Assembly: GCA_009995225.1 (NCBI GenBank)
Contig: JAACPW010000010.1
Coordinates: 62,001-126,000 of the forward strand
DNA from: Sphingomonadales bacterium
GTDB lineage: Bacteria; Pseudomonadota; Alphaproteobacteria; Sphingomonadales; Sphingomonadaceae
Direction of reading: 5' to 3'
Length of the DNA stretch: 64,000 nucleotides
Each line of letters starts with the position of its first letter. The first letter of the stretch is position 1. The notes beneath the pieces are model-generated. The model was not told where the DNA came from and did no database searches. It worked only from the letters and a program-made list of their open reading frames with translations. The translations under genes and the position numbers were made by a program. This document shows positions 1 through 64,000 of the stretch, piece by piece.

Positions 1-28
1 CTGAGCATCGACGGCGCGGCGGCGTCAT

Positions 29-1048
29 TCATAGCGCGGCGATGGCCTTGCCAAGCGCCTGCGCATCTTCTGCCCGCGTGTTCCAGGCGGTGACGAAACG
101 GGCGGAATCGCTGCCCCAATCGTAGAAGGCAAAGTCCTGCGCCCGCAGCGCGGCGCGTTCGGCTTCCGACAGACGCACGAACAGCTCGTTCGCTTCGACG
201 GGATGGAGTAGCCGGTCAGCGCAGCCCACAGCGACTTCACGCGCCGCCGCATTGGCGTGCGCGGCATTGGCGAGCCACAATCCTTCATCCAGCATGGCGA
301 GGATCTGCGCGGCGAGATAGCGGCCCTTGCATTGCAGATGCCCGGCACGCTTGCGGCGGTAGCGGACTTCCATGGCGCGTTCGGGATCAAACAGCACCAC
401 TGCCTCAGCCCCCATCCCGCCATTCTTGATAAAACCGAAGGCGAGGCTGTCCACCTGTCCGCTGGCACCGCGCGCGGCCTCTTCGGGCGATCCGCCGAGG
501 TAGGCCGCCGCATTGGCAAACCGCGCCCCGTCCATATGCAGACCCAGCCGGCGTTCCTTGGCGAAGGCTGCCAGCGCCGCCAGTTCTTCCGGGCCGTAGG
601 CGCGGCCATACTCGCTCGCCTGCGTGATCGCGATGGCTTGCGGCTGCACCTGATGCACATCGTTGCGGATCGGGTCGATTGCCGCGGCGATCCCCTGCGA
701 CGCCAGCTTGGCGCCTTCACCATCGGCGTGGATCAGCTTGGCGCCGTGCAGGAAGAACCCCGGCGCGCCGCCTTCGTCGACCTCGATATGCGCTTCGGTG
801 TGACACACCACCCCGCCGTGGGGGGCGCACATCGTGGCCAGCGCCAGACAATTGGCCGCCGTGCCCGTCGCCACCCACAGGCCTGCACATTCGCGCCCGA
901 ACAAGGCGGTAAAGCGCGCGTCGAGCTGCGCGGAAAGCGCGTCCCCATCGTAGGGATTGTCCGGTTCATCGGCGTTGCGCATCGCCTCCCACACGCGGGG
1001 GTGGACGGCTGCGGCGTTGTCGGACAGGAAGGGCTTGAACATCGTCAT
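29..1048 (-). CDS. ltaE: Threonine aldolase family protein (L-allo/low-specificity type)
   Basis: Fold-type I PLP enzyme expected to cleave threonine or allo-threonine to glycine and acetaldehyde in the cytoplasm. The 339-aa protein has the family N-terminus (FLSDNAAAVHP), the substrate-side stretch NPYDGD, a glycine-rich PLP-phosphate region (VATGTAANCLAL) and LHMDGARF, the usual Asp-Gly-Ala-Arg signature. The PLP lysine lies in FGFIKNGG. I chose ATG 1048, preceded by a GAGG stretch; TTG 1051 and ATG 1042 are alternatives. The stop lies 28 bases from the window edge, so any downstream partner is not visible. Family assignment is firm; substrate stereospecificity cannot be read from sequence. 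Confidence 0.88.
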   Translation of the reverse strand: MTMFKPFLSDNAAAVHPRVWEAMRNADEPDNPYDGDALSAQLDARFTALFGRECAGLWVATGTAANCLALATMCAPHGGVVCHTEAHIEVDEGGAPGFFLHGAKLIHADGEGAKLASQGIAAAIDPIRNDVHQVQPQAIAITQASEYGRAYGPEELAALAAFAKERRLGLHMDGARFANAAAYLGGSPEEAARGASGQVDSLAFGFIKNGGMGAEAVVLFDPERAMEVRYRRKRAGHLQCKGRYLAAQILAMLDEGLWLANAAHANAAAREVAVGCADRLLHPVEANELFVRLSEAERAALRAQDFAFYDWGSDSARFVTAWNTRAEDAQALGKAIAAL

Positions 1049-1101
1049 CAACCATCGCCTCTAGCCGCACAATCCGGCGTGACAAGCGGGAGCAGACAAT
1101 C

Positions 1102-1419
1102 GTGAGCGAACAAACCCCCAAGCTGACCATCACCCACCACGTGGCAGGCCAGGGTGGGCGCTATGTCGCCGTGCTCGCGGATTCGGGCGAGGAAGGCTAT
1201 CTCGAATGGGAACCGGGCGAAGAACACGATGGTAAGGAGGTGCGCATCGCCGCGCACACGATTGTACCGCGTGCCATCGGCGGGCGGGGCGTGGCGGCGG
1301 CGCTGGTGGACCGGCTGGTCGAGGATGCGCAGCGGCAGGGCTTCCTGATCCGCCCCGATTGCTCCTACGTCGCCAGGAAGTTCGAAGACAATCCGGACTG
1401 GGCCCCGCTGAAAGCCTGA
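1102..1419 (+). CDS. Small GNAT-family N-acetyltransferase (YjdJ-like)
   Basis: A 105-aa single-domain protein starting at GTG 1102. It has the compact GNAT layout of the YjdJ/COG2388 group: a central EGYLEWE beta strand, then HTIVPRAIGGRGVAAALVDRLVEDA, which contains the acetyl-CoA-binding R/Q-x-x-G-x-G/A loop and following helix, and a C-terminal CSYVARKFEDNP typical of this small class. The substrate is unknown. It is divergent from the aldolase gene, with a 53-bp gap. Its last 55 bases overlap the 3' end of the convergent PH-domain gene, so the two mRNAs are complementary at their tails. Confidence 0.8.
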   Translation: MSEQTPKLTITHHVAGQGGRYVAVLADSGEEGYLEWEPGEEHDGKEVRIAAHTIVPRAIGGRGVAAALVDRLVEDAQRQGFLIRPDCSYVARKFEDNPDWAPLKA

Positions 1420-2927
1420 TTTTCGGGCGCCTGATCCAGCCGCGAATAATCTGTCCCGGCAATTGTCTCGATCACGGCGGCCCGCAAGGCGCGGGCTTCG
1501 TCGAGCGAGACGCCTTGCATCGCGAACTGCCCGCCCGCCAGCCCGAGGTGCACGGTCGCGTATCCACGCAGCCGCGCCAGAGGGTTTTGCACGATTTCGA
1601 CCGAGTGAAGCTTCATCCGCGTCGCAATCATCTGCGTCGGCGAAAGGAAGCCGTGGCTGGCATAGACCTGCGCTGCATCAATCGCATGACGCCGGAACTC
1701 CCAGGCATACAGGTTCACCCCGACCGACAGCACCGCTGCGCCGAGCGGAATAAGGAACAGGCCGGTTGGCGCCATGATCGCGGTGACAATCGTCAGCACA
1801 CCGAAGATCGCGGCATCGCGGAACGTCCGGTCGTTGCGGTGACGCTTGCTCGCGCGATGCCAGGCTGTGCGGTCGTCCGGCAGCCGAAAGCCTGCCGCCG
1901 CGACAATCGGCGCGATCTCCGCCATCTTTGCAAAAGGCGCAACCTCATGGCTTTCACTCTCGGCATCCTGCGCGAGGCTGACAAAGCTGAGGCCGTGCCA
2001 GCCGAAGCGGTAGCGTAACAGCCCCGTGCCGATCACCAGCCCCTGCACCCGGTGAACCGGCATCACCACATCCGTGCGGGTCAGCAACCCGCGCTGCCGC
2101 CGGAACCCGCGGGACGAACGGGTCAGCGTGAAGCCCCAGTCGCGCAAGACCGTGCGCACCACGCCTGTCACCATGCCGACGGCGATCAGCCCGAACAGCC
2201 CCGCGACCGCTGCGGCGGCCTGAATGTAGGGGCCAAGGGACGCCACCGTGCTGCCCTGCTCCTCCAGCCAATCGCGCCACACATCGACGTTCCCGATGTC
2301 CAGATCGATCACATTGTCGGCATATTGCAGCAGACCGCCCAGAACCGCGAAGACCGCCAGCGAAAACTCGAACAGGCCAAAGGTCAGCAGGCGGCCTGGG
2401 GTCAGCGCATAAAGCACATCGCCGGTTTCATCGGCAGGGATCGCGGCACGGGTATGGGGGTCGGCAGGCGCGGCGGCGGCTTCGTCGTCGCGGCGCTGGC
2501 GCACCAGCTGACGCAGGCGCTCCCCCTCGGCGGCGCTCAGGTATTGCAGCGCCAGGTCTTCCCCTCCACCGGCTCCGGTCTCGAACTTCACCGCCACCAG
2601 ACCGAACAGGCGCGGCAGCGGCTTGGCTTCGATGCTGACGTCCTGAATGCGTTCAAACGGTACGGACCGCGCCGTGCGGCTCATCACGCCGCTTTCGACC
2701 CGGATATCGGACTCGCCGATTGTGTAAGTCAAACGCCGCCAGCCGACATAGTTGATCAATGTGCCGATCGCCGCCGCCGCCAGGCCAACGCCCAGCGCAA
2801 CCCAGATCCGGTCACCGCCGCCGATGCCGGAAAAGGCGATGGCAAAGGCCGGCAAGATCGCACTGCGAATGGCACCGATGGCGCCCAGCAGGACGCTGAT
2901 CGGGGCGGTGCGTTGCGGCTCGTTCAC
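1365..2927 (-). CDS. Bacterial PH-domain membrane protein, YdbT-like
   Basis: About 520 aa, with several hydrophobic segment pairs separated by bPH2 (YdbS/YdbT-type) domains. PH-like strands are visible around YTIGESDIRVESGVMSR, FTLTRSSRGFRRQRGLL and the C-terminal HGFLSPTQMIATRMKL, suggesting three bPH2 copies as in Bacillus YdbT. In Bacillus the YdbS/YdbT pair is linked to tolerance of certain bacteriocins, but the molecular role is unclear. GTG 2927 sits 10 bases after the stop of the upstream partner; GTG 2978 would overlap it. The two form an operon. The 3' end overlaps the convergent GNAT gene by 55 bases. Confidence 0.8.
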   Translation of the reverse strand: MNEPQRTAPISVLLGAIGAIRSAILPAFAIAFSGIGGGDRIWVALGVGLAAAAIGTLINYVGWRRLTYTIGESDIRVESGVMSRTARSVPFERIQDVSIEAKPLPRLFGLVAVKFETGAGGGEDLALQYLSAAEGERLRQLVRQRRDDEAAAAPADPHTRAAIPADETGDVLYALTPGRLLTFGLFEFSLAVFAVLGGLLQYADNVIDLDIGNVDVWRDWLEEQGSTVASLGPYIQAAAAVAGLFGLIAVGMVTGVVRTVLRDWGFTLTRSSRGFRRQRGLLTRTDVVMPVHRVQGLVIGTGLLRYRFGWHGLSFVSLAQDAESESHEVAPFAKMAEIAPIVAAAGFRLPDDRTAWHRASKRHRNDRTFRDAAIFGVLTIVTAIMAPTGLFLIPLGAAVLSVGVNLYAWEFRRHAIDAAQVYASHGFLSPTQMIATRMKLHSVEIVQNPLARLRGYATVHLGLAGGQFAMQGVSLDEARALRAAVIETIAGTDYSRLDQAPENQAFSGAQSGLSSNFLAT

Positions 2928-2937
2928 GCCGGGATGC

Positions 2938-3507
2938 TCAAACAGTCTCGCGGCGGATATGCGCGCGGATGGTTTCACGCATTTCGCGTGCCAGCAGCTC
3001 CCCCAGGCCGGGCAGGGCGACGCTGGCGTTGTGATTGCCGGCGGTGTGCACTGTCAGCGTGGCGATCCCGAAGAACCGTTCAAGCGGCCCCTGCGCGACA
3101 TCAATGTGCTGCACCCGGCCAAAGGGGACCACCGTGTCCGACCGGAACAGCAATCCGCGCACCACCCGCAGGCGATCATCACTGATCTGATAGCCGCGCG
3201 CATTGTAGCGGCGCGCGGGCACCCGGATAATCAGCGCCAGCGCAATCACCAGCGCCGTGCCCGCGATGATACCGGTCGGCAGCCCCAAAGCCGCCGACGC
3301 CCCGTCGCGCAGGGCCAATTCCAGAATCAGGGCGCCAAACAGCACCGGGATCGCCATCAGCGTGGTCTGCACCCGCAAGGCGTGCGCATAATTGGGATGA
3401 AGCTTCGTCAGCGCCTCGTTCTCGGACAAGGCGGCATCGGCATTCGGGCCAGAGGCAGGGGCAGCGGCAAGCGGTTTGTCGGACGCAAAAGCGGGGGTCT
3501 GATCCAT
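2938..3507 (-). CDS. Bacterial PH-domain membrane protein, YdbS-like
   Basis: 189 aa with a soluble N-terminus of about 45 residues, two close membrane spans (VQTTLMAIPVLFGALIL and GIIAGTALVIALALII), then one bPH2 domain. That domain begins at ARGYQISDDRLRVVRGLLFR and includes VPFGRVQHIDVAQGPLERFFG, the most conserved stretch of the family. It lies directly upstream of the larger multi-copy PH protein, with 10 bases between them, the usual small-plus-large YdbS/YdbT pair. The function is not established beyond membrane association. Confidence 0.82.
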   Translation of the reverse strand: MDQTPAFASDKPLAAAPASGPNADAALSENEALTKLHPNYAHALRVQTTLMAIPVLFGALILELALRDGASAALGLPTGIIAGTALVIALALIIRVPARRYNARGYQISDDRLRVVRGLLFRSDTVVPFGRVQHIDVAQGPLERFFGIATLTVHTAGNHNASVALPGLGELLAREMRETIRAHIRRETV

Positions 3508-3709
3508 GGTGCATTACTGGCGCAATACAGCCTTCGCGCGCAAGCGATTTCCCGCACGGGCTGGCGCAGGAACCGGATGGCCACTGGCCTGTGCGCAAAG
3601 ACCCTTGCCGTTCACAAGGTGACGCCGCGGCAGACAAAGACGCCGCCGATTGCGTGCAACGCAATTGCCGCGTCAAGGAACGGTCGCTGCCCGAACAGGT
3701 TGGAATGAC

Positions 3710-4648
3710 ATGGCCCTATCAATTGCTGCGGCGCTGGCTGCGGTGCTCCCCGTTCCGATACCGTCAGCTTTGTGGGCGCGCACCCGCGTAACGCTGACCT
3801 ATTTTTGGCGGCACGGTCGTTTGCCGAGGATAAACACACCCGTACGCTTCACGGAATGGGTGCAGTGGCGCAAGTTGCGGGACCGCGATCACAGCCTTGC
3901 GATGATGACGGACAAGCTTTTCGCCAAAACCTGCGCCATTGAAACAATCGGCCAAGACCACGTCATCCCGACGCTATGGCAGGGCGACACCCTGCCGCGG
4001 CAAGCACCCTGGCCGCGACCCTTCATTGTCAAAGCCAATCACGGATGCAACCAATACGTCGTTGTTCGCAACGATGCCGATTGGCACACCGCCTTACGGC
4101 GCGCCCCGCGCTGGCTGCAAAAGCCCTATGGTGGCTGGCTCGATGAATGGCACTACACTCACGCGCGAAGGGTGTTGCTGGTGGAACCCTTCGTCGGAAC
4201 CGTTGACGGATTGCCTGTCGATTACAAGGTCTATGTCTTTGGCGGCATTGCCCAATGTGTTCAGATGCATATCGGCCGGGGGACCGATCACCGCTGGGCG
4301 CAGTTCGATCGGCAGTGGCAGCGGCTTTCCTCCAACCGCGTTGAAGGCTGCTTTGACCGGCCTGTCACACTTTCCGGGATGCTGGCAGCCGCCGAGGCAT
4401 TCGCAGGCCAAAGGGATTTCCTGCGCGTGGACTTCTACGAGGTCGAGGGTGTGATGCTGTTTGGGGAAGCCTGTCTTTTTCCCGGATCCGGGCTTGATCC
4501 TTTCAGCCCGGATTCGCTCGACTTCGAACTGGGCCAGCATTGGCGCAGATCGTCCACACCCCTTACGGCGGGCGCGGATGCAGCCCGAACCCGGCCAAAA
4601 ATGCTGAAGCGCAGGCACCCCAAGCCATTGGCGGATGTGCGCCCGTGA
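3710..4648 (+). CDS. TupA-like ATP-grasp family protein
   Basis: 312 aa from ATG 3710. It matches the TupA-like ATP-grasp family often found in capsule or exopolysaccharide loci: an N-terminal TPVRFTEWVQWRKLRDRD stretch, a DKLFAKT motif, the strand PRPFIVKANHGCNQ that normally supplies an ATP-binding lysine, DYKVYVFGG and the metal-side LRVDFYEVEG. The C-terminal 30 residues are low complexity and basic. Such enzymes are thought to ligate amino acids or polyglutamate-like groups onto surface glycans; the substrate here is unknown. No other glycan gene is adjacent. The stop codon overlaps the mobA start. Confidence 0.7.
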   Translation: MALSIAAALAAVLPVPIPSALWARTRVTLTYFWRHGRLPRINTPVRFTEWVQWRKLRDRDHSLAMMTDKLFAKTCAIETIGQDHVIPTLWQGDTLPRQAPWPRPFIVKANHGCNQYVVVRNDADWHTALRRAPRWLQKPYGGWLDEWHYTHARRVLLVEPFVGTVDGLPVDYKVYVFGGIAQCVQMHIGRGTDHRWAQFDRQWQRLSSNRVEGCFDRPVTLSGMLAAAEAFAGQRDFLRVDFYEVEGVMLFGEACLFPGSGLDPFSPDSLDFELGQHWRRSSTPLTAGADAARTRPKMLKRRHPKPLADVRP

Positions 4649-5148
4649 TGCTTGGTGCGATCCTTGCCGGCGGACAGGCGCGGCGGTTTGGCAGCGACAA
4701 GGCCCACGCACTGTATCACGGCGCGCGGCTGATCGATCTGGTCGCGGCTGCGCTCACCGCGCAGTGCGATGCGGTGATCGTGTGCGGGCGCGCAGAGCCG
4801 GGCTTTTGCTGCATCCCTGACTGGCCCGCGCCGCAGCAAGGCCCGCTGGGGGGGCTGGCGGCAGCCCTGCGTCACGCCGAGGCGGAAGGCTTCACACACG
4901 TGCTTTGCGCCGGGGTCGATATCCCCGATCTGCCGCATGATTGCGCTGCAATGCTGGCAGGCGACGGCGCGGCGATTGTCGCAAGTCAGCCGGTGGTCGG
5001 CCTGTGGCCGGTCGCGGCAGGCGCTGCGCTCGCGGCGTTCATGGCTGGCGGAGGCCGCTCGCTCTACCGTTTCGCGGACGCTGTTGGTGCGCGGCAGGTG
5101 ACGCTTGCGGCGCCGCTGATGAACGTCAATCGGCCGGAGGATCTGTAA
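4648..5148 (+). CDS. mobA: Molybdenum cofactor guanylyltransferase
   Basis: 166 aa with the N-terminal nucleotidyltransferase signature GAILAGGQARRFGSDKA, the LAGG-x3-R-FG-x-DKA pattern of MobA, and GVDIPDLP, the acidic magnesium-site motif. MobA couples GTP to Mo-molybdopterin to give the bis-MGD precursor used by DMSO-reductase-type enzymes. It is slightly shorter than E. coli MobA (194 aa), as in many alphaproteobacteria. ATG 4648 shares its A with the upstream TGA (TGATG); GTG 4645 is an alternative. The pairing with an ATP-grasp gene looks incidental. No molybdoenzyme gene is in the window. Confidence 0.85.
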   Translation: MLGAILAGGQARRFGSDKAHALYHGARLIDLVAAALTAQCDAVIVCGRAEPGFCCIPDWPAPQQGPLGGLAAALRHAEAEGFTHVLCAGVDIPDLPHDCAAMLAGDGAAIVASQPVVGLWPVAAGAALAAFMAGGGRSLYRFADAVGARQVTLAAPLMNVNRPEDL

Positions 5149-5292
5149 AACTTCCCACCGCGCTTGGCGCAATTCTGGCGAACGGCTTGATAATTTCGCA
5201 GGGCCGTATGACAGTGCAACCGGCACGCACGCCGTCGTTTGCACGGCGCGATCCCGCTGCCGAACACCCTTTCGTGGAAAGCCCGAGCCGCC

Positions 5293-6375
5293 ATGAATTT
5301 CGACCTTTCCGACGAACACCACATGTTTGTGAGCGCGATTGAACGCTTCGCGGCGCCGATCGATGTCGCGGCACGGCGCCGATTGCGGCTGTCGCCGGCA
5401 GGCTATGACCGGGCGCGCTGGACGCAATTGGCCGACATGGGGCTGATCGCGCTTGCAGCCGGCGCGGATGCGGGGGGCCTTGGCGGTTCGGCGGTGGATC
5501 TGGCGCTGGTGGCCCAAGCCATCGGCGCGGCCAATGCGCCGGACCCGCTGATCGAGCTCGGCATCTTGCCGGCGCTGTTGCTGGAACGCGGCGGCGCCGG
5601 GGCGGCTTTGGAAGGTGTGCTGGCAGGCACAACCATCGCCACCCTGGCATGGACCGAGCGCGGGCAACGCTACAGCCTGAACGCCACGGGCATGAAGGCC
5701 GATCAAAACGCCGACGGTTTCGCGCTCACGGGCGAAAAAACGATGGTGCCGGGCGCTTTGCTGGCGGACCTGTTCATCGTCACCGCCGATGTCGGCGGCG
5801 CGACCGCCTGCTTCCTCGTTCCGAAGGATGCACCCGGTCTGTGCTTGCGCGCCTATCGACTCGCGGATGGCAGCATCGCGGGCGAGCTCACGCTGGCCCG
5901 CACGCCTGCCACAGCCAGGCTGGCTCTTGATAACGCGGGGTTGGCCGCGATGGCCGCTGACATGCGTCTTTACGCCGCCGCGGAGATGGTGGGCCTCAGC
6001 CAGCGTCTGCTCGATGACACGCTGGCTTATGTGAAGCAGCGCGAGCAATTCGGGATTGCCATCGGCAGTTTTCAGGCCCTTCAGCACCGCTTGGTCGATT
6101 GCTATGCGCGCCAGGAACAGTCACGCTCGATGCTGTACCGCGCCATGCTGACCGACCGCGCAGACGCCGCCACGTGGCACCGCGCGGCGGCGGGGGCCAA
6201 GGCTTTTATCGGCGAAAACAGCAACGCCATCGCGCGCGAAGCGGTGCAGATGCACGGCGGCATGGGGATCACCGATGAACTCGCCATCGGCCACGCCCTG
6301 AAACGCGTGCTGGTGCTGGATCGCCTGTTTGGCGATGCCGACACGGCGCTTGCCGACTATGCTCTGGCCGCGTGA
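5293..6375 (+). CDS. Acyl-CoA dehydrogenase family protein (first of pair)
   Basis: 360 aa from ATG 5293. It begins MNFDLSDEHHMF, the usual ACAD N-terminus, and ends in the four-helix domain: QRLLDDTLAYVKQREQFG (flavin and partner-subunit contact) and REAVQMHGGMGITDELAIGH (substrate/FAD loop). The middle beta domain is present but poorly conserved. It is slightly shorter than the 380-400 aa norm. The next gene is a second, full-length ACAD 29 bases downstream. Such tandem divergent ACADs often form alpha2-beta2 heterotetramers, as in steroid side-chain degradation (FadE pairs); heteromer formation here is inference. Expected role: alpha,beta-dehydrogenation of an unusual acyl-CoA with electrons passed to ETF. 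Confidence 0.82.
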   Translation: MNFDLSDEHHMFVSAIERFAAPIDVAARRRLRLSPAGYDRARWTQLADMGLIALAAGADAGGLGGSAVDLALVAQAIGAANAPDPLIELGILPALLLERGGAGAALEGVLAGTTIATLAWTERGQRYSLNATGMKADQNADGFALTGEKTMVPGALLADLFIVTADVGGATACFLVPKDAPGLCLRAYRLADGSIAGELTLARTPATARLALDNAGLAAMAADMRLYAAAEMVGLSQRLLDDTLAYVKQREQFGIAIGSFQALQHRLVDCYARQEQSRSMLYRAMLTDRADAATWHRAAAGAKAFIGENSNAIAREAVQMHGGMGITDELAIGHALKRVLVLDRLFGDADTALADYALAA

Positions 6376-6404
6376 TGAGGACCAGAACATGAGGCTCGAC
6401 TGAC

Positions 6405-7613
6405 ATGGACATGGACTTCTCGTCTCAGGACATCGCTTTTCGCAACGAAGTGCGGGCGTTTCTCCAAAACAACCTGACCGACCGACTGCGCGATGGCGCG
6501 CGCCGGACGCCCAGCGTGTTTGTCGAACCCGATATCGGGATGGAATGGCACCGCATCCTGTATCGCCAGGGCTGGGTCGCGCCGCACTGGCCGAAAGAGG
6601 ATGGCGGCACGGGCTGGAGCCCGACGCAAAAGTTCATCTTTGAAAGGGAATGCGCGCTGGCCGGTGCGCCGGCGCTGTCGATCCTCGGCCTGCGTCTTGT
6701 CGGCCCGGTGATCTGCGCGTTCGGGACGCCGGAGCAAAAAGCACGGTTCCTGCCCCGCATCCTGTCCGGCGATGACTACTGGTGCCAAGGCTATTCCGAA
6801 CCCGGCAGCGGCTCCGATCTGGCCAGCCTCAAGACCTCGGCCCGGCTTGAAGGCGGCGACTACGTCATCAACGGATCGAAAATCTGGACCACCCACGCCC
6901 ATCATGCCGACTGGATCTTTGCGCTGGTGCGCACCGATGCCACCGTGAAGAAACAGGCCGGGATCACCTTTTTGCTCGTGCCGATGGACCAGCCCGGCAT
7001 CTCGGTCACACCGATCCCTTCGATGTCGGGCGATCACGAGGTCAATGCGGTGTTCTTCACCGATGCGCGCACGTCGGCTGAAAACCGGATTGGCGCAGAA
7101 GGCCAGGGCTGGAGCATTGCCAAGTTTCTGCTGGAAAACGAACGCGGCGGTTCGTGCTATGCCCCGCGCCTGCTCCAGAGCATCGGACGTCTGGAGCAGT
7201 TGGCGCAAACGCAGCCGTCGGGCAGCGGCGGCATGATCGGACACGATCCGCGCTTCCGCGACCGGCTGGCCCGCGTGCGACTGGAGGCCGAGGCACTTGA
7301 GATCACCGAACTGCGCATTCTGGCCGAACTGGCCAAGGGCCGCGCTCCCGGCCCGCAGACGTCGCTGGTGAAGCTGCTGGGGTCCAATATCGGCCAGCGG
7401 ATCGACACGCTCCGCCTCGAACTGCTCGGCCCCGATGCGCTGCAATTGCCCTTGGAACGCCCGCTTTACGGCAATGAAGCGCCCGAACCTGTGGGTAGCG
7501 AAGATGCGCAGACCGCGATGATCCAATACCTCAACAATCGCGCCGCCACGATCTTCGGCGGATCGGACGAAGTGCAAAAGAACATCATCGCCAAGACCGT
7601 GCTGGGTCTTTGA
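6405..7613 (+). CDS. Acyl-CoA dehydrogenase family protein (second of pair)
   Basis: 402 aa with the full ACAD layout: N-terminal helical domain (FRNEVRAFLQNNL), a middle beta domain with GYSEPGSGSDLASLKTSA and INGSKIWTTHAHHADW (FAD-binding signatures), and a C-terminal helical domain ending TIFGGSDEVQKNIIAKTVLGL, the strongly conserved ACAD tail. Groups like this act on branched or ring-derived acyl-CoAs such as steroid or terpenoid side chains. It is co-directional with the preceding ACAD (29 bp) and the following SDR (13 bp), so the three are probably one operon for a beta-oxidation-like route. Confidence 0.88.
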   Translation: MDMDFSSQDIAFRNEVRAFLQNNLTDRLRDGARRTPSVFVEPDIGMEWHRILYRQGWVAPHWPKEDGGTGWSPTQKFIFERECALAGAPALSILGLRLVGPVICAFGTPEQKARFLPRILSGDDYWCQGYSEPGSGSDLASLKTSARLEGGDYVINGSKIWTTHAHHADWIFALVRTDATVKKQAGITFLLVPMDQPGISVTPIPSMSGDHEVNAVFFTDARTSAENRIGAEGQGWSIAKFLLENERGGSCYAPRLLQSIGRLEQLAQTQPSGSGGMIGHDPRFRDRLARVRLEAEALEITELRILAELAKGRAPGPQTSLVKLLGSNIGQRIDTLRLELLGPDALQLPLERPLYGNEAPEPVGSEDAQTAMIQYLNNRAATIFGGSDEVQKNIIAKTVLGL

Positions 7614-7626
7614 AAGGATAAAGCGC

Positions 7627-8526
7627 ATGGACGTATCGAAGCTGATGTTTCGCGAAGGCCTGATGGCGGGCGAGCGCATTCTCGTCACCGGCGGGGGCAC
7701 GGGCCTCGGGCGCGAGATGGCGGAAGGCTTCCTCAAGCTGGGCGCCACCGTCTACATCTGCGGGCGGCGGCAGAACAAGTTGGACGAGACGGCGGCGGAG
7801 TTGACCGCGCTCCACGGCGGCAAAATTGCCGGCATGGCCTGCGATATCCGCGATCCGCACGCAATTCATGCGATGGTCGACGCGATCTGGGCCGATGGCG
7901 GCGCGCTGACCGGGGTGGTCAACAACGCGGCGGGCAATTTCATCAGCCGCACCGAAGATCTGTCGATCAACGGCTTCAACGCGATTGCCGATATCGTGAT
8001 GCGCGGCACCTTCTACGTTACGCTCGACATCGGCAAGCGGCTGATTGCGGAAAAGAAGCGCGCCAGCTTCCTCTCGATCCTCACCACCTGGGTGTGGTCG
8101 GGCAGCGCCTTCGTGGTGCCTTCCGCCATGTCCAAGACCGCGATCAACGCCATGACGCAAAGCCTTGCGACCGAATGGGGCCGCTATGGCCTGCGCTTCA
8201 ATGCCATTGCGCCGGGCCTGTTCCCGACCAAGGGGATGAGCGAGCGCCTGCATCCCGATGGGGCTGGCGGCAATTCGAACAATGCCCTGAACCCGATGGG
8301 CCGCGCAGGCGAAATGCATGAGCTCGCCAACCTTGCCATGTTCCTGATGGGGCCGGGCGCGGAATATGTGAACGGTCAGACCATCGCCATCGACGGCGCG
8401 GGCTATCAGGCCACCGGCGGCACCTTCTATCCGATGCTCCAGGCGCTCGGCGATGCCGAATGGGAGCAGATGCGCAGCATGATCAAGGGCACCAACGCGA
8501 AGGACAAGGCTGAACGCTCGGTCTGA
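7627..8526 (+). CDS. SDR oxidoreductase resembling 2,4-dienoyl-CoA reductase
   Basis: 299 aa Rossmann-fold SDR: cofactor loop TGGGTGLG near residues 21-28, CDIRD, NNAAGNF, and the late region FVVPSAMSK...SLATEWGRYGLRFNAIAPG...TKG. That last stretch is close to mitochondrial 2,4-dienoyl-CoA reductase (DECR1) rather than classical YxxxK SDRs. The lysine is present (SAMSK). The position that I align with the DECR tyrosine reads tryptophan (TTWVWSGS). A good AAAGGA Shine-Dalgarno precedes ATG 7627. The operon with two acyl-CoA dehydrogenases fits reduction of unsaturated acyl-CoA intermediates. The alignment is from memory, so treat the active-site comment as tentative. Confidence 0.8.
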   Translation: MDVSKLMFREGLMAGERILVTGGGTGLGREMAEGFLKLGATVYICGRRQNKLDETAAELTALHGGKIAGMACDIRDPHAIHAMVDAIWADGGALTGVVNNAAGNFISRTEDLSINGFNAIADIVMRGTFYVTLDIGKRLIAEKKRASFLSILTTWVWSGSAFVVPSAMSKTAINAMTQSLATEWGRYGLRFNAIAPGLFPTKGMSERLHPDGAGGNSNNALNPMGRAGEMHELANLAMFLMGPGAEYVNGQTIAIDGAGYQATGGTFYPMLQALGDAEWEQMRSMIKGTNAKDKAERSV

Positions 8527-8703
8527 CGGGGCGGCCTGCGACCGCGCTTTCCTACGCGCAGGCGCAGTGGCATTGCCCCGCGCATGACCGGCCGCCCTCG
8601 CCTTCAGGATCGCTGTTTTACAGGGCGGTTCGGGGCAGCAGATTTTTGGTTTCTGGACAGTGTCTCATGTGTCTCCAACACGACGCAACAGCGGCCCGGC
8701 TAC

Positions 8704-9927
8704 TCAGGTCACGGCAGCGCGTTGGCGGAACGCGGGGCGCTGCCATTCGCCGCTGGCCAGCACCTCGGCCAGATGCCGCGCGGCGGCGGCGATATCGGTG
8801 AAGCTGAGATAGGCCGGCGCAAAGCCCAGCCGCAGCACATCGGGCGCGCGGAAATCACCGATCACGCCGCGCGCGATCAGCGCCTGACAGATCGCATAGG
8901 CGTCCGGATGGCGGAAGGACAGCTGGCTGCCCCGCTCGGCGCTGCGCGGCGGGCTGACAAGCTCGATGTCCACATCATGCGCCATCAGGCATTCCAGCAG
9001 GAACTCCGACAGCGCCTGCGACTTGGCGTAGAGCCGGTCGACACCGATTTCCGCGATCAGATCGACCCCCACCTCCAGCGCGGCCAGCCCCAGTACCGGC
9101 GGCGTACCGCATTGCAGACGGTCAATGCCGGGGGCGCCGGTGTAATCATCGGTGAAGGCGAAGGGCGCGGCGTGGCCGAACCAGCCGGTCAGCGGTTGCT
9201 GAAGGTCGGCGTGATGCCGCTCGGCCACGAAGGCGAAGGCGGGGGCGCCCGGCCCGCCGCACAGGTACTTGTAACCGCACCCCACGGCGAAATCCGCCGC
9301 CACACCGTTCAGATCAACCGGCAGCGCACCGGTGGAGTGCGACAGATCCCACAGCACCAGCGCGCCGGCTTCGTGCGCAGCGCGGGTCAGGGCGACCATG
9401 TCGTGCAGGCCGCCGGTCTTGTAGTGGACATGGGTGAGCATCAGCAGCGCGACATCGCTATCGAGCGCCGCCTCCAGCCTGCCCCGTTCGGCCAGCCGCC
9501 GTTCGGCCAGACCCTGCGCTTCAAGCCCGGCGATCATGTAGAGATCGGTCGGGAAGTTGCCGGGTTCGGACAGCACCACCTTGCGACCAGGCCGCATCGC
9601 CAGGGCGGCGGCGATCAGCTTGAACAGGTTCACGCTGGTCGAATCGCAGGCGATGACTTCGTGGGGGCTCGCGCCGATCAGGGGCGCGATCTTGCCGCCC
9701 ACACGGCCCGCTGCCTCGAACCAGTGTGCGCTGTTCCAGGAACGGATCAGACCCTCGCCCCATTCCTGCGCGACCACCGCCTGCATCCGTCCGGGCGTGG
9801 CCTTGGGCAGCGCGCCGAGCGAGTTGCCGTCGAGGTAGATGACGCCTTCGGGCAGCGTGAAGCTGTCCCGATACCGCGCCAGCGGATCGGCGGCGTCGAA
9901 CTCTGCGGCGCGCTGTTCGGGAGTCAT
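8704..9927 (-). CDS. kynU: Kynureninase
   Basis: 407-aa PLP enzyme that cleaves kynurenine to anthranilate and alanine, or 3-hydroxykynurenine to 3-hydroxyanthranilate. Evidence: YLDGNSLGALPK at the N-terminus, SWNSAHWFEAAGRVG, LWDLSHSTGALPVDLN with the PLP-contacting Asp, and the Schiff-base lysine in VGCGYKYLCGGPGAPAF. Length is normal. Its start overlaps the stop of tryptophan 2,3-dioxygenase by 4 bases, so the two catabolic steps are translationally coupled. The intermediate formamidase (kynB) is not in the window. Confidence 0.95.
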   Translation of the reverse strand: MTPEQRAAEFDAADPLARYRDSFTLPEGVIYLDGNSLGALPKATPGRMQAVVAQEWGEGLIRSWNSAHWFEAAGRVGGKIAPLIGASPHEVIACDSTSVNLFKLIAAALAMRPGRKVVLSEPGNFPTDLYMIAGLEAQGLAERRLAERGRLEAALDSDVALLMLTHVHYKTGGLHDMVALTRAAHEAGALVLWDLSHSTGALPVDLNGVAADFAVGCGYKYLCGGPGAPAFAFVAERHHADLQQPLTGWFGHAAPFAFTDDYTGAPGIDRLQCGTPPVLGLAALEVGVDLIAEIGVDRLYAKSQALSEFLLECLMAHDVDIELVSPPRSAERGSQLSFRHPDAYAICQALIARGVIGDFRAPDVLRLGFAPAYLSFTDIAAAARHLAEVLASGEWQRPAFRQRAAVT

Positions 9928-10718
9928 ATCGCGGTCCTGACGCTGAGCAATTCGGGGAAGAAGGCCTGCTTCAACACGCCTTCGAGATATGGCACGCCGG
10001 GGGTGCCGCCGGTGCCGCGCTTGAAACCGATGATCCGCTCGACGGTCTTGAGATGACCGAACCGCCAGCGCTGGAAATGGTATTCCAGATCAACCAGCTT
10101 CTCCGCCAGTTCATACAGATCCCAATGCGGTTCCGGGTCGCGGTAGATCGCCGCCCATGCCGCCTCGACGCTGATGTTGTGGGCATAGGCATGCGCCGGA
10201 TCGCGGCTCAGGGCCGCCGCGTCAATCGCGAAACCGCGGCGTGCGAGCAGGCGGATCGCCGCATCATACAGGCTCGCGCGGCGGCATTCGGCGTCCAGCC
10301 GTTCGGCCCAGTCGGCGTTGCTTTTGTGAAGCCTGATATGCTTGCCATCACGCCCGCCCAGCATGAATTCCATCATCCGGTACTGCGCCGACTGGAACCC
10401 GCTCGACCCGCCCAGATGCGGGCGCACTGCCGCGTAATCGTGCGGGGTCATGGTGCTGAGCACGTCCCAGCTCTGGATCAGTTGCGTTTGCGCGCGCGCC
10501 ACGCGGGCCAGCATCTTGAAGGCAGGCCGCAGATCATCGGCCTCGATCCGTTCGCGTGCGGCGGTCAGTTCGTGAAGGCACAGCTTCAGCCACAGCTCGC
10601 TGGCCTGATGCACAATGATGAACAACAGTTCGTCATGCGCCTGGGACGCCGGATGCTGCGCGGCGAGGATGCGATCGAGATCGAGATAGCTTGCATAGGT
10701 GACGTCGGCGTCCATCAT
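9924..10718 (-). CDS. kynA: Tryptophan 2,3-dioxygenase
   Basis: 264 aa heme enzyme opening the indole ring of tryptophan to N-formylkynurenine. Hallmarks are DELLFIIVHQASELWLKL near the N-terminus, TPHDYAAVRPHLGGSSGFQSAQYR (substrate carboxylate and heme-propionate contacts), and the C-terminal WRFGHLKTVERIIGFKRGTGGTPGVPYL, including the heme-ligating histidine. Length is typical of bacterial TDO. It is the first gene of a two-gene unit with kynU. The start is one of two consecutive ATGs (10718/10715). Confidence 0.96.
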   Translation of the reverse strand: MMDADVTYASYLDLDRILAAQHPASQAHDELLFIIVHQASELWLKLCLHELTAARERIEADDLRPAFKMLARVARAQTQLIQSWDVLSTMTPHDYAAVRPHLGGSSGFQSAQYRMMEFMLGGRDGKHIRLHKSNADWAERLDAECRRASLYDAAIRLLARRGFAIDAAALSRDPAHAYAHNISVEAAWAAIYRDPEPHWDLYELAEKLVDLEYHFQRWRFGHLKTVERIIGFKRGTGGTPGVPYLEGVLKQAFFPELLSVRTAI

Positions 10719-10750
10719 CCGACCCTAGCGCGCAGGCCCTGCCAAGGAAA

Positions 10751-11185
10751 CTACCCCCTTGTCCGGCCTTCGATAACCCGGGCCTCCGGGTGATGCGTGT
10801 CGATATGCTTCAGGATCATCCGAAGGTTTTTGGTATTCGAGCGAAACACGAGGTCTGCCGCATCGCCCACCAGCGGTATCGCACCGATCGCGGTATCGAA
10901 CAGGACATTTGCCCCCATCCGCGCCAGCTTCCACTTCGACAGGCCCAGATTGCGCGCCTCCCAGATGATGTACGCGCCCATCGCGGATGTCACGAGATCG
11001 CCGATCACCGGGATAAGGCCAACCAAAGCGTCGAGTCCAATGGGCACAGTGGTGCCGGGAATCACGAAGCTGCGTTCCAGCAGGCGTTCCATCGCGATGA
11101 CGCGGGCCCGCACCGATGCGGCATCTTTGCCGGTCGGGAGGGCAAACGTCATGGGTTCGGGGCGGAGGGGAGAGGGCTTTTCCAT
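10751..11185 (-). CDS. DUF4112 domain-containing protein
   Basis: 144 aa. The signature GLDALVGLIPVIGDLVTSAMGAYIIWEARNLG and the second half GANVLFDTAIGAIPLVGDAADLVFRSNTKNLRML identify DUF4112, a small membrane-associated family with two amphipathic or hydrophobic hairpins and repeated (I/V)P(V/L)(I/V)GD motifs. No function is known. The gene starts 5 bases after the stop of the binding-protein gene, so it is probably co-transcribed with it. It precedes the tryptophan catabolic pair on the same strand. Confidence 0.85.
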   Translation of the reverse strand: MEKPSPLRPEPMTFALPTGKDAASVRARVIAMERLLERSFVIPGTTVPIGLDALVGLIPVIGDLVTSAMGAYIIWEARNLGLSKWKLARMGANVLFDTAIGAIPLVGDAADLVFRSNTKNLRMILKHIDTHHPEARVIEGRTRG

Positions 11186-11190
11186 ACCCC

Positions 11191-12654
11191 TTATCTGGTG
11201 GGGTCGGACAGCGGGAACAAGGGGTGCATCGCCCAGACGTTCGGCAGAAAGTTGCGGACCGTCCCGCGCACCATCGACCAGCGCACCGGCGCGCCGATGG
11301 GAATGAAGACCTCGCGTTCGACCAGTGCGGCATGGGCATCGATCAGCAACTGCTCACGCAAGGCAGGATCGCTCTGGGACAGGGATTCGCGCACCAGCGC
11401 GTCGGCCTCGGGCGCGCAAAGCCCGGCCCTGATGCTGCAATGAAACTGATTCAGATACCAGCGCGGCGAGGTGTAGCGCGCCAGCGTGTCCCGCAGTTCG
11501 AGGTCTGCGGCCTCGCCCTTCCCGGCCCGTCGCACCGCAACGCCGATGGCGCCCCATGCCGACGCCAGTTCGCGCAACAGGATATCCCCGCCGGGCCCTG
11601 CGGGCACAGCGACCCGCACCGATGCCTCGCGCTCGGGGCCGGCCCATTCCTGGACCCGGGCCGCCGCGATCCGGCGGCGATCATCGATCGATGCGCCGTT
11701 CCAGCGGTCTTGCGGATAGGGTTGTATGCTAAAGCTCTCGGGCGGGACAACCCAGCTGCTTTCCCGCCAGCCGGCCAACCCGAAACTGCGGATGAGCGCT
11801 GTCCGGTCGATTGCCATCGACAAGGCCTCGCGCCGCGCAGGGTCCGCAAGGAAGGGCGTTTCGCGGCGCACCGTCAGCCCCAGCAGACCAAGTGCCGGAT
11901 CGACCTGGATCGTGCCGCGTGACAAGGGACCAACCTCGGCGAGCGGGAAATCGATCAGGGTGCCCCCCAGGACCAGATCGACATCCCCTTGCGAAAATGC
12001 CGCCACCGCTGCGCGCGCAGATAACGATCGCACCGCAAGCGGTTGTGCGACGGCTTCCCAGTCTTCGCGCGCGGGCAATCCGCGTCCCTCGGGGGGCAGC
12101 GCGGTAAGGCGGGCGACACCGATCGCCTCATCGCGTGACATGGCCATCGGCCCAGCTCCGCTGCCGTTGCGCATCAATCCAAGCTCGGGCTGGGCCAGCA
12201 AGCGCAGGAAATCGGGCATGGGCGAGGACAGCCGCACCTCGATCACCCGTCCGGTCATCGCCCGGATATCGCGCACCTTGCCCAAATCAAGCCCGAGCGA
12301 GGTGCCACGCAGCGCCCTGAGCGCCGCACGAAGCTGCTGCCGGACGTCCGATGCGGCGATCTCCTCGTCGTCTGGCCAGGTGCTGTCACGCAGGCGGAAG
12401 ATATAGCTGAGCCCGTCTTCGGTCACGATCCAACGCTCGGCTATGGCCGGAACCACCTGCCCTGCGGGATCGAGCGCCACCAGCCCTTCGGTGGTTGCGG
12501 CGCGCGTGGCCTGCGCCGCCGGAGAGAGACGCACGCCAGGCTCAAACGGGTCATCCGGCGCGCCGATCACCACGACTTCAAGCGGGCCACTGCCGCCGGA
12601 TGGACCGCAAGACCACACCGCCAATGCGGCTATCAGAGGGAACCAGAATCGCAT
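11191..12654 (-). CDS. Family-5 (peptide/opine-type) extracellular solute-binding protein, likely lipoprotein
   Basis: 487 aa from ATG 12654, which gives a short leader MRFWFPLIAALAVWSC with a lipobox-like cysteine. The mature protein follows the SBP_bac_5 plan: an ATTEGLVALDPAGQVVPAIAERW opening, a RLRDSTWPDDEEIAASDV region, and repeated bacterial-binding-fold segments with PARREALSMAIDR, the common family helix. It should bind an oligopeptide-like ligand in the periplasm. No permease or ATPase gene lies nearby, so it is an orphan. It may serve a remote transporter or have another role. Sequence conservation is only moderate. Confidence 0.75.
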   Translation of the reverse strand: MRFWFPLIAALAVWSCGPSGGSGPLEVVVIGAPDDPFEPGVRLSPAAQATRAATTEGLVALDPAGQVVPAIAERWIVTEDGLSYIFRLRDSTWPDDEEIAASDVRQQLRAALRALRGTSLGLDLGKVRDIRAMTGRVIEVRLSSPMPDFLRLLAQPELGLMRNGSGAGPMAMSRDEAIGVARLTALPPEGRGLPAREDWEAVAQPLAVRSLSARAAVAAFSQGDVDLVLGGTLIDFPLAEVGPLSRGTIQVDPALGLLGLTVRRETPFLADPARREALSMAIDRTALIRSFGLAGWRESSWVVPPESFSIQPYPQDRWNGASIDDRRRIAAARVQEWAGPEREASVRVAVPAGPGGDILLRELASAWGAIGVAVRRAGKGEAADLELRDTLARYTSPRWYLNQFHCSIRAGLCAPEADALVRESLSQSDPALREQLLIDAHAALVEREVFIPIGAPVRWSMVRGTVRNFLPNVWAMHPLFPLSDPTR

Positions 12655-12733
12655 CGGCGGGGTTCTAGCAGGTTGAAGCGCGCTGGTAAGCTTGTCGCGG
12701 AGCACCTGATAAAAACGGAAGGGCGGTCGCCGA

Positions 12734-13114
12734 TCAGATCTTGCGCAGCGTGGCATGTCCCGGCGGCGGCGGCGGTGCGCGGTGGGCCCAAGAGAGCTGC
12801 GACCCGACCGGCGCCGGATCGTCGGCACCAAGAAGCGGTCGGCGGGCTTTCTGAGAATCAACCTCCACGTCGAATGCCACGCCAAAGCGGTTATCCTGCA
12901 CCCAAGCCACGGTGCCGTTCACGGCGCCGATGTTGCGCAATTCGACAATGACGCGGTGGCCGCGCTGAACGCGCAAATCGCCTTCGCCCATCATTCCGCC
13001 ATCGGAGAGGTTGCGAACCCGCGCCCGGTGCACATCTGCGCTCTGCTCGACCCGGATGTGTGCCAGCAGAAACAGGCTGTCGCGCGCGACGCTGCGTGTC
13101 TCAACACCCGTCAT
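12734..13114 (-). CDS. PilZ-domain protein
   Basis: 126 aa. The core RVRNLSDGGMMGEGDLRVQRGHRVIVELRNIGAVNGTVAWVQDNRFGVAF matches a single PilZ domain: the D/NxSxGG motif is present as NLSDGG, preceded by an arginine-containing stretch. PilZ domains commonly bind cyclic-di-GMP; the upstream RxxxR motif is not clear, so binding is uncertain. The C-terminal 30 residues are proline-rich and probably disordered. The 186-bp region upstream to the DksA gene would hold its promoter. It contains a CtrA-like TTAA-N7-TAAA at about 13214 that I consider weak. Confidence 0.78.
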   Translation of the reverse strand: MTGVETRSVARDSLFLLAHIRVEQSADVHRARVRNLSDGGMMGEGDLRVQRGHRVIVELRNIGAVNGTVAWVQDNRFGVAFDVEVDSQKARRPLLGADDPAPVGSQLSWAHRAPPPPPGHATLRKI

Positions 13115-13300
13115 CTAAAGCTCGCCTCCTCAGCCAAAAATCAATGTTGCGCGATGAATGCCCTGGTTGCGTGGACATCCTTGTATGGCCCGTGGACTGT
13201 GCGGTATTCTCGGTTAACAAGAGGTAAAACCCTGCAGTAATTGTCACGCATTTGCGCGCACGTCCCATGTCGGCACAAGATTGCCTCGGGGCATTACCAG

Positions 13301-13759
13301 CTAATCGTCGCGGGAGATTTTTTCGCGCCTCTCGTGGGCTTCCTGCGCTTCGACCGTCATGGTTGCGACGGGGCGCGCAATCAGGCGCCGCAGACCGATC
13401 GGATCGCCGGTCACCTCGCAATAACCGTAATCGCCCGAATCGATCCGTCGCAATGCAGAGTCGATCTTGGAAACCAGCTTACGTTGGCGATCGCGCGTGC
13501 GCAGCTCGATGCCCCAGTCAGTCTCGCTCGAGGCGCGGTCTGTCAGGTCGGCTTCTCGGATCGGGCCGTCCTGCAAGGACTGCAACGTCTGCCCTGCGGC
13601 AGAATGAATCGATCGCTTCCATTCGAGCAACAGCATCCTGAAATAGGCTTGCTGGCGGTCGTTCATGTATTCCTCGTCCTCGGTCGGAAGATAGTCCGGC
13701 GCGAGCAGGCGCTTGGCCTTTTCAAGGATATCGATGTCGTCAGACGCGGTGGTTGGCAT
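13301..13759 (-). CDS. dksA: DksA/TraR-family RNA polymerase-binding protein, cysteine-poor
   Basis: 152 aa from ATG 13759. A coiled-coil core (YMNDRQQAYFRMLLLEWKRS ... ELRTRDRQRKLVSKIDSALRRI) precedes the globular tip DYGYCEVTGDPIGLRRLIARPVATMTVEAQEAHE. It aligns with DksA, which enters the RNA polymerase secondary channel and acts with ppGpp in the stringent response. The classical four-cysteine zinc site is reduced to a single Cys; the other positions are Thr, Thr and Ala. This cysteine-poor form is common in alphaproteobacteria, so it is probably a functional zinc-independent DksA rather than a damaged gene. Confidence 0.88.
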   Translation of the reverse strand: MPTTASDDIDILEKAKRLLAPDYLPTEDEEYMNDRQQAYFRMLLLEWKRSIHSAAGQTLQSLQDGPIREADLTDRASSETDWGIELRTRDRQRKLVSKIDSALRRIDSGDYGYCEVTGDPIGLRRLIARPVATMTVEAQEAHERREKISRDD

Positions 13760-13983
13760 CAAGCTGTCTCATCCCGTGAGCCGCTGGGAAGACCATCGCG
13801 TCCTGACGCCTTGAATCTTTTCATTGGCTCACTTGGTCCCAGCAAGCTGAAGCAATGGGCGCCCTATAGGGAACGCCCCAAGTGCGCACAAGCGGGTTTG
13901 GGAAGGAAAGGGGGAGGAAATGACCAAACGCCACAAAGCGACAAACGCGTTAACTAATTTTTGACCATGAATGCGGCACTCCT

Positions 13984-14022
13984 TGGTCACGGAAGGTCGC
14001 CTGGGGGGCGATCCGGTGACCA
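13984..14022 (+). promoter_or_regulatory. Stem-loop immediately upstream of the Sel1 gene ribosome site
   Basis: TGGTCAC (13984-13990) pairs with GTGACCA (14016-14022). An inner stem GGTCGCC (13995-14001) pairs with GGCGATCC (14007-14014) with one bulge. The structure ends exactly where the AGGGGA Shine-Dalgarno begins and 11 bases before ATG 14034. It could tune translation or simply be a leader structure; no T-tract follows, so it is not a terminator. Confidence 0.4.
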
Positions 14023-14033
14023 GGGGACCACAC

Positions 14034-14363
14034 ATGCACATCATCGCAATCACGCCGCAGGCCAAGAATGTTTCACGCGAAACATCCACCGAGGGGGTAC
14101 TTGGCGCATGGCTGGCGGCAGCCAACCGGGGGCAAGCAGGCGCCTGCTTCGATCTGGGCGTGGCATTTTCCACCGGCAGCAACGGCGCGACCTGCGACAT
14201 GATCGAAGCGCACAAATGGTTCAACCTTGCCGCTGCCCGCGGGCATGAAGAGGCTGCCTATTGCCGCGCCGATATTTCCGATGAAATGACCGCGCGTGAA
14301 ATCGCCGAAGCCCAGCGCCGTGCGCGCCAATGGCTGGCCGAGGGGCGCCAGCGCGCAGCCTAA
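14034..14363 (+). CDS. Small Sel1-repeat protein
   Basis: 109 aa from ATG 14034, preceded by AGGGGA at good spacing; ATG 13971 is a less likely start. One Sel1-like repeat is visible: ACFDLGVAFSTGSNGATCDMIEAHKWFNLAAARGHEEAAYCRADIS, with the paired alpha-helical Leu/Gly/Ala pattern, then a charged helix EAQRRARQWLAEG. Sel1-like proteins are TPR-type adaptors. The small size suggests a scaffold or regulator, but the partner is unknown. A TTAA-N7-TTGA element (13950-13964), one base off a CtrA box, lies upstream. The 3' end overlaps the convergent FemAB-like gene by 4 bases. Confidence 0.72.
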   Translation: MHIIAITPQAKNVSRETSTEGVLGAWLAAANRGQAGACFDLGVAFSTGSNGATCDMIEAHKWFNLAAARGHEEAAYCRADISDEMTAREIAEAQRRARQWLAEGRQRAA

Positions 14364-15499
14364 TCGCCTTTTCGGAACGGGGTGCGGCTGCCGAGATACA
14401 ACTGGTCGCTTGCCACCCCAGCGCGCTCTTGTTCGAGGAAATCGGCAACCGCGCTGCGGAAGCCGGGATCGGCGATCCAGTGGGCCGAGAGCGTCTGCAC
14501 CGGCTCATAACCGCGGGCCAGCTTGTGCCCGCCTTGCGCGCCTGCCTCGACGCAGGGCAAGCCGCGCGCAATCGCGATGTCGATCGCCTGATAATAGCAC
14601 AGCTCGAAATGCAGGAAGCGCACCTCGCGGGTGCAACCCCAGTAGCGCCCGTAAAGCGCATCCTTCCCGGCGAAGTTGAGGGCGCCTGCGATCGGCTCGT
14701 CGCCGTCGTAGGCGAGGATCAGGATGATCCGGTCGCCCAGCCGCTCACCCAGCAGGCTGAAGGCTTCGCGGGTAAGATAAGGCTGACCCCATTTGCGCGC
14801 ACCGGTGTCCTGATAGAACACCCAGAACGCATCCCAATGCGCCTCGGTAATATCGGAACCAGTCAAATGCCGGATCGTCAGGCCTTCCACTGCGGCAGCG
14901 CGTTCTTTCCGCAGATCCTTGCGCTTTCGCGACGACAGCGCGCCGAGGAAATCCTCGAAGGTATCATAGCCGCGATTGAACCAGTGGAACTGGATATCGG
15001 CGCGCGGCAACCAGCCTGCCGCTTCGAACATTGGCAATTGCGCAGCATCGATGAAGGTCGCATGCGCCGAAGACATTTTTTTCTGAAGGCACACGGCCTC
15101 CGCGCCTTTCAGCAGGTGCACAGCCAGCCCCGGATCGGACAACAGCAGCCGCGGGCCAGTGGCGGGGGTGAAGGGCGCCGCGATCTGGAGCTTGGGATAG
15201 TAACGCCCGCCCGCGCGGTGCCACGCATCGGCCCAGGCGTGATCGAACACATATTCACCTTGGCTGTGCCCCTTGGCGTAAGATGGCATGGCCGCGAGCA
15301 GCTTGCCTCCATCATCCGTGATGACGATCGGCGCTGGCTCCCAGCCTGTGCCGGGGCCGACCGAGCCGGAATCCTCCATCGCGGTCAGGAATTCGTGGCT
15401 GACGAAGGGGTTGTCGTTTCCGCCCAGCGCATTCCATTCGTCGCGATCAAAGCTGCCGACCGAAGGCGCAATGCGCACCACAAGGGGATTGTCGCTCAT
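14360..15499 (-). CDS. FemAB-like GNAT-fold protein (COG3146 family)
   Basis: 379 aa from ATG 15499. It has the whole-length pattern of the FemAB-like/COG3146 family: NPFVSHEFLTAMEDSGSVGPGTGWEPAPIV at the start, GEYVFDHAWADAWHRAGGRYYPKLQIAAPFTPATGPR, DIQFHWFNRGYDTFEDFLGALSSRKRKDLRKER, and the C-terminal RYWGCTREVRFLHFELCYYQAIDIAI. The fold is a double GNAT domain. Relatives are sometimes called peptidoglycan-biosynthesis or N-acyltransferase proteins, but the reaction is not demonstrated. It is the last gene of a minus-strand operon and overlaps the upstream GDPD gene by 4 bases. Confidence 0.85.
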   Translation of the reverse strand: MSDNPLVVRIAPSVGSFDRDEWNALGGNDNPFVSHEFLTAMEDSGSVGPGTGWEPAPIVITDDGGKLLAAMPSYAKGHSQGEYVFDHAWADAWHRAGGRYYPKLQIAAPFTPATGPRLLLSDPGLAVHLLKGAEAVCLQKKMSSAHATFIDAAQLPMFEAAGWLPRADIQFHWFNRGYDTFEDFLGALSSRKRKDLRKERAAAVEGLTIRHLTGSDITEAHWDAFWVFYQDTGARKWGQPYLTREAFSLLGERLGDRIILILAYDGDEPIAGALNFAGKDALYGRYWGCTREVRFLHFELCYYQAIDIAIARGLPCVEAGAQGGHKLARGYEPVQTLSAHWIADPGFRSAVADFLEQERAGVASDQLYLGSRTPFRKGD

Positions 15500-16224
15500 G
15501 CGAGCCCTGCCCCTTCGGAAATCAACGCATCGGCGTGAGCCAAGGCGCGGGCGCGGGTTTCGAGCGAATTGACCGTCCAGGTCAGCACGGGCAAGCCTTC
15601 CGCCCGCAAGCCTGCGACCCAGCGGCTCGGCAGCGCCGCGACATGATAGGCGAGGAAATCGGGCTGCGCGATCCGCAGTGTCAGCCTGCGCCGCCACGGC
15701 GTTTGCGTGTCGCCATGGGCATCCTCGCGCATCACCAGCCCGGCGCAGACCTGTGGCGCATGGCGCCGGAACCAGCGGGCCACACGCGGGTCGAAGCTCA
15801 TCACCGCCACCGGCCCGGTGTAATCGGCCAGGAGAGCCCGGACAGCCGCACAACTGGGCGCGATGCTGTAACGGGCACGCGACTTGATCTCGATCAGCAC
15901 CGGCACGCGGCCAGCAATCCGTTCGAGCAGGGTCGCCAATCGGAACGGACGGTGTCCTGTGCCCTGAAGAAACAGCTGTTCAAGCTCCGCCGCGCTGCGT
16001 GTGGCGGTGACTCCGGCGGTTCCGGTCAGCCGGTCAAGCTCCCAATCGTGAAACACGATGGGGTGATTGTCGGCGCTGAGCTGGATGTCGCACTCGATTC
16101 CCATGCCTGCCGCAATGGCGGCTTCGGCCGCAGCCAGAGAGTTTTCCGGTGTCTCCGGCCCATGCAGTCCGCGGTGGGCATATTCCCACCGTGTCAGCCA
16201 GTCCGGAACGCGCCGTTCATTCAT
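15496..16224 (-). CDS. Glycerophosphodiester phosphodiesterase family protein
   Basis: 242 aa TIM-barrel hydrolase. The catalytic set is visible: AHRGLHGPETPENSL (HR and E/N residues), ECDIQLSADNHPIVFHDWELDRLTG (Glu-Asp metal ligands and catalytic His), and VLIEIKSR. It is expected to release glycerol-3-phosphate from glycerophosphodiesters. No signal peptide is present, so it is cytoplasmic, similar to UgpQ. It overlaps RidA upstream and the FemAB-like gene downstream by 4 bases each, so it is translationally coupled in a five-gene unit. Confidence 0.92.
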   Translation of the reverse strand: MNERRVPDWLTRWEYAHRGLHGPETPENSLAAAEAAIAAGMGIECDIQLSADNHPIVFHDWELDRLTGTAGVTATRSAAELEQLFLQGTGHRPFRLATLLERIAGRVPVLIEIKSRARYSIAPSCAAVRALLADYTGPVAVMSFDPRVARWFRRHAPQVCAGLVMREDAHGDTQTPWRRRLTLRIAQPDFLAYHVAALPSRWVAGLRAEGLPVLTWTVNSLETRARALAHADALISEGAGLA

Positions 16225-16682
16225 GCCTTGAGGGCGATGACCGCATCGACTTCCACCGCCGCGCCGCGTGGCAGGGCGGGAACACCGACAGCGGCGCGGG
16301 CGTGTTTACCGGCATCGCCGAACACCTGCTCCATCAGATCCGACGCGCCATTGGCAACTTCAGGTTGATCGGTGAAATCGGCGGTGCAATTGATGAAGGC
16401 GCCGAGCTTGACAATGCGCTCGACCCGTTCGAGCAAACCTGCCGCTTCAAGCTGCGCGATAATCATCAGCGCGCAGGCGCGGGCGGCGGCCTGACCACCT
16501 TCGACCGACACATCATCGCCCAGCCGGCCCTTGACCACCTGCCCATCGACGAACGGCAACTGGCCCGAAACATGGGCAAAACCGCCCTGCACCACCACTG
16601 GCACGTAGCTGGCAACGGGCGCGGCGGCCTTGGGCAGGGTGATGCCGAGGTCGGCGAGTTTGGCAGCGATGGTCATTGTCAT
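16221..16682 (-). CDS. RidA/YjgF-family protein (COG0251 subgroup, about 150 aa)
   Basis: 153 aa. It has the RidA_like1 layout: N-terminal KLADLGITLPKAAAPVASYVPVVVQGGFAHVSGQLPF, then VSVEGGQAAARACALMIIAQLEAAG and C-terminal HARAAVGVPALPRGAAVEVDAVIAL. The arginine that binds the intermediate's carboxylate in deaminating RidA proteins is at HARAAVGV. RidA hydrolyses reactive 2-aminoacrylate and related enamines. This longer subgroup is less well studied, so deaminase activity is likely but not proven. ATG 16682 overlaps the HAD stop (ATGA). Confidence 0.87.
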   Translation of the reverse strand: MTMTIAAKLADLGITLPKAAAPVASYVPVVVQGGFAHVSGQLPFVDGQVVKGRLGDDVSVEGGQAAARACALMIIAQLEAAGLLERVERIVKLGAFINCTADFTDQPEVANGASDLMEQVFGDAGKHARAAVGVPALPRGAAVEVDAVIALKA

Positions 16683-17299
16683 TTCTCCAGTCGTTCGAGC
16701 AGCCACGGCAGGGCTTCGTCCCAGGTATCGATCCGGGCTTCGGCGTGGCCTGCCTTGTGGGCGCAATCAATGGCGTGGGCGATCATCGGTTCGCCGCACA
16801 GGTGCAGCCGCGTGACGTGGGGCGAGATGTCCGCCACCGAAGCATGGTGCTGGGCCAGATCGTCGATGAAAAAGGCGCGGGTCGGCGCATATTCATCCAT
16901 GATGGCCTTCAACGCCGGGCCCTTTGGCCCTTGGTTGGTGAAGACCCGGGCATTGATGCCGACCTTGGCCAATTGCGCAGCCCGCGCGTCGCGGTGGGCA
17001 TCGACCAGGTTGGTCAGGATCACCACATCGGCCTTCTCCGCAAGGGTGTTGATCCCCTCGACTGCGCCCGCGATCGGCATTTGCGAATCCATTTCGGTGT
17101 CGAAGAACTTGCCCAGCATCCGCCAGATATCGGGCGGCGCCAGCAGTTCGCCGCTTTCCTGCCAGCGCAAGGCTTCGGCGAAATTATGGCCTTCGAGGTT
17201 GAAGGCGACGCCCTGTGAGACTTCCAGCCAGTCCTTGAACGGAGCGACCATGTGCAACAGCACTTCGTCGCAATCGGAGATAATGAGCGGTCGGGTCAT
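16679..17299 (-). CDS. HAD-superfamily hydrolase
   Basis: 206 aa. Motif I is SDCDEVLLHM (DxD at residues 9-11), motif II is VVILTNLVD, the conserved lysine is in QGPKGPALKAI, and motif IV is AFFIDDLAQHHASV with paired aspartates. The cap lies between residues 15 and 85. Substrate is unknown; small-molecule phosphatase is the likely activity. It sits between DUF3572 and RidA in a string of 4-base overlaps, so the five genes are one operon. Confidence 0.85.
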   Translation of the reverse strand: MTRPLIISDCDEVLLHMVAPFKDWLEVSQGVAFNLEGHNFAEALRWQESGELLAPPDIWRMLGKFFDTEMDSQMPIAGAVEGINTLAEKADVVILTNLVDAHRDARAAQLAKVGINARVFTNQGPKGPALKAIMDEYAPTRAFFIDDLAQHHASVADISPHVTRLHLCGEPMIAHAIDCAHKAGHAEARIDTWDEALPWLLERLEK

Positions 17300-17544
17300 G
17301 CTTGCAAAGCGTCCTTGGCGGCAACCAGTTCCTCGGGCGTGACAGCCAGTGCCTCGGCCGCGCGGATCAGGTCGGGTTCGTGATTGGAAAGGAATTCGAG
17401 CGCGGAGGCGAGGATCATCGGATCGCCAAGCCCTTCCCGCAGAGAATCGGGATCGAGGCCCGTCAATTCAAGATAGCGCGCGGCACGATCCTCGCCTTCC
17501 AGCACCCAGCCCAGCGCCGCCAGCGCGAGCACTTGCGGGTTCAC
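17296..17544 (-). CDS. DUF3572 domain-containing protein
   Basis: 82 aa from GTG 17544. The sequence LALAALGWVLEGEDRAARYLELTGLDPDSLREGLGDPMILASALEFLSNHEPDLIRAAEALAVTPEELVAA is a clear DUF3572 match, a small helical alphaproteobacterial family of unknown function. The repeated placement of this family near HAD/RidA-type genes is not explained. First gene of the minus-strand operon; its promoter would lie in the 81 bases shared with the divergent divK. Confidence 0.87.
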   Translation of the reverse strand: MNPQVLALAALGWVLEGEDRAARYLELTGLDPDSLREGLGDPMILASALEFLSNHEPDLIRAAEALAVTPEELVAAKDALQA

Positions 17545-17625
17545 AGGCTCTGATGCGGGACGATGCGGGATTGTTCTGTCCTTTGTGCGGGGTTAGTCAT
17601 ACAGCGAGCGAATGCGGGGCGAGCA

Positions 17626-17988
17626 GTGACAAAGCGGATCATGGTTGTCGAGGACAATGACCTCAACAGGAAATTGTTCTGTGACGTATTGCGGGCCAAT
17701 GGGTTTGACGTGGATCCGGTGGCCGAGGGTAACAAGGTGCTGGAAACCGCGCGCGCCACATCCCCCGATCTCATCATCATGGACATACAATTGGGCGGCG
17801 TTTCGGGTGTCGACCTGATCGAAGCTGCCAAGCGCGACCGCGCGCTGTGCGGCATCCCGGTGCTGGCCGTAACGGCCTTTGCAGCGAAGGGCGACGAGGA
17901 ACGCATTCGTGCCGCAGGGGCCGAAGGCTACCTGTCGAAACCGGTGTCGATCGGCCCGTTCATGAGCGCGGTGAACGCACTGGTGTGA
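17626..17988 (+). CDS. divK: Single-domain response regulator, DivK-type
   Basis: 120 aa from GTG 17626; longer upstream starts would add non-conserved residues. A receiver domain only: acidic pair VVEDND, phospho-acceptor Asp in LIIMDIQLGGVSG, Thr in VLAVTAFAAKGDEE, and the conserved Lys in GYLSKPVS. In Caulobacter and relatives DivK couples the PleC/DivJ kinases to the CtrA cell-cycle pathway. The FAAKGDEERI sequence is characteristic of DivK. It is monocistronic between the DUF3572 operon and the membrane DUF5706 gene. Confidence 0.88.
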   Translation: MTKRIMVVEDNDLNRKLFCDVLRANGFDVDPVAEGNKVLETARATSPDLIIMDIQLGGVSGVDLIEAAKRDRALCGIPVLAVTAFAAKGDEERIRAAGAEGYLSKPVSIGPFMSAVNALV

Positions 17989-18001
17989 CGGGCTTTGCGC
18001 C

Positions 18002-18577
18002 TCAGGCGTAAGCGATCCCGTATTCTATTATGAAGGTGATCGCGGTGAGGGTCAGGCCTGCCATGAAGCTCTTGTACGCATAGGCCAGGTATTTGTATTT
18101 CTTGCGCTGGAGCACCTGCCCGTTCTGGTAGACATCGTGCAGCATGGCGCGAAAAACGGTTTCGTCCGCGCGCAGGTCTTCAAGGACGCTTGCGGTCCAG
18201 ACATCTTCATCCATGTGCGTAAAGGTGCCGAAAAACAGCAGGTTCGGGCGCGTGCCGCTGCGGATGGCGGCTTCCGGTGTGCTGATCGAAGGCAGCACCG
18301 CGAAGACGGCAAACATGGCCGAGACAAACGCAAACAACGCCAGCACCCCCAGCGACCACGGCACGGCGCCGCCCCGCGCCTGCCCCACCGCGATCGTGAA
18401 AACGAGAAAGGTCGCCCCCATCAGGATCGAAGCCTTGGCATCGGCCATCTGGCTCAGCATCATATTGATCTGCTGCGTGGTGCGGACCAGGTGCACCGCA
18501 TTGTTCGAAAACCCAGCCGGCAAGGGCTCGGGCGCTGTTCCGACCTGTTCAGGCTGCGTTGAATGGTCGGCCATCAT
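18002..18577 (-). CDS. DUF5706 (Pycsar-TM effector-like) membrane protein, no cyclase partner
   Basis: 191 aa. A short N-terminus precedes TTQQINMMLSQMADAKASILMG, the 'ADxKAS(I)LLG' hallmark of DUF5706. It is followed by TM1 (ATFLVFTIAVGQ), TM2 (SLGVLALFAFVSAMFAVFAVLPS), a cytosolic loop with FFGTFTHMDEDVW, and a C-terminal TM (FMAGLTLTAITFIIEYGI). In Pycsar antiphage systems such proteins are membrane-disrupting effectors switched on by cCMP or cUMP. Here the neighbours are divK and the sphingolipid genes, and no nucleotide cyclase is within the window. It may be a repurposed or housekeeping member. The start is one of two adjacent ATGs after GGGGGAT. Confidence 0.75.
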   Translation of the reverse strand: MMADHSTQPEQVGTAPEPLPAGFSNNAVHLVRTTQQINMMLSQMADAKASILMGATFLVFTIAVGQARGGAVPWSLGVLALFAFVSAMFAVFAVLPSISTPEAAIRSGTRPNLLFFGTFTHMDEDVWTASVLEDLRADETVFRAMLHDVYQNGQVLQRKKYKYLAYAYKSFMAGLTLTAITFIIEYGIAYA

Positions 18578-18710
18578 ATCCCCCTGGACAAGCCGCCAGC
18601 GCCTGTTGTGGCACGGCGAAACTTGACAACCTGCATCATCGGCCGCTTTGCAGCCGTATTACCTTGGCATACGCCGCCCGACAACCGACGCAACGAAAGC
18701 ATAGCCGCCC

Positions 18711-18953
18711 ATGACCCCCGCCGAAGTCGATGACCGTATCCGCGCTCTGGTCGAACCCTTCAACAAAAAGGGTGTCGCTATCCAAGACTCGACCACCTTT
18801 GCAGGCGATCTGGAGTTCGACAGCCTGACCGTGATGGATTTCGTCGCCGAGATCGAAGACGCGTTCGACGTGATCATCTCGATGAACCAGCAGGCCGAGA
18901 TCGAAAACTGGGGTCAGCTCGTGGCGGCAGTCCACAAGATGCAGGATAGCTGA
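18711..18953 (+). CDS. Acyl carrier protein dedicated to sphingolipid synthesis
   Basis: 80 aa. A four-helix ACP with the phosphopantetheine serine in FDSLTVMDFV (usual DSL). It carries the divergent N-terminal TPAEVDDRIRALVEPFNKKGVAI rather than the standard AcpP sequence. It precedes serine palmitoyltransferase by 2 bases, so it is translationally linked. In Caulobacter a similar specialised ACP supplies acyl groups to the bacterial Spt in place of free acyl-CoA. The same role is inferred here from position. Confidence 0.88.
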   Translation: MTPAEVDDRIRALVEPFNKKGVAIQDSTTFAGDLEFDSLTVMDFVAEIEDAFDVIISMNQQAEIENWGQLVAAVHKMQDS

Positions 18954-18955
18954 TA

Positions 18956-20194
18956 ATGGCGACCGCTATGAAAGACGCCCTTGCCCCCGCCGAGCCGGTA
19001 GACCTGCTCGCCAAGTTCGATCCGATCATCCAGACACGCGAGACACTGCTCGCCGCTGGCGTGGAGGATCCGTTCAATCTGGTGATGGAAGAGGTGCTGT
19101 CGCCGACACAGGCGATCTGCAATGGGCGCGATACGATCCTGCTTGGCACCTACAACTACATGGGCATGACCTTTGATCCGGACGTGATCGAAGCGGGCAA
19201 ACGCGCCATGGAGGAATTCGGCGCCGGCACCACCGGCAGCCGGGTGCTCAACGGCACCTTCCGCGATCACCGCGATGTAGAAACCGCGTTGCGCGAATTC
19301 TACGGCATGGATCATGCGATGGTCTTTTCGACCGGGTATCAGGCCAACCTCGGGATCATTTCGACGCTGGCGGGCAAGGGGGATTACATCATCCTCGACA
19401 TCGATAGCCACGCTTCGATCTGGGATGGCTGCGCGATGGGCAATGCCGAAGTCGTGCCGTTCAAGCACAACGACGTCGAAGCCCTGGAAAAGCGGTTGAA
19501 GCGTGTGCCTGAAGGCGCAGGCAAGCTCGTCGTGCTGGAAGGTGTCTATTCGATGATGGGCGATGTCGCACCTCTCAAGGACATGGTGCGCGTCTGCAAG
19601 GAAAACGGCGCGACGGTGCTGGTCGATGAAGCACATTCGATGGGCTTCATCGGAGAGCATGGCCGCGGCGTTGCCGAGGAACAGGGAGTGCTCGATGATG
19701 TCGACTTCATCATCGGCACCTTCTCGAAAAGCGTCGGCACGGTTGGCGGCTTTTGCGTGTCGAACCACCCGAAGTTCGAAGTGCTGCGGCTGGTGTGCCG
19801 CCCTTACGTCTTCACCGCCGCGCTTCCGCCGGCCGTCATGGCAAGCAGCGCCACATCGATCCGCAAGCTTATGCACGGCGGCAACAAGCGCGCGCATCTG
19901 TGGGAGAACAGCCGCACGCTGCACGGCGGGCTCAAGGCTCTGGGCTTCAAGCTCGGCACCGATACGCCGCAAAGCGCGATCATCGCGGTCATCATGCCCG
20001 ATCTGGAAAAGGGCGCGATGATGTGGGAGGCGCTGTTGAAGGAAGGCCTTTACGTGAACCTCGCCCGGCCCCCCGCGACACCTGCCGGCATGACCCTGCT
20101 GCGCTGTTCACTGTGTGCAGAGCACACCGCCGATCAGGTGCAGACCATCCTCGGGATGTTCGAACGCGCTGGACGGGCGATCGGCATTATCTGA
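18956..20194 (+). CDS. spt: Serine palmitoyltransferase
   Basis: 412 aa alpha-oxoamine synthase that condenses serine with a fatty acyl thioester to 3-ketosphinganine, the committed step of sphingolipid synthesis. Seen: NYMGMTFDP, GTTGSRVLNGTFRDH, HASIWDG (stacking His152), VLVDEAHSMG (Asp224 and His227) and the PLP lysine K258 in IGTFSKSVGTVGG. The sequence resembles soluble bacterial Spt of sphingomonads rather than KBL or BioF. It is likely an operon with acp. The gene is followed by a terminator-like hairpin and then the GTA cluster. Confidence 0.9.
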   Translation: MATAMKDALAPAEPVDLLAKFDPIIQTRETLLAAGVEDPFNLVMEEVLSPTQAICNGRDTILLGTYNYMGMTFDPDVIEAGKRAMEEFGAGTTGSRVLNGTFRDHRDVETALREFYGMDHAMVFSTGYQANLGIISTLAGKGDYIILDIDSHASIWDGCAMGNAEVVPFKHNDVEALEKRLKRVPEGAGKLVVLEGVYSMMGDVAPLKDMVRVCKENGATVLVDEAHSMGFIGEHGRGVAEEQGVLDDVDFIIGTFSKSVGTVGGFCVSNHPKFEVLRLVCRPYVFTAALPPAVMASSATSIRKLMHGGNKRAHLWENSRTLHGGLKALGFKLGTDTPQSAIIAVIMPDLEKGAMMWEALLKEGLYVNLARPPATPAGMTLLRCSLCAEHTADQVQTILGMFERAGRAIGII

Positions 20195-20227
20195 GGGTAG
20201 ACAATTTAACCCATCTGGTTATTTTTG

Positions 20228-20255
20228 TTGACATCGTGACGCTCCGGGGTTAACA
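20228..20255 (+). promoter_or_regulatory. Candidate promoter upstream of the GTA cluster
   Basis: A perfect TTGACA (20228-20233) is followed after 16 bases by TTAACA (20250-20255) as a possible -10. The first GTA start codon is about 90 bases downstream of it. The -10 match is partial and alphaproteobacterial promoters are loose, so this is a weak call. It is the only promoter-like pair I see between spt and the GTA. Confidence 0.35.
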
Positions 20256-20287
20256 AGGGGCATAGTCGAAAAATTGCGATTCGCCTG

Positions 20288-20322
20288 AAGGCGGCCTTCC
20301 CCGTGGGGATCGCCGCCTTTTT
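20288..20322 (+). terminator. Terminator-like hairpin between spt and the GTA genes
   Basis: AAGGCGGC (20288-20295) pairs perfectly with GCCGCCTT (20312-20319), with an inner CCCC-GT-GGGG hairpin (20299-20308), followed by a T run to 20322. It probably ends the acp-spt transcript. Because it lies between the candidate promoter and ATG 20348 it could also act as an attenuator for the GTA. Confidence 0.65.
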
Positions 20323-20347
20323 GCTGTCCGCAATCGGAGTATTGCCG

Positions 20348-20827
20348 ATGGCGAAGCGTGACCCCGCGCAGATTGATACCACGCCTGCCAGCCGCGCTGG
20401 CACCGGAACTGGCACTGGCACGGACCGCCACTGGCGGACCCGCTTTCTGGACCATCTTGCCGAAACGTCTAACGTGACCCGCGCGGCGGCCCAGGCCGGG
20501 ATCGAGATCAGCCGGGTTTACCGCCTGCGACGCGCCCAGCCCGATTTCGCACGCCAGTGGCAGGCCGCGCTCGCCGAGGGCTACGCCCATCTCGAAATGG
20601 AAGTGCTGCGTCGCCTTCGTGAAGGCGATTTCAAAACTGATGACGGCGAAAAGTTCGACTTTGCCAACGCCATCCGTCTGCTTGCCGCGCATCGGGACAG
20701 TGCCGCCGCCAGCCAACCGCATGAACGCAACGTCAGCCCGGCTGAAGTGCGCGCGTCGATCGACCGCAAGATCGACGAAATCCGGCGGCGGATGAGCAAG
20801 GCCAAAGCCGATGAGACCGCGACATGA
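20348..20827 (+). CDS. GTA gp1-like small terminase subunit (TerS)
   Basis: 159 aa. After a low-complexity segment of alternating Gly-Thr it carries a helix-turn-helix (NVTRAAAQAGIEISRVYRLRRAQPDFARQWQAALAEGYAHLEMEVLRRLREG), typical of small terminase subunits that recognise DNA for packaging. In RcGTA the equivalent gp1 is thought to have lost specific cos/pac recognition, giving random packaging. C-terminal EVRASIDRKIDEIRRRMSK is a charged helix that may bind TerL. It is the first structural gene of the cluster. TerL starts within its stop codon (ATGA). Confidence 0.8.
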   Translation: MAKRDPAQIDTTPASRAGTGTGTGTDRHWRTRFLDHLAETSNVTRAAAQAGIEISRVYRLRRAQPDFARQWQAALAEGYAHLEMEVLRRLREGDFKTDDGEKFDFANAIRLLAAHRDSAAASQPHERNVSPAEVRASIDRKIDEIRRRMSKAKADETAT

Positions 20828-22164
20828 TGTTGAAACCGTTCGACTGGCTCACCCAAGACAACAAAGCTGCGGCCAAAGCACAGCGCAAGCTGTCGACCAT
20901 ATTGACCCGTGGCGAGCGAAACCGGTTCGACTATGTCTGGGAATATTTTGCCCGCCCCAGCCAGTTGCCCCCCGAAGGCGACTGGCGGATCTGGATGATC
21001 ATGGCCGGTCGCGGGTTTGGCAAGACCCGCGCGGGCGCTGAATGGGTCAAGATGATCGCCGATCGCAACCCCGGCGCGCGCATCGCGCTGATCTCGTCCT
21101 CGCTGGCCGAAGCACGCGCGGTCATGGTGGAAGGCGAAAGCGGTCTGCTGGCCATCTACACGGCTGCCGACCGACCACGTTTCGAACCCTCGCGTCGCCG
21201 CATCCGGTTCAGCAACGGCGCGCAGGCCGAACTGTTTTCGGCTGCCGAGCCCGAGAGCCTGCGCGGGCCGCAGCACAGCCACGCCTGGTGCGACGAAATC
21301 GGCAAATGGCCACTGTCGCACGGACGCGCCACGCGTTGCTGGGACAATCTGCTGCTCGGGCTGAGACTGGGCGGCGATCCGCGCATCCTCGTCACCACGA
21401 CGCCGCGCGCGGTGCCACTGGTGCAACGGTTGATGAAACAGCACCAGAACGCCGATGATATCGTGATTACACGCGGCGCCACCACCGAGAACGAAGGCAA
21501 TCTGCCCGAACGCTTCCTGCATGCGATCAGCAGCGAGTTTGCCGGGACACAGCTTGAACGCCAGGAAATCGGCGGCGAGCTGATCGAGGATATCGAAGGC
21601 GCGCTGTGGACCCGTTCGATGCTGGAGGTCGCACGCGAAACCAGCCCGGCGCCGGCGCTGATGCGGGTGGTGGTCGCAGTCGATCCGCCGGCCAGCGCTA
21701 CGGGGGACGAATGCGGGATCATTGTTGCAGGGCTTGGCGATGACGGGATCGCCCGCGTGCTGGCCGACTGTTCGATAAGCGACGCGGCGCCAGCGCAATG
21801 GGCGCAGCGTGTCGCTGATGCGGCACGCGAATGGGATGCAGACCGGGTGGTGGCCGAAGCCAACCAGGGCGGCGCCATGGTTGAAAGCGTGCTCCGCGCT
21901 GCCGATCGGGCGCTTCCCGTGAAGCTGGTGCATGCCAGGCGCGGCAAGGTCGCCCGCGCCGAACCGGTCGCCGCGCTCTATTCCGCCGGGCGCGTGCGCC
22001 ATGCCGGGATGTTCGCGCAGTTGGAGGATCAACTGTGCGGCCTGCTGGCAGGCGGCGCCTATGCCGGCCCGGGGCGCAGCCCGGACCGCGCCGATGCAGC
22101 CGTGTGGGCATTGACCGAACTGCTGCTGGGGCGAAGCGCACGGCCGAGCGTGCGGCAAATGTAA
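20824..22164 (+). CDS. GTA gp2-like large terminase (TerL)
   Basis: 446 aa. ATPase domain: Walker A GRGFGKTRAG (about residues 62-70) and a Walker-B-like AWCDEIGKW; then a motor coupling LVTTTPRAVPLV and a C-terminal RNase-H-like nuclease starting VVVAVDPPASATGDECGIIVAG with AEANQGGAMV. Length equals GTA TerL (about 450 aa) and lacks extra phage domains. It packages host DNA headfuls into the particle in other GTAs. The start ATG 20824 overlaps the TerS stop; ATG 20827 follows directly. Confidence 0.92.
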   Translation: MMLKPFDWLTQDNKAAAKAQRKLSTILTRGERNRFDYVWEYFARPSQLPPEGDWRIWMIMAGRGFGKTRAGAEWVKMIADRNPGARIALISSSLAEARAVMVEGESGLLAIYTAADRPRFEPSRRRIRFSNGAQAELFSAAEPESLRGPQHSHAWCDEIGKWPLSHGRATRCWDNLLLGLRLGGDPRILVTTTPRAVPLVQRLMKQHQNADDIVITRGATTENEGNLPERFLHAISSEFAGTQLERQEIGGELIEDIEGALWTRSMLEVARETSPAPALMRVVVAVDPPASATGDECGIIVAGLGDDGIARVLADCSISDAAPAQWAQRVADAAREWDADRVVAEANQGGAMVESVLRAADRALPVKLVHARRGKVARAEPVAALYSAGRVRHAGMFAQLEDQLCGLLAGGAYAGPGRSPDRADAAVWALTELLLGRSARPSVRQM

Positions 22165-22178
22165 CCAAAGGAATTGAC

Positions 22179-23336
22179 ATGGCTTTGCTCGACACTCTTC
22201 TCTCCGCCTTCAAGGGCGGGGAGCGCACCCGCGTGCCGCTGGCTTCCGGCGTGATGCACGGTTGGCTTCCCGGCTTCGATACTGGCACCGGCCCGCGAAG
22301 TTATGAATATTCGCGCGGCATTGCCGAAGGTTTCCTGGCCAACCCGATTGCCCAGCGTTCGGTCCGGCTGCTTGCCGAAGGGATCGGTCAGGCACCGCTG
22401 CATTGCTCCGACCCGCGTCTCGCCGCGCTGGTGGCAGCGACCAGCGCAGGCCAATCGCTGATCGAAACCCTCGCGGCCCAATTGCTGTTGCACGGCAATG
22501 GCTACGTACAGATCCTGAAGGACGCATCCGGCGCCCCGGTCGAACTGTTTGCGCTGCGGCCAGACCGGATCAAGGTGGTGCTCGACGCCAATGGCTGGCC
22601 GTGCAGCTATGATTACACCGTTGGCCCGCACACCACGCGGCTGTCGATCGAGGACGAGGGCGGCTGGCCCGGCCTGATTGCCATCCGGGCAATGCATCCG
22701 CTCGACGATCACTGCGGCGCGGGCGCGCTGCAGGCGGCCTGGCAATCGGTGCTGATCCACAATGCTGCAACCGCCTGGAACCGCGCGCTGCTGGAGAATG
22801 CGGCGCGGCCTTCCGGGGCTCTGGTTTATGATACGGCTGACGGTGCAGCGCTGACCCTTGACCAATTTGACCGGCTGAAGCGCGAACTTGATGCCGCCTT
22901 TTCGGGCACGGCCAATGCGGGCCGTCCCATGCTGCTCGATGGCGGGCTCAAGTGGCAAAGCATGGCTCTGACGCCCGCCGATATGGATTTTGCGACGCTC
23001 AAAAGCGCAGCGGCGCGCGACATCGCCCTCGCCTTCGGGGTGCCGCCGATGTTGCTCGGGCTTCCGGGCGATAACACTTATGCCAATTATCGCGAGGCCA
23101 GCCGCGCATTGTGGCGCCTGACATTGCTGCCGCTCGCGGAAAAGCTGTTCGCCGCCCTGCGTGAAGGTCTCGCGCCGTGGTTTCCAGGGGCGGAGCTGCG
23201 GATCGATCTCGACCGTGTCCCGGCTTTATCCGAGGACCGCGAGCGATTGTGGTCGCAGATCTCCGACGCCGACTTCCTGAGCCGCGCCGAAAAGCGCCAG
23301 ATGCTGGGCCTCCAGGCTGAAGGGAATGCTGCATGA
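22179..23336 (+). CDS. GTA gp3-like HK97-family portal protein
   Basis: 385 aa from ATG 22179 with a strong AAAGGA ribosome site. Portal family signs are the N-terminal RSVRLLAEGIGQAPLHC, ETLAAQLLLHGNGYVQILKD, LFALRPDRIKVV, and GVPPMLLGLPGDNTYANYREASRALWRLTLLPL, which is the most conserved portal stretch. Twelve copies should form the DNA entry ring at one capsid vertex. It ends at TGA 23336, four bases after the next start. Confidence 0.93.
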   Translation: MALLDTLLSAFKGGERTRVPLASGVMHGWLPGFDTGTGPRSYEYSRGIAEGFLANPIAQRSVRLLAEGIGQAPLHCSDPRLAALVAATSAGQSLIETLAAQLLLHGNGYVQILKDASGAPVELFALRPDRIKVVLDANGWPCSYDYTVGPHTTRLSIEDEGGWPGLIAIRAMHPLDDHCGAGALQAAWQSVLIHNAATAWNRALLENAARPSGALVYDTADGAALTLDQFDRLKRELDAAFSGTANAGRPMLLDGGLKWQSMALTPADMDFATLKSAAARDIALAFGVPPMLLGLPGDNTYANYREASRALWRLTLLPLAEKLFAALREGLAPWFPGAELRIDLDRVPALSEDRERLWSQISDADFLSRAEKRQMLGLQAEGNAA

Positions 23337-23638
23337 GCCGCGAAGATGTCCTGGCAAGCCTGATGGCCCAAGCCCGCAACGATGGCGCGGCGCTGGTCAC
23401 CTTGCGCGCGATTGTGGAAGAGGCGAGTGCGTTTGCCACCGACCGCGTTCTTGACCGGCTCAAGCTCGGTGACCCGAGCGCCGAAGAGGATCTCGGCGAA
23501 CTGCGCGAACTGTTGCGGGCCTGGCGCGATGCCAAGACGAGCGCGTGGAAGGCGCTGATTGGCTGGATCGTTCGCGGGGCCTTGGCGCTGTTGCTGATCG
23601 GGATCGCCGTACGGTTTGGCCTGTGGGACCGGCTGTGA
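23333..23638 (+). CDS. DUF6127-like GTA accessory membrane protein (gp3.5 position)
   Basis: 101 aa. An amphipathic N-terminal half (EDVLASLMAQARNDGAALVTLRAIVEEASAFATDRVLDRLKLGDPSAEEDLGELRELLRAWRDAKTSAW) is followed by one hydrophobic segment GWIVRGALALLLIGIAVRFGLWD near the C-terminus. It matches the DUF6127 small family that sits between portal and protease in many alphaproteobacterial GTA and related clusters. The function is unknown; a membrane role in assembly or exit is a guess. It overlaps both neighbours by 4 bases. Confidence 0.75.
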   Translation: MSREDVLASLMAQARNDGAALVTLRAIVEEASAFATDRVLDRLKLGDPSAEEDLGELRELLRAWRDAKTSAWKALIGWIVRGALALLLIGIAVRFGLWDRL

Positions 23639-24042
23639 ACGCGCCCGCTCTGCTGCGCTTTGCAGGCTATGCCGCCCTTTTCGATATCGCCGACGCCGGG
23701 CGTGACACGATCCGGCGCGGGGCCTTTGCCAAGACGCTTGCCGCACGTGACCGCCCCTTGCCCCTTTATTGGCAGCACCGGCCCGACCAGCCGATCGGTA
23801 TAATCGAGCAAGCATCCGAAGACCTTCGCGGACTGCGGGTGCTGGCCCGGATCGACCGGCCTGATAGCCGCGCCGCCGACCTGCTGGCGGCTGGCAGGGT
23901 CAATGGCCTCAGCTTCGGCTTTCGCACCCGCGCCGCCAAGCAGACGGCGGCGGGGCGCGAGCTTCTTGAGATTGACCTGTTCGAAGTCAGCCTCGTCACC
24001 CATCCGCTGCAACACGGCGCACGCGTGCACCTTGTACGCTGA
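23635..24042 (+). CDS. GTA gp4-like HK97 prohead protease
   Basis: 135 aa from GTG 23635, sharing GTGA with the upstream stop. Prohead protease family: FAGYAALFDIADAGRDTIRRGAFAKTL, the catalytic histidine in LYWQHRPDQPIGII, the serine in NGLSFGFRT, and LFEVSLVTHPLQHGARV. It should cleave the capsid delta domain during maturation. RcGTA gp4 has this same small size. A terminator-like hairpin follows before the capsid gene. Confidence 0.9.
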   Translation: MNAPALLRFAGYAALFDIADAGRDTIRRGAFAKTLAARDRPLPLYWQHRPDQPIGIIEQASEDLRGLRVLARIDRPDSRAADLLAAGRVNGLSFGFRTRAAKQTAAGRELLEIDLFEVSLVTHPLQHGARVHLVR

Positions 24043-24070
24043 CCCTTTGCCAGCCCCTTTGCTTTCCACC

Positions 24071-24095
24071 GGCCGCCACTGGGGCGGCCTTTTTT
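24071..24095 (+). terminator. Intrinsic-terminator-like hairpin directly upstream of the capsid gene
   Basis: GGCCGCC (24071-24077) pairs with GGCGGCC (24083-24089), with a 5-base loop, followed by six Ts. It lies inside the otherwise contiguous cluster, 27 bases before the capsid start. It could limit read-through into the capsid gene or mark an mRNA processing point. Confidence 0.65.
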
Positions 24096-24121
24096 CTGCC
24101 CAACCGAAAGGCCTCTCCCCC

Positions 24122-25279
24122 ATGGAAAATTCGCCCACCATCATGACCAATCCCGTCGACCCGCTTGATGCCAGCTTCGATATTGTAGCACGCCAGGATC
24201 AGGCCGAAGCCGATATTGCCGGCTTGCGCGGCGATGTCGACGAGGTGAAGGCGCGGCTCGACAAAGTCGCCCGCGCGGCCAGCCGCCCGGTCATGGGCGG
24301 CACCGCTGCGGCCAGCGACATGACTGAGGTCAAGAGCTTCGTCGACGGTTACCTGCGCCGCGGCCGCGAAACAGAACTGAAATCGATCAGCGGTATCAAC
24401 CCTGCCGATGGCGGGTTCGCAGTGCCGCGCCAGATCGATGCCGTCATTGCCGCAGAACTCGTCACCATCAGCCCGATCCGCGCCATCGCACAGGTCGTCC
24501 AGACTGGCAGCTCTGGTTATCGCAAGTTGGTTACAACCAGCGGCATCGCTTCGGGCTGGGTCAGCGAAGCAGCCGCCCGGCCCGAAACCGGCACGCCCAA
24601 GTTTGCCGAAATCGCCCCGCCGTCTGGCGACCTGTATGCCAACCCTGCCGCCAGCCAAGGCATGCTCGACGATGCCGCCTTCGACCTTGAAACCTGGCTC
24701 GCCAGCGAAATCGCGACAGAATTTGCCCGCGCCGAAGGCACCGCCTTTGTCCGCGGCACGGGCGTCAATCAACCCGAAGGCTTTCTGACTGGTGCAAAGG
24801 GCACCGCCGACGATGGCGTGCGCGCCTTCGGCACCATGCAGTACATCGGATCGGGCAGCGCCACCGGCCTCGGCAGCACCTTCGACAGCAAGCTGATCGA
24901 CCTCATCCACGCGCTCAAATCGGGCCATCGGCAGGGGGCGGTCTTCGTGATGAATTCCACCACTCTGGCCAGCGTGCGCAAGCTCAAGACCGCCGATGGC
25001 GCCTTCCTGTGGCAGCCCGGGATGGTGGAAGGCCAGCCTGATCGCCTGCTTGGCTACCCGGTGATTGAGGCTGAGGACATGCCCGATGTCGCAGGCGGGG
25101 CCTTCCCGATTGCCTTCGGCAACTTCCGCCACGGCTATCTGATCGCCGAACGCAGCGCCACGCAGGTGCTGCGCGATCCCTTTACCAACAAGCCGTTTGT
25201 GCATTTCTACGCGACCAAGCGGATTGGCGGAAAGGTGCTCGATTCCAACGCCATCAAGCTGCTCAAGATCGAGGCCTGA
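24122..25279 (+). CDS. GTA gp5-like HK97 major capsid protein
   Basis: 385 aa from ATG 24122. The N-terminal 60-65 residues form a charged coiled coil (FDIVARQDQAEADIAGLRGDVDEVKARLDKVAR), the delta domain that acts as internal scaffold and is removed by the protease. The HK97 fold follows: ADGGFAVPRQIDAVI, SSGYRKLVTTSG, DLETWLASEIATEFARAEGTAFVRGTG, FVMNSTTLASVRKLKTADGAFLW, LLGYPVIEAEDMP and a C-terminal VHFYATKRIGGKVLDS. Flanked on both sides by hairpins, which would give it a distinct mRNA segment. It is the most abundant particle protein. Confidence 0.95.
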   Translation: MENSPTIMTNPVDPLDASFDIVARQDQAEADIAGLRGDVDEVKARLDKVARAASRPVMGGTAAASDMTEVKSFVDGYLRRGRETELKSISGINPADGGFAVPRQIDAVIAAELVTISPIRAIAQVVQTGSSGYRKLVTTSGIASGWVSEAAARPETGTPKFAEIAPPSGDLYANPAASQGMLDDAAFDLETWLASEIATEFARAEGTAFVRGTGVNQPEGFLTGAKGTADDGVRAFGTMQYIGSGSATGLGSTFDSKLIDLIHALKSGHRQGAVFVMNSTTLASVRKLKTADGAFLWQPGMVEGQPDRLLGYPVIEAEDMPDVAGGAFPIAFGNFRHGYLIAERSATQVLRDPFTNKPFVHFYATKRIGGKVLDSNAIKLLKIEA

Positions 25280-25329
25280 CCTCAGGCCTCGCACCGGCGG
25301 GTCTGCGTGTCCCCTTCGCGTCCCGCCGG
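25271..25329 (+). promoter_or_regulatory. Two tandem hairpins after the capsid coding sequence
   Basis: GAGGCCTGA (25271-25279, including the capsid stop) pairs with TCAGGCCTC (25282-25290), a near-perfect palindrome. Then CCGGCGGG (25294-25301) pairs with CCCGCCGG (25322-25329). No T-tract follows either. Such 3' structures typically block 3' exonucleases and stabilise the upstream message. Confidence 0.55.
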
Positions 25330-25334
25330 CATTC

Positions 25335-25394
25335 GCGCCCGCATCGCTTCTGGCCATCCCCATGCCTGAACCCTGCGATGCGGGCGCATTTTTT
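25335..25394 (+). terminator. Strong terminator-like hairpin between capsid and gp6
   Basis: A 13-bp perfect stem, GCGCCCGCATCGC (25335-25347) with GCGATGCGGGCGC (25375-25387), a 27-base loop, then A followed by six Ts. It lies 31 bases before the next start codon. With the hairpins before it, it makes the capsid gene a separately bounded transcript unit. Confidence 0.7.
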
Positions 25395-25424
25395 CATGAC
25401 GATGACAATTTCGGAGACACCGCC

Positions 25425-25970
25425 ATGCAGCGGACAATCGTGCAAGCCCCGGTGCCCGGCGAACCCGCGCTGGCGGAACTCAAACACTGGCTGGGGATCA
25501 GCCGACCCAATGAAGACGAAACGCTCAATGGTCTGCTCCAGACCAGCTTGACCATCTGCGAAGCCTTCATCGGCAAGGCACCGCTGGTTCAAACAATCGA
25601 AGAGATAGTGCCGCTCACCGGCGACTGGCAAGAGCTTGTCTCACGGCCCGTGCGTGAGATCACAGCGGCGGCGCTGATTGCGGCCGACGGGAGCCGAACC
25701 GTGATCGCAACACCTTCGGACGCGCTGGAATGGCGTCTGGCGGCAAGTGGCTGCGTCCGTCTGCGACTCCCGCTCGAAGGGGAAGGCCTGGCCTTGCAAC
25801 TGGTGGTCGGGATCGCGTCCGGCTGGTCCGCGCTCCCCGCACCGCTGCGCCAAGGGATCATCCGGCTGGCAGCGCATGATTTCCGCGACCGCGAAGGCAA
25901 AGCCAGCCCTGTTCCTCCGGCCAGCGTCACGGCCTTGTGGCGGCCCTGGCGCGCGGTGCGGCTCGGATGA
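25425..25970 (+). CDS. GTA gp6-like head-tail adaptor (phage conserved phiE125 gp8 family)
   Basis: 181 aa from ATG 25425, preceded by GGAG. The N-terminal region LAELKHWLGISRPNEDETLNGLLQTSLTICEAFIGKAP is the gp6-type head-tail connector motif, and the C-terminal ALPAPLRQGIIRLAAHDFRDREG is the usual closing helix. The middle is a small beta domain. In RcGTA the equivalent gp6 sits below the portal as adaptor. The next tiny ORF begins inside its stop (ATGA). Confidence 0.85.
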   Translation: MQRTIVQAPVPGEPALAELKHWLGISRPNEDETLNGLLQTSLTICEAFIGKAPLVQTIEEIVPLTGDWQELVSRPVREITAAALIAADGSRTVIATPSDALEWRLAASGCVRLRLPLEGEGLALQLVVGIASGWSALPAPLRQGIIRLAAHDFRDREGKASPVPPASVTALWRPWRAVRLG

Positions 25971-26134
25971 TCCGGGCCTCTGCCCCTACACGGCGGCTGA
26001 CGCAGCGCTTACGCGCCCGCGCCGCCCAGTTCGCTGCGGCCCATCTCAGAAAACGCCTCCGTGGCCGGACAGACTGGCATTCGGCTGCGGCGCTGTGGCC
26101 CGAGGTGTTTGGAGACTTCCGCGATGGAAAATGA
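25967..26134 (+). CDS. 55-aa basic ORF in the gp7 (stopper) position
   Basis: A short, arginine-rich ORF starting at ATG 25967, which overlaps gp6 (ATGA) and is itself overlapped by gp8 (starts 26124). Visible: RRLTQRLRARAAQFAAAHLRKRLRGRTDW, a likely helix, and WPEVFGDFRDG. It does not look like the roughly 110-aa head-closure/stopper protein gp7 of RcGTA, and a normal gp7 cannot fit in the 157 bases available. It could be a reduced gp7, a replacement, or a non-functional filler. Confidence that it is translated is moderate because of the overlap on both sides. Confidence 0.5.
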   Translation: MIRASAPTRRLTQRLRARAAQFAAAHLRKRLRGRTDWHSAAALWPEVFGDFRDGK

Positions 26135-26513
26135 CCTGCGCGCCGCGTTGATCACTTGGCTGGACGCCGATCCGGCGTTGGCTGCGATCAATACGATCGA
26201 AGAAGAAGCGCCACTCTCCGCCACGCCGCCGTGGCTCGGCATTGCGGCCAGTGCATCGGTGGACTGGGGCACGAAAGACCGGAAGGGCCGCGAAGTCCGC
26301 GTCGCTCTGGAACTGGAGAGCTTCACCGATCTGACAGTTGGCGATGCCGGTCTGCTCGGCGCAATCGAGCGCCGCGTGCTCGATCTGCCGCCGTTCCAGC
26401 AGGGCTTCGAAGTCGCCTCGATTCGCTTCCTGCGCTCGCGCAGTGAAGCGCGCGCCGACAACCGCCGCGGCGCTTTGCTCGAATACCGCTTCCGTATTCT
26501 CGAACCGAATTAG
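26124..26513 (+). CDS. GTA gp8-like tail terminator (DUF3168)
   Basis: 129 aa from ATG 26124. N-terminal LRAALITWLDADPALAAI, then WLGIAASASVDWGTKDRKGREVRVALELES, and C-terminal ADNRRGALLEYRFRILEPN match DUF3168, the phage tail-completion/terminator family, equivalent to RcGTA gp8. Its hexamer would cap the tail tube and join it to the head. The start overlaps the previous short ORF by 11 bases. Confidence 0.85.
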   Translation: MENDLRAALITWLDADPALAAINTIEEEAPLSATPPWLGIAASASVDWGTKDRKGREVRVALELESFTDLTVGDAGLLGAIERRVLDLPPFQQGFEVASIRFLRSRSEARADNRRGALLEYRFRILEPN

Positions 26514-26524
26514 GAGTTAGCCCC

Positions 26525-26932
26525 ATGCCCGCACAATCCGGCGCCGCCTTCCTGCTCAAAATCGCCGACGGGGCCACGCCCCCGGCCTATCAGACCATCG
26601 CTGGCCTGCGCACCACGCAGATGTCGATCAATGGCGACACGGTGGTCGTCACGCACAAGCAATCGGGCGGATGGCGCGATCTGCTGTCTGGGGCGGGCAC
26701 CCGCTCGGTCTCGGTCAGTGCGGCGGGCATCTTCCTTGGTAGCACCGCCGAGAGCACGGTACGCGCCCATGCACTGGCCGGAACGCATGATGATTACGAG
26801 CTGTCGTTCGAGGACGGCGAAAAACTGCGGGGCCGGTTTATCGTGCAGCGGCTCGATTATGCCGGAGATTTCAATGGGGAGCGTAGTTATACGCTCCAGC
26901 TTGAAAGTTCCGGCCCCGTGGTGCCGGCATGA
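26525..26932 (+). CDS. GTA gp9-like major tail tube protein (TP901-1 family)
   Basis: 135 aa. The sequence AQSGAAFLLKI, VAGLRTTQMSINGDTVVVTHKQSGGWRDLL-like core and ISVSAAGIFLGSTAE-type beta strands, with YELSFEDGEKLRGRFIVQRLDYAGDFNGERSYTLQLESSG at the end, fit the phage major tail protein TP901-1 family. It forms hexameric rings of the tube. 12 bases follow gp8, with GGAG upstream of the start; it overlaps gp10 by 4 bases. Confidence 0.9.
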   Translation: MPAQSGAAFLLKIADGATPPAYQTIAGLRTTQMSINGDTVVVTHKQSGGWRDLLSGAGTRSVSVSAAGIFLGSTAESTVRAHALAGTHDDYELSFEDGEKLRGRFIVQRLDYAGDFNGERSYTLQLESSGPVVPA

Positions 26933-27243
26933 CCGCCGTTGCCAACCCTTTGCGCGGGGAATGTGCGCTTGCCGTCAACGGCCTGAACTATGTTCTGCGG
27001 CCCAGTTTTGAAAATCTGGTGCTGGCCGAGGCCGAACTAGGCTCGCTGTTCGCACTGGTTGAGCGTGCTGCGGGCGGTGCACTCACACTCACCGAAATGA
27101 CCGCATTGCTATGGCACTGCCTGCCCATCGAAACCCGCCCAGAACGCGTTGCAGTCGGGCAAGCGGTGCTGGCGATGGGTATGGTCAGCGCGACGGGTCC
27201 CGTACGCGCCGTTTTGGCACAGGTGCTCAAGGGCGAGGCATGA
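26929..27243 (+). CDS. GTA gp10-family tail assembly chaperone
   Basis: 104 aa. NPLRGECALAVNGLNYVLRPSFENLVLAEAELGSLFALVERAAGGALTLTEMTALLWHCL is the 'GTA-gp10' (Phage_TAC_11-like) pattern. In long-tailed phages this gene and its neighbour encode chaperones that coat the tape measure. Here they are two separate overlapping genes rather than a programmed frameshift: no slippery heptamer is evident at the junction. It ends at TGA 27243, overlapping the next start. Confidence 0.86.
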   Translation: MTAVANPLRGECALAVNGLNYVLRPSFENLVLAEAELGSLFALVERAAGGALTLTEMTALLWHCLPIETRPERVAVGQAVLAMGMVSATGPVRAVLAQVLKGEA

Positions 27244-27440
27244 CCAAAACCTTCGGGCAGGCCGCCGTCTGCTGGTGCGCGCTCGCCGCACGTCTACTTG
27301 GCTGGCGGCCCGCCGAATTCTGGGGCGCCACGCCAGCCGAGCTGGCGATGGCCCTGGCCGCCCCTGATGATGGCCGCGCCCTTTCCCCCCCTGATCGCGA
27401 GATGATCGCCCGCATGATGGAGCGCGATGCTGATGACTGA
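27240..27440 (+). CDS. Phage tail assembly chaperone (gp10.1 position)
   Basis: 66 aa. FGQAAVCWCALAARLLGWRPAEFWGATPAELAMAL is the Phage_TAC_6/rcc01693 family motif (GWRPxEFWxxTPxEL), found between gp10 and the tape measure in alphaproteobacterial GTAs. It is too small to have enzymatic activity and presumably pairs with gp10. Overlaps both neighbours. Confidence 0.85.
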   Translation: MTKTFGQAAVCWCALAARLLGWRPAEFWGATPAELAMALAAPDDGRALSPPDREMIARMMERDADD

Positions 27441-28008
27441 CAATTTCGATGAACTGGTGATCGATGTGCGCGCCAGCACGGATGGCTTTGCCGCCGATGT
27501 CGAAGCGATGCGCCGCACGCTCGATGGCGGACTGCTCGACGGTTTCAGCCGTGCGGGGAATGTTCTGGAACGCGGGTTGCTGGGAGCCTTGCGACGCGGC
27601 AGTCTCGGTTTCGATGATCTCAAGCGGGTCGCTTTCAGCGCGCTGTCCGAAATCGCGGGCTATGCGGTGCAATCAGGGATCGGCAGCCTTTTTGGCGGGG
27701 CAGGAAGCGGCAATGGCGGTCTCGGAAGCCTGATCGGCAACTCGCTCAGCGCACTGCTTGGCTTGCCGGGCCGGGCCACCGGCGGGCCGGTCGCGCCGGG
27801 GCGCGCCTATCTGGTCGGTGAACGCGGCCCGGAGGTGTTCGTGCCGACCGCCGCCGGAAGGGTCGAGACCGGAATGGCTCCGCCGGGGCGCGATGTGCGC
27901 GTGGCGATCCAGGTCGCTGTACCGCGCGGACAGGCTGCGCCCACCGCAATGCAGCGTTCGTCGCGCCAGATCGCCAGCGCCGTTCGCCGCGCCTTGCAAC
28001 AATCCTGA
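27427..28008 (+). CDS. GTA gp11-like tape measure protein
   Basis: 193 aa (ATG 27427; ATG 27433 is equally possible with the GGAG at 27419). The N-terminus FDELVIDVRASTDGFAADVEAMRRTL begins a helical part, then a Gly/Leu-rich hydrophobic region GGAGSGNGGLGSLIGNSLSALLGLPGRATGGPVAPGRAYLVGERGPEVFVPTAAGRVE. The GERGPEVFVP motif is a standard tape-measure C-terminal feature. The short length (phage tape measures are often 600-1500 aa) predicts a short tail, as in RcGTA. Confidence 0.88.
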   Translation: MLMTDNFDELVIDVRASTDGFAADVEAMRRTLDGGLLDGFSRAGNVLERGLLGALRRGSLGFDDLKRVAFSALSEIAGYAVQSGIGSLFGGAGSGNGGLGSLIGNSLSALLGLPGRATGGPVAPGRAYLVGERGPEVFVPTAAGRVETGMAPPGRDVRVAIQVAVPRGQAAPTAMQRSSRQIASAVRRALQQS

Positions 28009-28024
28009 GCGGAAGGAACACCCG

Positions 28025-30346
28025 ATGGCATTCTGGCTCGCCCGCGAACGCCGCGCGCAGGAAAGCACCTTCATGCAGCGCTTCGACCCGCGCTTCTGGG
28101 CCATCAATTTCCCCCGCCCCGCCATGGCTGCGGTGGTGACGACTGGCCCGGACAGTTTGCGGGTCGATGTCGAGCTGCACCTTGCGGGCGAATTGGTGGG
28201 CCTGATCTGGGAAAGCGCCGACACGCTCGATCACCCTCTGCTCGCCTACCAGACCGACCGCGATTACGCCCACACGTCGCTGCGGTTCCGCTGGCAATCC
28301 GATGGCGTGGTCGCCCTCGATCAACCCAATGGGCCGACCCTGACCATCGAAGGGCGGGACGCCGCGGGCACGCCGCGCACCTGGTATGTCCGGCTCTGGA
28401 ACTATGCGCAGGGCACGCCCACCGATGCGCGCATCATACTGCCCTTTTCGGCGCTGGAGAGCGGCTACGGCCTGCCCGGAGAGCCGATCCATCCGGGCGA
28501 CATCGACCGTATGTTCATTTCGCTGGTTGCGCCCGGACACATCCCCGGCAGCACCACGCCCCTGCCTGCGCGGTTCAACGGTTCCGTCCTCATGTCCGAG
28601 ATTGTCGCTGATGGCGCACGGGCGATGCTGGAATTGGGCGATGTACTGGTCCCCCCGCATGGCGAACGCATGGCGACCGCCTATGACGATGCCTATAACC
28701 AGACCCCTGCGCGGCTGCTGCGCGCCATCACCGGGCTCGGTTACCGAGAGGATATTGTCCACTATGTCGGCATGAGCCATTTCATGCGGCTCGCAAGGCA
28801 GCCCGACGGCAGCCTCAAGGCCGCCCCCGGTGGCGCGCTGTGCGATCCGGCAGAGGTTTGGCACCGCAGCCTCTTCGGTCTGGCGCAGGCAGCGGGGTTC
28901 GAAGTGATCGCCTCGCTTTCCTATGAACTGTTCGACGCTTACTGCCCTGAAAGCTGGAAACAGCGCACGGCCGGCGGGGCGCCCGCGCTGACGGGGTGGG
29001 TTCCCCCGTCGACCCTGCTGTCTCCTGCCAACAGCGAGGCGATGGGCTGGCTGGCCGATATTGCCCGGTCCTTTGTCGCGCTGCTAAAAAACGCCGACCT
29101 CCCCGTCCGTTTCCAGATCGGCGAGCCGTGGTGGTGGGTGACGCCTTCACGCGAGATTTGCCTGTATGATGATGCGGCAAGCGCTGCGTTCGGCGGAGAC
29201 CCGCCCGTCATCGCCAATATCGCCGCGCCGCTGGGTGAAGCGGAAACGGCGCTGCTCGATGCGGCAGGCGCTCTCCTCGCGCAGTCGACCGGCGCGCTCA
29301 CTGCGGCGGTCCGCGCAGCGGCACAAGGCACAGCCGAAGTGCTGCTGCTCGCCTTCACGCCGACGGTCCTCGATCCCGCGACGCCCGAACAGTATCGCGC
29401 CAATCTGCCCGCAGGCTGGGCCGCACCGGCTTTCGACCGGCTCCAGTTGGAAGATTACGACTGGCTCACCGCCGGCGCGGATGCCGCCCGGCGTGCCGCC
29501 TATGCTCTGGTCAATGACCGGCTTGGCTACGCTCTGGCTGATCAGGACTATCTGGCGGGCTTCGTGCTCGATCCTGCCGATGCCGAGCTGTTCTGGGCGC
29601 GCATCGACGGCGGGCTGGACGAAGCGGCCACACGCGGCATCGCGCGCCGGTATGTCTGGGCGCTGCCACAGGTCAACCGCGACGGCTACACCCGCCTCGC
29701 CCCTCCGCCGGAGCAAGCCATGAACCCTTTCGACGACGTGCCCTACCCCTTTGCTTTGGGGCGCAGCGCCTCGGTCGCACCAGAGTTTTCGACCTCGATC
29801 GCTGTCACAGCGTCGGGGCATGAGCGGCGCAATTCGCTGTGGTCAGACGCGCGCCTCCATTTCGATGTCGGGCCGGGCATCCGTTCCGAAAGCGAATTGT
29901 CTGAATTGATCGCCTTCTTCCGCGCTCGCCGCGGGCCGGCGCGCGGCTTCCGGATTATGGACCCCTTCGACAACAGCTCGAACGCAATGACCAGTGCACC
30001 GACCATGCTTGATCAGGTGATCGGCGTCGGTGACGGCGTGCGCGCCGATTTCCAGCTGGTGAAGTCCTATGGCGGCACCGAACCGCAGGTACGCCCGATA
30101 ACCCGCCCCCGCGCCGATACGCTGTTGGTCAGCATCGGCGGAACGGCAAGCACCGCCTGGGCGCTAGGCGAAAAGGGTGTGCTGCGGTTCCTTGCCGCCC
30201 CGCCCGAAGGGGCCGAGGTTCGCGCAGGTTTCCGCTTCGACGTGCCGGTGCGCTTTGCCGAAGACCGCCTCGATGTTGCAGCCGTCAATTTCGCAGCTGG
30301 GGAAGCCCCCTCCGTGCCGCTGATCGAGATCCGGGAGACAACCTGA
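28025..30346 (+). CDS. Fused distal-tail protein: N-terminal TIM-barrel-like module plus C-terminal DUF2460 (gp12)
   Basis: 773 aa from ATG 28025 with GGAAGGAA upstream. Residues 566-773 are a full DUF2460 distal-tail domain (NPFDDVPYPFALGRSASVAPEFSTSI ... RGPARGFRIMDPFD ... DTLLVSIGG), about the size of RcGTA gp12. The first 565 residues are extra: residues 20-200 resemble a carbohydrate-binding-like beta sandwich (RTWYVRLWNYAQG), then a TIM-barrel-like part with VGMSHFMRLAR, FEVIASLSYELFDAYC and FQIGEPWWWV (Glu367). Similar N-terminal modules occur in phage proteins labelled 'non-contractile tail sheath, TIM barrel'; I give that name tentatively. An internal ATG at 29720 could make gp12 alone. 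Confidence 0.85.
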   Translation: MAFWLARERRAQESTFMQRFDPRFWAINFPRPAMAAVVTTGPDSLRVDVELHLAGELVGLIWESADTLDHPLLAYQTDRDYAHTSLRFRWQSDGVVALDQPNGPTLTIEGRDAAGTPRTWYVRLWNYAQGTPTDARIILPFSALESGYGLPGEPIHPGDIDRMFISLVAPGHIPGSTTPLPARFNGSVLMSEIVADGARAMLELGDVLVPPHGERMATAYDDAYNQTPARLLRAITGLGYREDIVHYVGMSHFMRLARQPDGSLKAAPGGALCDPAEVWHRSLFGLAQAAGFEVIASLSYELFDAYCPESWKQRTAGGAPALTGWVPPSTLLSPANSEAMGWLADIARSFVALLKNADLPVRFQIGEPWWWVTPSREICLYDDAASAAFGGDPPVIANIAAPLGEAETALLDAAGALLAQSTGALTAAVRAAAQGTAEVLLLAFTPTVLDPATPEQYRANLPAGWAAPAFDRLQLEDYDWLTAGADAARRAAYALVNDRLGYALADQDYLAGFVLDPADAELFWARIDGGLDEAATRGIARRYVWALPQVNRDGYTRLAPPPEQAMNPFDDVPYPFALGRSASVAPEFSTSIAVTASGHERRNSLWSDARLHFDVGPGIRSESELSELIAFFRARRGPARGFRIMDPFDNSSNAMTSAPTMLDQVIGVGDGVRADFQLVKSYGGTEPQVRPITRPRADTLLVSIGGTASTAWALGEKGVLRFLAAPPEGAEVRAGFRFDVPVRFAEDRLDVAAVNFAAGEAPSVPLIEIRETT
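29710..29722 (+). promoter_or_regulatory. Candidate internal ribosome binding site and start for stand-alone gp12
   Basis: GGAG (29710-29713), six-base spacing, then ATG 29720 in frame with the large gene. Initiation here would make a 208-aa protein beginning MNPFDDVPYPF, the normal size and N-terminus of GTA gp12. Both long and short products from one gene are therefore possible. Confidence 0.45.
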
Positions 30347-31155
30347 TGCGGGTATTCTTCGACCGCGAGCTGGATACTGTCGCGACGTTCTGGCGGATCT
30401 ACCGCCGCGACGGGGCGGCGCTCGCCTTCACCAGCCATGACCGCGACCTCAGCTTCGGCGGCATTCGGCACCTGGCCGCTCCTGGCATGATCCCGGCCGC
30501 GATCCGTCTGACATCCGAGCTCAGCAACGACAGCGCAGAGGTCCAAGGTGCACTCCACCATGATTCCATCCGCGAGGCGGATCTCGCAGCCGGGCTATAC
30601 GATGAAGCTGCTATCGACATCGGCGCAGTCGACTGGGCGAGCCTCGATCACCACACACTTTACACCGGCCAGATCGGACGGATCGAGGATGACAGTACCC
30701 AGTTCGCCGCCGAATTGCGTTCAACCAAAAGCCTGCTCGAACAAGACATGGTACCGCGCACCAGCCCAACGTGTCGGGCCGAATTTTGCGGACGCGGGTG
30801 CGGTCTTTCCGCGGCACGTTTCACCGCCGTTCACACGCTTGCCGCGATCGATCTTGAGGGCAACCGAACCCGGTTCACCGGCCTTGATGGGGAGTCCTAC
30901 CTTGATGGGCGACTGCGCCTCATGGCCGGGCCACAGACGGGCGTTGCCTTCGGAATCGTCGACGCCCAAGGCGACTGGCTTGTGCTTGATCGGCCGCTGG
31001 TCACCGGCACAGCAATCGGCACCCGGGCTGAACTTCGCGCGGGCTGCGACCATACCATCGCGACTTGCTCCAGCCGGTTCGGCAATGCCATCAATTTCCG
31101 GGGCGAGCCGTTCCTTCCGGGCAATGATCTGCTTGCGCGTTACGGCCAGTCATGA
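30346..31155 (+). CDS. GTA gp13-like baseplate hub protein (DUF2163/BR0599)
   Basis: 269 aa. The family pattern is clear: N-terminal DTVATFWRIYRRDGAALAFTSHDRDL, middle YTGQIGRIEDDSTQFAAELRS, then cysteines at 143, 148, 152 (TCRAEFCGRGCG) and 234, 241 (AGCDHTIATCSSRFGNAINFRGEPFLPG). This cysteine set recalls the iron-sulfur cluster in lambda tail-tip gpL; a cluster here is inferred from the pattern. Start ATG shares A with the gp12 stop (TGATG). Confidence 0.88.
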   Translation: MRVFFDRELDTVATFWRIYRRDGAALAFTSHDRDLSFGGIRHLAAPGMIPAAIRLTSELSNDSAEVQGALHHDSIREADLAAGLYDEAAIDIGAVDWASLDHHTLYTGQIGRIEDDSTQFAAELRSTKSLLEQDMVPRTSPTCRAEFCGRGCGLSAARFTAVHTLAAIDLEGNRTRFTGLDGESYLDGRLRLMAGPQTGVAFGIVDAQGDWLVLDRPLVTGTAIGTRAELRAGCDHTIATCSSRFGNAINFRGEPFLPGNDLLARYGQS

Positions 31156-31571
31156 CGGCAACGGGTGAAACGCTCGCCGAGGCTGCGCGGGCGCTGATTG
31201 GTTGCCCATTCCGGCTTCACGGGCGCGATCCTGCCACAGGCCTCGATTGCGTGGGCCTCGTGTCGGCCGTGCTCCAGGCAAACGGCGCACGACCTGCCCC
31301 GCCCAGCGGCTATGCCTTGCGGAATCTCGACATCGCTCAGTGGCTTCCATCAGCGCGGGAATCCGGCTTGGTGCTGTCGATCGGACCGATCCGTGCCGGC
31401 GACGTGCTGCTGATCGCACTCGGACATTACCAGCACCACCTCGCGATTGCCGCCGATCCGCTTTGTGTCGTCCACGCTCATGCTGGCCTCCGGCGGGTCG
31501 TGCTTCAGCCGCGCGATCCCGCATGGCAGATCGATGTCAAGTGGCGGCACGAGACACAGACAGAAGGTTGA
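31152..31571 (+). CDS. GTA gp14-like NlpC/P60 cell-wall peptidase
   Basis: 139 aa. Papain-like NlpC/P60 fold with catalytic Cys33 in TGLDCVGLV and His95/96 in YQHHLAIA; the IGCPFRLHGRDP stretch is the usual N-terminal motif. In RcGTA this enzyme is in the baseplate and cuts recipient peptidoglycan to allow DNA entry. It is followed 4 bases later by the gp15-like gene and overlaps the hub stop (ATGA). Confidence 0.92.
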   Translation: MTATGETLAEAARALIGCPFRLHGRDPATGLDCVGLVSAVLQANGARPAPPSGYALRNLDIAQWLPSARESGLVLSIGPIRAGDVLLIALGHYQHHLAIAADPLCVVHAHAGLRRVVLQPRDPAWQIDVKWRHETQTEG

Positions 31572-31575
31572 TCCC

Positions 31576-33759
31576 ATGGCGACTCTTGTTCTCACGGCGC
31601 TCGGTTCAGCGATCGGCGGACCGATCGGCGGTGCGATTGGCGGGTTAATCGGCCAGCAAATCGATACGCGCATATTCACACCGGGCGGACGGGAAGGCCC
31701 GCGGCTGCGTGAATTGGCGATCAGCACCTCAAGCTATGGCCAGCCGATCCCACGCCAGTTCGGGCGGATGCGGGTACCAGGCACGGTTATCTGGTCGACC
31801 GATCTTGTTGAAAGCAAGCGTAAGGAAAAAGGACGAAAGGGGCAGCCCTCAACCACGGTCTTTTCCTATTCCGCCTCATTCGCAGTGGCGGTGTCAAGCA
31901 CGCCGATCGCCCGGGTCGGTCGGATTTGGGCCGATGGCAACCTCTTGCGCGGGGCACAGGACGATCTCAAGGTCGGCGGCGCTCTGCGTGTGTATCGCGG
32001 GTTCGGGGATGAGCCCGTCGACCCGCTAATCGGCGCAGCCAAAGGCAACAACGCGCCCGCTTTTCGCGACTGTGCCTATGTCGTGTTCGAGGATCTCGAA
32101 CTGGGCGATTACGGCAATCGCATTCCGGCGCTCAGCTTTGAGATCTTTGCGGACGCAGGAGATGAGAGCGTATCGCTCGCGCAAATCGTGCCCGATGCGT
32201 TCCCGGTGGCGAACGCGACGCCGCTTGACCATGCTCGCGGCTTTGCGGATGAGGGCGGCCCGCTGGCGTCGACGCTTGCCGCGATTGAGCAGGTGATCCC
32301 GCTTGTCTGCATGTCGGGAAGAGACGGCCTCTCCATCGCCACCCGAGACAAAGCCGGCGAGTCCACCCTGACTCTTCCGAACGCGCTTGCACTGGAGGAT
32401 CGCGCGCAGGATGATTCGCGAAACAGGCAACGGGCAGGGCTGCCCGCGCGTTCGCCTGCCGCGCTTCGTTATTATGACGAGGACCGCGATTATCAGACAG
32501 GGGTGCAGCGGGCTGCCGGGGCGCGGCAGGCCGGTCGCGAATTGATGGTTGACCTACCCGCCACCATGACCGCCAGCGGTGCGCGGCAACTTGCCAATGA
32601 CAGCGCCAACCGGGCGCGCTGGCAACACGAAACCGTTACCTGGCGGATAGGGGAACTCGACCCACGTCTTACACCGGGCAGCATCGTGCGACTTCCCGGT
32701 GCCCCGGGCAACTGGTTGCTGCGCAGCTGGGAGTGGCTGGATCGCGGCATCGTGCTTGAACTGGAACGTCTGCCACCTGCTGGCAGCACGCCGCGTCAGA
32801 GTGATCCGGGCAAAAACAATGCCCCGGTTGATCTTGTGATCCCGCCGACGCGGCTAGCGTTAACTGAATTGCCGCCCGACGAGAGCGCCAATCTCGTCAA
32901 TCCTCTGATTTTTGCAGCTGCGACGGCAACGAACAGTGGCTGGCGTGGCGCTGCGCTCTTCGCGGTTCAGGGCACCGCGCTTGTTGATCTCGGTTCGACC
33001 GGAACCCAGCGCGCCGTGATGGGAACGCTCGGCGCGCCCTTGGCCCCAGCTTCTGGCCTACTGTTTGAGCCAGCGGCGACGGCAATGATCGATGTGTTTG
33101 CGCAGGATCTTGGTTTCAGTGACACCGATATTTCCGGCATCGCCAACGGATCAAACCGCGTGTTGATCGGGGGCGAGCTTTTGCAGTTTCTGCATGCCGA
33201 GCCTCTGGGAAGCGGACGCTGGCGGCTTACCGGGCTGTTGCGAGCACGCGGCGGGACAGAACCCGAAGCTGCCCGTGGCCACCCTGCTCAAACCCCAGTG
33301 ATCCTTATCGACGACCGCCTGATTGCGCTGGACGCTCAGCTCATTTCGCCGGTTGCAAGCTCCCGCATTGCCGGGATCGGAACTGGCGATGCAGAAACCG
33401 TTATCGCATCGCTTGCCAACCCCGGTCTTTCACGGCGCCCGCCTTGCCCGGTTCACGCGCGGCAACGGTTGGAGGCCGATCAGGCAGTTCGTTATTGTTG
33501 GACCCGGCGCGGACGAGGCCAGTGGCGATGGAGCGATAGCGTTGAGGTCCCGCTTGTCGAAGAGCGCGAAGCCTATCTTGTGGGTTATGGGCCGACAGAA
33601 GCGCCCGTGGTCGCTTGGCAGCGCGAGAGTGCGTGGTTGAGCCTTAGCCTGTCGGAACGCCGGGAACTTGTCGACTCCCATGGCCCAGCCGCACTCTGGG
33701 TCAGGCAGATCGGTACCTTTGATCATTCCGCTCCCTTGTTGCTTGCCGAATTGTCATGA
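31576..33759 (+). CDS. GTA gp15-like host-specificity/tail-fibre base protein, short form
   Basis: 727 aa from ATG 31576. It opens with a glycine-zipper segment (GSAIGGPIGGAIGGLIGQQI), which may insert in membranes. It continues as the phage-tail-3/gpJ-like scaffold: QLRELAISTSSYGQPIPRQFGRMRVPGTVIWSTDL-type start, SYSASFAVAVSSTPIARVGRIWADGNLLRGAQDDLKVGG, YVVFEDLELGDYGNRIPALSFEIFAD, and later WRLTGLLRARGGTEPEAA. RcGTA gp15 ('megatron') is about 1300 aa and contains a GTA_TIM domain; this protein has no TIM-barrel module and no room for one. Here the TIM-like part is attached to gp12 instead. Confidence 0.85.
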   Translation: MATLVLTALGSAIGGPIGGAIGGLIGQQIDTRIFTPGGREGPRLRELAISTSSYGQPIPRQFGRMRVPGTVIWSTDLVESKRKEKGRKGQPSTTVFSYSASFAVAVSSTPIARVGRIWADGNLLRGAQDDLKVGGALRVYRGFGDEPVDPLIGAAKGNNAPAFRDCAYVVFEDLELGDYGNRIPALSFEIFADAGDESVSLAQIVPDAFPVANATPLDHARGFADEGGPLASTLAAIEQVIPLVCMSGRDGLSIATRDKAGESTLTLPNALALEDRAQDDSRNRQRAGLPARSPAALRYYDEDRDYQTGVQRAAGARQAGRELMVDLPATMTASGARQLANDSANRARWQHETVTWRIGELDPRLTPGSIVRLPGAPGNWLLRSWEWLDRGIVLELERLPPAGSTPRQSDPGKNNAPVDLVIPPTRLALTELPPDESANLVNPLIFAAATATNSGWRGAALFAVQGTALVDLGSTGTQRAVMGTLGAPLAPASGLLFEPAATAMIDVFAQDLGFSDTDISGIANGSNRVLIGGELLQFLHAEPLGSGRWRLTGLLRARGGTEPEAARGHPAQTPVILIDDRLIALDAQLISPVASSRIAGIGTGDAETVIASLANPGLSRRPPCPVHARQRLEADQAVRYCWTRRGRGQWRWSDSVEVPLVEEREAYLVGYGPTEAPVVAWQRESAWLSLSLSERRELVDSHGPAALWVRQIGTFDHSAPLLLAELS

Positions 33760-33775
33760 TCGTCTGGAGTATCTC

Positions 33776-34240
33776 ATGCCCAATCCCATCGTTTTTCCAA
33801 GTTCAACTCCTGGCCTTGGCCTGCCACTGCTCATAGCCGGTCAGGCGCAAAAGGAGTTTTTCCTAAATCAGGCCCTGTGCGTCCTAGATGCGTTACATTC
33901 TCACACTGTCATGGCCTCACAGTCCGTCCCACCGGACACCGCACAGGAAGGCGACTGCTTTCGCGTCACGGACCCGGCGCAAGCGGCTTGGGCCAGCCAC
34001 GAAAATGCTCTCGCTCTGCTAGTCGGCGGAACCTGGCATTTCATCGCCCCGTGCGAAGGAATGCAAGTGTTCGATACCTCCGCAGGCCACACGCTTATCT
34101 TTAGAGGCGTGTGGGAGAGCGCCGCGGTTCCTGTAAATCCATCCGGTGGTACAATAATCGACGCTGAAGCGAGATCTGCAATTGCAGCACTGTCGATGTC
34201 GCTACAGGCTATGGGCTGGCTGGCTCCCTCTGCCCCCTAG
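33776..34240 (+). CDS. DUF2793 domain protein closing the GTA cluster
   Basis: 154 aa from ATG 33776 with GGAG 9 bases upstream. SSTPGLGLPLLIAGQAQKEFFLNQALCVLDALHSHTVMASQSVPP and GDCFRVTDPAQAAWASHENALALLVGGTWHFIAPCEGMQVF match DUF2793, a family found as the last gene of sphingomonad/rhodobacter GTA and prophage tail regions. In longer homologues it forms the attachment part of a tail fibre. It probably supplies receptor binding but there is no direct evidence. The transcript probably ends in the 168 bases before ompA. Confidence 0.82.
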   Translation: MPNPIVFPSSTPGLGLPLLIAGQAQKEFFLNQALCVLDALHSHTVMASQSVPPDTAQEGDCFRVTDPAQAAWASHENALALLVGGTWHFIAPCEGMQVFDTSAGHTLIFRGVWESAAVPVNPSGGTIIDAEARSAIAALSMSLQAMGWLAPSAP

Positions 34241-34408
34241 GCAGCCAAACCGGCAGATTAACGCCGATTTTTCGATTGCATTTTTTTCCACAAGCATGCC
34301 AACGCGACATTCTTGCAACACCTAGCGCCTATTGATTGCTTGCTTGACGTAAGGCGAAAAGATAGAGAGCGGCAGTGCCTCAAGTCCAATTCAAAGGGGA
34401 ATTTTAGA

Positions 34409-35542
34409 ATGCGCAAACTCGTCATTGGGATGGCGATGGCTTCGACCGCGCTGACCACACCCGCCATGGCCCGTGAAGGCCAGTGGTATATCCAGGGTGA
34501 TGGCGGTGTGATGATCGTCGAAGACCAGAGCCTCGATGTCAACGGCACCGCTAGCGATGCGGTCGCCAACTACGACACAGGTTACGATTTCGGCGGCATG
34601 GTCGGTTACGATTTCGGGGCTTTCCGTCTCGAAGCCGAAGCCAGCTATCGGGCCGCGGATCTCTCGGACGTGCAGGCCGGTACTGAGGGCCTTGTGCTCA
34701 ACCCGGATGTCGGCGGATTTAACACCTTTACCGGAAATCGTGACGCCATTGGCGAAGTGAACGCACTCAGCTTCATGGTGAATGGCCTGTTTGATTTCGG
34801 GTCCGATGATGGCCTTCAAGCCTTCGCCGGTGGCGGCGTCGGTGTTGCTCGCGTCGACATGGAAGGCATCGTCAACGCAAACGGCCCCGGGATCTGGGAT
34901 GATTCGGACACCGGCTTTGCTTGGCAGTTGCTGGCAGGCGTTCGCGCACCGATCAGCGACTCTTGGGACGTCGGTTTGAAGTATCGCTACTTCAACGTTC
35001 CCGATGTCAGCCTGGTCGATCCGCTTGGACGCACGCTTGACACCAAGATGAGCAGCCATTCGGTGCTTGGCTCTATCACCTACAACTTCGGTGGCGCCGA
35101 ACCGGCTCCGCCGCCTCCTCCGCCCCCGCCGCCGCCGCCGCCGCCTCCGCCGCCTCCTCCGCCCCCGCCGCCGCCGCCGCCTCAGGCAGCATGCAACACG
35201 GGTCCCTATGTCGTATTCTTCGATTTCGACCAGTCGGATATTACGCCGCAGGCCGCGAGCATCCTCAACAGTGCTGTTACGGCCTACGCAAATTGCGGTT
35301 CGGCAAGCGTCATGCTGGCGGGTCACACTGACCGCGCAGGCAGCACAGCCTACAACGTGGGTCTGGCTGAACGTCGCAACGCGTCGGTCAATTCGTACCT
35401 GACCGGTCGTGGCGTCCCCGGTACTCGGATCACCACCGAAGCCTTCGGCGAATCGCAGCCGCGCGTTCCGACTGCCGACGGTGTGCGTGAAGCGCAGAAC
35501 CGCCGCGTCGAAGTAACCTACGGTCCGGGTTCGGGCATGTAA
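34409..35542 (+). CDS. OmpA-family outer membrane protein with 25-proline linker
   Basis: 377 aa from ATG 34409 with AAAGGGGA upstream. A signal peptide ending near TTPAMA-RE leads into an eight-strand OmpA barrel (WYIQGDGGVMI ... YDFGAFRLEAEASYR ... KYRYFNVPD ... SVLGSITYNFGGAE). Then 25 consecutive prolines, followed by a C-terminal OmpA domain that grips peptidoglycan (YVVFFDFDQSDITPQAASIL ... GHTDRAGSTAYNVGLAERRNASV ... NRRVEVTYG). It is a structural cell-envelope anchor. The poly-proline tract should need EF-P for translation. A strong terminator follows. Confidence 0.93.
   Translation: MRKLVIGMAMASTALTTPAMAREGQWYIQGDGGVMIVEDQSLDVNGTASDAVANYDTGYDFGGMVGYDFGAFRLEAEASYRAADLSDVQAGTEGLVLNPDVGGFNTFTGNRDAIGEVNALSFMVNGLFDFGSDDGLQAFAGGGVGVARVDMEGIVNANGPGIWDDSDTGFAWQLLAGVRAPISDSWDVGLKYRYFNVPDVSLVDPLGRTLDTKMSSHSVLGSITYNFGGAEPAPPPPPPPPPPPPPPPPPPPPPPPPPQAACNTGPYVVFFDFDQSDITPQAASILNSAVTAYANCGSASVMLAGHTDRAGSTAYNVGLAERRNASVNSYLTGRGVPGTRITTEAFGESQPRVPTADGVREAQNRRVEVTYGPGSGM
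35108..35182 (+). repeat. Poly-proline coding tract with a 13-codon tandem block
   Basis: 25 CCN codons. The block CCG CCG CCT CCT CCG CCC then a run of CCG is repeated: the first copy spans 13 codons from 35108, the second (from 35147) is one codon shorter. The mix of CCG, CCT and CCC shows duplication rather than single-codon slippage alone. Confidence 0.9.
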
Positions 35543-35565
35543 GCCACGGTTCCACGGAACAATAT

Positions 35566-35597
35566 AAAAGGGGCTGGAGCGATCCGGCCCCTTTTTT
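35566..35597 (+). terminator. Intrinsic terminator after ompA
   Basis: AAAAGGGGCTGGA (35566-35578) pairs with TCCGGCCCCTTTT (35583-35595), one G-U pair, with a 4-base loop and a T run through 35597. Textbook bidirectional-type terminator. Downstream to 35839 I see no gene. Confidence 0.9.
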
Positions 35598-35839
35598 GTT
35601 GCCCGTTGCTCCCGAATGCGATCGCAAGCGTTACGATCTGACAACCGTGAATACAGCCTTCCTCGTTCGCAAGCGCAGGGCGTCATGCCCCGGTGATCGC
35701 TATGACGACCTCAGTCCTGGGAGTTCTGGCAGGCGATCAAACGCAAAGCGGGCACGATGGGGAAGCCACGCTTACCAACTTCCCCATTCCCCACTATCGC
35801 TCCATAAGGGCGTGGATCGATTTGATGCGCCGCCGCGAA

Positions 35840-37396
35840 TTACTCGCCTGCTGCTGCGCGCGCTCTCTCTGCAATCGTTGCCTCCGCGTCCGGGAGGGTG
35901 CGGTAAGCGTAAACGAGCAATATCAGAGAAATCGGCGCGACCCCGATCAAGGAAAGCATGCCGATCCGCATGCTTCCGCTCAACTCAGAGATCTGACCCA
36001 CCATGTAGGGACCAAGCCCAAGACCTACCAAGGTGGTCGCCAGGAAGAACGAGGCCGTCGCAGTCCCACGCATCCGCGGTAAAACCAGGTCCTGCGTGGT
36101 CGCGGCCGCGGCTCCCAATGCGGTTGCTGCAAACATGCCAGCCAGAAAATTCATCACGTAGAACAACGCCGCGTTTTCGGTGGTGAAGCCGATCCAGATC
36201 GGGATGACGGGCGCAACGATCCCGAACATAATCACGAGTATGCGCCCCGAAGGATTGCGCGCGCGAAGCCAGTCCGAAAGACGCCCGCCCAAGATCACGC
36301 CAAGAAAGCCAGACGTTGCGCCACTTCCCCCAAGGATGAACGCAAGCTCGTCCTTGGGCAATTTCAGCACCGTCTCAGCATAAGGTGCGGACCAGAACGC
36401 CAGTGCATACGCGCCAAGCGAAACCAGACCATATCCCAGCGCCGTGCAGATGAACGCAGGCGTGCCCCAGATCAAGCTGAAGGTCGCTGGATCGTGACGC
36501 CGCAACGTCGAAGCCCATGAGAACACTGCGTAATATCCGAAGGCAATGGCAGACCATTGCGGAATATTACCAGTCAGTTCGATCATGATGATGGCGATGC
36601 CCGTCATCGCCGCGGCCATGATCGCATTGACCAGAGCAGCCTTCGGTCCGCGGCGCATGGCATGGAATAAAGTGAAGGGCGGCAGCAGCATCGATAGGTC
36701 GACGAAGAAATCAACCAGCGGATGACGTGTGTCCTTTGTTTCGGCAGCAGGGCGTGCCGGTTCCCGCAACGAGGCCACCCACAGGGCAAGCAACACACCA
36801 GGTATCCCGACCGCCAGAAAAGCTGCCTGCCAACCGACCAGCCCTGCCATGCCACCGCCTGGGTAGGCCGCGTCCCAAACTTTTGAGATCTTGGCTCCAA
36901 TCAAAAGCGACACGCCCCCGCCAAGATACAATCCTGACGAATAAATCGCCAAAGCTGTGGCGCGCTTTCGTGCCGGGAAATAATCGGAAATCAGTGAATA
37001 TGCGGTCGGACTGGCGGTTGCCTCACCAACCCCAACGCCCATCCGCGCGAGCGACAGGGTGAAGTAATTGCGGGCGAAACCCGACAGGGCTGTCATTGTC
37101 GACCATAGCAGAAGGCCGATAGTCAGCAAACGCACCCGGTGCCAGCGGTCCGCCAAGCGCCCGAGGGGAACACCGAACAAGGCATAAAATACTGCAAATG
37201 CCGCACCGCCGAGGAAGCCGAGTTGGCCATCGGTCAAATCAAGATCACGCTTGATATCAACCGCCAGGATCGAAAGAATCTGACGGTCAATGAAATTGAG
37301 AATGTAAACGACAACCAGCACACCCAGCACATACCAGCTATATGCGGGGACCGAATCTTCACTGCGGTCATCGACCGCCACGGCTTTATCGTTCAA
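35840..37396 (-). CDS. MFS transporter, spinster-like
   Basis: 518 aa with about 12 membrane spans. Seen: NFIDRQILSILAVDIKRDLDLTDGQLGFLGGAAFAVFYALFGVPLGRLADRW (TM1-2 and the MFS signature GRLADR), LARMGVGVGEATASPTAYSLISDYFP (TM4-5), a central loop with a long soluble segment, and a second half starting LPKDELAFILGGSGATSGFLGVILGGRLSDW. This pattern is the 'spinster-like' MFS subgroup common in sphingomonads for organic acids, lipids or aromatic compounds; the substrate is unknown. Monocistronic, 52 bases after queC on the same strand. Confidence 0.9.
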   Translation of the reverse strand: MNDKAVAVDDRSEDSVPAYSWYVLGVLVVVYILNFIDRQILSILAVDIKRDLDLTDGQLGFLGGAAFAVFYALFGVPLGRLADRWHRVRLLTIGLLLWSTMTALSGFARNYFTLSLARMGVGVGEATASPTAYSLISDYFPARKRATALAIYSSGLYLGGGVSLLIGAKISKVWDAAYPGGGMAGLVGWQAAFLAVGIPGVLLALWVASLREPARPAAETKDTRHPLVDFFVDLSMLLPPFTLFHAMRRGPKAALVNAIMAAAMTGIAIIMIELTGNIPQWSAIAFGYYAVFSWASTLRRHDPATFSLIWGTPAFICTALGYGLVSLGAYALAFWSAPYAETVLKLPKDELAFILGGSGATSGFLGVILGGRLSDWLRARNPSGRILVIMFGIVAPVIPIWIGFTTENAALFYVMNFLAGMFAATALGAAAATTQDLVLPRMRGTATASFFLATTLVGLGLGPYMVGQISELSGSMRIGMLSLIGVAPISLILLVYAYRTLPDAEATIAERARAAAGE

Positions 37397-37448
37397 CGCT
37401 GATCCCCTATCCCGGAAACTTTATTTTTTTGCCTGCGCTCAGGGCTCA

Positions 37449-38147
37449 TCAGACATTATAGAGCGTGCTATCGACAATCCGCGCCTCGGCAAAACCCTTT
37501 TTCCGCAAGCGGCAGGAATCACACAGGCCGCAGGCCCTCCCTTCGGGCGTCGGATCATAACACGACCAGCTCCATGCCGGATCAAGTTCCAGCCGGGCGC
37601 ACTCACGAGCGATATCGGCCTTGGTCATATGCTGGAGAGGTGCGTGGATCGTAAAAGCCCCGCCTTCGACCCCTGCCTTAGTACCAAGCCGTGCGGTTTG
37701 GGCGAAACTGGCGATGAATTCGGGGCGGCAGTCGGGATAGCCCGAATAGTCGAGCGCATTCACCCCGATAAATACATCGTGCGCGCCAGCAGCCTCAGCG
37801 CAGGCGGTGGTGAGAGCGAGGAAAACCAAATTTCGCGCTGGCACATAGGTGACCGGGATATCGTCGCCTACCCCTCCTTTGGGCACGTCGATTGCGTCCG
37901 TCAGCGCAGACCCGCCGAAGGCGCGCAAATCGAGTGCGATCTGGGTGTGACGCGCCAATCCCAACCGCTTGGCGATGCGCACGGCGGATTCGAGCTCAAG
38001 CCGATGGCGCTGCCCATAATCGACGGTCAGGGCGTTGACCATAAATCCAGCCTCTTGTGCCAGTGCAGCGGTGACCATCGAGTCCAGCCCGCCTGACAGC
38101 AGCACCACGGCCAAAGGCTGTGTAAGAATTTGTTGAGATCCGCTCAT
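37449..38147 (-). CDS. queC: 7-cyano-7-deazaguanine synthase
   Basis: 232 aa from ATG 38147 (GTG 38156 possible). ATP-pyrophosphatase loop LLSGGLDSMVTAALAQ, NALTVDYGQRH, and the zinc-binding end CYDPTPEGRACGLCDSCRLRKKGF with four cysteines. It converts 7-carboxy-7-deazaguanine to preQ0 for tRNA queuosine. No queD/E/F gene is adjacent. A GGTGGG stretch precedes the start. Confidence 0.96.
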   Translation of the reverse strand: MSGSQQILTQPLAVVLLSGGLDSMVTAALAQEAGFMVNALTVDYGQRHRLELESAVRIAKRLGLARHTQIALDLRAFGGSALTDAIDVPKGGVGDDIPVTYVPARNLVFLALTTACAEAAGAHDVFIGVNALDYSGYPDCRPEFIASFAQTARLGTKAGVEGGAFTIHAPLQHMTKADIARECARLELDPAWSWSCYDPTPEGRACGLCDSCRLRKKGFAEARIVDSTLYNV

Positions 38148-38192
38148 ACTGCCCACCTAACACGCGCGCGTGCGATGGCAATTGCGGATGGT

Positions 38193-38612
38193 TCAACACC
38201 GTCCGGTGCGTCGAGCCTCCGCCGTCAGCTGGAACGGTATTCCGCCATGAATGCCTTGGCTTTCCAGCTGCACGAGCGCCCCAGTCTCCCGGCGGATGCT
38301 GGTGCGGCCATAGCCGTTGCCGGGGCAGGTATACTGAACCGTCACGCGCGCCGCACCATCCTCAACCACGAACTGACTACATCCACTTTCGCGGTGCATC
38401 AGCTGAATCAGTTCTGCGCCGGACTTGACGCAGATCTTGCGATCAGGACCTGCTCCGCGCTGTTTGATGCTCCATTCGCCCTTGGTCAGAGTTCCAAGCA
38501 TCGCAAGACCGGTGCCTTGCGCGACGACTGGAACAGCAAACCATAGCGCTGCCCCTGCAACGAGCGCCCCCATCCCAAGAACAAAAATTCTGCTGTCGTT
38601 GCGGTTTGTCAT
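38193..38612 (-). CDS. Secreted small protein, possibly DUF3617-like
   Basis: 139 aa from ATG 38612. N-terminal hydrophobic segment FVLGMGALVAGAALWFAVPVVAQ is a signal peptide or anchor. The rest, TLTKGEWSIKQRGAGPDRKICVKSGAELIQLMHRESGCSQFVVEDGAARVTVQYTCPGNGYGRTSIRRETGALVQLESQGIHGGIPFQ, resembles periplasmic DUF3617-type proteins, with four cysteines likely forming disulfides. Function unknown. It follows hslO by 85 bases and may be co-transcribed. Confidence 0.65.
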   Translation of the reverse strand: MTNRNDSRIFVLGMGALVAGAALWFAVPVVAQGTGLAMLGTLTKGEWSIKQRGAGPDRKICVKSGAELIQLMHRESGCSQFVVEDGAARVTVQYTCPGNGYGRTSIRRETGALVQLESQGIHGGIPFQLTAEARRTGRC

Positions 38613-38697
38613 CGTTTCCTCATGCCAGAATTTGGCGCCGGCGAATTGTATTTCCTGGCCGAGTTCGGTTGCTTCTGTCGAATATTCGGACGATCCG

Positions 38698-39597
38698 TCA
38701 GATCTCCAACACAAATGTGCGTGAACAAAAGGCGCAATCGACCGCAATTGTTCCGTCCGGGCCGCGCATCTCATCGCGCTCATCGGCCGGGAATCGCGCG
38801 ATGATTGTTTCATAATGCGCAGCGCTGCAACGGCACCCCCGCGACAGGTTTGCGCCTTTTTGGACGCGAATCTCATCTTCCTCGTGGAACAGGCGCCACG
38901 CAATTGCTTCGAGCGATAGAGCAGGATCGAGCAATTCGTTATGACTTACCGATCCGGCCATGACCGCAATATGCTCCCAATCAGGGTGATCCAGCCGGAC
39001 GTGTAGCCTCTCACGGCCCTCCTCCCCATCAGCCAAGTGTTGAACCAGCATCCCTGCCGCCTTGCGGCCACCCGCACCCGCACGGCTGGCGACACGGATC
39101 AGCGTCGGGAGCTGTTCAGACTGGCTGAAATAGTTCTCGCACGCTTCCGCCAAGCTATCGCCTTCCAGCGGGACAATCCCCTGATACCGTTGCTTGACCT
39201 CGGTCTCGAAGGTTATGCCAAGGTAGCCTTCGCCGAAAAGCGCCGTCAGGCCGGGGTTGGCACCCAGCGAAGCAAGCCGTTCGTCGTCGAAATCGGCATA
39301 GCCTCGCATCGCGCCCGCGCGAAAATCAACCACGAGTAGCTTTACCACGCCGCCCTGAGTCTGCGCCTGGAGAGTAAGCTGCGCCTCCTCCCCCTTCAAC
39401 AGCCCGCCCATCAGCGCGCCTAGCACCAGCGCCTCGCTCAGCAGATGCGTGATCGGCGCGGGGTAGTCATGCGCCGACAGCACCTGCTCCAACACATCGT
39501 CAAGCCGCACCATGCGACCCCGTGCGCTGCGGCCCGGAAGGATGAAGCCCATGAGCGCGTCGGAGTAGGTCTCGGTCAGTTCAGTCGTTTTCGCCAT
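38698..39597 (-). CDS. hslO: Hsp33 redox-regulated chaperone
   Basis: 299 aa. N-terminal domain with GRSARGRMVRLDDVLEQVLSAHDYPAPITHLLSEALVLGALMGGLLKGEEAQLTLQAQT is typical Hsp33. The C-terminal zinc-binding switch is visible as SRGCRCSAAHY (CxC) and VDCAFCSRTF (CxxC). It unfolds its redox switch under oxidative heat stress to bind unfolded proteins. It sits downstream of argD-argF on the same strand with a 54-base gap. Confidence 0.93.
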   Translation of the reverse strand: MAKTTELTETYSDALMGFILPGRSARGRMVRLDDVLEQVLSAHDYPAPITHLLSEALVLGALMGGLLKGEEAQLTLQAQTQGGVVKLLVVDFRAGAMRGYADFDDERLASLGANPGLTALFGEGYLGITFETEVKQRYQGIVPLEGDSLAEACENYFSQSEQLPTLIRVASRAGAGGRKAAGMLVQHLADGEEGRERLHVRLDHPDWEHIAVMAGSVSHNELLDPALSLEAIAWRLFHEEDEIRVQKGANLSRGCRCSAAHYETIIARFPADERDEMRGPDGTIAVDCAFCSRTFVLEI

Positions 39598-39651
39598 GCG
39601 CAGCCATATGGGTATGGTTAGGCCCGTACGAAAGACCCCCGCAGCCTGGGT

Positions 39652-40605
39652 TCAAGCTCCGAGAAGACCAAAACTCCACAGAAGCACAGATTTTTGGGCG
39701 TGGATGCGGTTTTCGGCCTCGTCAAAAACGGCCGACTGCCGTCCGGCGAATACGTCCTCACTGACCTCTTCGCCGACGTGCGCCGGAAGGCAGTGGAGAA
39801 AAATCGCGTCCGGCTTGGCCAATGCCAAAAGCGCAGCGTTGACCTGATAAGGGGCCATGGCTGCGAGCTTTTCCTCGGCATGGGCCTGTCCCATTGAAAT
39901 CCATGTGTCGGTGACAATCACGTCCGCTCCGCGTGCCGCAGCCTCAGCGTCCTGCGTTATTGTAACGGTCGCCCCGCCTGTCCGCGCCCGTTCGACGAAA
40001 CGCGAATCGGGCTCGTAGCCCTCCGGCACGGCCACCCGAACGTTGAACTTCATAAGCCCTGCGGCCTCTAGGATAGAGTGCAGCACGTTGTTGCCATCCC
40101 CAAACCAGGCGACGTCCAGACCGGGAAGCGCCTTGCCATGTTCGATCACGGTCAGCAGGTCCGCCACGATCTGGCAAGGATGCGACGAGTCGGTAAGACC
40201 GTTGATCACTGGTATCGTGGCATGGCGCGCCATTTCCTCGATCTTGGCGTGATCGTCGGTCCGCAACATGATGGCGTCGACCATGCGGCTAAGCACCCGC
40301 GCCGTATCGGCGATGCTCTCCCCACGCCCCAATTGGCTTGAAGCCGAATCGAGCACCAGCACGCTTCCGCCCAGTTGGCGCATAGCGATGTCGAAGCTAA
40401 CCCGCGTCCGGGTCGAACTTTTCTCGAACACCAGCGCCAGCACCCTTCCGGCAAGCGGCGCATCGCTGTCGACCGCGCCTTTGGGCTTGCTGGCACGCGC
40501 TGCCTTGCGATTGATCGCATCGTTGATCATCGCGGCGATGTGATCGCCGCCCGCATCCCCGAGATCAAGGAAATGGCGATACTGTCCGGTGTTTGACCCC
40601 GTCAT
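39652..40605 (-). CDS. argF: Ornithine carbamoyltransferase
   Basis: 317 aa. Carbamoyl-phosphate motif [14 protein letters not shown] in [18 protein letters not shown], ornithine-binding MGQAHAEEK (SMG loop) and catalytic [13 protein letters not shown]. Makes citrulline from ornithine and carbamoyl phosphate in arginine synthesis. Four-base overlap with argD. The biosynthetic type is argued by operon with argD and by normal length. Confidence 0.96.
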
Positions 40606-41801
40606 GCCGGCTCGGGCACTTTGAAGCTTGCCGCACCTGCTGACAGCCTGTCAAAGAACTCATCGATCTCGGCATCGCCGATTATCAACGGTGGAATGAT
40701 GCGGATGGTGTTGTCGCCTGCCGCCACAGTGAGCAGTTGATGATGATCGCGAAGGTGGACGTAGAACGGGCGGCTCTCCATCCTCATCTTGAGGCCAAGC
40801 ATAAGGCCTTTGCCGCGCACCAGTTCGAACAACTCGGGATAGTTGCCGATAAATTGTTCGAGCCGCGAGCGTAAACGCTCCCCCTTCTCGACCACCTTGT
40901 CCAGAAATTCGTCGTTCGCCACGGCGTCCATCACCGCCATGCCCGCTGCCATTGCCAGCGGATTGCCACCATAGGTCGATCCGTGGGTGCCGAAAGTCAT
41001 GCCGCGCGCAGCTTTCTCTGTGGCGACGCATGCGCCCAGGGGGAAACCACCGCCGATGCCCTTGGCAGTGGCCATGATGTCGGGAACGATGCCGTAATGT
41101 TCATAGGCATAAAGCTTGCCGGTTCGCGCGACACCGCATTGGACTTCGTCGAGCACCAGCATGAGATCGTGCTCGTCACAAAGCGCGCGCAGGCCCTCCA
41201 TGAACTCTTGCGAAGCGGGGCGGATGCCGCCCTCGCCCTGGATCGGCTCCACAAGGATCGCTGCCGTCTTCGGACCGATGAGTGCTTTTACCGCTTCCAG
41301 ATCATCGAACGGGGCATATTTGAACCCATCCAGCAGCGGTGCAAAGCCGTGGTGCATCTTGGTTTGGTTCGAGGCACTGATCGTCGCCATCGTCCGCCCG
41401 TGGAACGCGTTGTGGAAGGTGATTATTTCAAATCGGCTGGTGTCGCCGTCTTCCCCAGCGTTCTGGTGATAGGCGCGTGCGGCCTTTATTGCGCATTCGA
41501 CCGCTTCGGCGCCGGAATTGGTGAAGAACACCGTGTCGCCGAAGGTGGTATCGACCAGCATCTGCGCGAGGCGCTCGCCCTGCGGGCTGCCGTAGAGGTT
41601 CGACACGTGCATCAGCGTTGCCGCCTGTTGCTGAATCGCGGCGATGAGGCCTTCGTGCGAATGACCAAGCAGGTTGACGGCGATTCCACTCGCGAAATCG
41701 AGATAACGAGTGCCGTCTTCATCGATGAGATGGCAATGCTCGCCACGCACCGGCCGGACGCCGCAACGCGGGTAAACGGGCATGAGCGGGGTGATCGACA
41801 T
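40602..41801 (-). CDS. argD: Acetylornithine aminotransferase
   Basis: 399 aa class-III aminotransferase. Evidence: [102 protein letters not shown] with the PLP lysine in ATAKGIG, and [18 protein letters not shown]. It converts N-acetylglutamate semialdehyde to N-acetylornithine, and may also serve in lysine synthesis. First gene of the argD-argF-hslO unit. Confidence 0.95.
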
Positions 41802-41839
41802 GGGCTGTGTCCTGATGTGTCAAAGTAGGGAGCAATTAA

Positions 41840-41873
41840 AACGCAAATGGCGGCCCTGAACCAGAGCCGCCAT
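41840..41873 (-). terminator. Terminator for the double cold-shock gene
   Basis: Read on the minus strand, ATGGCGGCTCTG pairs with CAGGGCCGCCAT, one mismatch, at 41847-41873, then a T-rich stretch follows. It lies 62 bases past the stop of the cold-shock gene and upstream of argD. Confidence 0.6.
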
Positions 41874-41934
41874 CTGCAATCCGGTAATCTTCCGCTAGCC
41901 CTGCGTCGAACCGCAGGTGCGGTTCTGGCCGGGA

Positions 41935-42711
41935 TCAGCCTTCGATCGGTGCCAGATTGACGGCGGAGTGTTTTCCGCGTCGATCGACTTCCAGATCGAA
42001 TTCATAGCGTTCGCCTTCGTTCAGTGCGGAAAGCCCGGAACGCTCGACCGCGCTGATATGCACGAAGGCATCGGGTTCGCCATCATCACGAACGAGGAAG
42101 CCGAAGCCCTTCATCGCGTTGAAGAACTTGACCGTGCCCTTGGTACGTTCACCTGTGAGTTCGCGCTGCGGTGCCGCTGGCTTGGCCGCCACGGCAATCA
42201 CATCGCCAACCACCTGCAGATCCTGCGCTGACACTTTGCCACCGCGATCCACCAGGTTGTACTGAAGCTCCTGCCCTTCGGCGAGACCTTCAAGTCCGGC
42301 CCGCTCAACCGCGCTGATGTGAACGAACACATCTTCGCCGCCGCCTTCTTGCTGAATGAAGCCAAAGCCCTTTTGCGTGTTGAAGAACTTCACGGTGCCT
42401 TTGCCGGTGCCGACGATCTGCGCGGGCATACGCGGCGCGCCGCCAAATCCGCCAGCACCGCCGCCGCCGCCAGGACCACGCGGGCCGCCGCTGAAGCCGC
42501 CGCCTCGAGGGGCACCGCCGCTGCCGCCGCTGTAGCGATCACCGCCACCGCCGCCACCGAACCTGTCACCGCCGCCGCCGAAACGGTCGCCGCTGCCAAA
42601 ATCGCGCGGGGGCGGAAAACCGTCGTTCCCACCGCCAAACGGATCGAAACCTTCTTCGCCGAAACCGTCGCGCTTGTCGCGTCCGCGCCGGCGTCCCCTA
42701 TCGTAACCCAT
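41935..42711 (-). CDS. Double cold-shock-domain protein with Gly/Arg-rich N-terminus
   Basis: 258 aa. Residues 1-95 are a low-complexity segment rich in Gly, Arg, Asp and Phe (GRRRGRDKRDG, then FGGGG/DRFGGGG repeats). Two cold-shock domains follow: KGTVKFFNTQKGFGFIQQEGGGEDVFVHIS and KGTVKFFNAMKGFGFLVRDDGEPDAFVHIS, each with the RNP1 (KGFGFI/L) and RNP2 (VFVHIS/AFVHIS) motifs for RNA binding. Two-domain Csp proteins with RGG-like tails are known in alphaproteobacteria; the tail could promote RNA-protein condensation, which is inference. Monocistronic with a terminator. The 259 bases to the next gene hold its promoter region. Confidence 0.92.
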   Translation of the reverse strand: MGYDRGRRRGRDKRDGFGEEGFDPFGGGNDGFPPPRDFGSGDRFGGGGDRFGGGGGGDRYSGGSGGAPRGGGFSGGPRGPGGGGGAGGFGGAPRMPAQIVGTGKGTVKFFNTQKGFGFIQQEGGGEDVFVHISAVERAGLEGLAEGQELQYNLVDRGGKVSAQDLQVVGDVIAVAAKPAAPQRELTGERTKGTVKFFNAMKGFGFLVRDDGEPDAFVHISAVERSGLSALNEGERYEFDLEVDRRGKHSAVNLAPIEG

Positions 42712-42970
42712 AGATCAGTACGTACCTTGCCACACTGCCCGGCCTCCATTGTGCCGGTGTCGTGGACAGTGAGCCGCACCGGACACAGGCGCGAAGGGCT
42801 TGCGGTCCATCGCGCGCGCAAACATGGTTATAGCGCACAAAAGCTTGCTTTGCGAATGAATTTACAGCGTTCGCAAGGCTGAAGGAGCGATGTTCCACGG
42901 CTAAGCTTGTGCAGCACAGCTCCCTTGGGCATGGATGGCGCATGCGCTACTGGGGAAGGCAGAACCGATC

Positions 42971-43402
42971 ATGAGTGATTTTCGTCAACTGACTGAAAAT
43001 GTCTATGTGAGCCAGCAACTTACGCTTGATGACGTGGCCGCAGCAGCGGCGACTGGGGTGGCCTTCATCGTCAACAACCGCCCGGATGGCGAAGAACCTA
43101 CGGCACCGCAAGGCGATGAAATTGCCGCTGCTGCAGGCGCTGCCGGTATGAACTATGCTGCTATCCCGATCGGGCATTCCGGGTTCAGCGAACCACAGAT
43201 TAATGCCATGATCGACGCGATGGAACAGGCCGAAGGTCCGATTCTCGCCTATTGCCGATCGGGCACCCGTTCGACCCTGCTGTGGGCACTGGCTGCTGCA
43301 AAGCAGGGGGTGGATCCGGACGATGTTGCCCTCACCGCCGCGCGCGCTGGCTATGACATCCGTCCGATTCGCGCGATGGTCGACATGCTTGCAGCGCGTT
43401 AA
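42971..43402 (+). CDS. DUF442/TIGR01244 phosphatase-like protein
   Basis: 143 aa from ATG 42971. The family is a PTP-like fold: FRQLTENVYVSQQLTLDDV, NNRPDGEE, and the P-loop YCRSGTRS (Cys nucleophile, Arg). The DUF442 domain in other bacteria is fused to sulfur dioxygenases (Blh-type proteins), hence the label 'TIGR01244 family sulfur transferase'. Whether this acts on phosphate or sulfur substrates is unclear. Followed 10 bases later by a small membrane protein. Confidence 0.88.
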   Translation: MSDFRQLTENVYVSQQLTLDDVAAAAATGVAFIVNNRPDGEEPTAPQGDEIAAAAGAAGMNYAAIPIGHSGFSEPQINAMIDAMEQAEGPILAYCRSGTRSTLLWALAAAKQGVDPDDVALTAARAGYDIRPIRAMVDMLAAR

Positions 43403-43412
43403 GACCTCCGTC

Positions 43413-43823
43413 GTGACCATCTCGCCGCTACTGGTTCAGACGGCCGGTTCGCTTGCCGCGATCCTCGCACTTTCTGGGCTGGCATGGTGGATGAAGCTGG
43501 GCGGCGCGCCGAAACTCGATAGCGTAGAGGCCGTACAACGCGCTGCGGGCGAGGTTGAAGACGGCTTTACGCCCATCGATGTCGCCTGCGATGCCGAAGG
43601 CGCAAGCGCACTCGCGCGCGATGCCGCAGGCCAGATTATGTTGGTGCGCCGCCACGGCAACCGCCTCGCCGGACGTCTCCTCACACCACAGGCCAGCGCG
43701 GTGATCGCAGAAGAGATGGACCGCTACACGCTCACTGTTGATCCCGGTGAGGCGCGTTTTGGAAAGACCACGCTTGTTATCTGCAATCCCGCGACTTGGG
43801 CCAACGCGATCAATCGGATATAG
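43413..43823 (+). CDS. Small membrane-anchored protein of unknown function
   Basis: 136 aa from GTG 43413. N-terminal segment LVQTAGSLAAILALSGLAWWMKLGG is one membrane span. The rest (AAGEVEDGFTPIDVACDAEGASALARDAAGQIMLVRRHGNRLAGRLL) is a cytosolic or periplasmic beta-rich domain. I do not recognise a family. It precedes the sterol-desaturase-like gene by 8 bases, and these small proteins commonly travel together with such hydroxylases, so it may be an accessory subunit. Confidence 0.6.
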   Translation: MTISPLLVQTAGSLAAILALSGLAWWMKLGGAPKLDSVEAVQRAAGEVEDGFTPIDVACDAEGASALARDAAGQIMLVRRHGNRLAGRLLTPQASAVIAEEMDRYTLTVDPGEARFGKTTLVICNPATWANAINRI

Positions 43824-43831
43824 CGGTCGGA

Positions 43832-44800
43832 ATGACGCCCGAATTCAACCCCACGCAATATGCCGTGCCGCTCTTCGTGGCTGCCGTATTGGCTGAAATG
43901 ATTTGGGCCAAGCTGCGTGCGCCCGACGCCTACGAACCCAAAGATACCCTCGTCAGCCTGTCCTTCGGTTTGGGTTCAACGGTCGCAGGGGCGCTGTTGG
44001 GCGGGTTTGCCCTGTGGCTGATGCTCCTCGCCTATGACTGGCGGCTGTTCGATTTCGGGCCGGAATGGTGGGCCGTGTGGTGGGCATGGCCGCTGTGCTT
44101 CGTCCTCGACGATCTGGCCTATTACTGGTCGCACCGCGCCGGACATCGCATGCGCTGGATGTGGGCAGCGCATGTGAACCATCATTCATCGCAGCATTAT
44201 AACCTTTCGACTGCGTTGCGCCAGACGTGGACGGGCAACCTCACGATCGGCATTCTATTTACGCTGCCCATGGTGCTGCTGGGCTTTCACCCAGTGATGA
44301 TCGCCATTTGCGGAGGGTTCAACCTCATCTACCAGTTCTGGATCCATACCGAGGCAATCAGACGGATGCCCCGCTGGTTCGAAGCGGTAATGAACACGCC
44401 CAGCCACCACCGTGTTCACCATGCGACCAATCCGCGCTATCTCGACACCAATTACGCTGGCGTCTTTATCATCTGGGACAAGCTGTTCGGCACTTTCACC
44501 CCGGAGGTGGATGACGAGAAAATTCGCTATGGCATCGTCAAGCAACTGGGGAGTTTCAATCTGTTGTGGTCGGTGTTCCACGAATGGATCGGAATGATCG
44601 CAGACATCTGGCGTGCCCCGTGGAAGCACAAGCTATCCTACTTGTTGCGTGAACCTGGCTGGAGCCACGACGGCAGCCGCGAAACCTCCGCCATGATCCG
44701 TGCAAAATGGGAAGCGCGAAAAGTCACTGGCGAGGTTGCGCCTGATGCAACATCAGTGGCTGATCGAAACCGGATTGCGGACCTCGGAGAAGCCGCTTAG
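43832..44800 (+). CDS. Sterol desaturase/fatty acid hydroxylase superfamily protein
   Basis: 322 aa from ATG 43832, with four or more membrane spans and the diiron histidine motifs HRAGH (YYWSHRAGHRMRWMWAAH), HVNHHSS, and HRVHHATNP. These membrane di-iron enzymes hydroxylate or desaturate lipids or carotenoids. In sphingomonads possible substrates include ceramide-type lipids and carotenoids; none is indicated by the neighbours. It is followed 24 bases later by a GMC oxidoreductase, suggesting one unit. Confidence 0.9.
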   Translation: MTPEFNPTQYAVPLFVAAVLAEMIWAKLRAPDAYEPKDTLVSLSFGLGSTVAGALLGGFALWLMLLAYDWRLFDFGPEWWAVWWAWPLCFVLDDLAYYWSHRAGHRMRWMWAAHVNHHSSQHYNLSTALRQTWTGNLTIGILFTLPMVLLGFHPVMIAICGGFNLIYQFWIHTEAIRRMPRWFEAVMNTPSHHRVHHATNPRYLDTNYAGVFIIWDKLFGTFTPEVDDEKIRYGIVKQLGSFNLLWSVFHEWIGMIADIWRAPWKHKLSYLLREPGWSHDGSRETSAMIRAKWEARKVTGEVAPDATSVADRNRIADLGEAA

Positions 44801-44824
44801 TTTATCCCGAAAAAGGGAGAGATC

Positions 44825-46414
44825 ATGGAAAGCTTCGACTACATCGTCATCGGCGGTGGCAGCGCCGGGAGTGCTGTCGCAGGGCGACTCGCAGTCGATG
44901 GCTCGCGACGGATTTGTCTGCTCGAAGCAGGCGGACGAAACGACAATATTCTCGTGAAAACGCCGGGCTTTATGCCGTTTTTGCTCAAGAACGCCAATTA
45001 CCGCTTCGAAACCATCCCGCAAAAGGGCCTGAATGGGCGCACTGGATACCAACCACGCGGCAAAGGCCTTGGCGGCTCTTCGGCCATCAACGCCATGGTC
45101 TACATTCGCGGCAATCGCTGGGATTACGACAACTGGGCAGCGATGGGTTGCCATGGCTGGTCCTATGATGACGTGCTTCCCTATTTCAAGCGCGCCGAAG
45201 GCAATCAGCGCGGCGGAGACGAATATCACGGCCACGGCGGCCCATTGTTCGTCGAGGATCAGAAATATGCCAACCCGTCCTCTCATGCCTTTGTCGAGGC
45301 AGCGGCGTCGATGCAGCTGCGCACCAACAACGACTTCAATGGCGAGCGCCAGGAAGGCTTTGGCCTCTATCAGGTAACGCAGCACAAAGGCGAACGCTGG
45401 ACATCCGCACGTGCCTATGTCGAGCCGATCCGCGACGCTGGCAATTTTGCAGTACGAACCGACACATTGGTCGAAAAACTCGTGATCGAAGACAGGCGCG
45501 TCACTGGTGTCCGGATAAGACGTGCAGGCAAGAGCGAAACCCTGCTCGCGCGCCGCGGCGTGGTGTTGAGCGCGGGCACATTCAATACCCCCCAGATCCT
45601 GATGCTGTCCGGCATCGGTCCGGCAGAACACCTCAAAGCCCAAGGGATCGACGTGGTGCTTGATCGCCCGGCAGTAGGTAATAACCTCCAGGACCATATC
45701 GACTATGTCTCGGGCTGGGAGACAGATAGCGATGTACCGATCGGCAGCACGCTGAAAGGGACGCTTCGGATGGCGGCAGCGATTGTCGAGCACCGGCGCA
45801 AGCGCACCGGGGTGATGACGACGCCCTATGCCGAGGCGGGCGGGTTCTGGACCGTGATGGCAGACAGCCCCGCGCCCGATGTGCAATGGCACTTCGTGCC
45901 CGCAGTGCTCGAGGACCACGGGCGTGAGAAGGTGAAGGCGCACGGCTTCTCGCTCCATGCCTGCGTGCTGCGGCCCGAAAGCCGCGGTACCGTGCGGCTG
46001 GGCAGCGGTGATGCGGCCGCCGCGCCGGTGATCGACCCGAATTTCTTGGCCGATGATCGCGATATGGCGGTGCTGCGCGGCGGCGTGCGCCTGTCCCACC
46101 GGATTGTCGATGCGCCTCCGATGCAGGCCTATGGCCCAAAAGACCGCCACCCGGTCGACCTTGCTGATGACGCTGCGCTGGACGAACTGATCCGGAACCG
46201 GTCGGATTCAGTTTATCACCCGGTCGGAACCTGCCGGATGGGGACGGACGCGGATGCAGTGGTCGATCCGGCACTTAAGCTGAGGGGCCTGGAAGGCCTG
46301 TGGGTGGCGGATGCGAGCATCATGCCCAAGCTCGTCAGTGGCAACACCAACGCGCCCAGCATCATGATTGGCGAGCGGTGTGCGGATTTTGTGATGGTGG
46401 CCGAAAAAGCCTAA
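44825..46414 (+). CDS. GMC-family FAD oxidoreductase (choline/alcohol dehydrogenase type)
   Basis: 529 aa. FAD-binding start YIVIGGGSAGSAVAGRL, GMC signature 1 GKGLGGSSAINAMVYIRG, a mid-domain signature GVVLSAGTFNTPQILMLSGIGP, and the catalytic pair VYHPVGTCRMG and NTNAPSIMIGERCADF at the C-terminus. The substrate is some primary alcohol; choline is only one option. It stands at the end of the plus-strand run, possibly with the sterol desaturase gene. Confidence 0.93.
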   Translation: MESFDYIVIGGGSAGSAVAGRLAVDGSRRICLLEAGGRNDNILVKTPGFMPFLLKNANYRFETIPQKGLNGRTGYQPRGKGLGGSSAINAMVYIRGNRWDYDNWAAMGCHGWSYDDVLPYFKRAEGNQRGGDEYHGHGGPLFVEDQKYANPSSHAFVEAAASMQLRTNNDFNGERQEGFGLYQVTQHKGERWTSARAYVEPIRDAGNFAVRTDTLVEKLVIEDRRVTGVRIRRAGKSETLLARRGVVLSAGTFNTPQILMLSGIGPAEHLKAQGIDVVLDRPAVGNNLQDHIDYVSGWETDSDVPIGSTLKGTLRMAAAIVEHRRKRTGVMTTPYAEAGGFWTVMADSPAPDVQWHFVPAVLEDHGREKVKAHGFSLHACVLRPESRGTVRLGSGDAAAAPVIDPNFLADDRDMAVLRGGVRLSHRIVDAPPMQAYGPKDRHPVDLADDAALDELIRNRSDSVYHPVGTCRMGTDADAVVDPALKLRGLEGLWVADASIMPKLVSGNTNAPSIMIGERCADFVMVAEKA

Positions 46415-46537
46415 TCCCCTACCTTATCGAGAAGTGCTGATTCGGGCCGCTTGGCGGCAAGCGCGGCCGCTCGTGCGCAGCTCAGAGCGCGCCGAGGACT
46501 ACCCCGCGGAGACAGGGTCGCAACAGAGGCCCAAAAC

Positions 46538-46572
46538 AAAAAAAGGCCGGAGGGCTTTTCGCCGCTCCGGCC
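46538..46572 (-). terminator. Terminator for amtB
   Basis: GGCCGGAG (46545-46552) pairs with CTCCGGCC (46565-46572). On the minus strand the stem is followed by a run of T (A-run 46535-46544 on plus). Ends the glnK-amtB transcript. The rest of 46415-46669 shows no gene. Confidence 0.85.
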
Positions 46573-46669
46573 ATGTTCAGTTTGTTCGTTCGCAGGAGGA
46601 ACGTGGTGAGGCGGGGGGAGAGGAGAGGGAGAGAGAGGTGTCCCCCCGCCAAGCTTGATGGGTGCGCGT

Positions 46670-48037
46670 TTAGTTGTACGCGCGCTCCCCGTGTTCAGAG
46701 ATGTCGAGGCCGTTGACTTCGCTCTCTTCGTCGACCCGCAGACCAATGGTCAGCTTGACGAGGAAGCCTGCGATCAGGGTGCCCAGTCCGGCCCATGCGA
46801 TCGTTACGAGAACGCTGAAGACCTGAACCCCGAGCTGCGCGCCGAGCGCGGTCGAACCGTCGCCGGGGCCGCCCAGGAAGGGCTGGTACACCACCGCCGT
46901 TCCGATCGCACCGACGATCCCGCCAACGCCGTGAATGCCGAAGGCGTCGAGCGAGTCGTCGTAACCGAACTTGGCCTTCACCTTGGCCACGAAGACGTAG
47001 CAGACCAGCGAGGCAATGATCCCGAGCAGGATCGCGCCGAACGGACCGCTGTTGCCCGCCGCCGGCGTCACCGCGACGAGGCCAACGATGACGCCCGAGC
47101 AGAAGCCCAACGCCGAGCCCTTGTGGCCTGCCGCCCGTTCGGCGACCATCCAGGTCAGGGCACCGGCTGCCGTGGCGACAAAGGTGTTGATCATCGCAAG
47201 GCCTGCCGAACCGTCAGCTTCAAGCGCGGAACCCGCGTTGAACCCGAACCAGCCCACCCACAGAAGGCCCGTACCGATCATCGTCATGACCAGGCTGTGC
47301 GGGGGCATCGGTTCCGAGGGATAGCCGCGACGCTTGCCGAGCAAGTAAGCGAGCACCAGACCCGACACACCGGCATTGATGTGCACCACCGTGCCACCAG
47401 CAAAGTCGAGCGCGCCGTCTTCGAACAGCAGCCCGCCGCCGGCCCACACCATGTGCGCAATCGGGAAGTAGACAATCGTGAGCCAGATCGGCACGAAGGC
47501 CATCACGGCGCTGAACTTCATGCGCTCCGCCGTGGCACCCAGGATCAGGGCGGCAGTGATCGCGGCGAAGGTCATCTGGAAGCTGATGAAGACGTATTTG
47601 CTGATGACTTCATCGGTGAAGGTTGCTGCGGTGCTGCTCGCGTCGGTGCCGGACAGGAAGTAGCTGCCACCGCTGACGAACAGGCCCAGCGTGCCTTCGT
47701 ATGTGGTATCGCCAAAAGCGAGGCTGTAACCCCACATCACCCAGATCAGCATGGCGAGACAGGCGGTCGCGCCGATCTGCGTCATGGTCGAAAGCATATT
47801 CTTCGAACGGGTAAGGCCGCCGTAGAACAGCGCCAGACCCGGCAGGATCATGAGCATCACGAGGACGGTCGCGGTCATCATCCAGGCATTGTTGCCCGGA
47901 TTGGGAACGGCAGGCGCTGCTTCGGCAGCAGCCGTCACGGCTTCGGCGACGTCAGACACCGGGGCGGCAAACGATGGTGCGGCCAGAAGGACGGCCCCCG
48001 TCGCCAGCGCCGCCGCCTTAAGGATAATACGCTTCAT
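46670..48037 (-). CDS. amtB: Ammonium transporter
   Basis: 455 aa. A signal-peptide-like N-terminus (ILKAAALATGAVLLAAPSFA) precedes 11 membrane spans with DFAGGTVVHINAGVSGLVLAYLLGKR, the Amt signature and pore histidine, GWFGFNAGSALEADG, and a C-terminal tail that binds GlnK. Transports ammonium in nitrogen limitation. 12 bases after glnK, hence co-transcribed from the sigma-54 promoter. Terminator 98 bases beyond the stop. Confidence 0.96.
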   Translation of the reverse strand: MKRIILKAAALATGAVLLAAPSFAAPVSDVAEAVTAAAEAAPAVPNPGNNAWMMTATVLVMLMILPGLALFYGGLTRSKNMLSTMTQIGATACLAMLIWVMWGYSLAFGDTTYEGTLGLFVSGGSYFLSGTDASSTAATFTDEVISKYVFISFQMTFAAITAALILGATAERMKFSAVMAFVPIWLTIVYFPIAHMVWAGGGLLFEDGALDFAGGTVVHINAGVSGLVLAYLLGKRRGYPSEPMPPHSLVMTMIGTGLLWVGWFGFNAGSALEADGSAGLAMINTFVATAAGALTWMVAERAAGHKGSALGFCSGVIVGLVAVTPAAGNSGPFGAILLGIIASLVCYVFVAKVKAKFGYDDSLDAFGIHGVGGIVGAIGTAVVYQPFLGGPGDGSTALGAQLGVQVFSVLVTIAWAGLGTLIAGFLVKLTIGLRVDEESEVNGLDISEHGERAYN

Positions 48038-48049
48038 TGCATGGCCCCT

Positions 48050-48451
<402 letters not shown>

Positions 48452-48512
48452 TTATGTAATGCGGCTGACGCAGCGGAATCAGCGCATTTCTTCGCAACTG
48501 CGGAAAATTTAT

Positions 48513-48548
48513 TGCCTAAAAGTTAATCTTGTGTCTAATTTTTAGGCA
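48513..48548 (-). repeat. Inverted repeat between the hydrolase and glnK
   Basis: TGCCTAAAA (48513-48521) and TTTTAGGCA (48540-48548) are perfect inverted arms, 18 bases apart. It may be a weak terminator of the hydrolase gene, since it begins 16 bases after its stop, or a regulator-binding dyad upstream of the glnK promoter. No long T run follows. Confidence 0.5.
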
Positions 48549-48563
48549 GATTTGCAGAGGGGC

Positions 48564-49433
48564 TTATAGAAAGTTACGCAAGGTGGCGATGAAACGATCA
48601 AACTGATCATGGTGTAGCCAGTGTCCGGCTTTCTTGAACTCGATCACGCGCGCGGTGCTGAAATGCGCGATCCGTCCGTCCTTCTCCGGGTTCGAAGCCC
48701 AGCTGTCTGCTCCGTATAGCAGCAGTGTCGGGCAGGTAATCGCGCTCCACAAGGCTTCGATGAACTCATCGCCGACATCCTCGACCGGCCAAACATTCAG
48801 GTGGGGATCGAACTTCCAGCTATAGGTGCCGTCTTCGTTACGATTGACGCCGTGGACGGTCAGGTGGCGCGCCTGCTCCTCAGTGAGATAGGCGTTTTCC
48901 TCGATCATCCGTGCAAAGGCGGCTTCGATGCTTTCGTATTTGCGCGGGGACCGCCCGGCCGCCTTACGCTTTTTCTCGACCCAATCGGCCAAGCGTTCGC
49001 CGTAGGGCATTGCGCGCTGCTTAACGCGCGATTCGGGCGAGGGACCAAGCCCCTCGATCGCTACAAGCTTGGTGACCATGTCGGGAAACGCACCGGTATA
49101 GCGCAGCGCGACATTGCCCCCCATCGAATGAGCCACCATCCGCACCGGTCCAACGCCCAGCTGGTGAATCAGTTGCGCCAGATCATAGACCATGTCGGCG
49201 GCGGAATAGACCCCGTCCGAGACCCAGTCGCTGTCGCCGTGGCCACGGTGGTCCATCGCGATGACATGGTACTCTGCGCTCAGCGCCTCCGCGGTCCAGT
49301 CCCACGACCGCGCATGATCGCGCCCACCATGCACCAGCACCAGCGGCGGCTTTCCGCGCCCACCCCAGTCGAGGTAGTTCAGGCGAAGGCGCTGCGAGAT
49401 GAAGGTTTGCGAGGTCGGGCCGGTATCGTGCAT
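48564..49433 (-). CDS. Alpha/beta-hydrolase
   Basis: 289 aa from ATG 49433 (a TTG start at 49469 would add 12 residues). Fold signs: LVLVHGGRDHARSWD (oxyanion HG), VIAMDHRGHGDSDWV, nucleophile elbow RMVAHSMGGNVALRY (Ser), acid LLLYGADSW, and C-terminal histidine in AGHWLHHDQFD. Relatives are called epoxide hydrolases or esterases; substrate unknown. It is not evidently linked to prfC or glnK, which flank it. Confidence 0.9.
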   Translation of the reverse strand: MHDTGPTSQTFISQRLRLNYLDWGGRGKPPLVLVHGGRDHARSWDWTAEALSAEYHVIAMDHRGHGDSDWVSDGVYSAADMVYDLAQLIHQLGVGPVRMVAHSMGGNVALRYTGAFPDMVTKLVAIEGLGPSPESRVKQRAMPYGERLADWVEKKRKAAGRSPRKYESIEAAFARMIEENAYLTEEQARHLTVHGVNRNEDGTYSWKFDPHLNVWPVEDVGDEFIEALWSAITCPTLLLYGADSWASNPEKDGRIAHFSTARVIEFKKAGHWLHHDQFDRFIATLRNFL

Positions 49434-49494
49434 GGGCTCCGCTTTGGCCAAAGCTTGCCGTTTGGGCAAGCCTCAGACCCGACACTCATGCGTG

Positions 49495-49569
49495 CTGAGC
49501 TTGTTGAAGCACTGCTCTTCTCTTTTGACCTGTTAGCCCAAAGGAAAGACAGCCCTTCAACAAGCTCAG
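49495..49569. repeat. 15-bp perfect inverted repeat, dispersed-repeat type
   Basis: CTGAGCTTGTTGAAG (49495-49509) and CTTCAACAAGCTCAG (49555-49569) flank a 45-base spacer in the gap between the hydrolase and prfC genes. The core 'TTCAACAAGCTCAG' with following GGCGAACGG resembles a short palindromic repeat scattered in many proteobacterial genomes. Only one pair is present in this window. Confidence 0.75.
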
Positions 49570-49588
49570 GGCGAACGGAAGTGGGTTC

Positions 49589-51121
49589 CTAGCGTTCCTT
49601 GGTGGCCGAGAAAGTTAAATCAGGGTTCTTTTCGACCTGATAGCTCACATCCCACGGGCTCTTGGCCATGAACACATAGTCGCCGTCGCGGTCGCGGGCG
49701 AGGTTGGCGCGGTTGAAGCCCGCGAACTCCTCCAGCGTCTTTTCGTCCCCCTTGATCCAGCGCGCGGTGGCAAAGGGGGAGGGTTCAAGCACGGCCTCCA
49801 CCTTGTATTCCGCCTCCAGCCGGCTGATCAGCACTTCGAGCTGCAACTGGCCGACCACCCCGACGATATGCGCCGAGCCGATGTCAGGGTAGAACACCTG
49901 GATCACGCCCTCTTCAGAAAGATCGTCCAAGGCCTTGCGTAATTGCTTGGTCTTGGTCGGATCGCGCAGCTGGACACGGCGCAGGATTTCCGGGGCGAAG
50001 TTGGGCAGGCCGGTGAAGCGCACCTGATTGCGCTCACTCAGCGTGTCCCCCACCCTCAGCGTGCCGTGGTTGGGGATCCCGATGATGTCGCCCGCTTCGG
50101 CCGTATCGGCCAGCTCGCGGTCCTGCGCAAAGAACAGGATCGGCGAGTGCACCGCAATCGGCTTGCCAAGGCCGCTCGGCGTCAGCTTCATGCCGCGTTT
50201 GAAGGTGCCCGACACCTGCCGCATGAACGCGATGCGGTCGCGGTGGTTGGGGTCCATGTTGGCCTGCACCTTGAAGATGAAGCCGGTGACTTCGTCGCGG
50301 GTCGGCTCGATCTGCTCCTCTCCCGCAGGCTGAGGCCGAGGCGGCGGGGCGTAGCGCGAAATCGCGTCGATCAGTTCGATTACACCGAAGTTCTTGAGCG
50401 CCGAGCCGAAATAGACTGGCGTAAGATCTCCATTGCGGAACGCTTCAAGGTCGAATTCCGGGTATCCGCCGCGTGCCAGTTCGATCTCGTCGGCGAAACG
50501 CTGTGGGATCGCGGCCGTGTCACGTGCGCCGAGGAATTCGCGGCTGGGCCCTTCAGGGCGACTGACGGTTTCGGTCGCGAAGTCGAGAATGCCTTCGAAC
50601 TCCCCGCCCATCCCGATCGGCCACATCTGCGGGCTGACGTCGAGCGCGAGCATGTCCGCCACCTCGTCGAGCGTTTCGAAGGGATCGCGGCCCTCGCGGT
50701 CGACCTTGTTGACAAAGGTGATGATCGGCACTGAGCGCAAGCGGCAAACCTCAAACAGCTTGCGCGTCTGCGGCTCGATGCCCTTGGCGGCGTCGATCAC
50801 CATCACCGCAGAATCCACCGCCGTCAGCGTGCGATAGGTGTCTTCGGAGAAATCCTCGTGCCCTGGCGTGTCGAGCAGGTTGAACACGATCCCGCCACGC
50901 TCGAAAGTCATCACCGAGGAGGTCACCGAAATTCCGCGCTGCTGTTCGATCTTCATCCAGTCCGACCGCGCGCGCCGCGCCTGACCGCGTGCCTTGACCT
51001 CGCCCGCCAGGTGGATCGCCCCGCCTTGCAGCAGCAGCTTTTCGGTGAGCGTGGTTTTCCCGGCGTCAGGGTGCGAGATGATCGCGAAAGTGCGGCGGTT
51101 ACTCTTGGGATTGGCGGTCAT
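49589..51121 (-). CDS. prfC: Peptide chain release factor 3
   Basis: 510 aa from ATG 51121 (upstream codons are out of family). Translational GTPase: P-loop IISHPDAGKTTLTEKLLL, switch QQRGISVTSSVM, G3 DTPGHEDFSEDTYRTL, G4 ITFVNKVDREG. Domains II and III follow with the RF3-specific C-terminal VLEPSPFATARWI. It recycles RF1/RF2 after peptide release. Downstream partner on the same strand is absent. Its start overlaps the stop of the SDR gene. Confidence 0.96.
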   Translation of the reverse strand: MTANPKSNRRTFAIISHPDAGKTTLTEKLLLQGGAIHLAGEVKARGQARRARSDWMKIEQQRGISVTSSVMTFERGGIVFNLLDTPGHEDFSEDTYRTLTAVDSAVMVIDAAKGIEPQTRKLFEVCRLRSVPIITFVNKVDREGRDPFETLDEVADMLALDVSPQMWPIGMGGEFEGILDFATETVSRPEGPSREFLGARDTAAIPQRFADEIELARGGYPEFDLEAFRNGDLTPVYFGSALKNFGVIELIDAISRYAPPPRPQPAGEEQIEPTRDEVTGFIFKVQANMDPNHRDRIAFMRQVSGTFKRGMKLTPSGLGKPIAVHSPILFFAQDRELADTAEAGDIIGIPNHGTLRVGDTLSERNQVRFTGLPNFAPEILRRVQLRDPTKTKQLRKALDDLSEEGVIQVFYPDIGSAHIVGVVGQLQLEVLISRLEAEYKVEAVLEPSPFATARWIKGDEKTLEEFAGFNRANLARDRDGDYVFMAKSPWDVSYQVEKNPDLTFSATKER

Positions 51122-51867
51122 TGCGGGTCGCGTGCGACGCGGAAACCCGCGAAGTCCTGGTTGACCGGCATCAATTCGATCCGGTTGATGTTGAGGTGCG
51201 GCGGCAGGCTGGCGATCCACGTGATCGTATCGGCAATATCCTGGCCGGTCATCGGATGGACGCCGCGATACAGATCATCCGATGCCTGCTGGCTACCGGT
51301 GCGCACCACTGTGAACTCGGTTTCTACCATCCCCGGCTCGATGCTGGTCACCCGCACGCCGGTGCCGTGGAGATCCGCGCGCAAGGCCAGCGTAAAGTGG
51401 TTGGCGAAAGCCTTGGACCCGGCATAGACATTCCCGCCGGGATAGACGTAGCTGCCAGCCACCGAGCCGATGGCGATGATCGCACCCTTGCGTTCGATCA
51501 ACATCGGCAGCAGCTTGCGCGTCAGAACCACCATCGCGGTGATGTTGGTGTCGATCATGGTGCGCCAATCGTCGAGATTGGCGTCTTGCGCGGGCGACAG
51601 GCCTTGCGCCAGCCCTGCGTTATTCACCAGCAGATCGATGTCGCGGAAACCTTCGGGAAGGTCGCCCAGCGCGGCTTCGAGCGCAGCGGTATCGCGCACG
51701 TCGAAGCAGGCCGCGTGGACCTTGTCCGCGCCCAGTTCCGCGACGAGGGAGTCAAGCCGCTCCTGCCGCCGTCCGGTCGCAACGCAGCGCCAGCCGTTCG
51801 CGACCAGCGTGCGCACCGTGGCAAGCCCAATCCCCGCGGTAGCGCCTGTGACAAAAGCCGTTTTCAT
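51118..51867 (-). CDS. SDR family oxidoreductase (YdfG/serine-3-dehydrogenase-like)
   Basis: 249 aa. Classical SDR: TGATAGIGLATVRTLV cofactor loop, NNAGLAQG, catalytic IGSVAGSYVYPGGNVYAGSKAFANHF with YxxxK (YAGSK), and NRIELMPVNQDFAGF near the end, which is the YdfG-like 3-hydroxy-acid signature. Likely oxidises serine or 3-hydroxy acids with NADP. It overlaps pheT by 1 base and prfC by 4, so is co-transcribed with pheST. Confidence 0.88.
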   Translation of the reverse strand: MKTAFVTGATAGIGLATVRTLVANGWRCVATGRRQERLDSLVAELGADKVHAACFDVRDTAALEAALGDLPEGFRDIDLLVNNAGLAQGLSPAQDANLDDWRTMIDTNITAMVVLTRKLLPMLIERKGAIIAIGSVAGSYVYPGGNVYAGSKAFANHFTLALRADLHGTGVRVTSIEPGMVETEFTVVRTGSQQASDDLYRGVHPMTGQDIADTITWIASLPPHLNINRIELMPVNQDFAGFRVARDPQ

Positions 51868-54251
51868 CAGCGCAGCGCCCCTCCCTGCTTGGCAGCCGCC
51901 GCGACGACCTTCTCGGCAATCGCTTTAAGGTCCGCGTCCTTGAAGCTGGCCTCGCCCGGTTGAAGCGTGACCTCCACAGCGATAGACTTATAGCCTTCGG
52001 GCACGCCCTGTCCGGCAAAAACATCGAACACCCGGACACTGGCAATGTTCACCTTGTCTGCGCCTTGCACGGCGCGCACCAGATCGCCAGCCGCCAGGCT
52101 TTCGGGCACAAGGAAGGCAAAGTCGCGTATCACAGCCTGAAGGGCAGGCGGGGCAAAGCCGGGCCGCGCGAAAGCTGCGTTTTTCTTAAGCGGGATTGCG
52201 TCGAGAAACAGTTCAATCGCGGCGACCGGCCCATCGACATCGAAGGCCTTGAGCGACGCGGGATGCACCATGCCGAAGCGCGCCAACACCGTTTTGGGGC
52301 CAAGCCGCAAGGTGGCCGATTGGCCAAGATGAAATTGCGCGCCCGCGTCGCCCATGACCATCAAGTTCGTGACCGGAGCGCCAGCCGCTTCGAGCAGTTG
52401 CAACGCAAGCGCCTTGGCATCGAAAGCGTCAAACGCCTTGGCCTTACCTGCCTGCCAGCCGCGCTGAGTCTTCTCACCTGCCAACACGATCCCGAGCGTC
52501 GGCTTTTCGTCGCTCAGACCATCCGCAGCGCGGAAATATCGCCGCCCGATCTCGAACAGGCGCGAACTGGCCGCACCGCGATCGGCGTTGCGCTTGGCCG
52601 CCATCAGCAGCCCCGGCAGCAACGCGGGACGCATCGCCTTGAGATCCTCGCTGATCGGATTCGCAAGTTCCCAAAGCGGCTGATCGGAGGCATAGTGCTC
52701 GGCAGCCCAGACAGGCAGGAAGCTCCAGGTAATCGCCTCGTTCAACCCGATCGCGGCAGCGGAACGGCGCAAGGACCGTTCAAGCTTCTGTTGCGGCGTC
52801 GCGGTCGGCCGGGCGACCCCTTCGACCCGCGGCAGAGCCACGCTCGCCACGTTGCTGAGGCCATGGATACGCACCACTTCCTCGACGATGTCCGCCGGGC
52901 CTTCGATGTCATGGCGGCGCAGGGGGCAGGTGACCTGCCAGCCTTCATCAATGCTGAAACCAAGGCTCTCGAGGATGCGCCGCTGCTCACCTTCAGCCAC
53001 GTCCACACCGCCCAGGCGCGCGGTCAGGGTCGGGTCGAAACCGATGACCTTCGCTTCTGACGGCGGCGAACCTGCGCGAACGACATCGCCGGGCGTGCCG
53101 CCCGCAAGTTCGACGATCAATCCGGTCAAAAGGTCGAGGCCCTGGTCCAGAAACACCGGATCGACGCCGCGTTCAAATCGCGTGCGCGCATCGGAGGACA
53201 GGCCCAGCTTGCGCCCGGTCGCGCCGATGCGGGCAGGATCGAAATACGCGATTTCGAGCAGCACATCGGTGGTCGCCTCAGTGACCCCGGAATGTGCGCC
53301 GCCCATGATCCCGGCGATGTCGTGCACGCCCGCATCGTCGGCGATCACGACCATCTCGGTATCGAGCGTGTAGGTCTTTTCATTGAGCGCGAGCACCTGC
53401 TCGCCCTCCTTCGCCCGCCGCGCCACCACCGCGCCTTGCAGCTTGGCCAGATCATAGGTGTGCGCCGGTCGCCCGAAGGCTAGCATCAGGTAATTGGTGA
53501 GATCGACCAGCAACGAGATCGGACGCTGACCCGCAGACTTCAGGCGCTGTTGGAGCCAGTCGGGAGAAGCGCCGTTTGTCACGCCTTTCACCACGCGGCC
53601 ATAGAACGCGGGGCAGCCCTGCGGATCATCGGTACGGATTTCAACCGGGCACGCGCCGTTTGCGCTGAAGGCGGGCATAGCGATCGGCTTCACCGTTCCC
53701 AGCCCCTTTGCCGCCAGATCGCGGGCGATGCCGTAAACGCCCATGCAATCGGGGCGGTTGGGCGTCACCGCCACTTCGATGACCGGGCTGGAGCCGTGGT
53801 AATCGGCGAAACTCTTGCCCACCGGAGCGTCAGCGGGCAATTCGATGATCCCGTCATGATCCTCGCCCAGCTCCAGCTCACGGACCGAGCACATCATGCC
53901 ATTGGATTCGACGCCGCGGATCGCGCTCTTTTTCAACACCATGCCATTGGCAGGAACAGTTGCACCGGGCAGGCCGAGCACGCCTTTCATCCCTGCGCGG
54001 GCATTGGGCGCGCCGCAGACGACCTGCAAGGGATCGCCTTCGCCGGTATCGACTGTCAGCACCTGCAGCTTGTCAGCATCGGGATGGCGCGCGGCGGTCA
54101 GCACGTGAGCTACACGGAAGCCCGCCAGCTTGTCGGACGGGTCTTCGACGCCCTCGACTTCAAGCCCGATGGCGTTAAGCGCATCGCAGATTTCATTGAC
54201 GGTGGCGGTGGTCTCAAGGTGGTCCTTGAGCCAGGTCAGCGAAAACTTCAT
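51867..54251 (-). CDS. pheT: Phenylalanyl-tRNA synthetase beta subunit
   Basis: 794 aa, normal size. Domains seen in order: N-terminal core with VLTAARHPDADKLQVLTVDTGEGDPLQVVCGAPNAR (tRNA-binding OB), MCSVRELELGEDHDGI, a B3/B4 editing region with YLMLAFGRPAHTYDLAKL, B5 region with LGLSSDARTRFERGVDP, and the C-terminal FDX-ACB domain ending AVEVTLQPGEASFKDADLKAIAEKVV. Overlap of 4 bases with pheS, as usual. Confidence 0.97.
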   Translation of the reverse strand: MKFSLTWLKDHLETTATVNEICDALNAIGLEVEGVEDPSDKLAGFRVAHVLTAARHPDADKLQVLTVDTGEGDPLQVVCGAPNARAGMKGVLGLPGATVPANGMVLKKSAIRGVESNGMMCSVRELELGEDHDGIIELPADAPVGKSFADYHGSSPVIEVAVTPNRPDCMGVYGIARDLAAKGLGTVKPIAMPAFSANGACPVEIRTDDPQGCPAFYGRVVKGVTNGASPDWLQQRLKSAGQRPISLLVDLTNYLMLAFGRPAHTYDLAKLQGAVVARRAKEGEQVLALNEKTYTLDTEMVVIADDAGVHDIAGIMGGAHSGVTEATTDVLLEIAYFDPARIGATGRKLGLSSDARTRFERGVDPVFLDQGLDLLTGLIVELAGGTPGDVVRAGSPPSEAKVIGFDPTLTARLGGVDVAEGEQRRILESLGFSIDEGWQVTCPLRRHDIEGPADIVEEVVRIHGLSNVASVALPRVEGVARPTATPQQKLERSLRRSAAAIGLNEAITWSFLPVWAAEHYASDQPLWELANPISEDLKAMRPALLPGLLMAAKRNADRGAASSRLFEIGRRYFRAADGLSDEKPTLGIVLAGEKTQRGWQAGKAKAFDAFDAKALALQLLEAAGAPVTNLMVMGDAGAQFHLGQSATLRLGPKTVLARFGMVHPASLKAFDVDGPVAAIELFLDAIPLKKNAAFARPGFAPPALQAVIRDFAFLVPESLAAGDLVRAVQGADKVNIASVRVFDVFAGQGVPEGYKSIAVEVTLQPGEASFKDADLKAIAEKVVAAAAKQGGALR

Positions 54252-55348
54252 GCGCGCGCTCCCACGCCGGCGGACAAGGTCGGCTGATCGAATGGCGAGA
54301 AGCCGTAATGCGCCAGCCAGCGGCCATCACCGTCGAAGAACGCGCGCAGATCGTTCATCCCGTATTTGAGCATGGCAATCCGGTCGATCCCGAGGCCGAA
54401 GGCAAAGCCTTGATATTCCGCCGGATCGACCCCTGCGAATTCGAGCACCCGCACATTCACCATGCCGCTGCCGCCGATTTCCATCCATGCATGGCCCGGC
54501 GCATCGCCGTGCCCGCCGACGATCCTGCGGCCGCCTTCGGTGGAATAGCCGACATCGACCTCGACGCTCGGCTCGGTGAACGGGAAATAGCTGGGGCGCA
54601 GCCGCAAAACGATATCCTCACGCTCGAAGAAGGCCTTGAAGAAGGTCTCCAGCGTCCACTTGAGATGGCCGAGGTGGATATCCCTGTCGATGACGAGGCC
54701 TTCGACCTGATGAAACATCGGCGTGTGGGTGGCGTCACTGTCCGAGCGATAGACCCGGCCCGGCGCGATCAGGCGGAGGGGCGCGCCTTGCGCCAGCATC
54801 GAACGGATCTGAACAGGCGAGGTGTGCGTACGCAGCAGCACATCCTTTCCGTCGCCCGTCTTGTCCGGGAAGTAGAACGTGTCGTGCATCGCCCGCGCGG
54901 GGTGCGTCTCGTCCATGTTGAGCGCGGTGAAATTGTGCCAGTCGTCCTCGATTTCCGGTCCAGTCGCGACGGCAAAGCCGAGGTCGGCGAAGATTTCGGC
55001 AAGTTCGTCCATCACCTGCGAAACCGGATGCACAGAACCCTTGTGCGCCGCCTGCGCGGGCAGCGTCAGGTCGATCGCCTCGCGCGCCAGCTGCGCTTCC
55101 AGTTCGGCGGCTTCCAGCGCAGCCTTCTTCGCCTCCAATGCGCCAGCAACACTCGCCCGGGCAGACTGAATCGCGGGCGCGGCGGCAGTACGCTCCTCTG
55201 GGGTCATGCCTCCGAGGGTCTTCAGGGCAAGGCTCACCCACCCCTTCTTGCCGAGCGTTTCAAGCCGCTGCGCTTCAAGCATATCGAGGCTGTCTGCTGC
55301 CGCGATCGCGAGCAACGCTGCCTCAGTCTGGGATGTGATGTCGGTCAT
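54248..55348 (-). CDS. pheS: Phenylalanyl-tRNA synthetase alpha subunit
   Basis: 366 aa from ATG 55348. Coiled-coil N-terminus, then class II catalytic motifs: MDELAEIFADLGFAVATGPEIEDDWHNF, HPARAMHDTFYF (motif 2 entry), RTHTSPVQIRSML, GRVYRSDSDATHTPMFHQVEGLVID, and FGLGIDRIAMLKYG (motif 3). pheT follows. The gap to the rpmI-rplT unit upstream holds a bidirectional terminator. Confidence 0.97.
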   Translation of the reverse strand: MTDITSQTEAALLAIAAADSLDMLEAQRLETLGKKGWVSLALKTLGGMTPEERTAAAPAIQSARASVAGALEAKKAALEAAELEAQLAREAIDLTLPAQAAHKGSVHPVSQVMDELAEIFADLGFAVATGPEIEDDWHNFTALNMDETHPARAMHDTFYFPDKTGDGKDVLLRTHTSPVQIRSMLAQGAPLRLIAPGRVYRSDSDATHTPMFHQVEGLVIDRDIHLGHLKWTLETFFKAFFEREDIVLRLRPSYFPFTEPSVEVDVGYSTEGGRRIVGGHGDAPGHAWMEIGGSGMVNVRVLEFAGVDPAEYQGFAFGLGIDRIAMLKYGMNDLRAFFDGDGRWLAHYGFSPFDQPTLSAGVGARA

Positions 55349-55484
55349 GGCCTCGGGTGGTCTGCTCAGGGATACGTGCCGCTGCGCGCTAGCGACAAAT
55401 GATCGGTTTTGCAAAGCAGCTGTCCGGTCATGTCACCCCGTGCATAATTCGTCGCGCCAGATCCGCCAAGCGCGCGACAACCGG

Positions 55485-55535
55485 CAAAACAAAAAAGGGG
55501 CAGGTTCCTTCGCAGGAACCTACCCCTTTTTTGTT
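55485..55535 (-). terminator. Terminator of rpmI-rplT, bidirectional
   Basis: GGGGCAGGTTCC (55497-55508) pairs with GGAACCTACCCC (55515-55526), one mismatch, with A-run before and T-run after. In the minus direction it ends rplT; it is symmetrical, so it would also stop plus transcripts. Confidence 0.85.
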
Positions 55536-55559
55536 GTCCGGGCCGAAGCCGCGAATGCC

Positions 55560-55919
55560 TTATGCCGGCAGAGCGGCCTTAGCTTGCGCGATCACGGCCT
55601 TGAAGGCGCCGCCCTCGTTCATGGCGAGATCGGCCATCGCCTTACGGTCGAGTTCGATGCCGGCCAGCTTGATGCCGTGCATGAACTGTGAATAGGTCAG
55701 GCCTTCCATGCGGACGGCCGCATTGATGCGCTGGATCCAGAGACCGCGGAAGGTCCGCTTCTTGATCTTGCGGTCGCGGTACGCGTACTGGCCAGCCTTT
55801 TCGACCGCCTGACGTGCGACGCGGATGGTATTCTTGCGGCGGCCGCGATAGCCCTTGGCCTGTTCGAGTAACCGCTTGTGTTTGGTGCGGGTGGTGACAC
55901 CGCGTTTGATGCGAGGCAT
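55560..55919 (-). CDS. rplT: 50S ribosomal protein L20
   Basis: 119 aa, a basic N-terminal extension ([50 protein letters not shown]) and globular C-terminal domain ([35 protein letters not shown]). L20 binds 23S rRNA early in 50S assembly. It lies 47 bases after rpmI. infC is not in the window. Confidence 0.98.
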
Positions 55920-55966
55920 TTCAGTATATCCTTATTTTAAGACGGCGAGGCGCAAGGCCCTGCGCA

Positions 55967-56170
55967 TCAATCCAGCCCGTAGGGCGCCCATTTCTTGATC
56001 GTCGGCGTATCGTGCGACGACAGAACCGAGGTGCCGCGGTTGGTGCGGATATACTTCGCATTGTGGCTCATCAAACGGTGACGCTTGCCAGCGACGCCGT
56101 GCTTGACCTTGCCGGTGGCGGTGAACTTGAAGCGTTTCTTCACACCGCTCTTGGTCTTCAGCTTGGGCAT
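55967..56170 (-). CDS. rpmI: 50S ribosomal protein L35
   Basis: 67 aa from ATG 56170. MPKLKTKSGVKKRFKFTATG and SHNAKYIRTNRGTSVLSSHDTPTIKKWAPYG are classic L35. GAGATG sits upstream as ribosome site. Upstream 56171-56344 is a divergent gap to a symporter gene and must contain both promoters; no infC appears. Confidence 0.97.
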   Translation of the reverse strand: MPKLKTKSGVKKRFKFTATGKVKHGVAGKRHRLMSHNAKYIRTNRGTSVLSSHDTPTIKKWAPYGLD

Positions 56171-56344
56171 TTTCATCTCCTGATTGAGACACGTCGGAAC
56201 CGGCCCTGGCAGCCCTTGTCGCCAGGCAGGCTGATTGATTCGTGTCAGTGAAGTGCGCGCGGTGAAATGGGCCATGCCATTCACGCTGGCTGATATCATG
56301 CCACATTGACCACTTTCAAATCGAACCTCGGGCCAATTGATGTC

Positions 56345-57616
56345 ATGATGCGTTATATGAAAAGAATTGCAGCAACCTGGTTCGGCCTCCCTCTGTGGCA
56401 GCGTATTCTGGGCGCGCTTTTCCTGGGCGCGCTTGCCGGCTGGCTGATGGGCCCGGCGGCGGCGCAGCTCCAGTGGATCGGGGACCTGTTCATTCGCCTG
56501 ATCCGTATGCTGATCGTGCCGCTGGTGTTCGTGACGCTGGTTTCTGGGGTTGCATCAATGGCGGCTCCGGCGAAGCTGGGCGCGATCGGGCTGAGATCGA
56601 TGGCGCTTTATATGGCGACCACTTTTGTTGCGATTCTGTTTGGGCTGGCAGGTGCGCTGATCCTGCAGCCCGGACGCGGCGTCACGCTGGACGAAGTATC
56701 ATCGTCGGATGTCCTCGCTGCTCCTGTGCCGCTGGATGAACGCCTGATGGCGATCGTGCCCGAGAATGTCTTTGCCGCATTTGCCTCGGGCGATATCCTC
56801 GCGATCATTTTCTTCGGCGTCCTGTTGGGCGCAGGGCTGCTGATGGCGGGCGAAACGGCAAAGCCGCTCACCCGGCTGTTCACCGCAGGGTCGGCCGTGA
56901 TGCTCAAGGTCACGCATATCGTCATGGAAACTGCGCCCATCGGCGTGTTTGCGCTGGTCGCATCGGTCATGGGGAGCGAAGGCGTTTCGGCGTTTGTTTC
57001 GGTCTTTTCGCTGGTCCTGGTGATCTATCTGGGCGGCGCTGCGCATATGATTCTGGTCCATGGTGGGATGGTGCGGTTGTTCGCAGACCGCTCGCCGCTG
57101 GCGTTTTTCTCGATTGCGCGCGCGCCGCAGCTCCTGGCATTCTCGACCAGTTCAAGCGCGGCTACCCTGCCGGTAACACTCACCGCCGCCGAGGAGGGTA
57201 TGCATATCCGCCCGGCGGTTGCATCCTCCGTGATCCCCCTGGGCGCAACGATCAATATGGATGGCACCGCGCTCTACGTGGCGGCGGTGGCAGTCTTTGC
57301 CGCACAGATTTTCGGCGTGACGCTCAGCATCGGTGATTACGCCACGATCGCGCTGACCACCGTGCTGGTTTCTATCGGGACCGCATCGGTGCCTTCAGCA
57401 TCGTTGTTTCTGATGGCAGCCGTGCTGGACGTGATCGGTATCACGCCCGATCAAACTGCGCTCGTCATCGGCTTTCTGCTGCCGTTTGATCGCATTCTCG
57501 ACATGTGGCGCACAGTGATCAATGTCACAGGCGATCTTGCCGTGGCGACCAGTGTTGCAGCAATGGAGGGGGAATTGGGCGAAGGGCCGTTGGCACCCGC
57601 TGTGCAGCAGGGGTAA
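56345..57616 (+). CDS. Dicarboxylate/amino acid:cation symporter (DAACS/GltP-type)
   Basis: 423 aa from ATG 56345 (ATG 56357 also possible). Family signatures: LIRMLIVPLVFVTLVSGVASM, the serine-rich loop FSTSSSAATLPVTL, PLGATINMDGTALYVAAVAVFAAQIF, and LMAAVLDVIGITPDQTALVIGFLLPFDRILDMWRTVINVTGD. Sodium- or proton-coupled uptake of glutamate or C4-dicarboxylates; substrate not decided by sequence. Monocistronic. Confidence 0.92.
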   Translation: MMRYMKRIAATWFGLPLWQRILGALFLGALAGWLMGPAAAQLQWIGDLFIRLIRMLIVPLVFVTLVSGVASMAAPAKLGAIGLRSMALYMATTFVAILFGLAGALILQPGRGVTLDEVSSSDVLAAPVPLDERLMAIVPENVFAAFASGDILAIIFFGVLLGAGLLMAGETAKPLTRLFTAGSAVMLKVTHIVMETAPIGVFALVASVMGSEGVSAFVSVFSLVLVIYLGGAAHMILVHGGMVRLFADRSPLAFFSIARAPQLLAFSTSSSAATLPVTLTAAEEGMHIRPAVASSVIPLGATINMDGTALYVAAVAVFAAQIFGVTLSIGDYATIALTTVLVSIGTASVPSASLFLMAAVLDVIGITPDQTALVIGFLLPFDRILDMWRTVINVTGDLAVATSVAAMEGELGEGPLAPAVQQG

Positions 57617-57685
57617 AGCCGCGAGGCCACCGGTCAGCCCGGCTGCTCCCCAGGACTGACCTCCCGGCAGGCGCTGGCGTCGCCG

Positions 57686-58243
57686 TCAGGATGCCTTGCG
57701 CCGTGCTGGCAGCATGCGCGTCAAGGTGTTATCCTTGTAGAAATAATGGTGCAGCAAAGCCGCAGCGGCGTGGATTGCGATCAGATAGTATCCGATGGTG
57801 CCGATGGTTTCGTGAATCTCCTTCACCTGGCCTGCCAGGGATTTGTCAGCGCCTGTCAACGCGAACAGCTCCAGCCCGAAAAACGGGATCGACTTCCCCT
57901 CGGCACTCAAAATGGTCCAGCCCAGCAACGGCATAGCCAGCATGAAGCCATAAAGCGCAAGATGCACGCTCTTCGATGCAAGCATCTGCCAGGCTGGGGG
58001 CTGCGGGGAAATTGGTGGTTTTGCGGTCAGAAACCTTGCGCCGATCCGGACAAGGACCAGCAACAGGACTGCGAGGCCCAGCATGAAGTGCCAGGTTTTC
58101 AAACCTTCCCGCATATCACTCCCACGTTCAAAATTCTCACGCAGCAAAATGCACGCGTAACCGCCTGCGATCAGAAGAAACATGGCCCAGTGAAGGGCAA
58201 TGGAAATGGGCGCGTAATGCTGCCCCTTGACGGTGTCAGTCAT
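57686..58243 (-). CDS. Cytochrome b561-type protein
   Basis: 185 aa from ATG 58243, four membrane spans. ISIALHWAMFLLIAGGYACILLREN, KTWHFMLGLAVLLLVLVRIGAR, VHLALYGFMLAMPLLGW and IGYYLIAIHAAAALLHHYFYKD carry the heme-ligating histidines. Prokaryotic b561 transfers electrons between quinol and superoxide or periplasmic partners. 26 bases beyond the VIT-family stop on the same strand. Confidence 0.88.
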   Translation of the reverse strand: MTDTVKGQHYAPISIALHWAMFLLIAGGYACILLRENFERGSDMREGLKTWHFMLGLAVLLLVLVRIGARFLTAKPPISPQPPAWQMLASKSVHLALYGFMLAMPLLGWTILSAEGKSIPFFGLELFALTGADKSLAGQVKEIHETIGTIGYYLIAIHAAAALLHHYFYKDNTLTRMLPARRKAS

Positions 58244-58269
58244 ACCGTATCCTCTTGCAAAAACGCCCA

Positions 58270-58974
58270 TCAAACACTCACGCCGAACAGCCAGCCGATC
58301 GCGGCGGTAATGGCCATGGCAAAGATGCCCCAACCCACCACACGCGACACCGCTGGCACCATCGGCGCAGCGCCCGCACGCGCGCCGAGTGCGCCGAGAA
58401 TGGCCAAGGCCGCGACCGAGACGATCAGGACCGCCAGAATGATCACTGACGCCGGCGCAAGATAGGCCGCCGCCACGGGAATTGCGGCCGCCACGCTGAA
58501 GGTAGCGCCCGATGCCAGTGCGGCTTGCAACGGCCGGGCCGCGAAATGATCGGACAGCCCCAATTCGTCGCGGACATGGGCTGCGAGCGGATCGAGCGCG
58601 GAAAGCTCATGGGCAACGATGGCTGCTGTCTCGGCGCTTAGACCCCGCGCCTGATACAGTGCGGCCAGTTCTTCAAGCTCGTGCTCCGGCGTGTCGGCCA
58701 ACGCCTGCTTTTCGCGCCGGATATCGGCCTGTTCGGAATCGCGTTGCGAGGACACCGAAATATATTCGCCTGCCGCCATCGACATCGCGCCGGCCACCAA
58801 ACCAGCAACTCCGGCAACAAGGATAGCCTGCGCATCGGGCGTGGCTGCGGCCACCCCCAGAATCAGCGAGGAAACGGACACGATCCCGTCATTGGCCCCC
58901 AGAACGGCCGCGCGCAGCCAACCGGTGCGGTGGACATAATGCGGATCGTCAGGGTGTGCGCTTTCAGGATCCAT
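58270..58974 (-). CDS. VIT/CCC1-family transporter (Fe/Mn)
   Basis: 234 aa with five spans: HRTGWLRAAVLGANDGIVSVSSLILGVAAA (TM1 and conserved GANDGI), MSMAAGEYISVSSQRDSEQADI, ELGLS, and C-terminal AAIPVAAAYLAPASVIILAVLIV plus GWGIFAMAITAAIGWLFGV. The family moves iron or manganese ions across membranes (vacuolar in yeast, plasma membrane in bacteria). Direction is probably efflux or storage, inferred. Confidence 0.88.
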   Translation of the reverse strand: MDPESAHPDDPHYVHRTGWLRAAVLGANDGIVSVSSLILGVAAATPDAQAILVAGVAGLVAGAMSMAAGEYISVSSQRDSEQADIRREKQALADTPEHELEELAALYQARGLSAETAAIVAHELSALDPLAAHVRDELGLSDHFAARPLQAALASGATFSVAAAIPVAAAYLAPASVIILAVLIVSVAALAILGALGARAGAAPMVPAVSRVVGWGIFAMAITAAIGWLFGVSV

Positions 58975-59067
58975 GACAGCGTTTTTCCTTTATCGCCAAA
59001 CGGCGAGACAGCACGCGCGCCTTGCTGCAACGCGCCGACGCGACCCAGCGCCGTTTTACGGACGCGG

Positions 59068-59391
59068 TCAATCCTTAAGCCGCAGGTCGAGCGCATAGAT
59101 CCGCAGCTTAGCTATGGCGCGCAGCGCCGCTGTTCGGGCCCCGGTCACGTCGGCTTCGGTTGTTTGGGCGACATCAAACCGGGCAAGCTGTTCTTGCGCC
59201 AGTGCAGCCGATGCGCCTGCGCTGGCCTCATTGACAAGCGCCCGGCGATGCCCGCCGCCCCGCGGCAAGCTGACCACCCCGCCGGCGCCGCGTTCAAGCC
59301 CGCCAAAAGCGGAGAACAGGCGCAGCCCGATGGTCGGATCCGCCAGCAGCAGGGCGGTTTCGTGCTTGGCCGGGCAACCGGATCGGGTGGC
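59068..59391 (-). pseudogene. Remnant of a CzcC/TolC-type outer-membrane efflux protein (C-terminal end)
   Basis: An open frame of about 107 codons ending in a normal stop but with no start and an upstream stop at 59392-59394. Its LLLADPTIGLRLFSAFGGLERGAGGVVSLPRGGGHRRALV and following Ala/Glu-rich helix resemble the last repeat of TolC-family proteins of heavy-metal RND efflux systems (CzcC). The inner-membrane and membrane-fusion partner genes are not present. Interpreted as a decayed remnant after loss of a metal-resistance island. Confidence 0.6.
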
Positions 59392-59721
59392 TCAATTGCG
59401 CGTCATACGCGTTGGAGGCACTGCTTGGCGTCATGCTTCGGGCAACAGGGCCGGTGATCATTTCCGGCCTGCATCCCCTCGATCAGCTTGCTTGCGCCTT
59501 TGCATGGCTGCGGCGCGGAGAGGCGCAGGCACTTGAGGGGGATTACCCGGCAGAGATCGCTCCGCATCCCACCGATCTCGACGCCGTTTAAGCCCAATGC
59601 GAGACATTCACCTGAGAAAACGCACGTGTTCGAACGACGATGGGCTTTTCTGGCTTTACCCCACCTTTCATGGCGATCAAGAACGTCGGACCCGCCCGGC
59701 GGCGTAAGCCAGCAGCGCGCC
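59392..59721. other. Region without a recognisable gene
   Basis: A plus-strand frame with no clear start runs from about 59350 to the stop at 59591 (reads ...VIISGLHPLDQLACAFAWLRRG...), but I cannot match it to a family. Only this frame and scattered short ORFs are present; none has a ribosome site. Probably scar sequence next to the CzcC remnant. Confidence 0.35.
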
Positions 59722-60504
59722 CTACCCCATCGCGTCGAGCACGTCCTCAAGCCGCGCCGGATCGCCCAGTGCGATCACGGTGCCATCGGACCCGGCATCG
59801 AGCGGATTGCCCTGCCAGTCCGCCATGATCCCGCCCGCGCCTTCGACCACCGGCACCAGCGCGGCGTAATCATACAGTTTCAGTCCCGCCTCGATCACCA
59901 CATCGACATGGCCGGACGCAACAAGCCCGTAATTGTAGCAATCGCCGCCGTAGATGATCTTCTTTTCGGCCACCTGCTTGGCAACGGCCATGAAGGCGTC
60001 AGCTTCTTCATTGGTGAACAGGTGCGGACTGGTGGTGGCGAGCACCGCGTCGCCGAATTCCTTCAGCGGCCGGCAAGTGGCGGGCTTACCGTTGAACAGC
60101 GTCGGCTGACCGATGCGGCCCACCCAGCGCTCACCCGCAATCGGCTGGTCGATGATGCCCAGCACCGGCCAGCCATCCTGAAGCAAGGCGATCAGCGTGC
60201 CGAAGATCGGGCGACCGGCGATGAAGCTGGTGGTGCCGTCAATCGGATCGAGCACCCATTGGCGGCCTGCGCCTTCGTTGCGGGTGCCATATTCCTCGCC
60301 GATTATGCCGTCGGCGGAAAACTCGGCCTCAATCAGCCGGCGCATCGCGGCTTCGGCGGCGCGGTCGGCTTCGGTGACGAAGCTGCGGTCGGCCTTCTTC
60401 TCCTCGCTCCACTGGCTGCGGAACAGGGGGCGGATGGCGGCGCCGGCCACATCGGCAAGACGCAGGGCGAGGGCGAGATCCCGGTCATTTCTGGTGTCGG
60501 TCAT
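59722..60504 (-). CDS. hisN: Histidinol-phosphatase (inositol monophosphatase family)
   Basis: 260 aa. IMPase-type motifs: GEEYGTRNEGAG, the metal site WVLDPIDGTTSFIAGRPIFG, and AGLKLYDYAALVPVVEGAGG. This sequence class belongs to the HisN histidinol-phosphatase group of alphaproteobacteria, which dephosphorylate L-histidinol phosphate. inositol monophosphatase is a close alternative. Overlaps the downstream-coded small gene (60501-60848) by 4 bases. Confidence 0.85.
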   Translation of the reverse strand: MTDTRNDRDLALALRLADVAGAAIRPLFRSQWSEEKKADRSFVTEADRAAEAAMRRLIEAEFSADGIIGEEYGTRNEGAGRQWVLDPIDGTTSFIAGRPIFGTLIALLQDGWPVLGIIDQPIAGERWVGRIGQPTLFNGKPATCRPLKEFGDAVLATTSPHLFTNEEADAFMAVAKQVAEKKIIYGGDCYNYGLVASGHVDVVIEAGLKLYDYAALVPVVEGAGGIMADWQGNPLDAGSDGTVIALGDPARLEDVLDAMG

Positions 60505-60847
60505 GGGGCTTTCCAATAATCGAAGGCTTCGGCCTGTCGAGCCTCGGTATAGGCCCGCGCCTCCGGCCCCTCCCATTCCAGCGGCAGGTCATCGTAAACC
60601 TGTGTGCGGGCGACGAACCAGCCCTGTCCGGGCAGGCCGTCCGACTGGCGCACCACCAGCACCGCAAGGCCCGGCTCCCCGCAAGCGCGCCCATCCTCGT
60701 CGATATGGTCGAGCACCTTGCACAATTGCCGCATCAGCGGACGGGTGAAGCCGTGGCCGAGGATATTGAGCAGCGCGCCGTAAGTGAAGGTCTGCCGCGC
60801 GCGGGCCGCTTCGATCAGCAGGCCGCAAACTTCGGCAGGGTCAAACA

Positions 60848-60848
<1 letters not shown>
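60501..60848 (-). CDS. Conserved small protein of unknown function between prs and hisN
   Basis: 115 aa from ATG 60848 (TTG 60851 possible). MFDPAEVCGLLIEAARARQTFTYGALLNILGHGFTRPLMRQLCKVLDHIDEDGRACGEPGLAVLVVRQSDGLPGQGWFVARTQ has an N-terminal winged-helix-like appearance. I do not know the family. Position between prs and hisN, with overlaps at both ends, suggests a role tied to PRPP or histidine metabolism, but this is only proximity. Confidence 0.7.
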
Positions 60849-61783
<935 letters not shown>

Positions 61784-61891
61784 GATGCGCGAATCCCCGC
61801 AGAAGCCGTGATGCCCCCGCCTAGCGCCGCGTCATGGAATTGCAACGCAGGGCGGCGGCGTTCTTGTCAGCAAATGAAGATAGACGATCCG

Positions 61892-63250
61892 CTACTCGAT
61901 CGGTCGGCGCGTATCGAGCAGGTCTTTCTCGCCAGCGCCGCGTTCTTCGCTGACCAGCTGTTCGATGGTACGATCCCGCGCAGCGTGCTCATCATCGATT
62001 GGCGGCGCGGCGGGCGTCGGTTTTTCAGGGCGCACACGCTTCGCGTTCCCTGCCTTGGGCAGCTTGGCGAAATCCTCGACCCGGATGCGATAGATCGGCT
62101 CGGGCAGTTCGTACCCCGCTTCCTCCAGCGCCGATTTTGCCGCCTGAATGGCAAGGCTGCGGCCTTTCATGTAATCGGTCTCTTGCTGATCGACCCAGGC
62201 GAAGAACCGCAGCACGATGCTGGAATCGCCCACGGCCTGGATGATCGCGTGGCTGCGCGGCTCATCGAGCACAAAGGGCAGTGCTCGCATCGCGTCGAGA
62301 CCGACACGCATCGCGGCCAGTGGATCGTCTGCTGAATCCACTCCGAGATCAAATTCAAAGCGGCGCTGCGGATTGCGCGTGAAATTGAGGATGTTGGCCT
62401 TGAACACGGTCGCATTGGGAATGCGCAGGTGGTTGCCATCCAACGTCATCAGCACAGTGGCACGTGAGGTGAGGCGAATCACGTGGCCCTCCAGCGTGTC
62501 GATAATGACATGGTCATTGGCCCGGAACGGCTGCCGCAGACTGAGCATCAGGCTGGAGACATAATTGTCGACCGTATCACGCACCGCAAAGCCCAGCGCG
62601 ATGCCGATGATCCCGGCACTGCCGAGCACCAGACCAAGCAGCGCGGTCGCATCCAAGATTTGCAGCGCGATGATCAGCCCGGCGATAATCGCCACCACCT
62701 TGATGGCGCCCATTACCAATTCGGCCAAAAATGCGTTGGGCGTGACCCACACCCAAAGGCGCCGCTGGGCGGCAAGCACGTAACCCGCCGCCGCGATCAG
62801 CAAGGCCGCCAGCACCGCTACGCCAAACAGCGGCAAGCCCCGGATCAACCCGCGAAAATCGTCATTGAGCGAGGACAGGGCGGGCGAAAGGTTGCTGTCC
62901 ACCTCCAGCGATCGTTCAATGCCATTCTCTACCGTGACCACACCGGCGATGCGTTGAGCAATAGCGAGGGCCTGCTCCCGGTCAGCCTGATTGATCACTG
63001 TACCGGAAAGCCGGACGACGCCGGACTGAACCGCCACCTCGACCCCGGCCAGACCGTCAATTTTTGAATAGATCTGCCGAAGCCCGGCTTCGGTGGCGCG
63101 GTCCGATTGGTCGGTCAGGGACGCAATATCGATGGTTCCGGCTTCCGGCGCATCAGCGGCATCGGCGGCGGTCCCGGTGGGATCGGTCAGTGTCTGCGCG
63201 TGGGCCGTGCTGGCAGGGAAGACAGACAGCCCGGCCAAGGACAGGGCCAA
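61892..63250 (-). CDS. BON-domain MscS-type mechanosensitive channel
   Basis: About 452 aa from TTG 63250. A signal peptide (residues to TAHAQ) precedes a BON domain (QIYSKIDGLAGVEVAVQSGVVRLSGTVINQADREQALAIAQRIAGVVTVENGI), three to four membrane spans (VAVLAALLIAAAGYVLAAQR; VVAIIAGLIIALQIL; LVLGSAGIIGIALGFAVRDTVDNY with the MscS TM3-like AVRDTV), then the beta domain (DHVIIDTLEGHVIRLTSRATVLMTLDGNHLRIPNATVF) and alpha-beta tail. No ATG lies upstream in frame: the leader continues to a stop at 63313 without a canonical start; an ATC at 63298 follows an AAGGGG ribosome site. The true start is therefore uncertain. Confidence 0.85.
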   Translation of the reverse strand: MALSLAGLSVFPASTAHAQTLTDPTGTAADAADAPEAGTIDIASLTDQSDRATEAGLRQIYSKIDGLAGVEVAVQSGVVRLSGTVINQADREQALAIAQRIAGVVTVENGIERSLEVDSNLSPALSSLNDDFRGLIRGLPLFGVAVLAALLIAAAGYVLAAQRRLWVWVTPNAFLAELVMGAIKVVAIIAGLIIALQILDATALLGLVLGSAGIIGIALGFAVRDTVDNYVSSLMLSLRQPFRANDHVIIDTLEGHVIRLTSRATVLMTLDGNHLRIPNATVFKANILNFTRNPQRRFEFDLGVDSADDPLAAMRVGLDAMRALPFVLDEPRSHAIIQAVGDSSIVLRFFAWVDQQETDYMKGRSLAIQAAKSALEEAGYELPEPIYRIRVEDFAKLPKAGNAKRVRPEKPTPAAPPIDDEHAARDRTIEQLVSEERGAGEKDLLDTRRPIE

Positions 63251-63413
63251 AGACAGGGACGCCCAAAGAGCGAACAGGAATGTGCGACGGAAACTGATTG
63301 CATTACCCCTTCATTCACGCGCCCGACCGGCATTGACGGTCATGGCGCGAGGATGGGTTAAAGAGCAACAGGCGCAACAAGTTCCCAGCCGCACAGCGAG
63401 CGTAACCGTAGCC

Positions 63414-64000
63414 CTAGGCTTCGAGTTCGATGTCCCAGTACAGCCAGTCGCGCCACGTTTCATGCAGATAATTGGGCGGGAACAGCTTGCCGTGCTGTTG
63501 CAACTGCCAGCTCGTCGGGCGAATCGGTGCCTGATATACGGGCATTGCGGCCTGTTTGGGCGTGCGTCCGCCCTTCTTCATGTTGCACGGCGCGCAGGCA
63601 GTAATGATGTTCTCCCACGTGGTACGACCACCCAGTCGGCGCGGGGTGACGTGGTCGAAGGTCAAATGCTCCATGCTGCCACAATACTGGCACTGGAAGC
63701 GGTCGCGCAAAAACACGTTGAAGCGGGTAAATGCGGGAAATTCGCTGTGCTTCACATATTGCCTGAGCGCGATAACACTCGGAATTTTCATGTCAAAATT
63801 GGGCGAATGGACTTCGCGATCATAGCTCGCCACGATGTCCACCCGGTCCAGAAACACCGCCTTGATCGCGGTCTGCCACGGCCACAGGCTCAGCGGGTAA
63901 TAGGACAAAGGGGTGTAATCGGCGTTGAGCACCAGCGCCGGGCAGGCAGACAGGTTGCGCGTGGGATCTTCATCGATCCCGCGGAAACGGGCTGCTCTTT
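63414..64000 (-). CDS. HNH endonuclease, 5' end beyond the window
   Basis: The frame runs to the window edge with no internal ATG; GTG 63932 is the earliest conventional alternative, but upstream residues (IDEDPTRNLSACPALVLNADYTPLSYYPLSLWPWQ) look like the normal N-terminus of this family, so the start is probably outside. HNH core: CQYCGSMEHLTFDHVTPRRLGGRTTWENIITACAPCNMKKGGRT, with paired CxxC zinc ligands and catalytic His. An alphaproteobacterial HNH family of unknown biological role; not linked to a restriction system here. Confidence 0.88.
   Translation of the reverse strand, partial: RAARFRGIDEDPTRNLSACPALVLNADYTPLSYYPLSLWPWQTAIKAVFLDRVDIVASYDREVHSPNFDMKIPSVIALRQYVKHSEFPAFTRFNVFLRDRFQCQYCGSMEHLTFDHVTPRRLGGRTTWENIITACAPCNMKKGGRTPKQAAMPVYQAPIRPTSWQLQQHGKLFPPNYLHETWRDWLYWDIELEA

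Follow-up and report, generated by a model that had tools for sequence, protein, structure and literature searches.

A Sphingomonadales GTA-Type Dit Gene Fused Behind a Tail-Sheath-Type Module, with a Predicted Internal Start for a Second Product

Introduction

Does a long Dit gene in a GTA-type cluster encode one tail-tip protein or two, and what is the extra module that it carries? The question is raised by one open reading frame in a 64,000-nucleotide stretch of DNA from a Sphingomonadales bacterium (the window; contig JAACPW010000010.1). An earlier note on this DNA, made from the letters and their translations, had described a glycan-type N-terminal module in front of a distal-tail protein of ordinary size, and had suggested that an internal ATG might allow the gene to give both a fused and a stand-alone product. 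We found no paper on the fusion or on the internal start in the open-access literature. We compared the window with 149 genomes of its family, 196 of its order, and 337 of its class, and set the gene beside known systems in GTAs, phages, and type III secretion.

Results

The fused gene and its neighborhood

Positions 28025..30346 form one stop-free frame that translates into 773 aa (Table 1). Its C-terminal part matches Pfam DUF2460 over residues 570-770 (237.8 bits, cut-off 30.4) and NCBIfam TIGR02217 (185.2 bits, cut-off 136.65), and residues 569-770 match the RcGTA Dit (Rcc01695, PDB 6tba_6B) at 5.9e-44. The Dit part lies between the tape-measure-like gene and the hub. Judged by these matches, the ORF is an RcGTA-type Dit (gp12) fused behind two N-terminal domains. 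Rcc01695 is homologous and holds the same position between tape measure and hub, but it has 210 aa and lacks the N-terminal module; the DUF2460 part of the window gene, at 208 aa, is indeed the size of the whole RcGTA protein, as had been claimed, and the frame, ATG 29720, and the GGAG at six-base spacing were all found in the sequence as the earlier note gave them.

The rest of the cluster in the window comprises portal, protease, capsid, connector, and tail tube genes of RcGTA type; the match of its terminase gene is below the cut-off for that gene.

Table 1 Features of the fused gene, its neighbors, and the hub-fusion loci (positions in the window unless a locus is named)
Feature	Position	Strand	Remarks
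Tape-measure-like gene	27427-28008		NCBIfam match far under cut-off; PHROG matches
AAGGA, SD-like site of long product	28013..28017	+	7 nt before ATG 28025; sequence
Long product, sheath-type module + Dit	28025..30346	+	773 aa, 83.6 kDa
NCTSP_N beta-sandwich (PF23844), residues 17-205	28073..28639	+	Pfam; solved relative, N4 gp65 N-terminal part
TIM-barrel_NCTSP (PF23845), residues 210-555	28652..29689	+	Pfam; solved relative, N4 gp64
Glu301 codon	28925..28927	+	Invariant, 15 divergent rows
Glu367 codon, in IGEPWWW	29123..29125	+	Invariant, 15 divergent rows
Glu476 codon, in QLEDYDW	29450..29452	+	Invariant, 15 divergent rows
GGAG, internal SD-like site	29710..29713	+	Pairing -5.8 kcal/mol
Internal start codon ATG (predicted), residue 566	29720..29722	+	ATG/GTG/TTG in relatives
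Predicted nested short product, stand-alone Dit (DUF2460/TIGR02217)	29720..30346	+	208 aa, 22.4 kDa
Hub (gp13)	30346..31155	+	Module carrier in some relatives
NlpC/P60 peptidase (gp14)	31152..31571	+	
Megatron relative (gp15)	31576..33759	+	727 aa; without RcGTA-type TIM-barrel peripheral domain
Hub-fusion loci	L207:4805-7501, L209:4281-7544, L318, L325		One class relative and second copies in three order genomes

The N-terminal module belongs to a described sheath family

The two N-terminal domains score 298.2 bits (NCTSP_N) and 548 bits (TIM-barrel_NCTSP) against a Pfam cut-off of 27 each; in the PDB, the barrel matches gp64 of phage N4 at 4e-44, and the N-terminal part matches N4 gp65 at 3e-17. 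By homology, then, the module is no orphan: it is the Pfam non-contractile tail sheath pair, related to N4 gp65 and gp64 (PDB 9lc0, 9yf4), with the sandwich corresponding to gp65 and the barrel to gp64. The motifs IGEPWWW and EDYDW are common to the window barrel and gp64. In N4, the two are separate proteins of a podovirus sheath, whereas in the window both sit on one GTA Dit. N4 gp65 is described in PMC12633501 as a receptor-binding protein.

The AlphaFold model, built with 63 aligned relatives, has a mean pLDDT of 86, with residues 1-560 mostly above 90 and parts of the Dit poor. The earlier description of a beta-sandwich followed by a TIM barrel that bears Glu367 in IGEPWWW agrees with both Pfam and the model, and structure prediction, which might have returned no such fold, returned the TIM fold. 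Among the best 50 of 1513 Foldseek matches, N4 gp64 and gp65 are at the top and the Dit of R4C is next; the same 50 include GH31 enzymes, a beta-amylase relative, PgaB, and GH35 (E from about 1e-8 to 1e-6), these glycoside-hydrolase-type matches having TM values by query length of 0.2-0.3. On the model, the barrel fold is a glycoside-hydrolase-like TIM barrel. The part of the earlier reading that concerned this likeness stands, although it had missed the membership of the module in the described sheath family of N4 gp64/gp65. The likeness lies at the level of the fold alone, so that no reaction can be named.

Twenty-nine barrel positions are identical across 15 divergent rows chosen by hand (six Dit fusions, three hub fusions, three Lokivirus-like phages, phi92, an rV5-type phage, and a schitovirus), among them Glu301, Gln364, Gly366, Glu367, Pro368, Trp369-371, Asp382, Glu476, and Gln549. 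Since Glu367 is invariant across these rows, its motif is not one of chance. When sequence positions are set against strand ranges, Glu301, Glu367, and Glu476 fall at or beside model strands 293-299, 361-366, and 472-476.

Whether the barrel is an enzyme at all is nearly an even question, tilted slightly toward activity of some kind. No catalytic family was matched by sequence among the Pfam and NCBIfam profiles, and the beta-amylase relative among the fold matches is described as noncatalytic, both of which would suit a barrel that is purely structural or a lectin; however, the invariance of the three glutamates and of IGEPWWW in GTA-type clusters and several kinds of phage suggests a functional pocket. 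With such a pocket, it is plausible that the predicted module binds or cuts polysaccharide of the recipient or the envelope.

PHROG 6040, a 923-position profile with no named function, covers residues 8-764 of the window protein; a similar architecture has thus already been catalogued, without a function. In phage records, just one of 422 hits covers 80% of the protein. We rejected the PHROG label "glycoside hydrolase" as a name for the Dit, because phage genes bear it where nothing but the Dit part is matched, so that the label is no evidence of a hydrolase in the Dit. Such genes are those of Caulobacter, Paracoccus, and Roseobacter phages, in which the label is perhaps carry-over from fused proteins. 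The R4C Dit has been linked to glycoside hydrolase families (PMC10276861), and fused records like the window gene may be the source of its label.

Distribution of the fusion and its carriers

The sheath barrel was found in 97 of the 149 family genomes and DUF2460 in 102. Barrel and Dit share one frame in 89 of the 97 barrel-bearing genomes (the window counted); the other eight are two fetched loci in which they are split (L005, L024) and six split-frame genomes outside the fetched loci. One of the 89, L147, is without the beta-sandwich. The order sample has the barrel in 99 of 196 genomes, 29 of these outside the window's family, and the class sample in 5 of 337, 4 of these from the window's family. 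Frame breaks in barrel or Dit, from decay or assembly error, were seen in G007, G017, G042, G044, G093, G132, G140, and G148; a comparison of breaks in the module with breaks in the Dit as a natural test was set aside, these being too few and the genomes being drafts.

In Sphingomonas parapaucimobilis (L356), a named and annotated case, the annotation gives the gene as a single DUF2460 protein, and the junction likewise has an SD-like stretch and an ATG. The GTA-type cluster of this species is on a 395 kb plasmid record, near an integrase gene. Downstream of the megatron relative, the window has a DUF2793 gene (33668-34240) and a gene for an OmpA-family barrel protein (34313-35542), and the same pair is present in L356.

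The same NCTSP_N and barrel are fused to the hub in G305 and, as second copies, in G113, G491, and G502, so that the module is shared with the Dit fusions but the carrier differs. The Dit is in a separate frame in the two hub-fusion loci long enough to show it. None of the four has a start codon within the 20 codons that precede the hub motif; in three of them, an ATG stands 24 codons ahead of that motif, at the barrel end, with pairing of -5.9 to -6.0. Because this pairing resembles that at the window's site, we rejected these loci as a clean contrast to the Dit fusions.

The megatron relative lacks the RcGTA TIM barrel

RcGTA also has a TIM barrel at the tail tip, but it is on the megatron (GTA_TIM, PF13547, residues 445-739 of 6tba_8A) and has no detectable sequence homology to the sheath barrel. 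In the window, the megatron relative aligns with the RcGTA megatron over its beginning and, in a weak stretch that is not significant alone, over its end; about 560 residues between are absent. It scores 341.5 bits against NCBIfam NF048004 and does not reach the cut-off of 800, which fits the missing TIM domain. GTA_TIM was over the cut-off in 0 of the 149 family genomes, of which only G028 has a match below it, and was found in 0 of the 80 named loci; the profile recovered the domain in 30 of 30 positive loci, 26 of which had built it. A megatron frame of 716-738 aa was recognized in 58 of the 80 named loci and none in the other 22. In the class sample of 337, 34 genomes have GTA_TIM, 5 have the sheath barrel, and 0 have both.

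We dropped the idea that the same domain had moved from megatron to Dit in favor of replacement, given that hhalign, on shallow profiles, put homology between sheath barrel and GTA_TIM at 0.8%. The megatron is neither among the four sequence matches of the Dit fusion nor among the best 50 of its 1513 fold matches. On present comparisons, the sheath barrel probably replaced the megatron TIM barrel, once. The fused genes derive almost entirely from a single order, so the exchange of TIM barrels could have happened just once, and the failure of the two domains to co-occur does not count as independent evidence.

A start codon is kept at the junction

In the window, the GGAG at 29710-29713 is separated from ATG 29720 by a six-base spacer (29714-29719). 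The column of this ATG holds 48 ATG, 37 GTG, 3 TTG, and 1 GCG in the family sample (n = 89), that is, a start codon in 88 of the 89 fused frames; the named set, which partly overlaps the family sample, holds 60 ATG, 12 GTG, 7 TTG, and 1 AAG at the same column (n = 80). Every Val at the column is GTG and every Leu is TTG in both sets, whereas elsewhere in the fused genes of the family sample GTG accounts for 52% of Val codons and TTG for 11% of Leu codons. Ranked by start codons, the internal-start column shares first place among 770 columns with the fixed Met250; it is the sole column with more than 90% start codons that has three kinds of them. In the 37 rows with GTG at the internal start, the highest GTG share at any of 14 conserved Val columns is 84% (median 58%).

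A quick tree from which the linker was left out gives 20 codon changes at the column that stay within the start set and 1 that leaves it, a pattern with a probability of 1.4e-12 to 5e-11 under single-base change; the figure is rough, the value of 1.4e-12 assuming that two of nine single-base changes are allowed and parsimony counts being lower bounds. In the GCG row that left the set (L205), a GTG lies five codons upstream, and its pairing is -10.8; the AAG row of the named set (L050) has no start codon at the column and no well-paired substitute nearby. Among 32 further loci, 30 are Dit fusions, and the start codon is present in all 30, in one of them displaced by a codon; five other families of the order supply 26 of the 30, and the window's family the other 4. 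Comparison among relatives thus shows selection on the predicted internal start at the nucleotide level.

Shine-Dalgarno pairing and RNA structure at the internal start

The SD energy at the internal start in the family sample is -8.47, compared with -6.33 for synonymous recodings, and the natural pairing beats the recoding mean in 78 of 89 genes; the energy at 1118 other in-frame ATGs is -2.90. Pairing is -6 or lower in 67 of the 89, and an SD core is present in 85. When both starts are compared (n = 86), the internal one has the stronger mean SD (-8.4 vs. -7.2) and is at least as strong as the main start in 56 genes. The internal SD of the window itself is the 17th weakest of the 89.

The 50 bases around the internal start are weakly structured (-9.2 vs. 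-16.4 elsewhere in the gene; weaker in 89 of 89), and their structure is weaker than the synonymous-recoding mean in 73 of 89; the share at 356 control places was 46%, with no excess. The average share of synonymous recodings that match the natural sequence is 36% for strength of pairing and 29% for weakness of folding, so that the choice of amino acids at this place accounts for a good part of both signals. Codon column, SD pairing, RNA structure, and further loci all lend comparative support to the idea of two starts that the earlier note had raised.

Discussion

Our best explanation of the locus as a whole, and one we consider likely, is that one frame gives two tail-tip proteins, a long and a short Dit. 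Initiation at 28025 would yield a Dit subunit with a beta-sandwich and a glycoside-hydrolase-like TIM barrel, and initiation at 29720 a plain Dit subunit as known from RcGTA. We infer that both proteins would join the Dit ring; with both forms in the ring, the hexamer would have less than a full set of six barrels, perhaps three of them, on every other subunit and facing the three-fold baseplate. During the particle's approach to a recipient, the barrel may bind or cut envelope polysaccharide and so stand in for the TIM barrel borne by the RcGTA megatron. Long and short products from one gene are also described for SpaO and Spa33 of type III secretion (PMC13059759, PMC6925163), although protein and machine are unrelated to those considered here.

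The RcGTA Dit is described as a hexamer and its hub and megatron as trimers, with odd Dit subunits touching the hub and even ones the megatron (PMC7296036). A mixed ring made by nested translation could bring three barrels into register with such a three-fold baseplate and restore the three of RcGTA, a proposal that we offer as attractive in outline but rather unlikely, and slightly more so now that the hub fusions give no clean contrast. We would argue, too, that it is on a hexameric carrier that a short product should bring the greatest benefit. It is possible, if on balance doubtful, that the short protein is made and does not mix into the ring, being extra Dit only or leaving the long form as a sheath or collar elsewhere, as in N4; the module is homologous to N4 gp64:gp65, which PMC12633501 describes as a six-fold sheath around the tail tube, but the covalent tie to the Dit makes the ring the simplest location for the long form.

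That the SD and ATG are the idle leftovers of a once separate Dit gene is very improbable: the internal Met does lie near the point where the stand-alone RcGTA Dit begins, yet while the linker has diverged, the start codon, SD, and weak structure have been kept across six families of the order, with roughly 20 codon swaps inside the start set. We give just as little credence to a pause site, at which an SD-like motif would slow the ribosome so that the barrel folds before the Dit, with no initiation; the motif is SD-rich and stands at a domain boundary, but pausing needs no start codon, and the restriction to ATG/GTG/TTG together with weak local structure points to initiation.

With two products from one frame as the preferred reading, the comparisons offer evidence for a second product from a widely kept GTA gene. 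They also show a tail-tip module that rides different carriers, Dit or hub here and separate proteins in N4, while RcGTA has an unrelated barrel on the megatron instead. A mixed ring, if true, would be a genetic solution to a symmetry mismatch.

Two observations concern related records. The 80 best module-bearing IMG/VR "viral contigs" (L234-L313), 4-17 kb in length, may be pieces of sphingomonad GTA clusters; the module of L234 is 100% identical to that of the window. At L208 (G001), where the Dit stands alone, the tape measure is of lambda type with 838 aa and the hub has 536 aa, so that the locus looks prophage-like rather than GTA-like.
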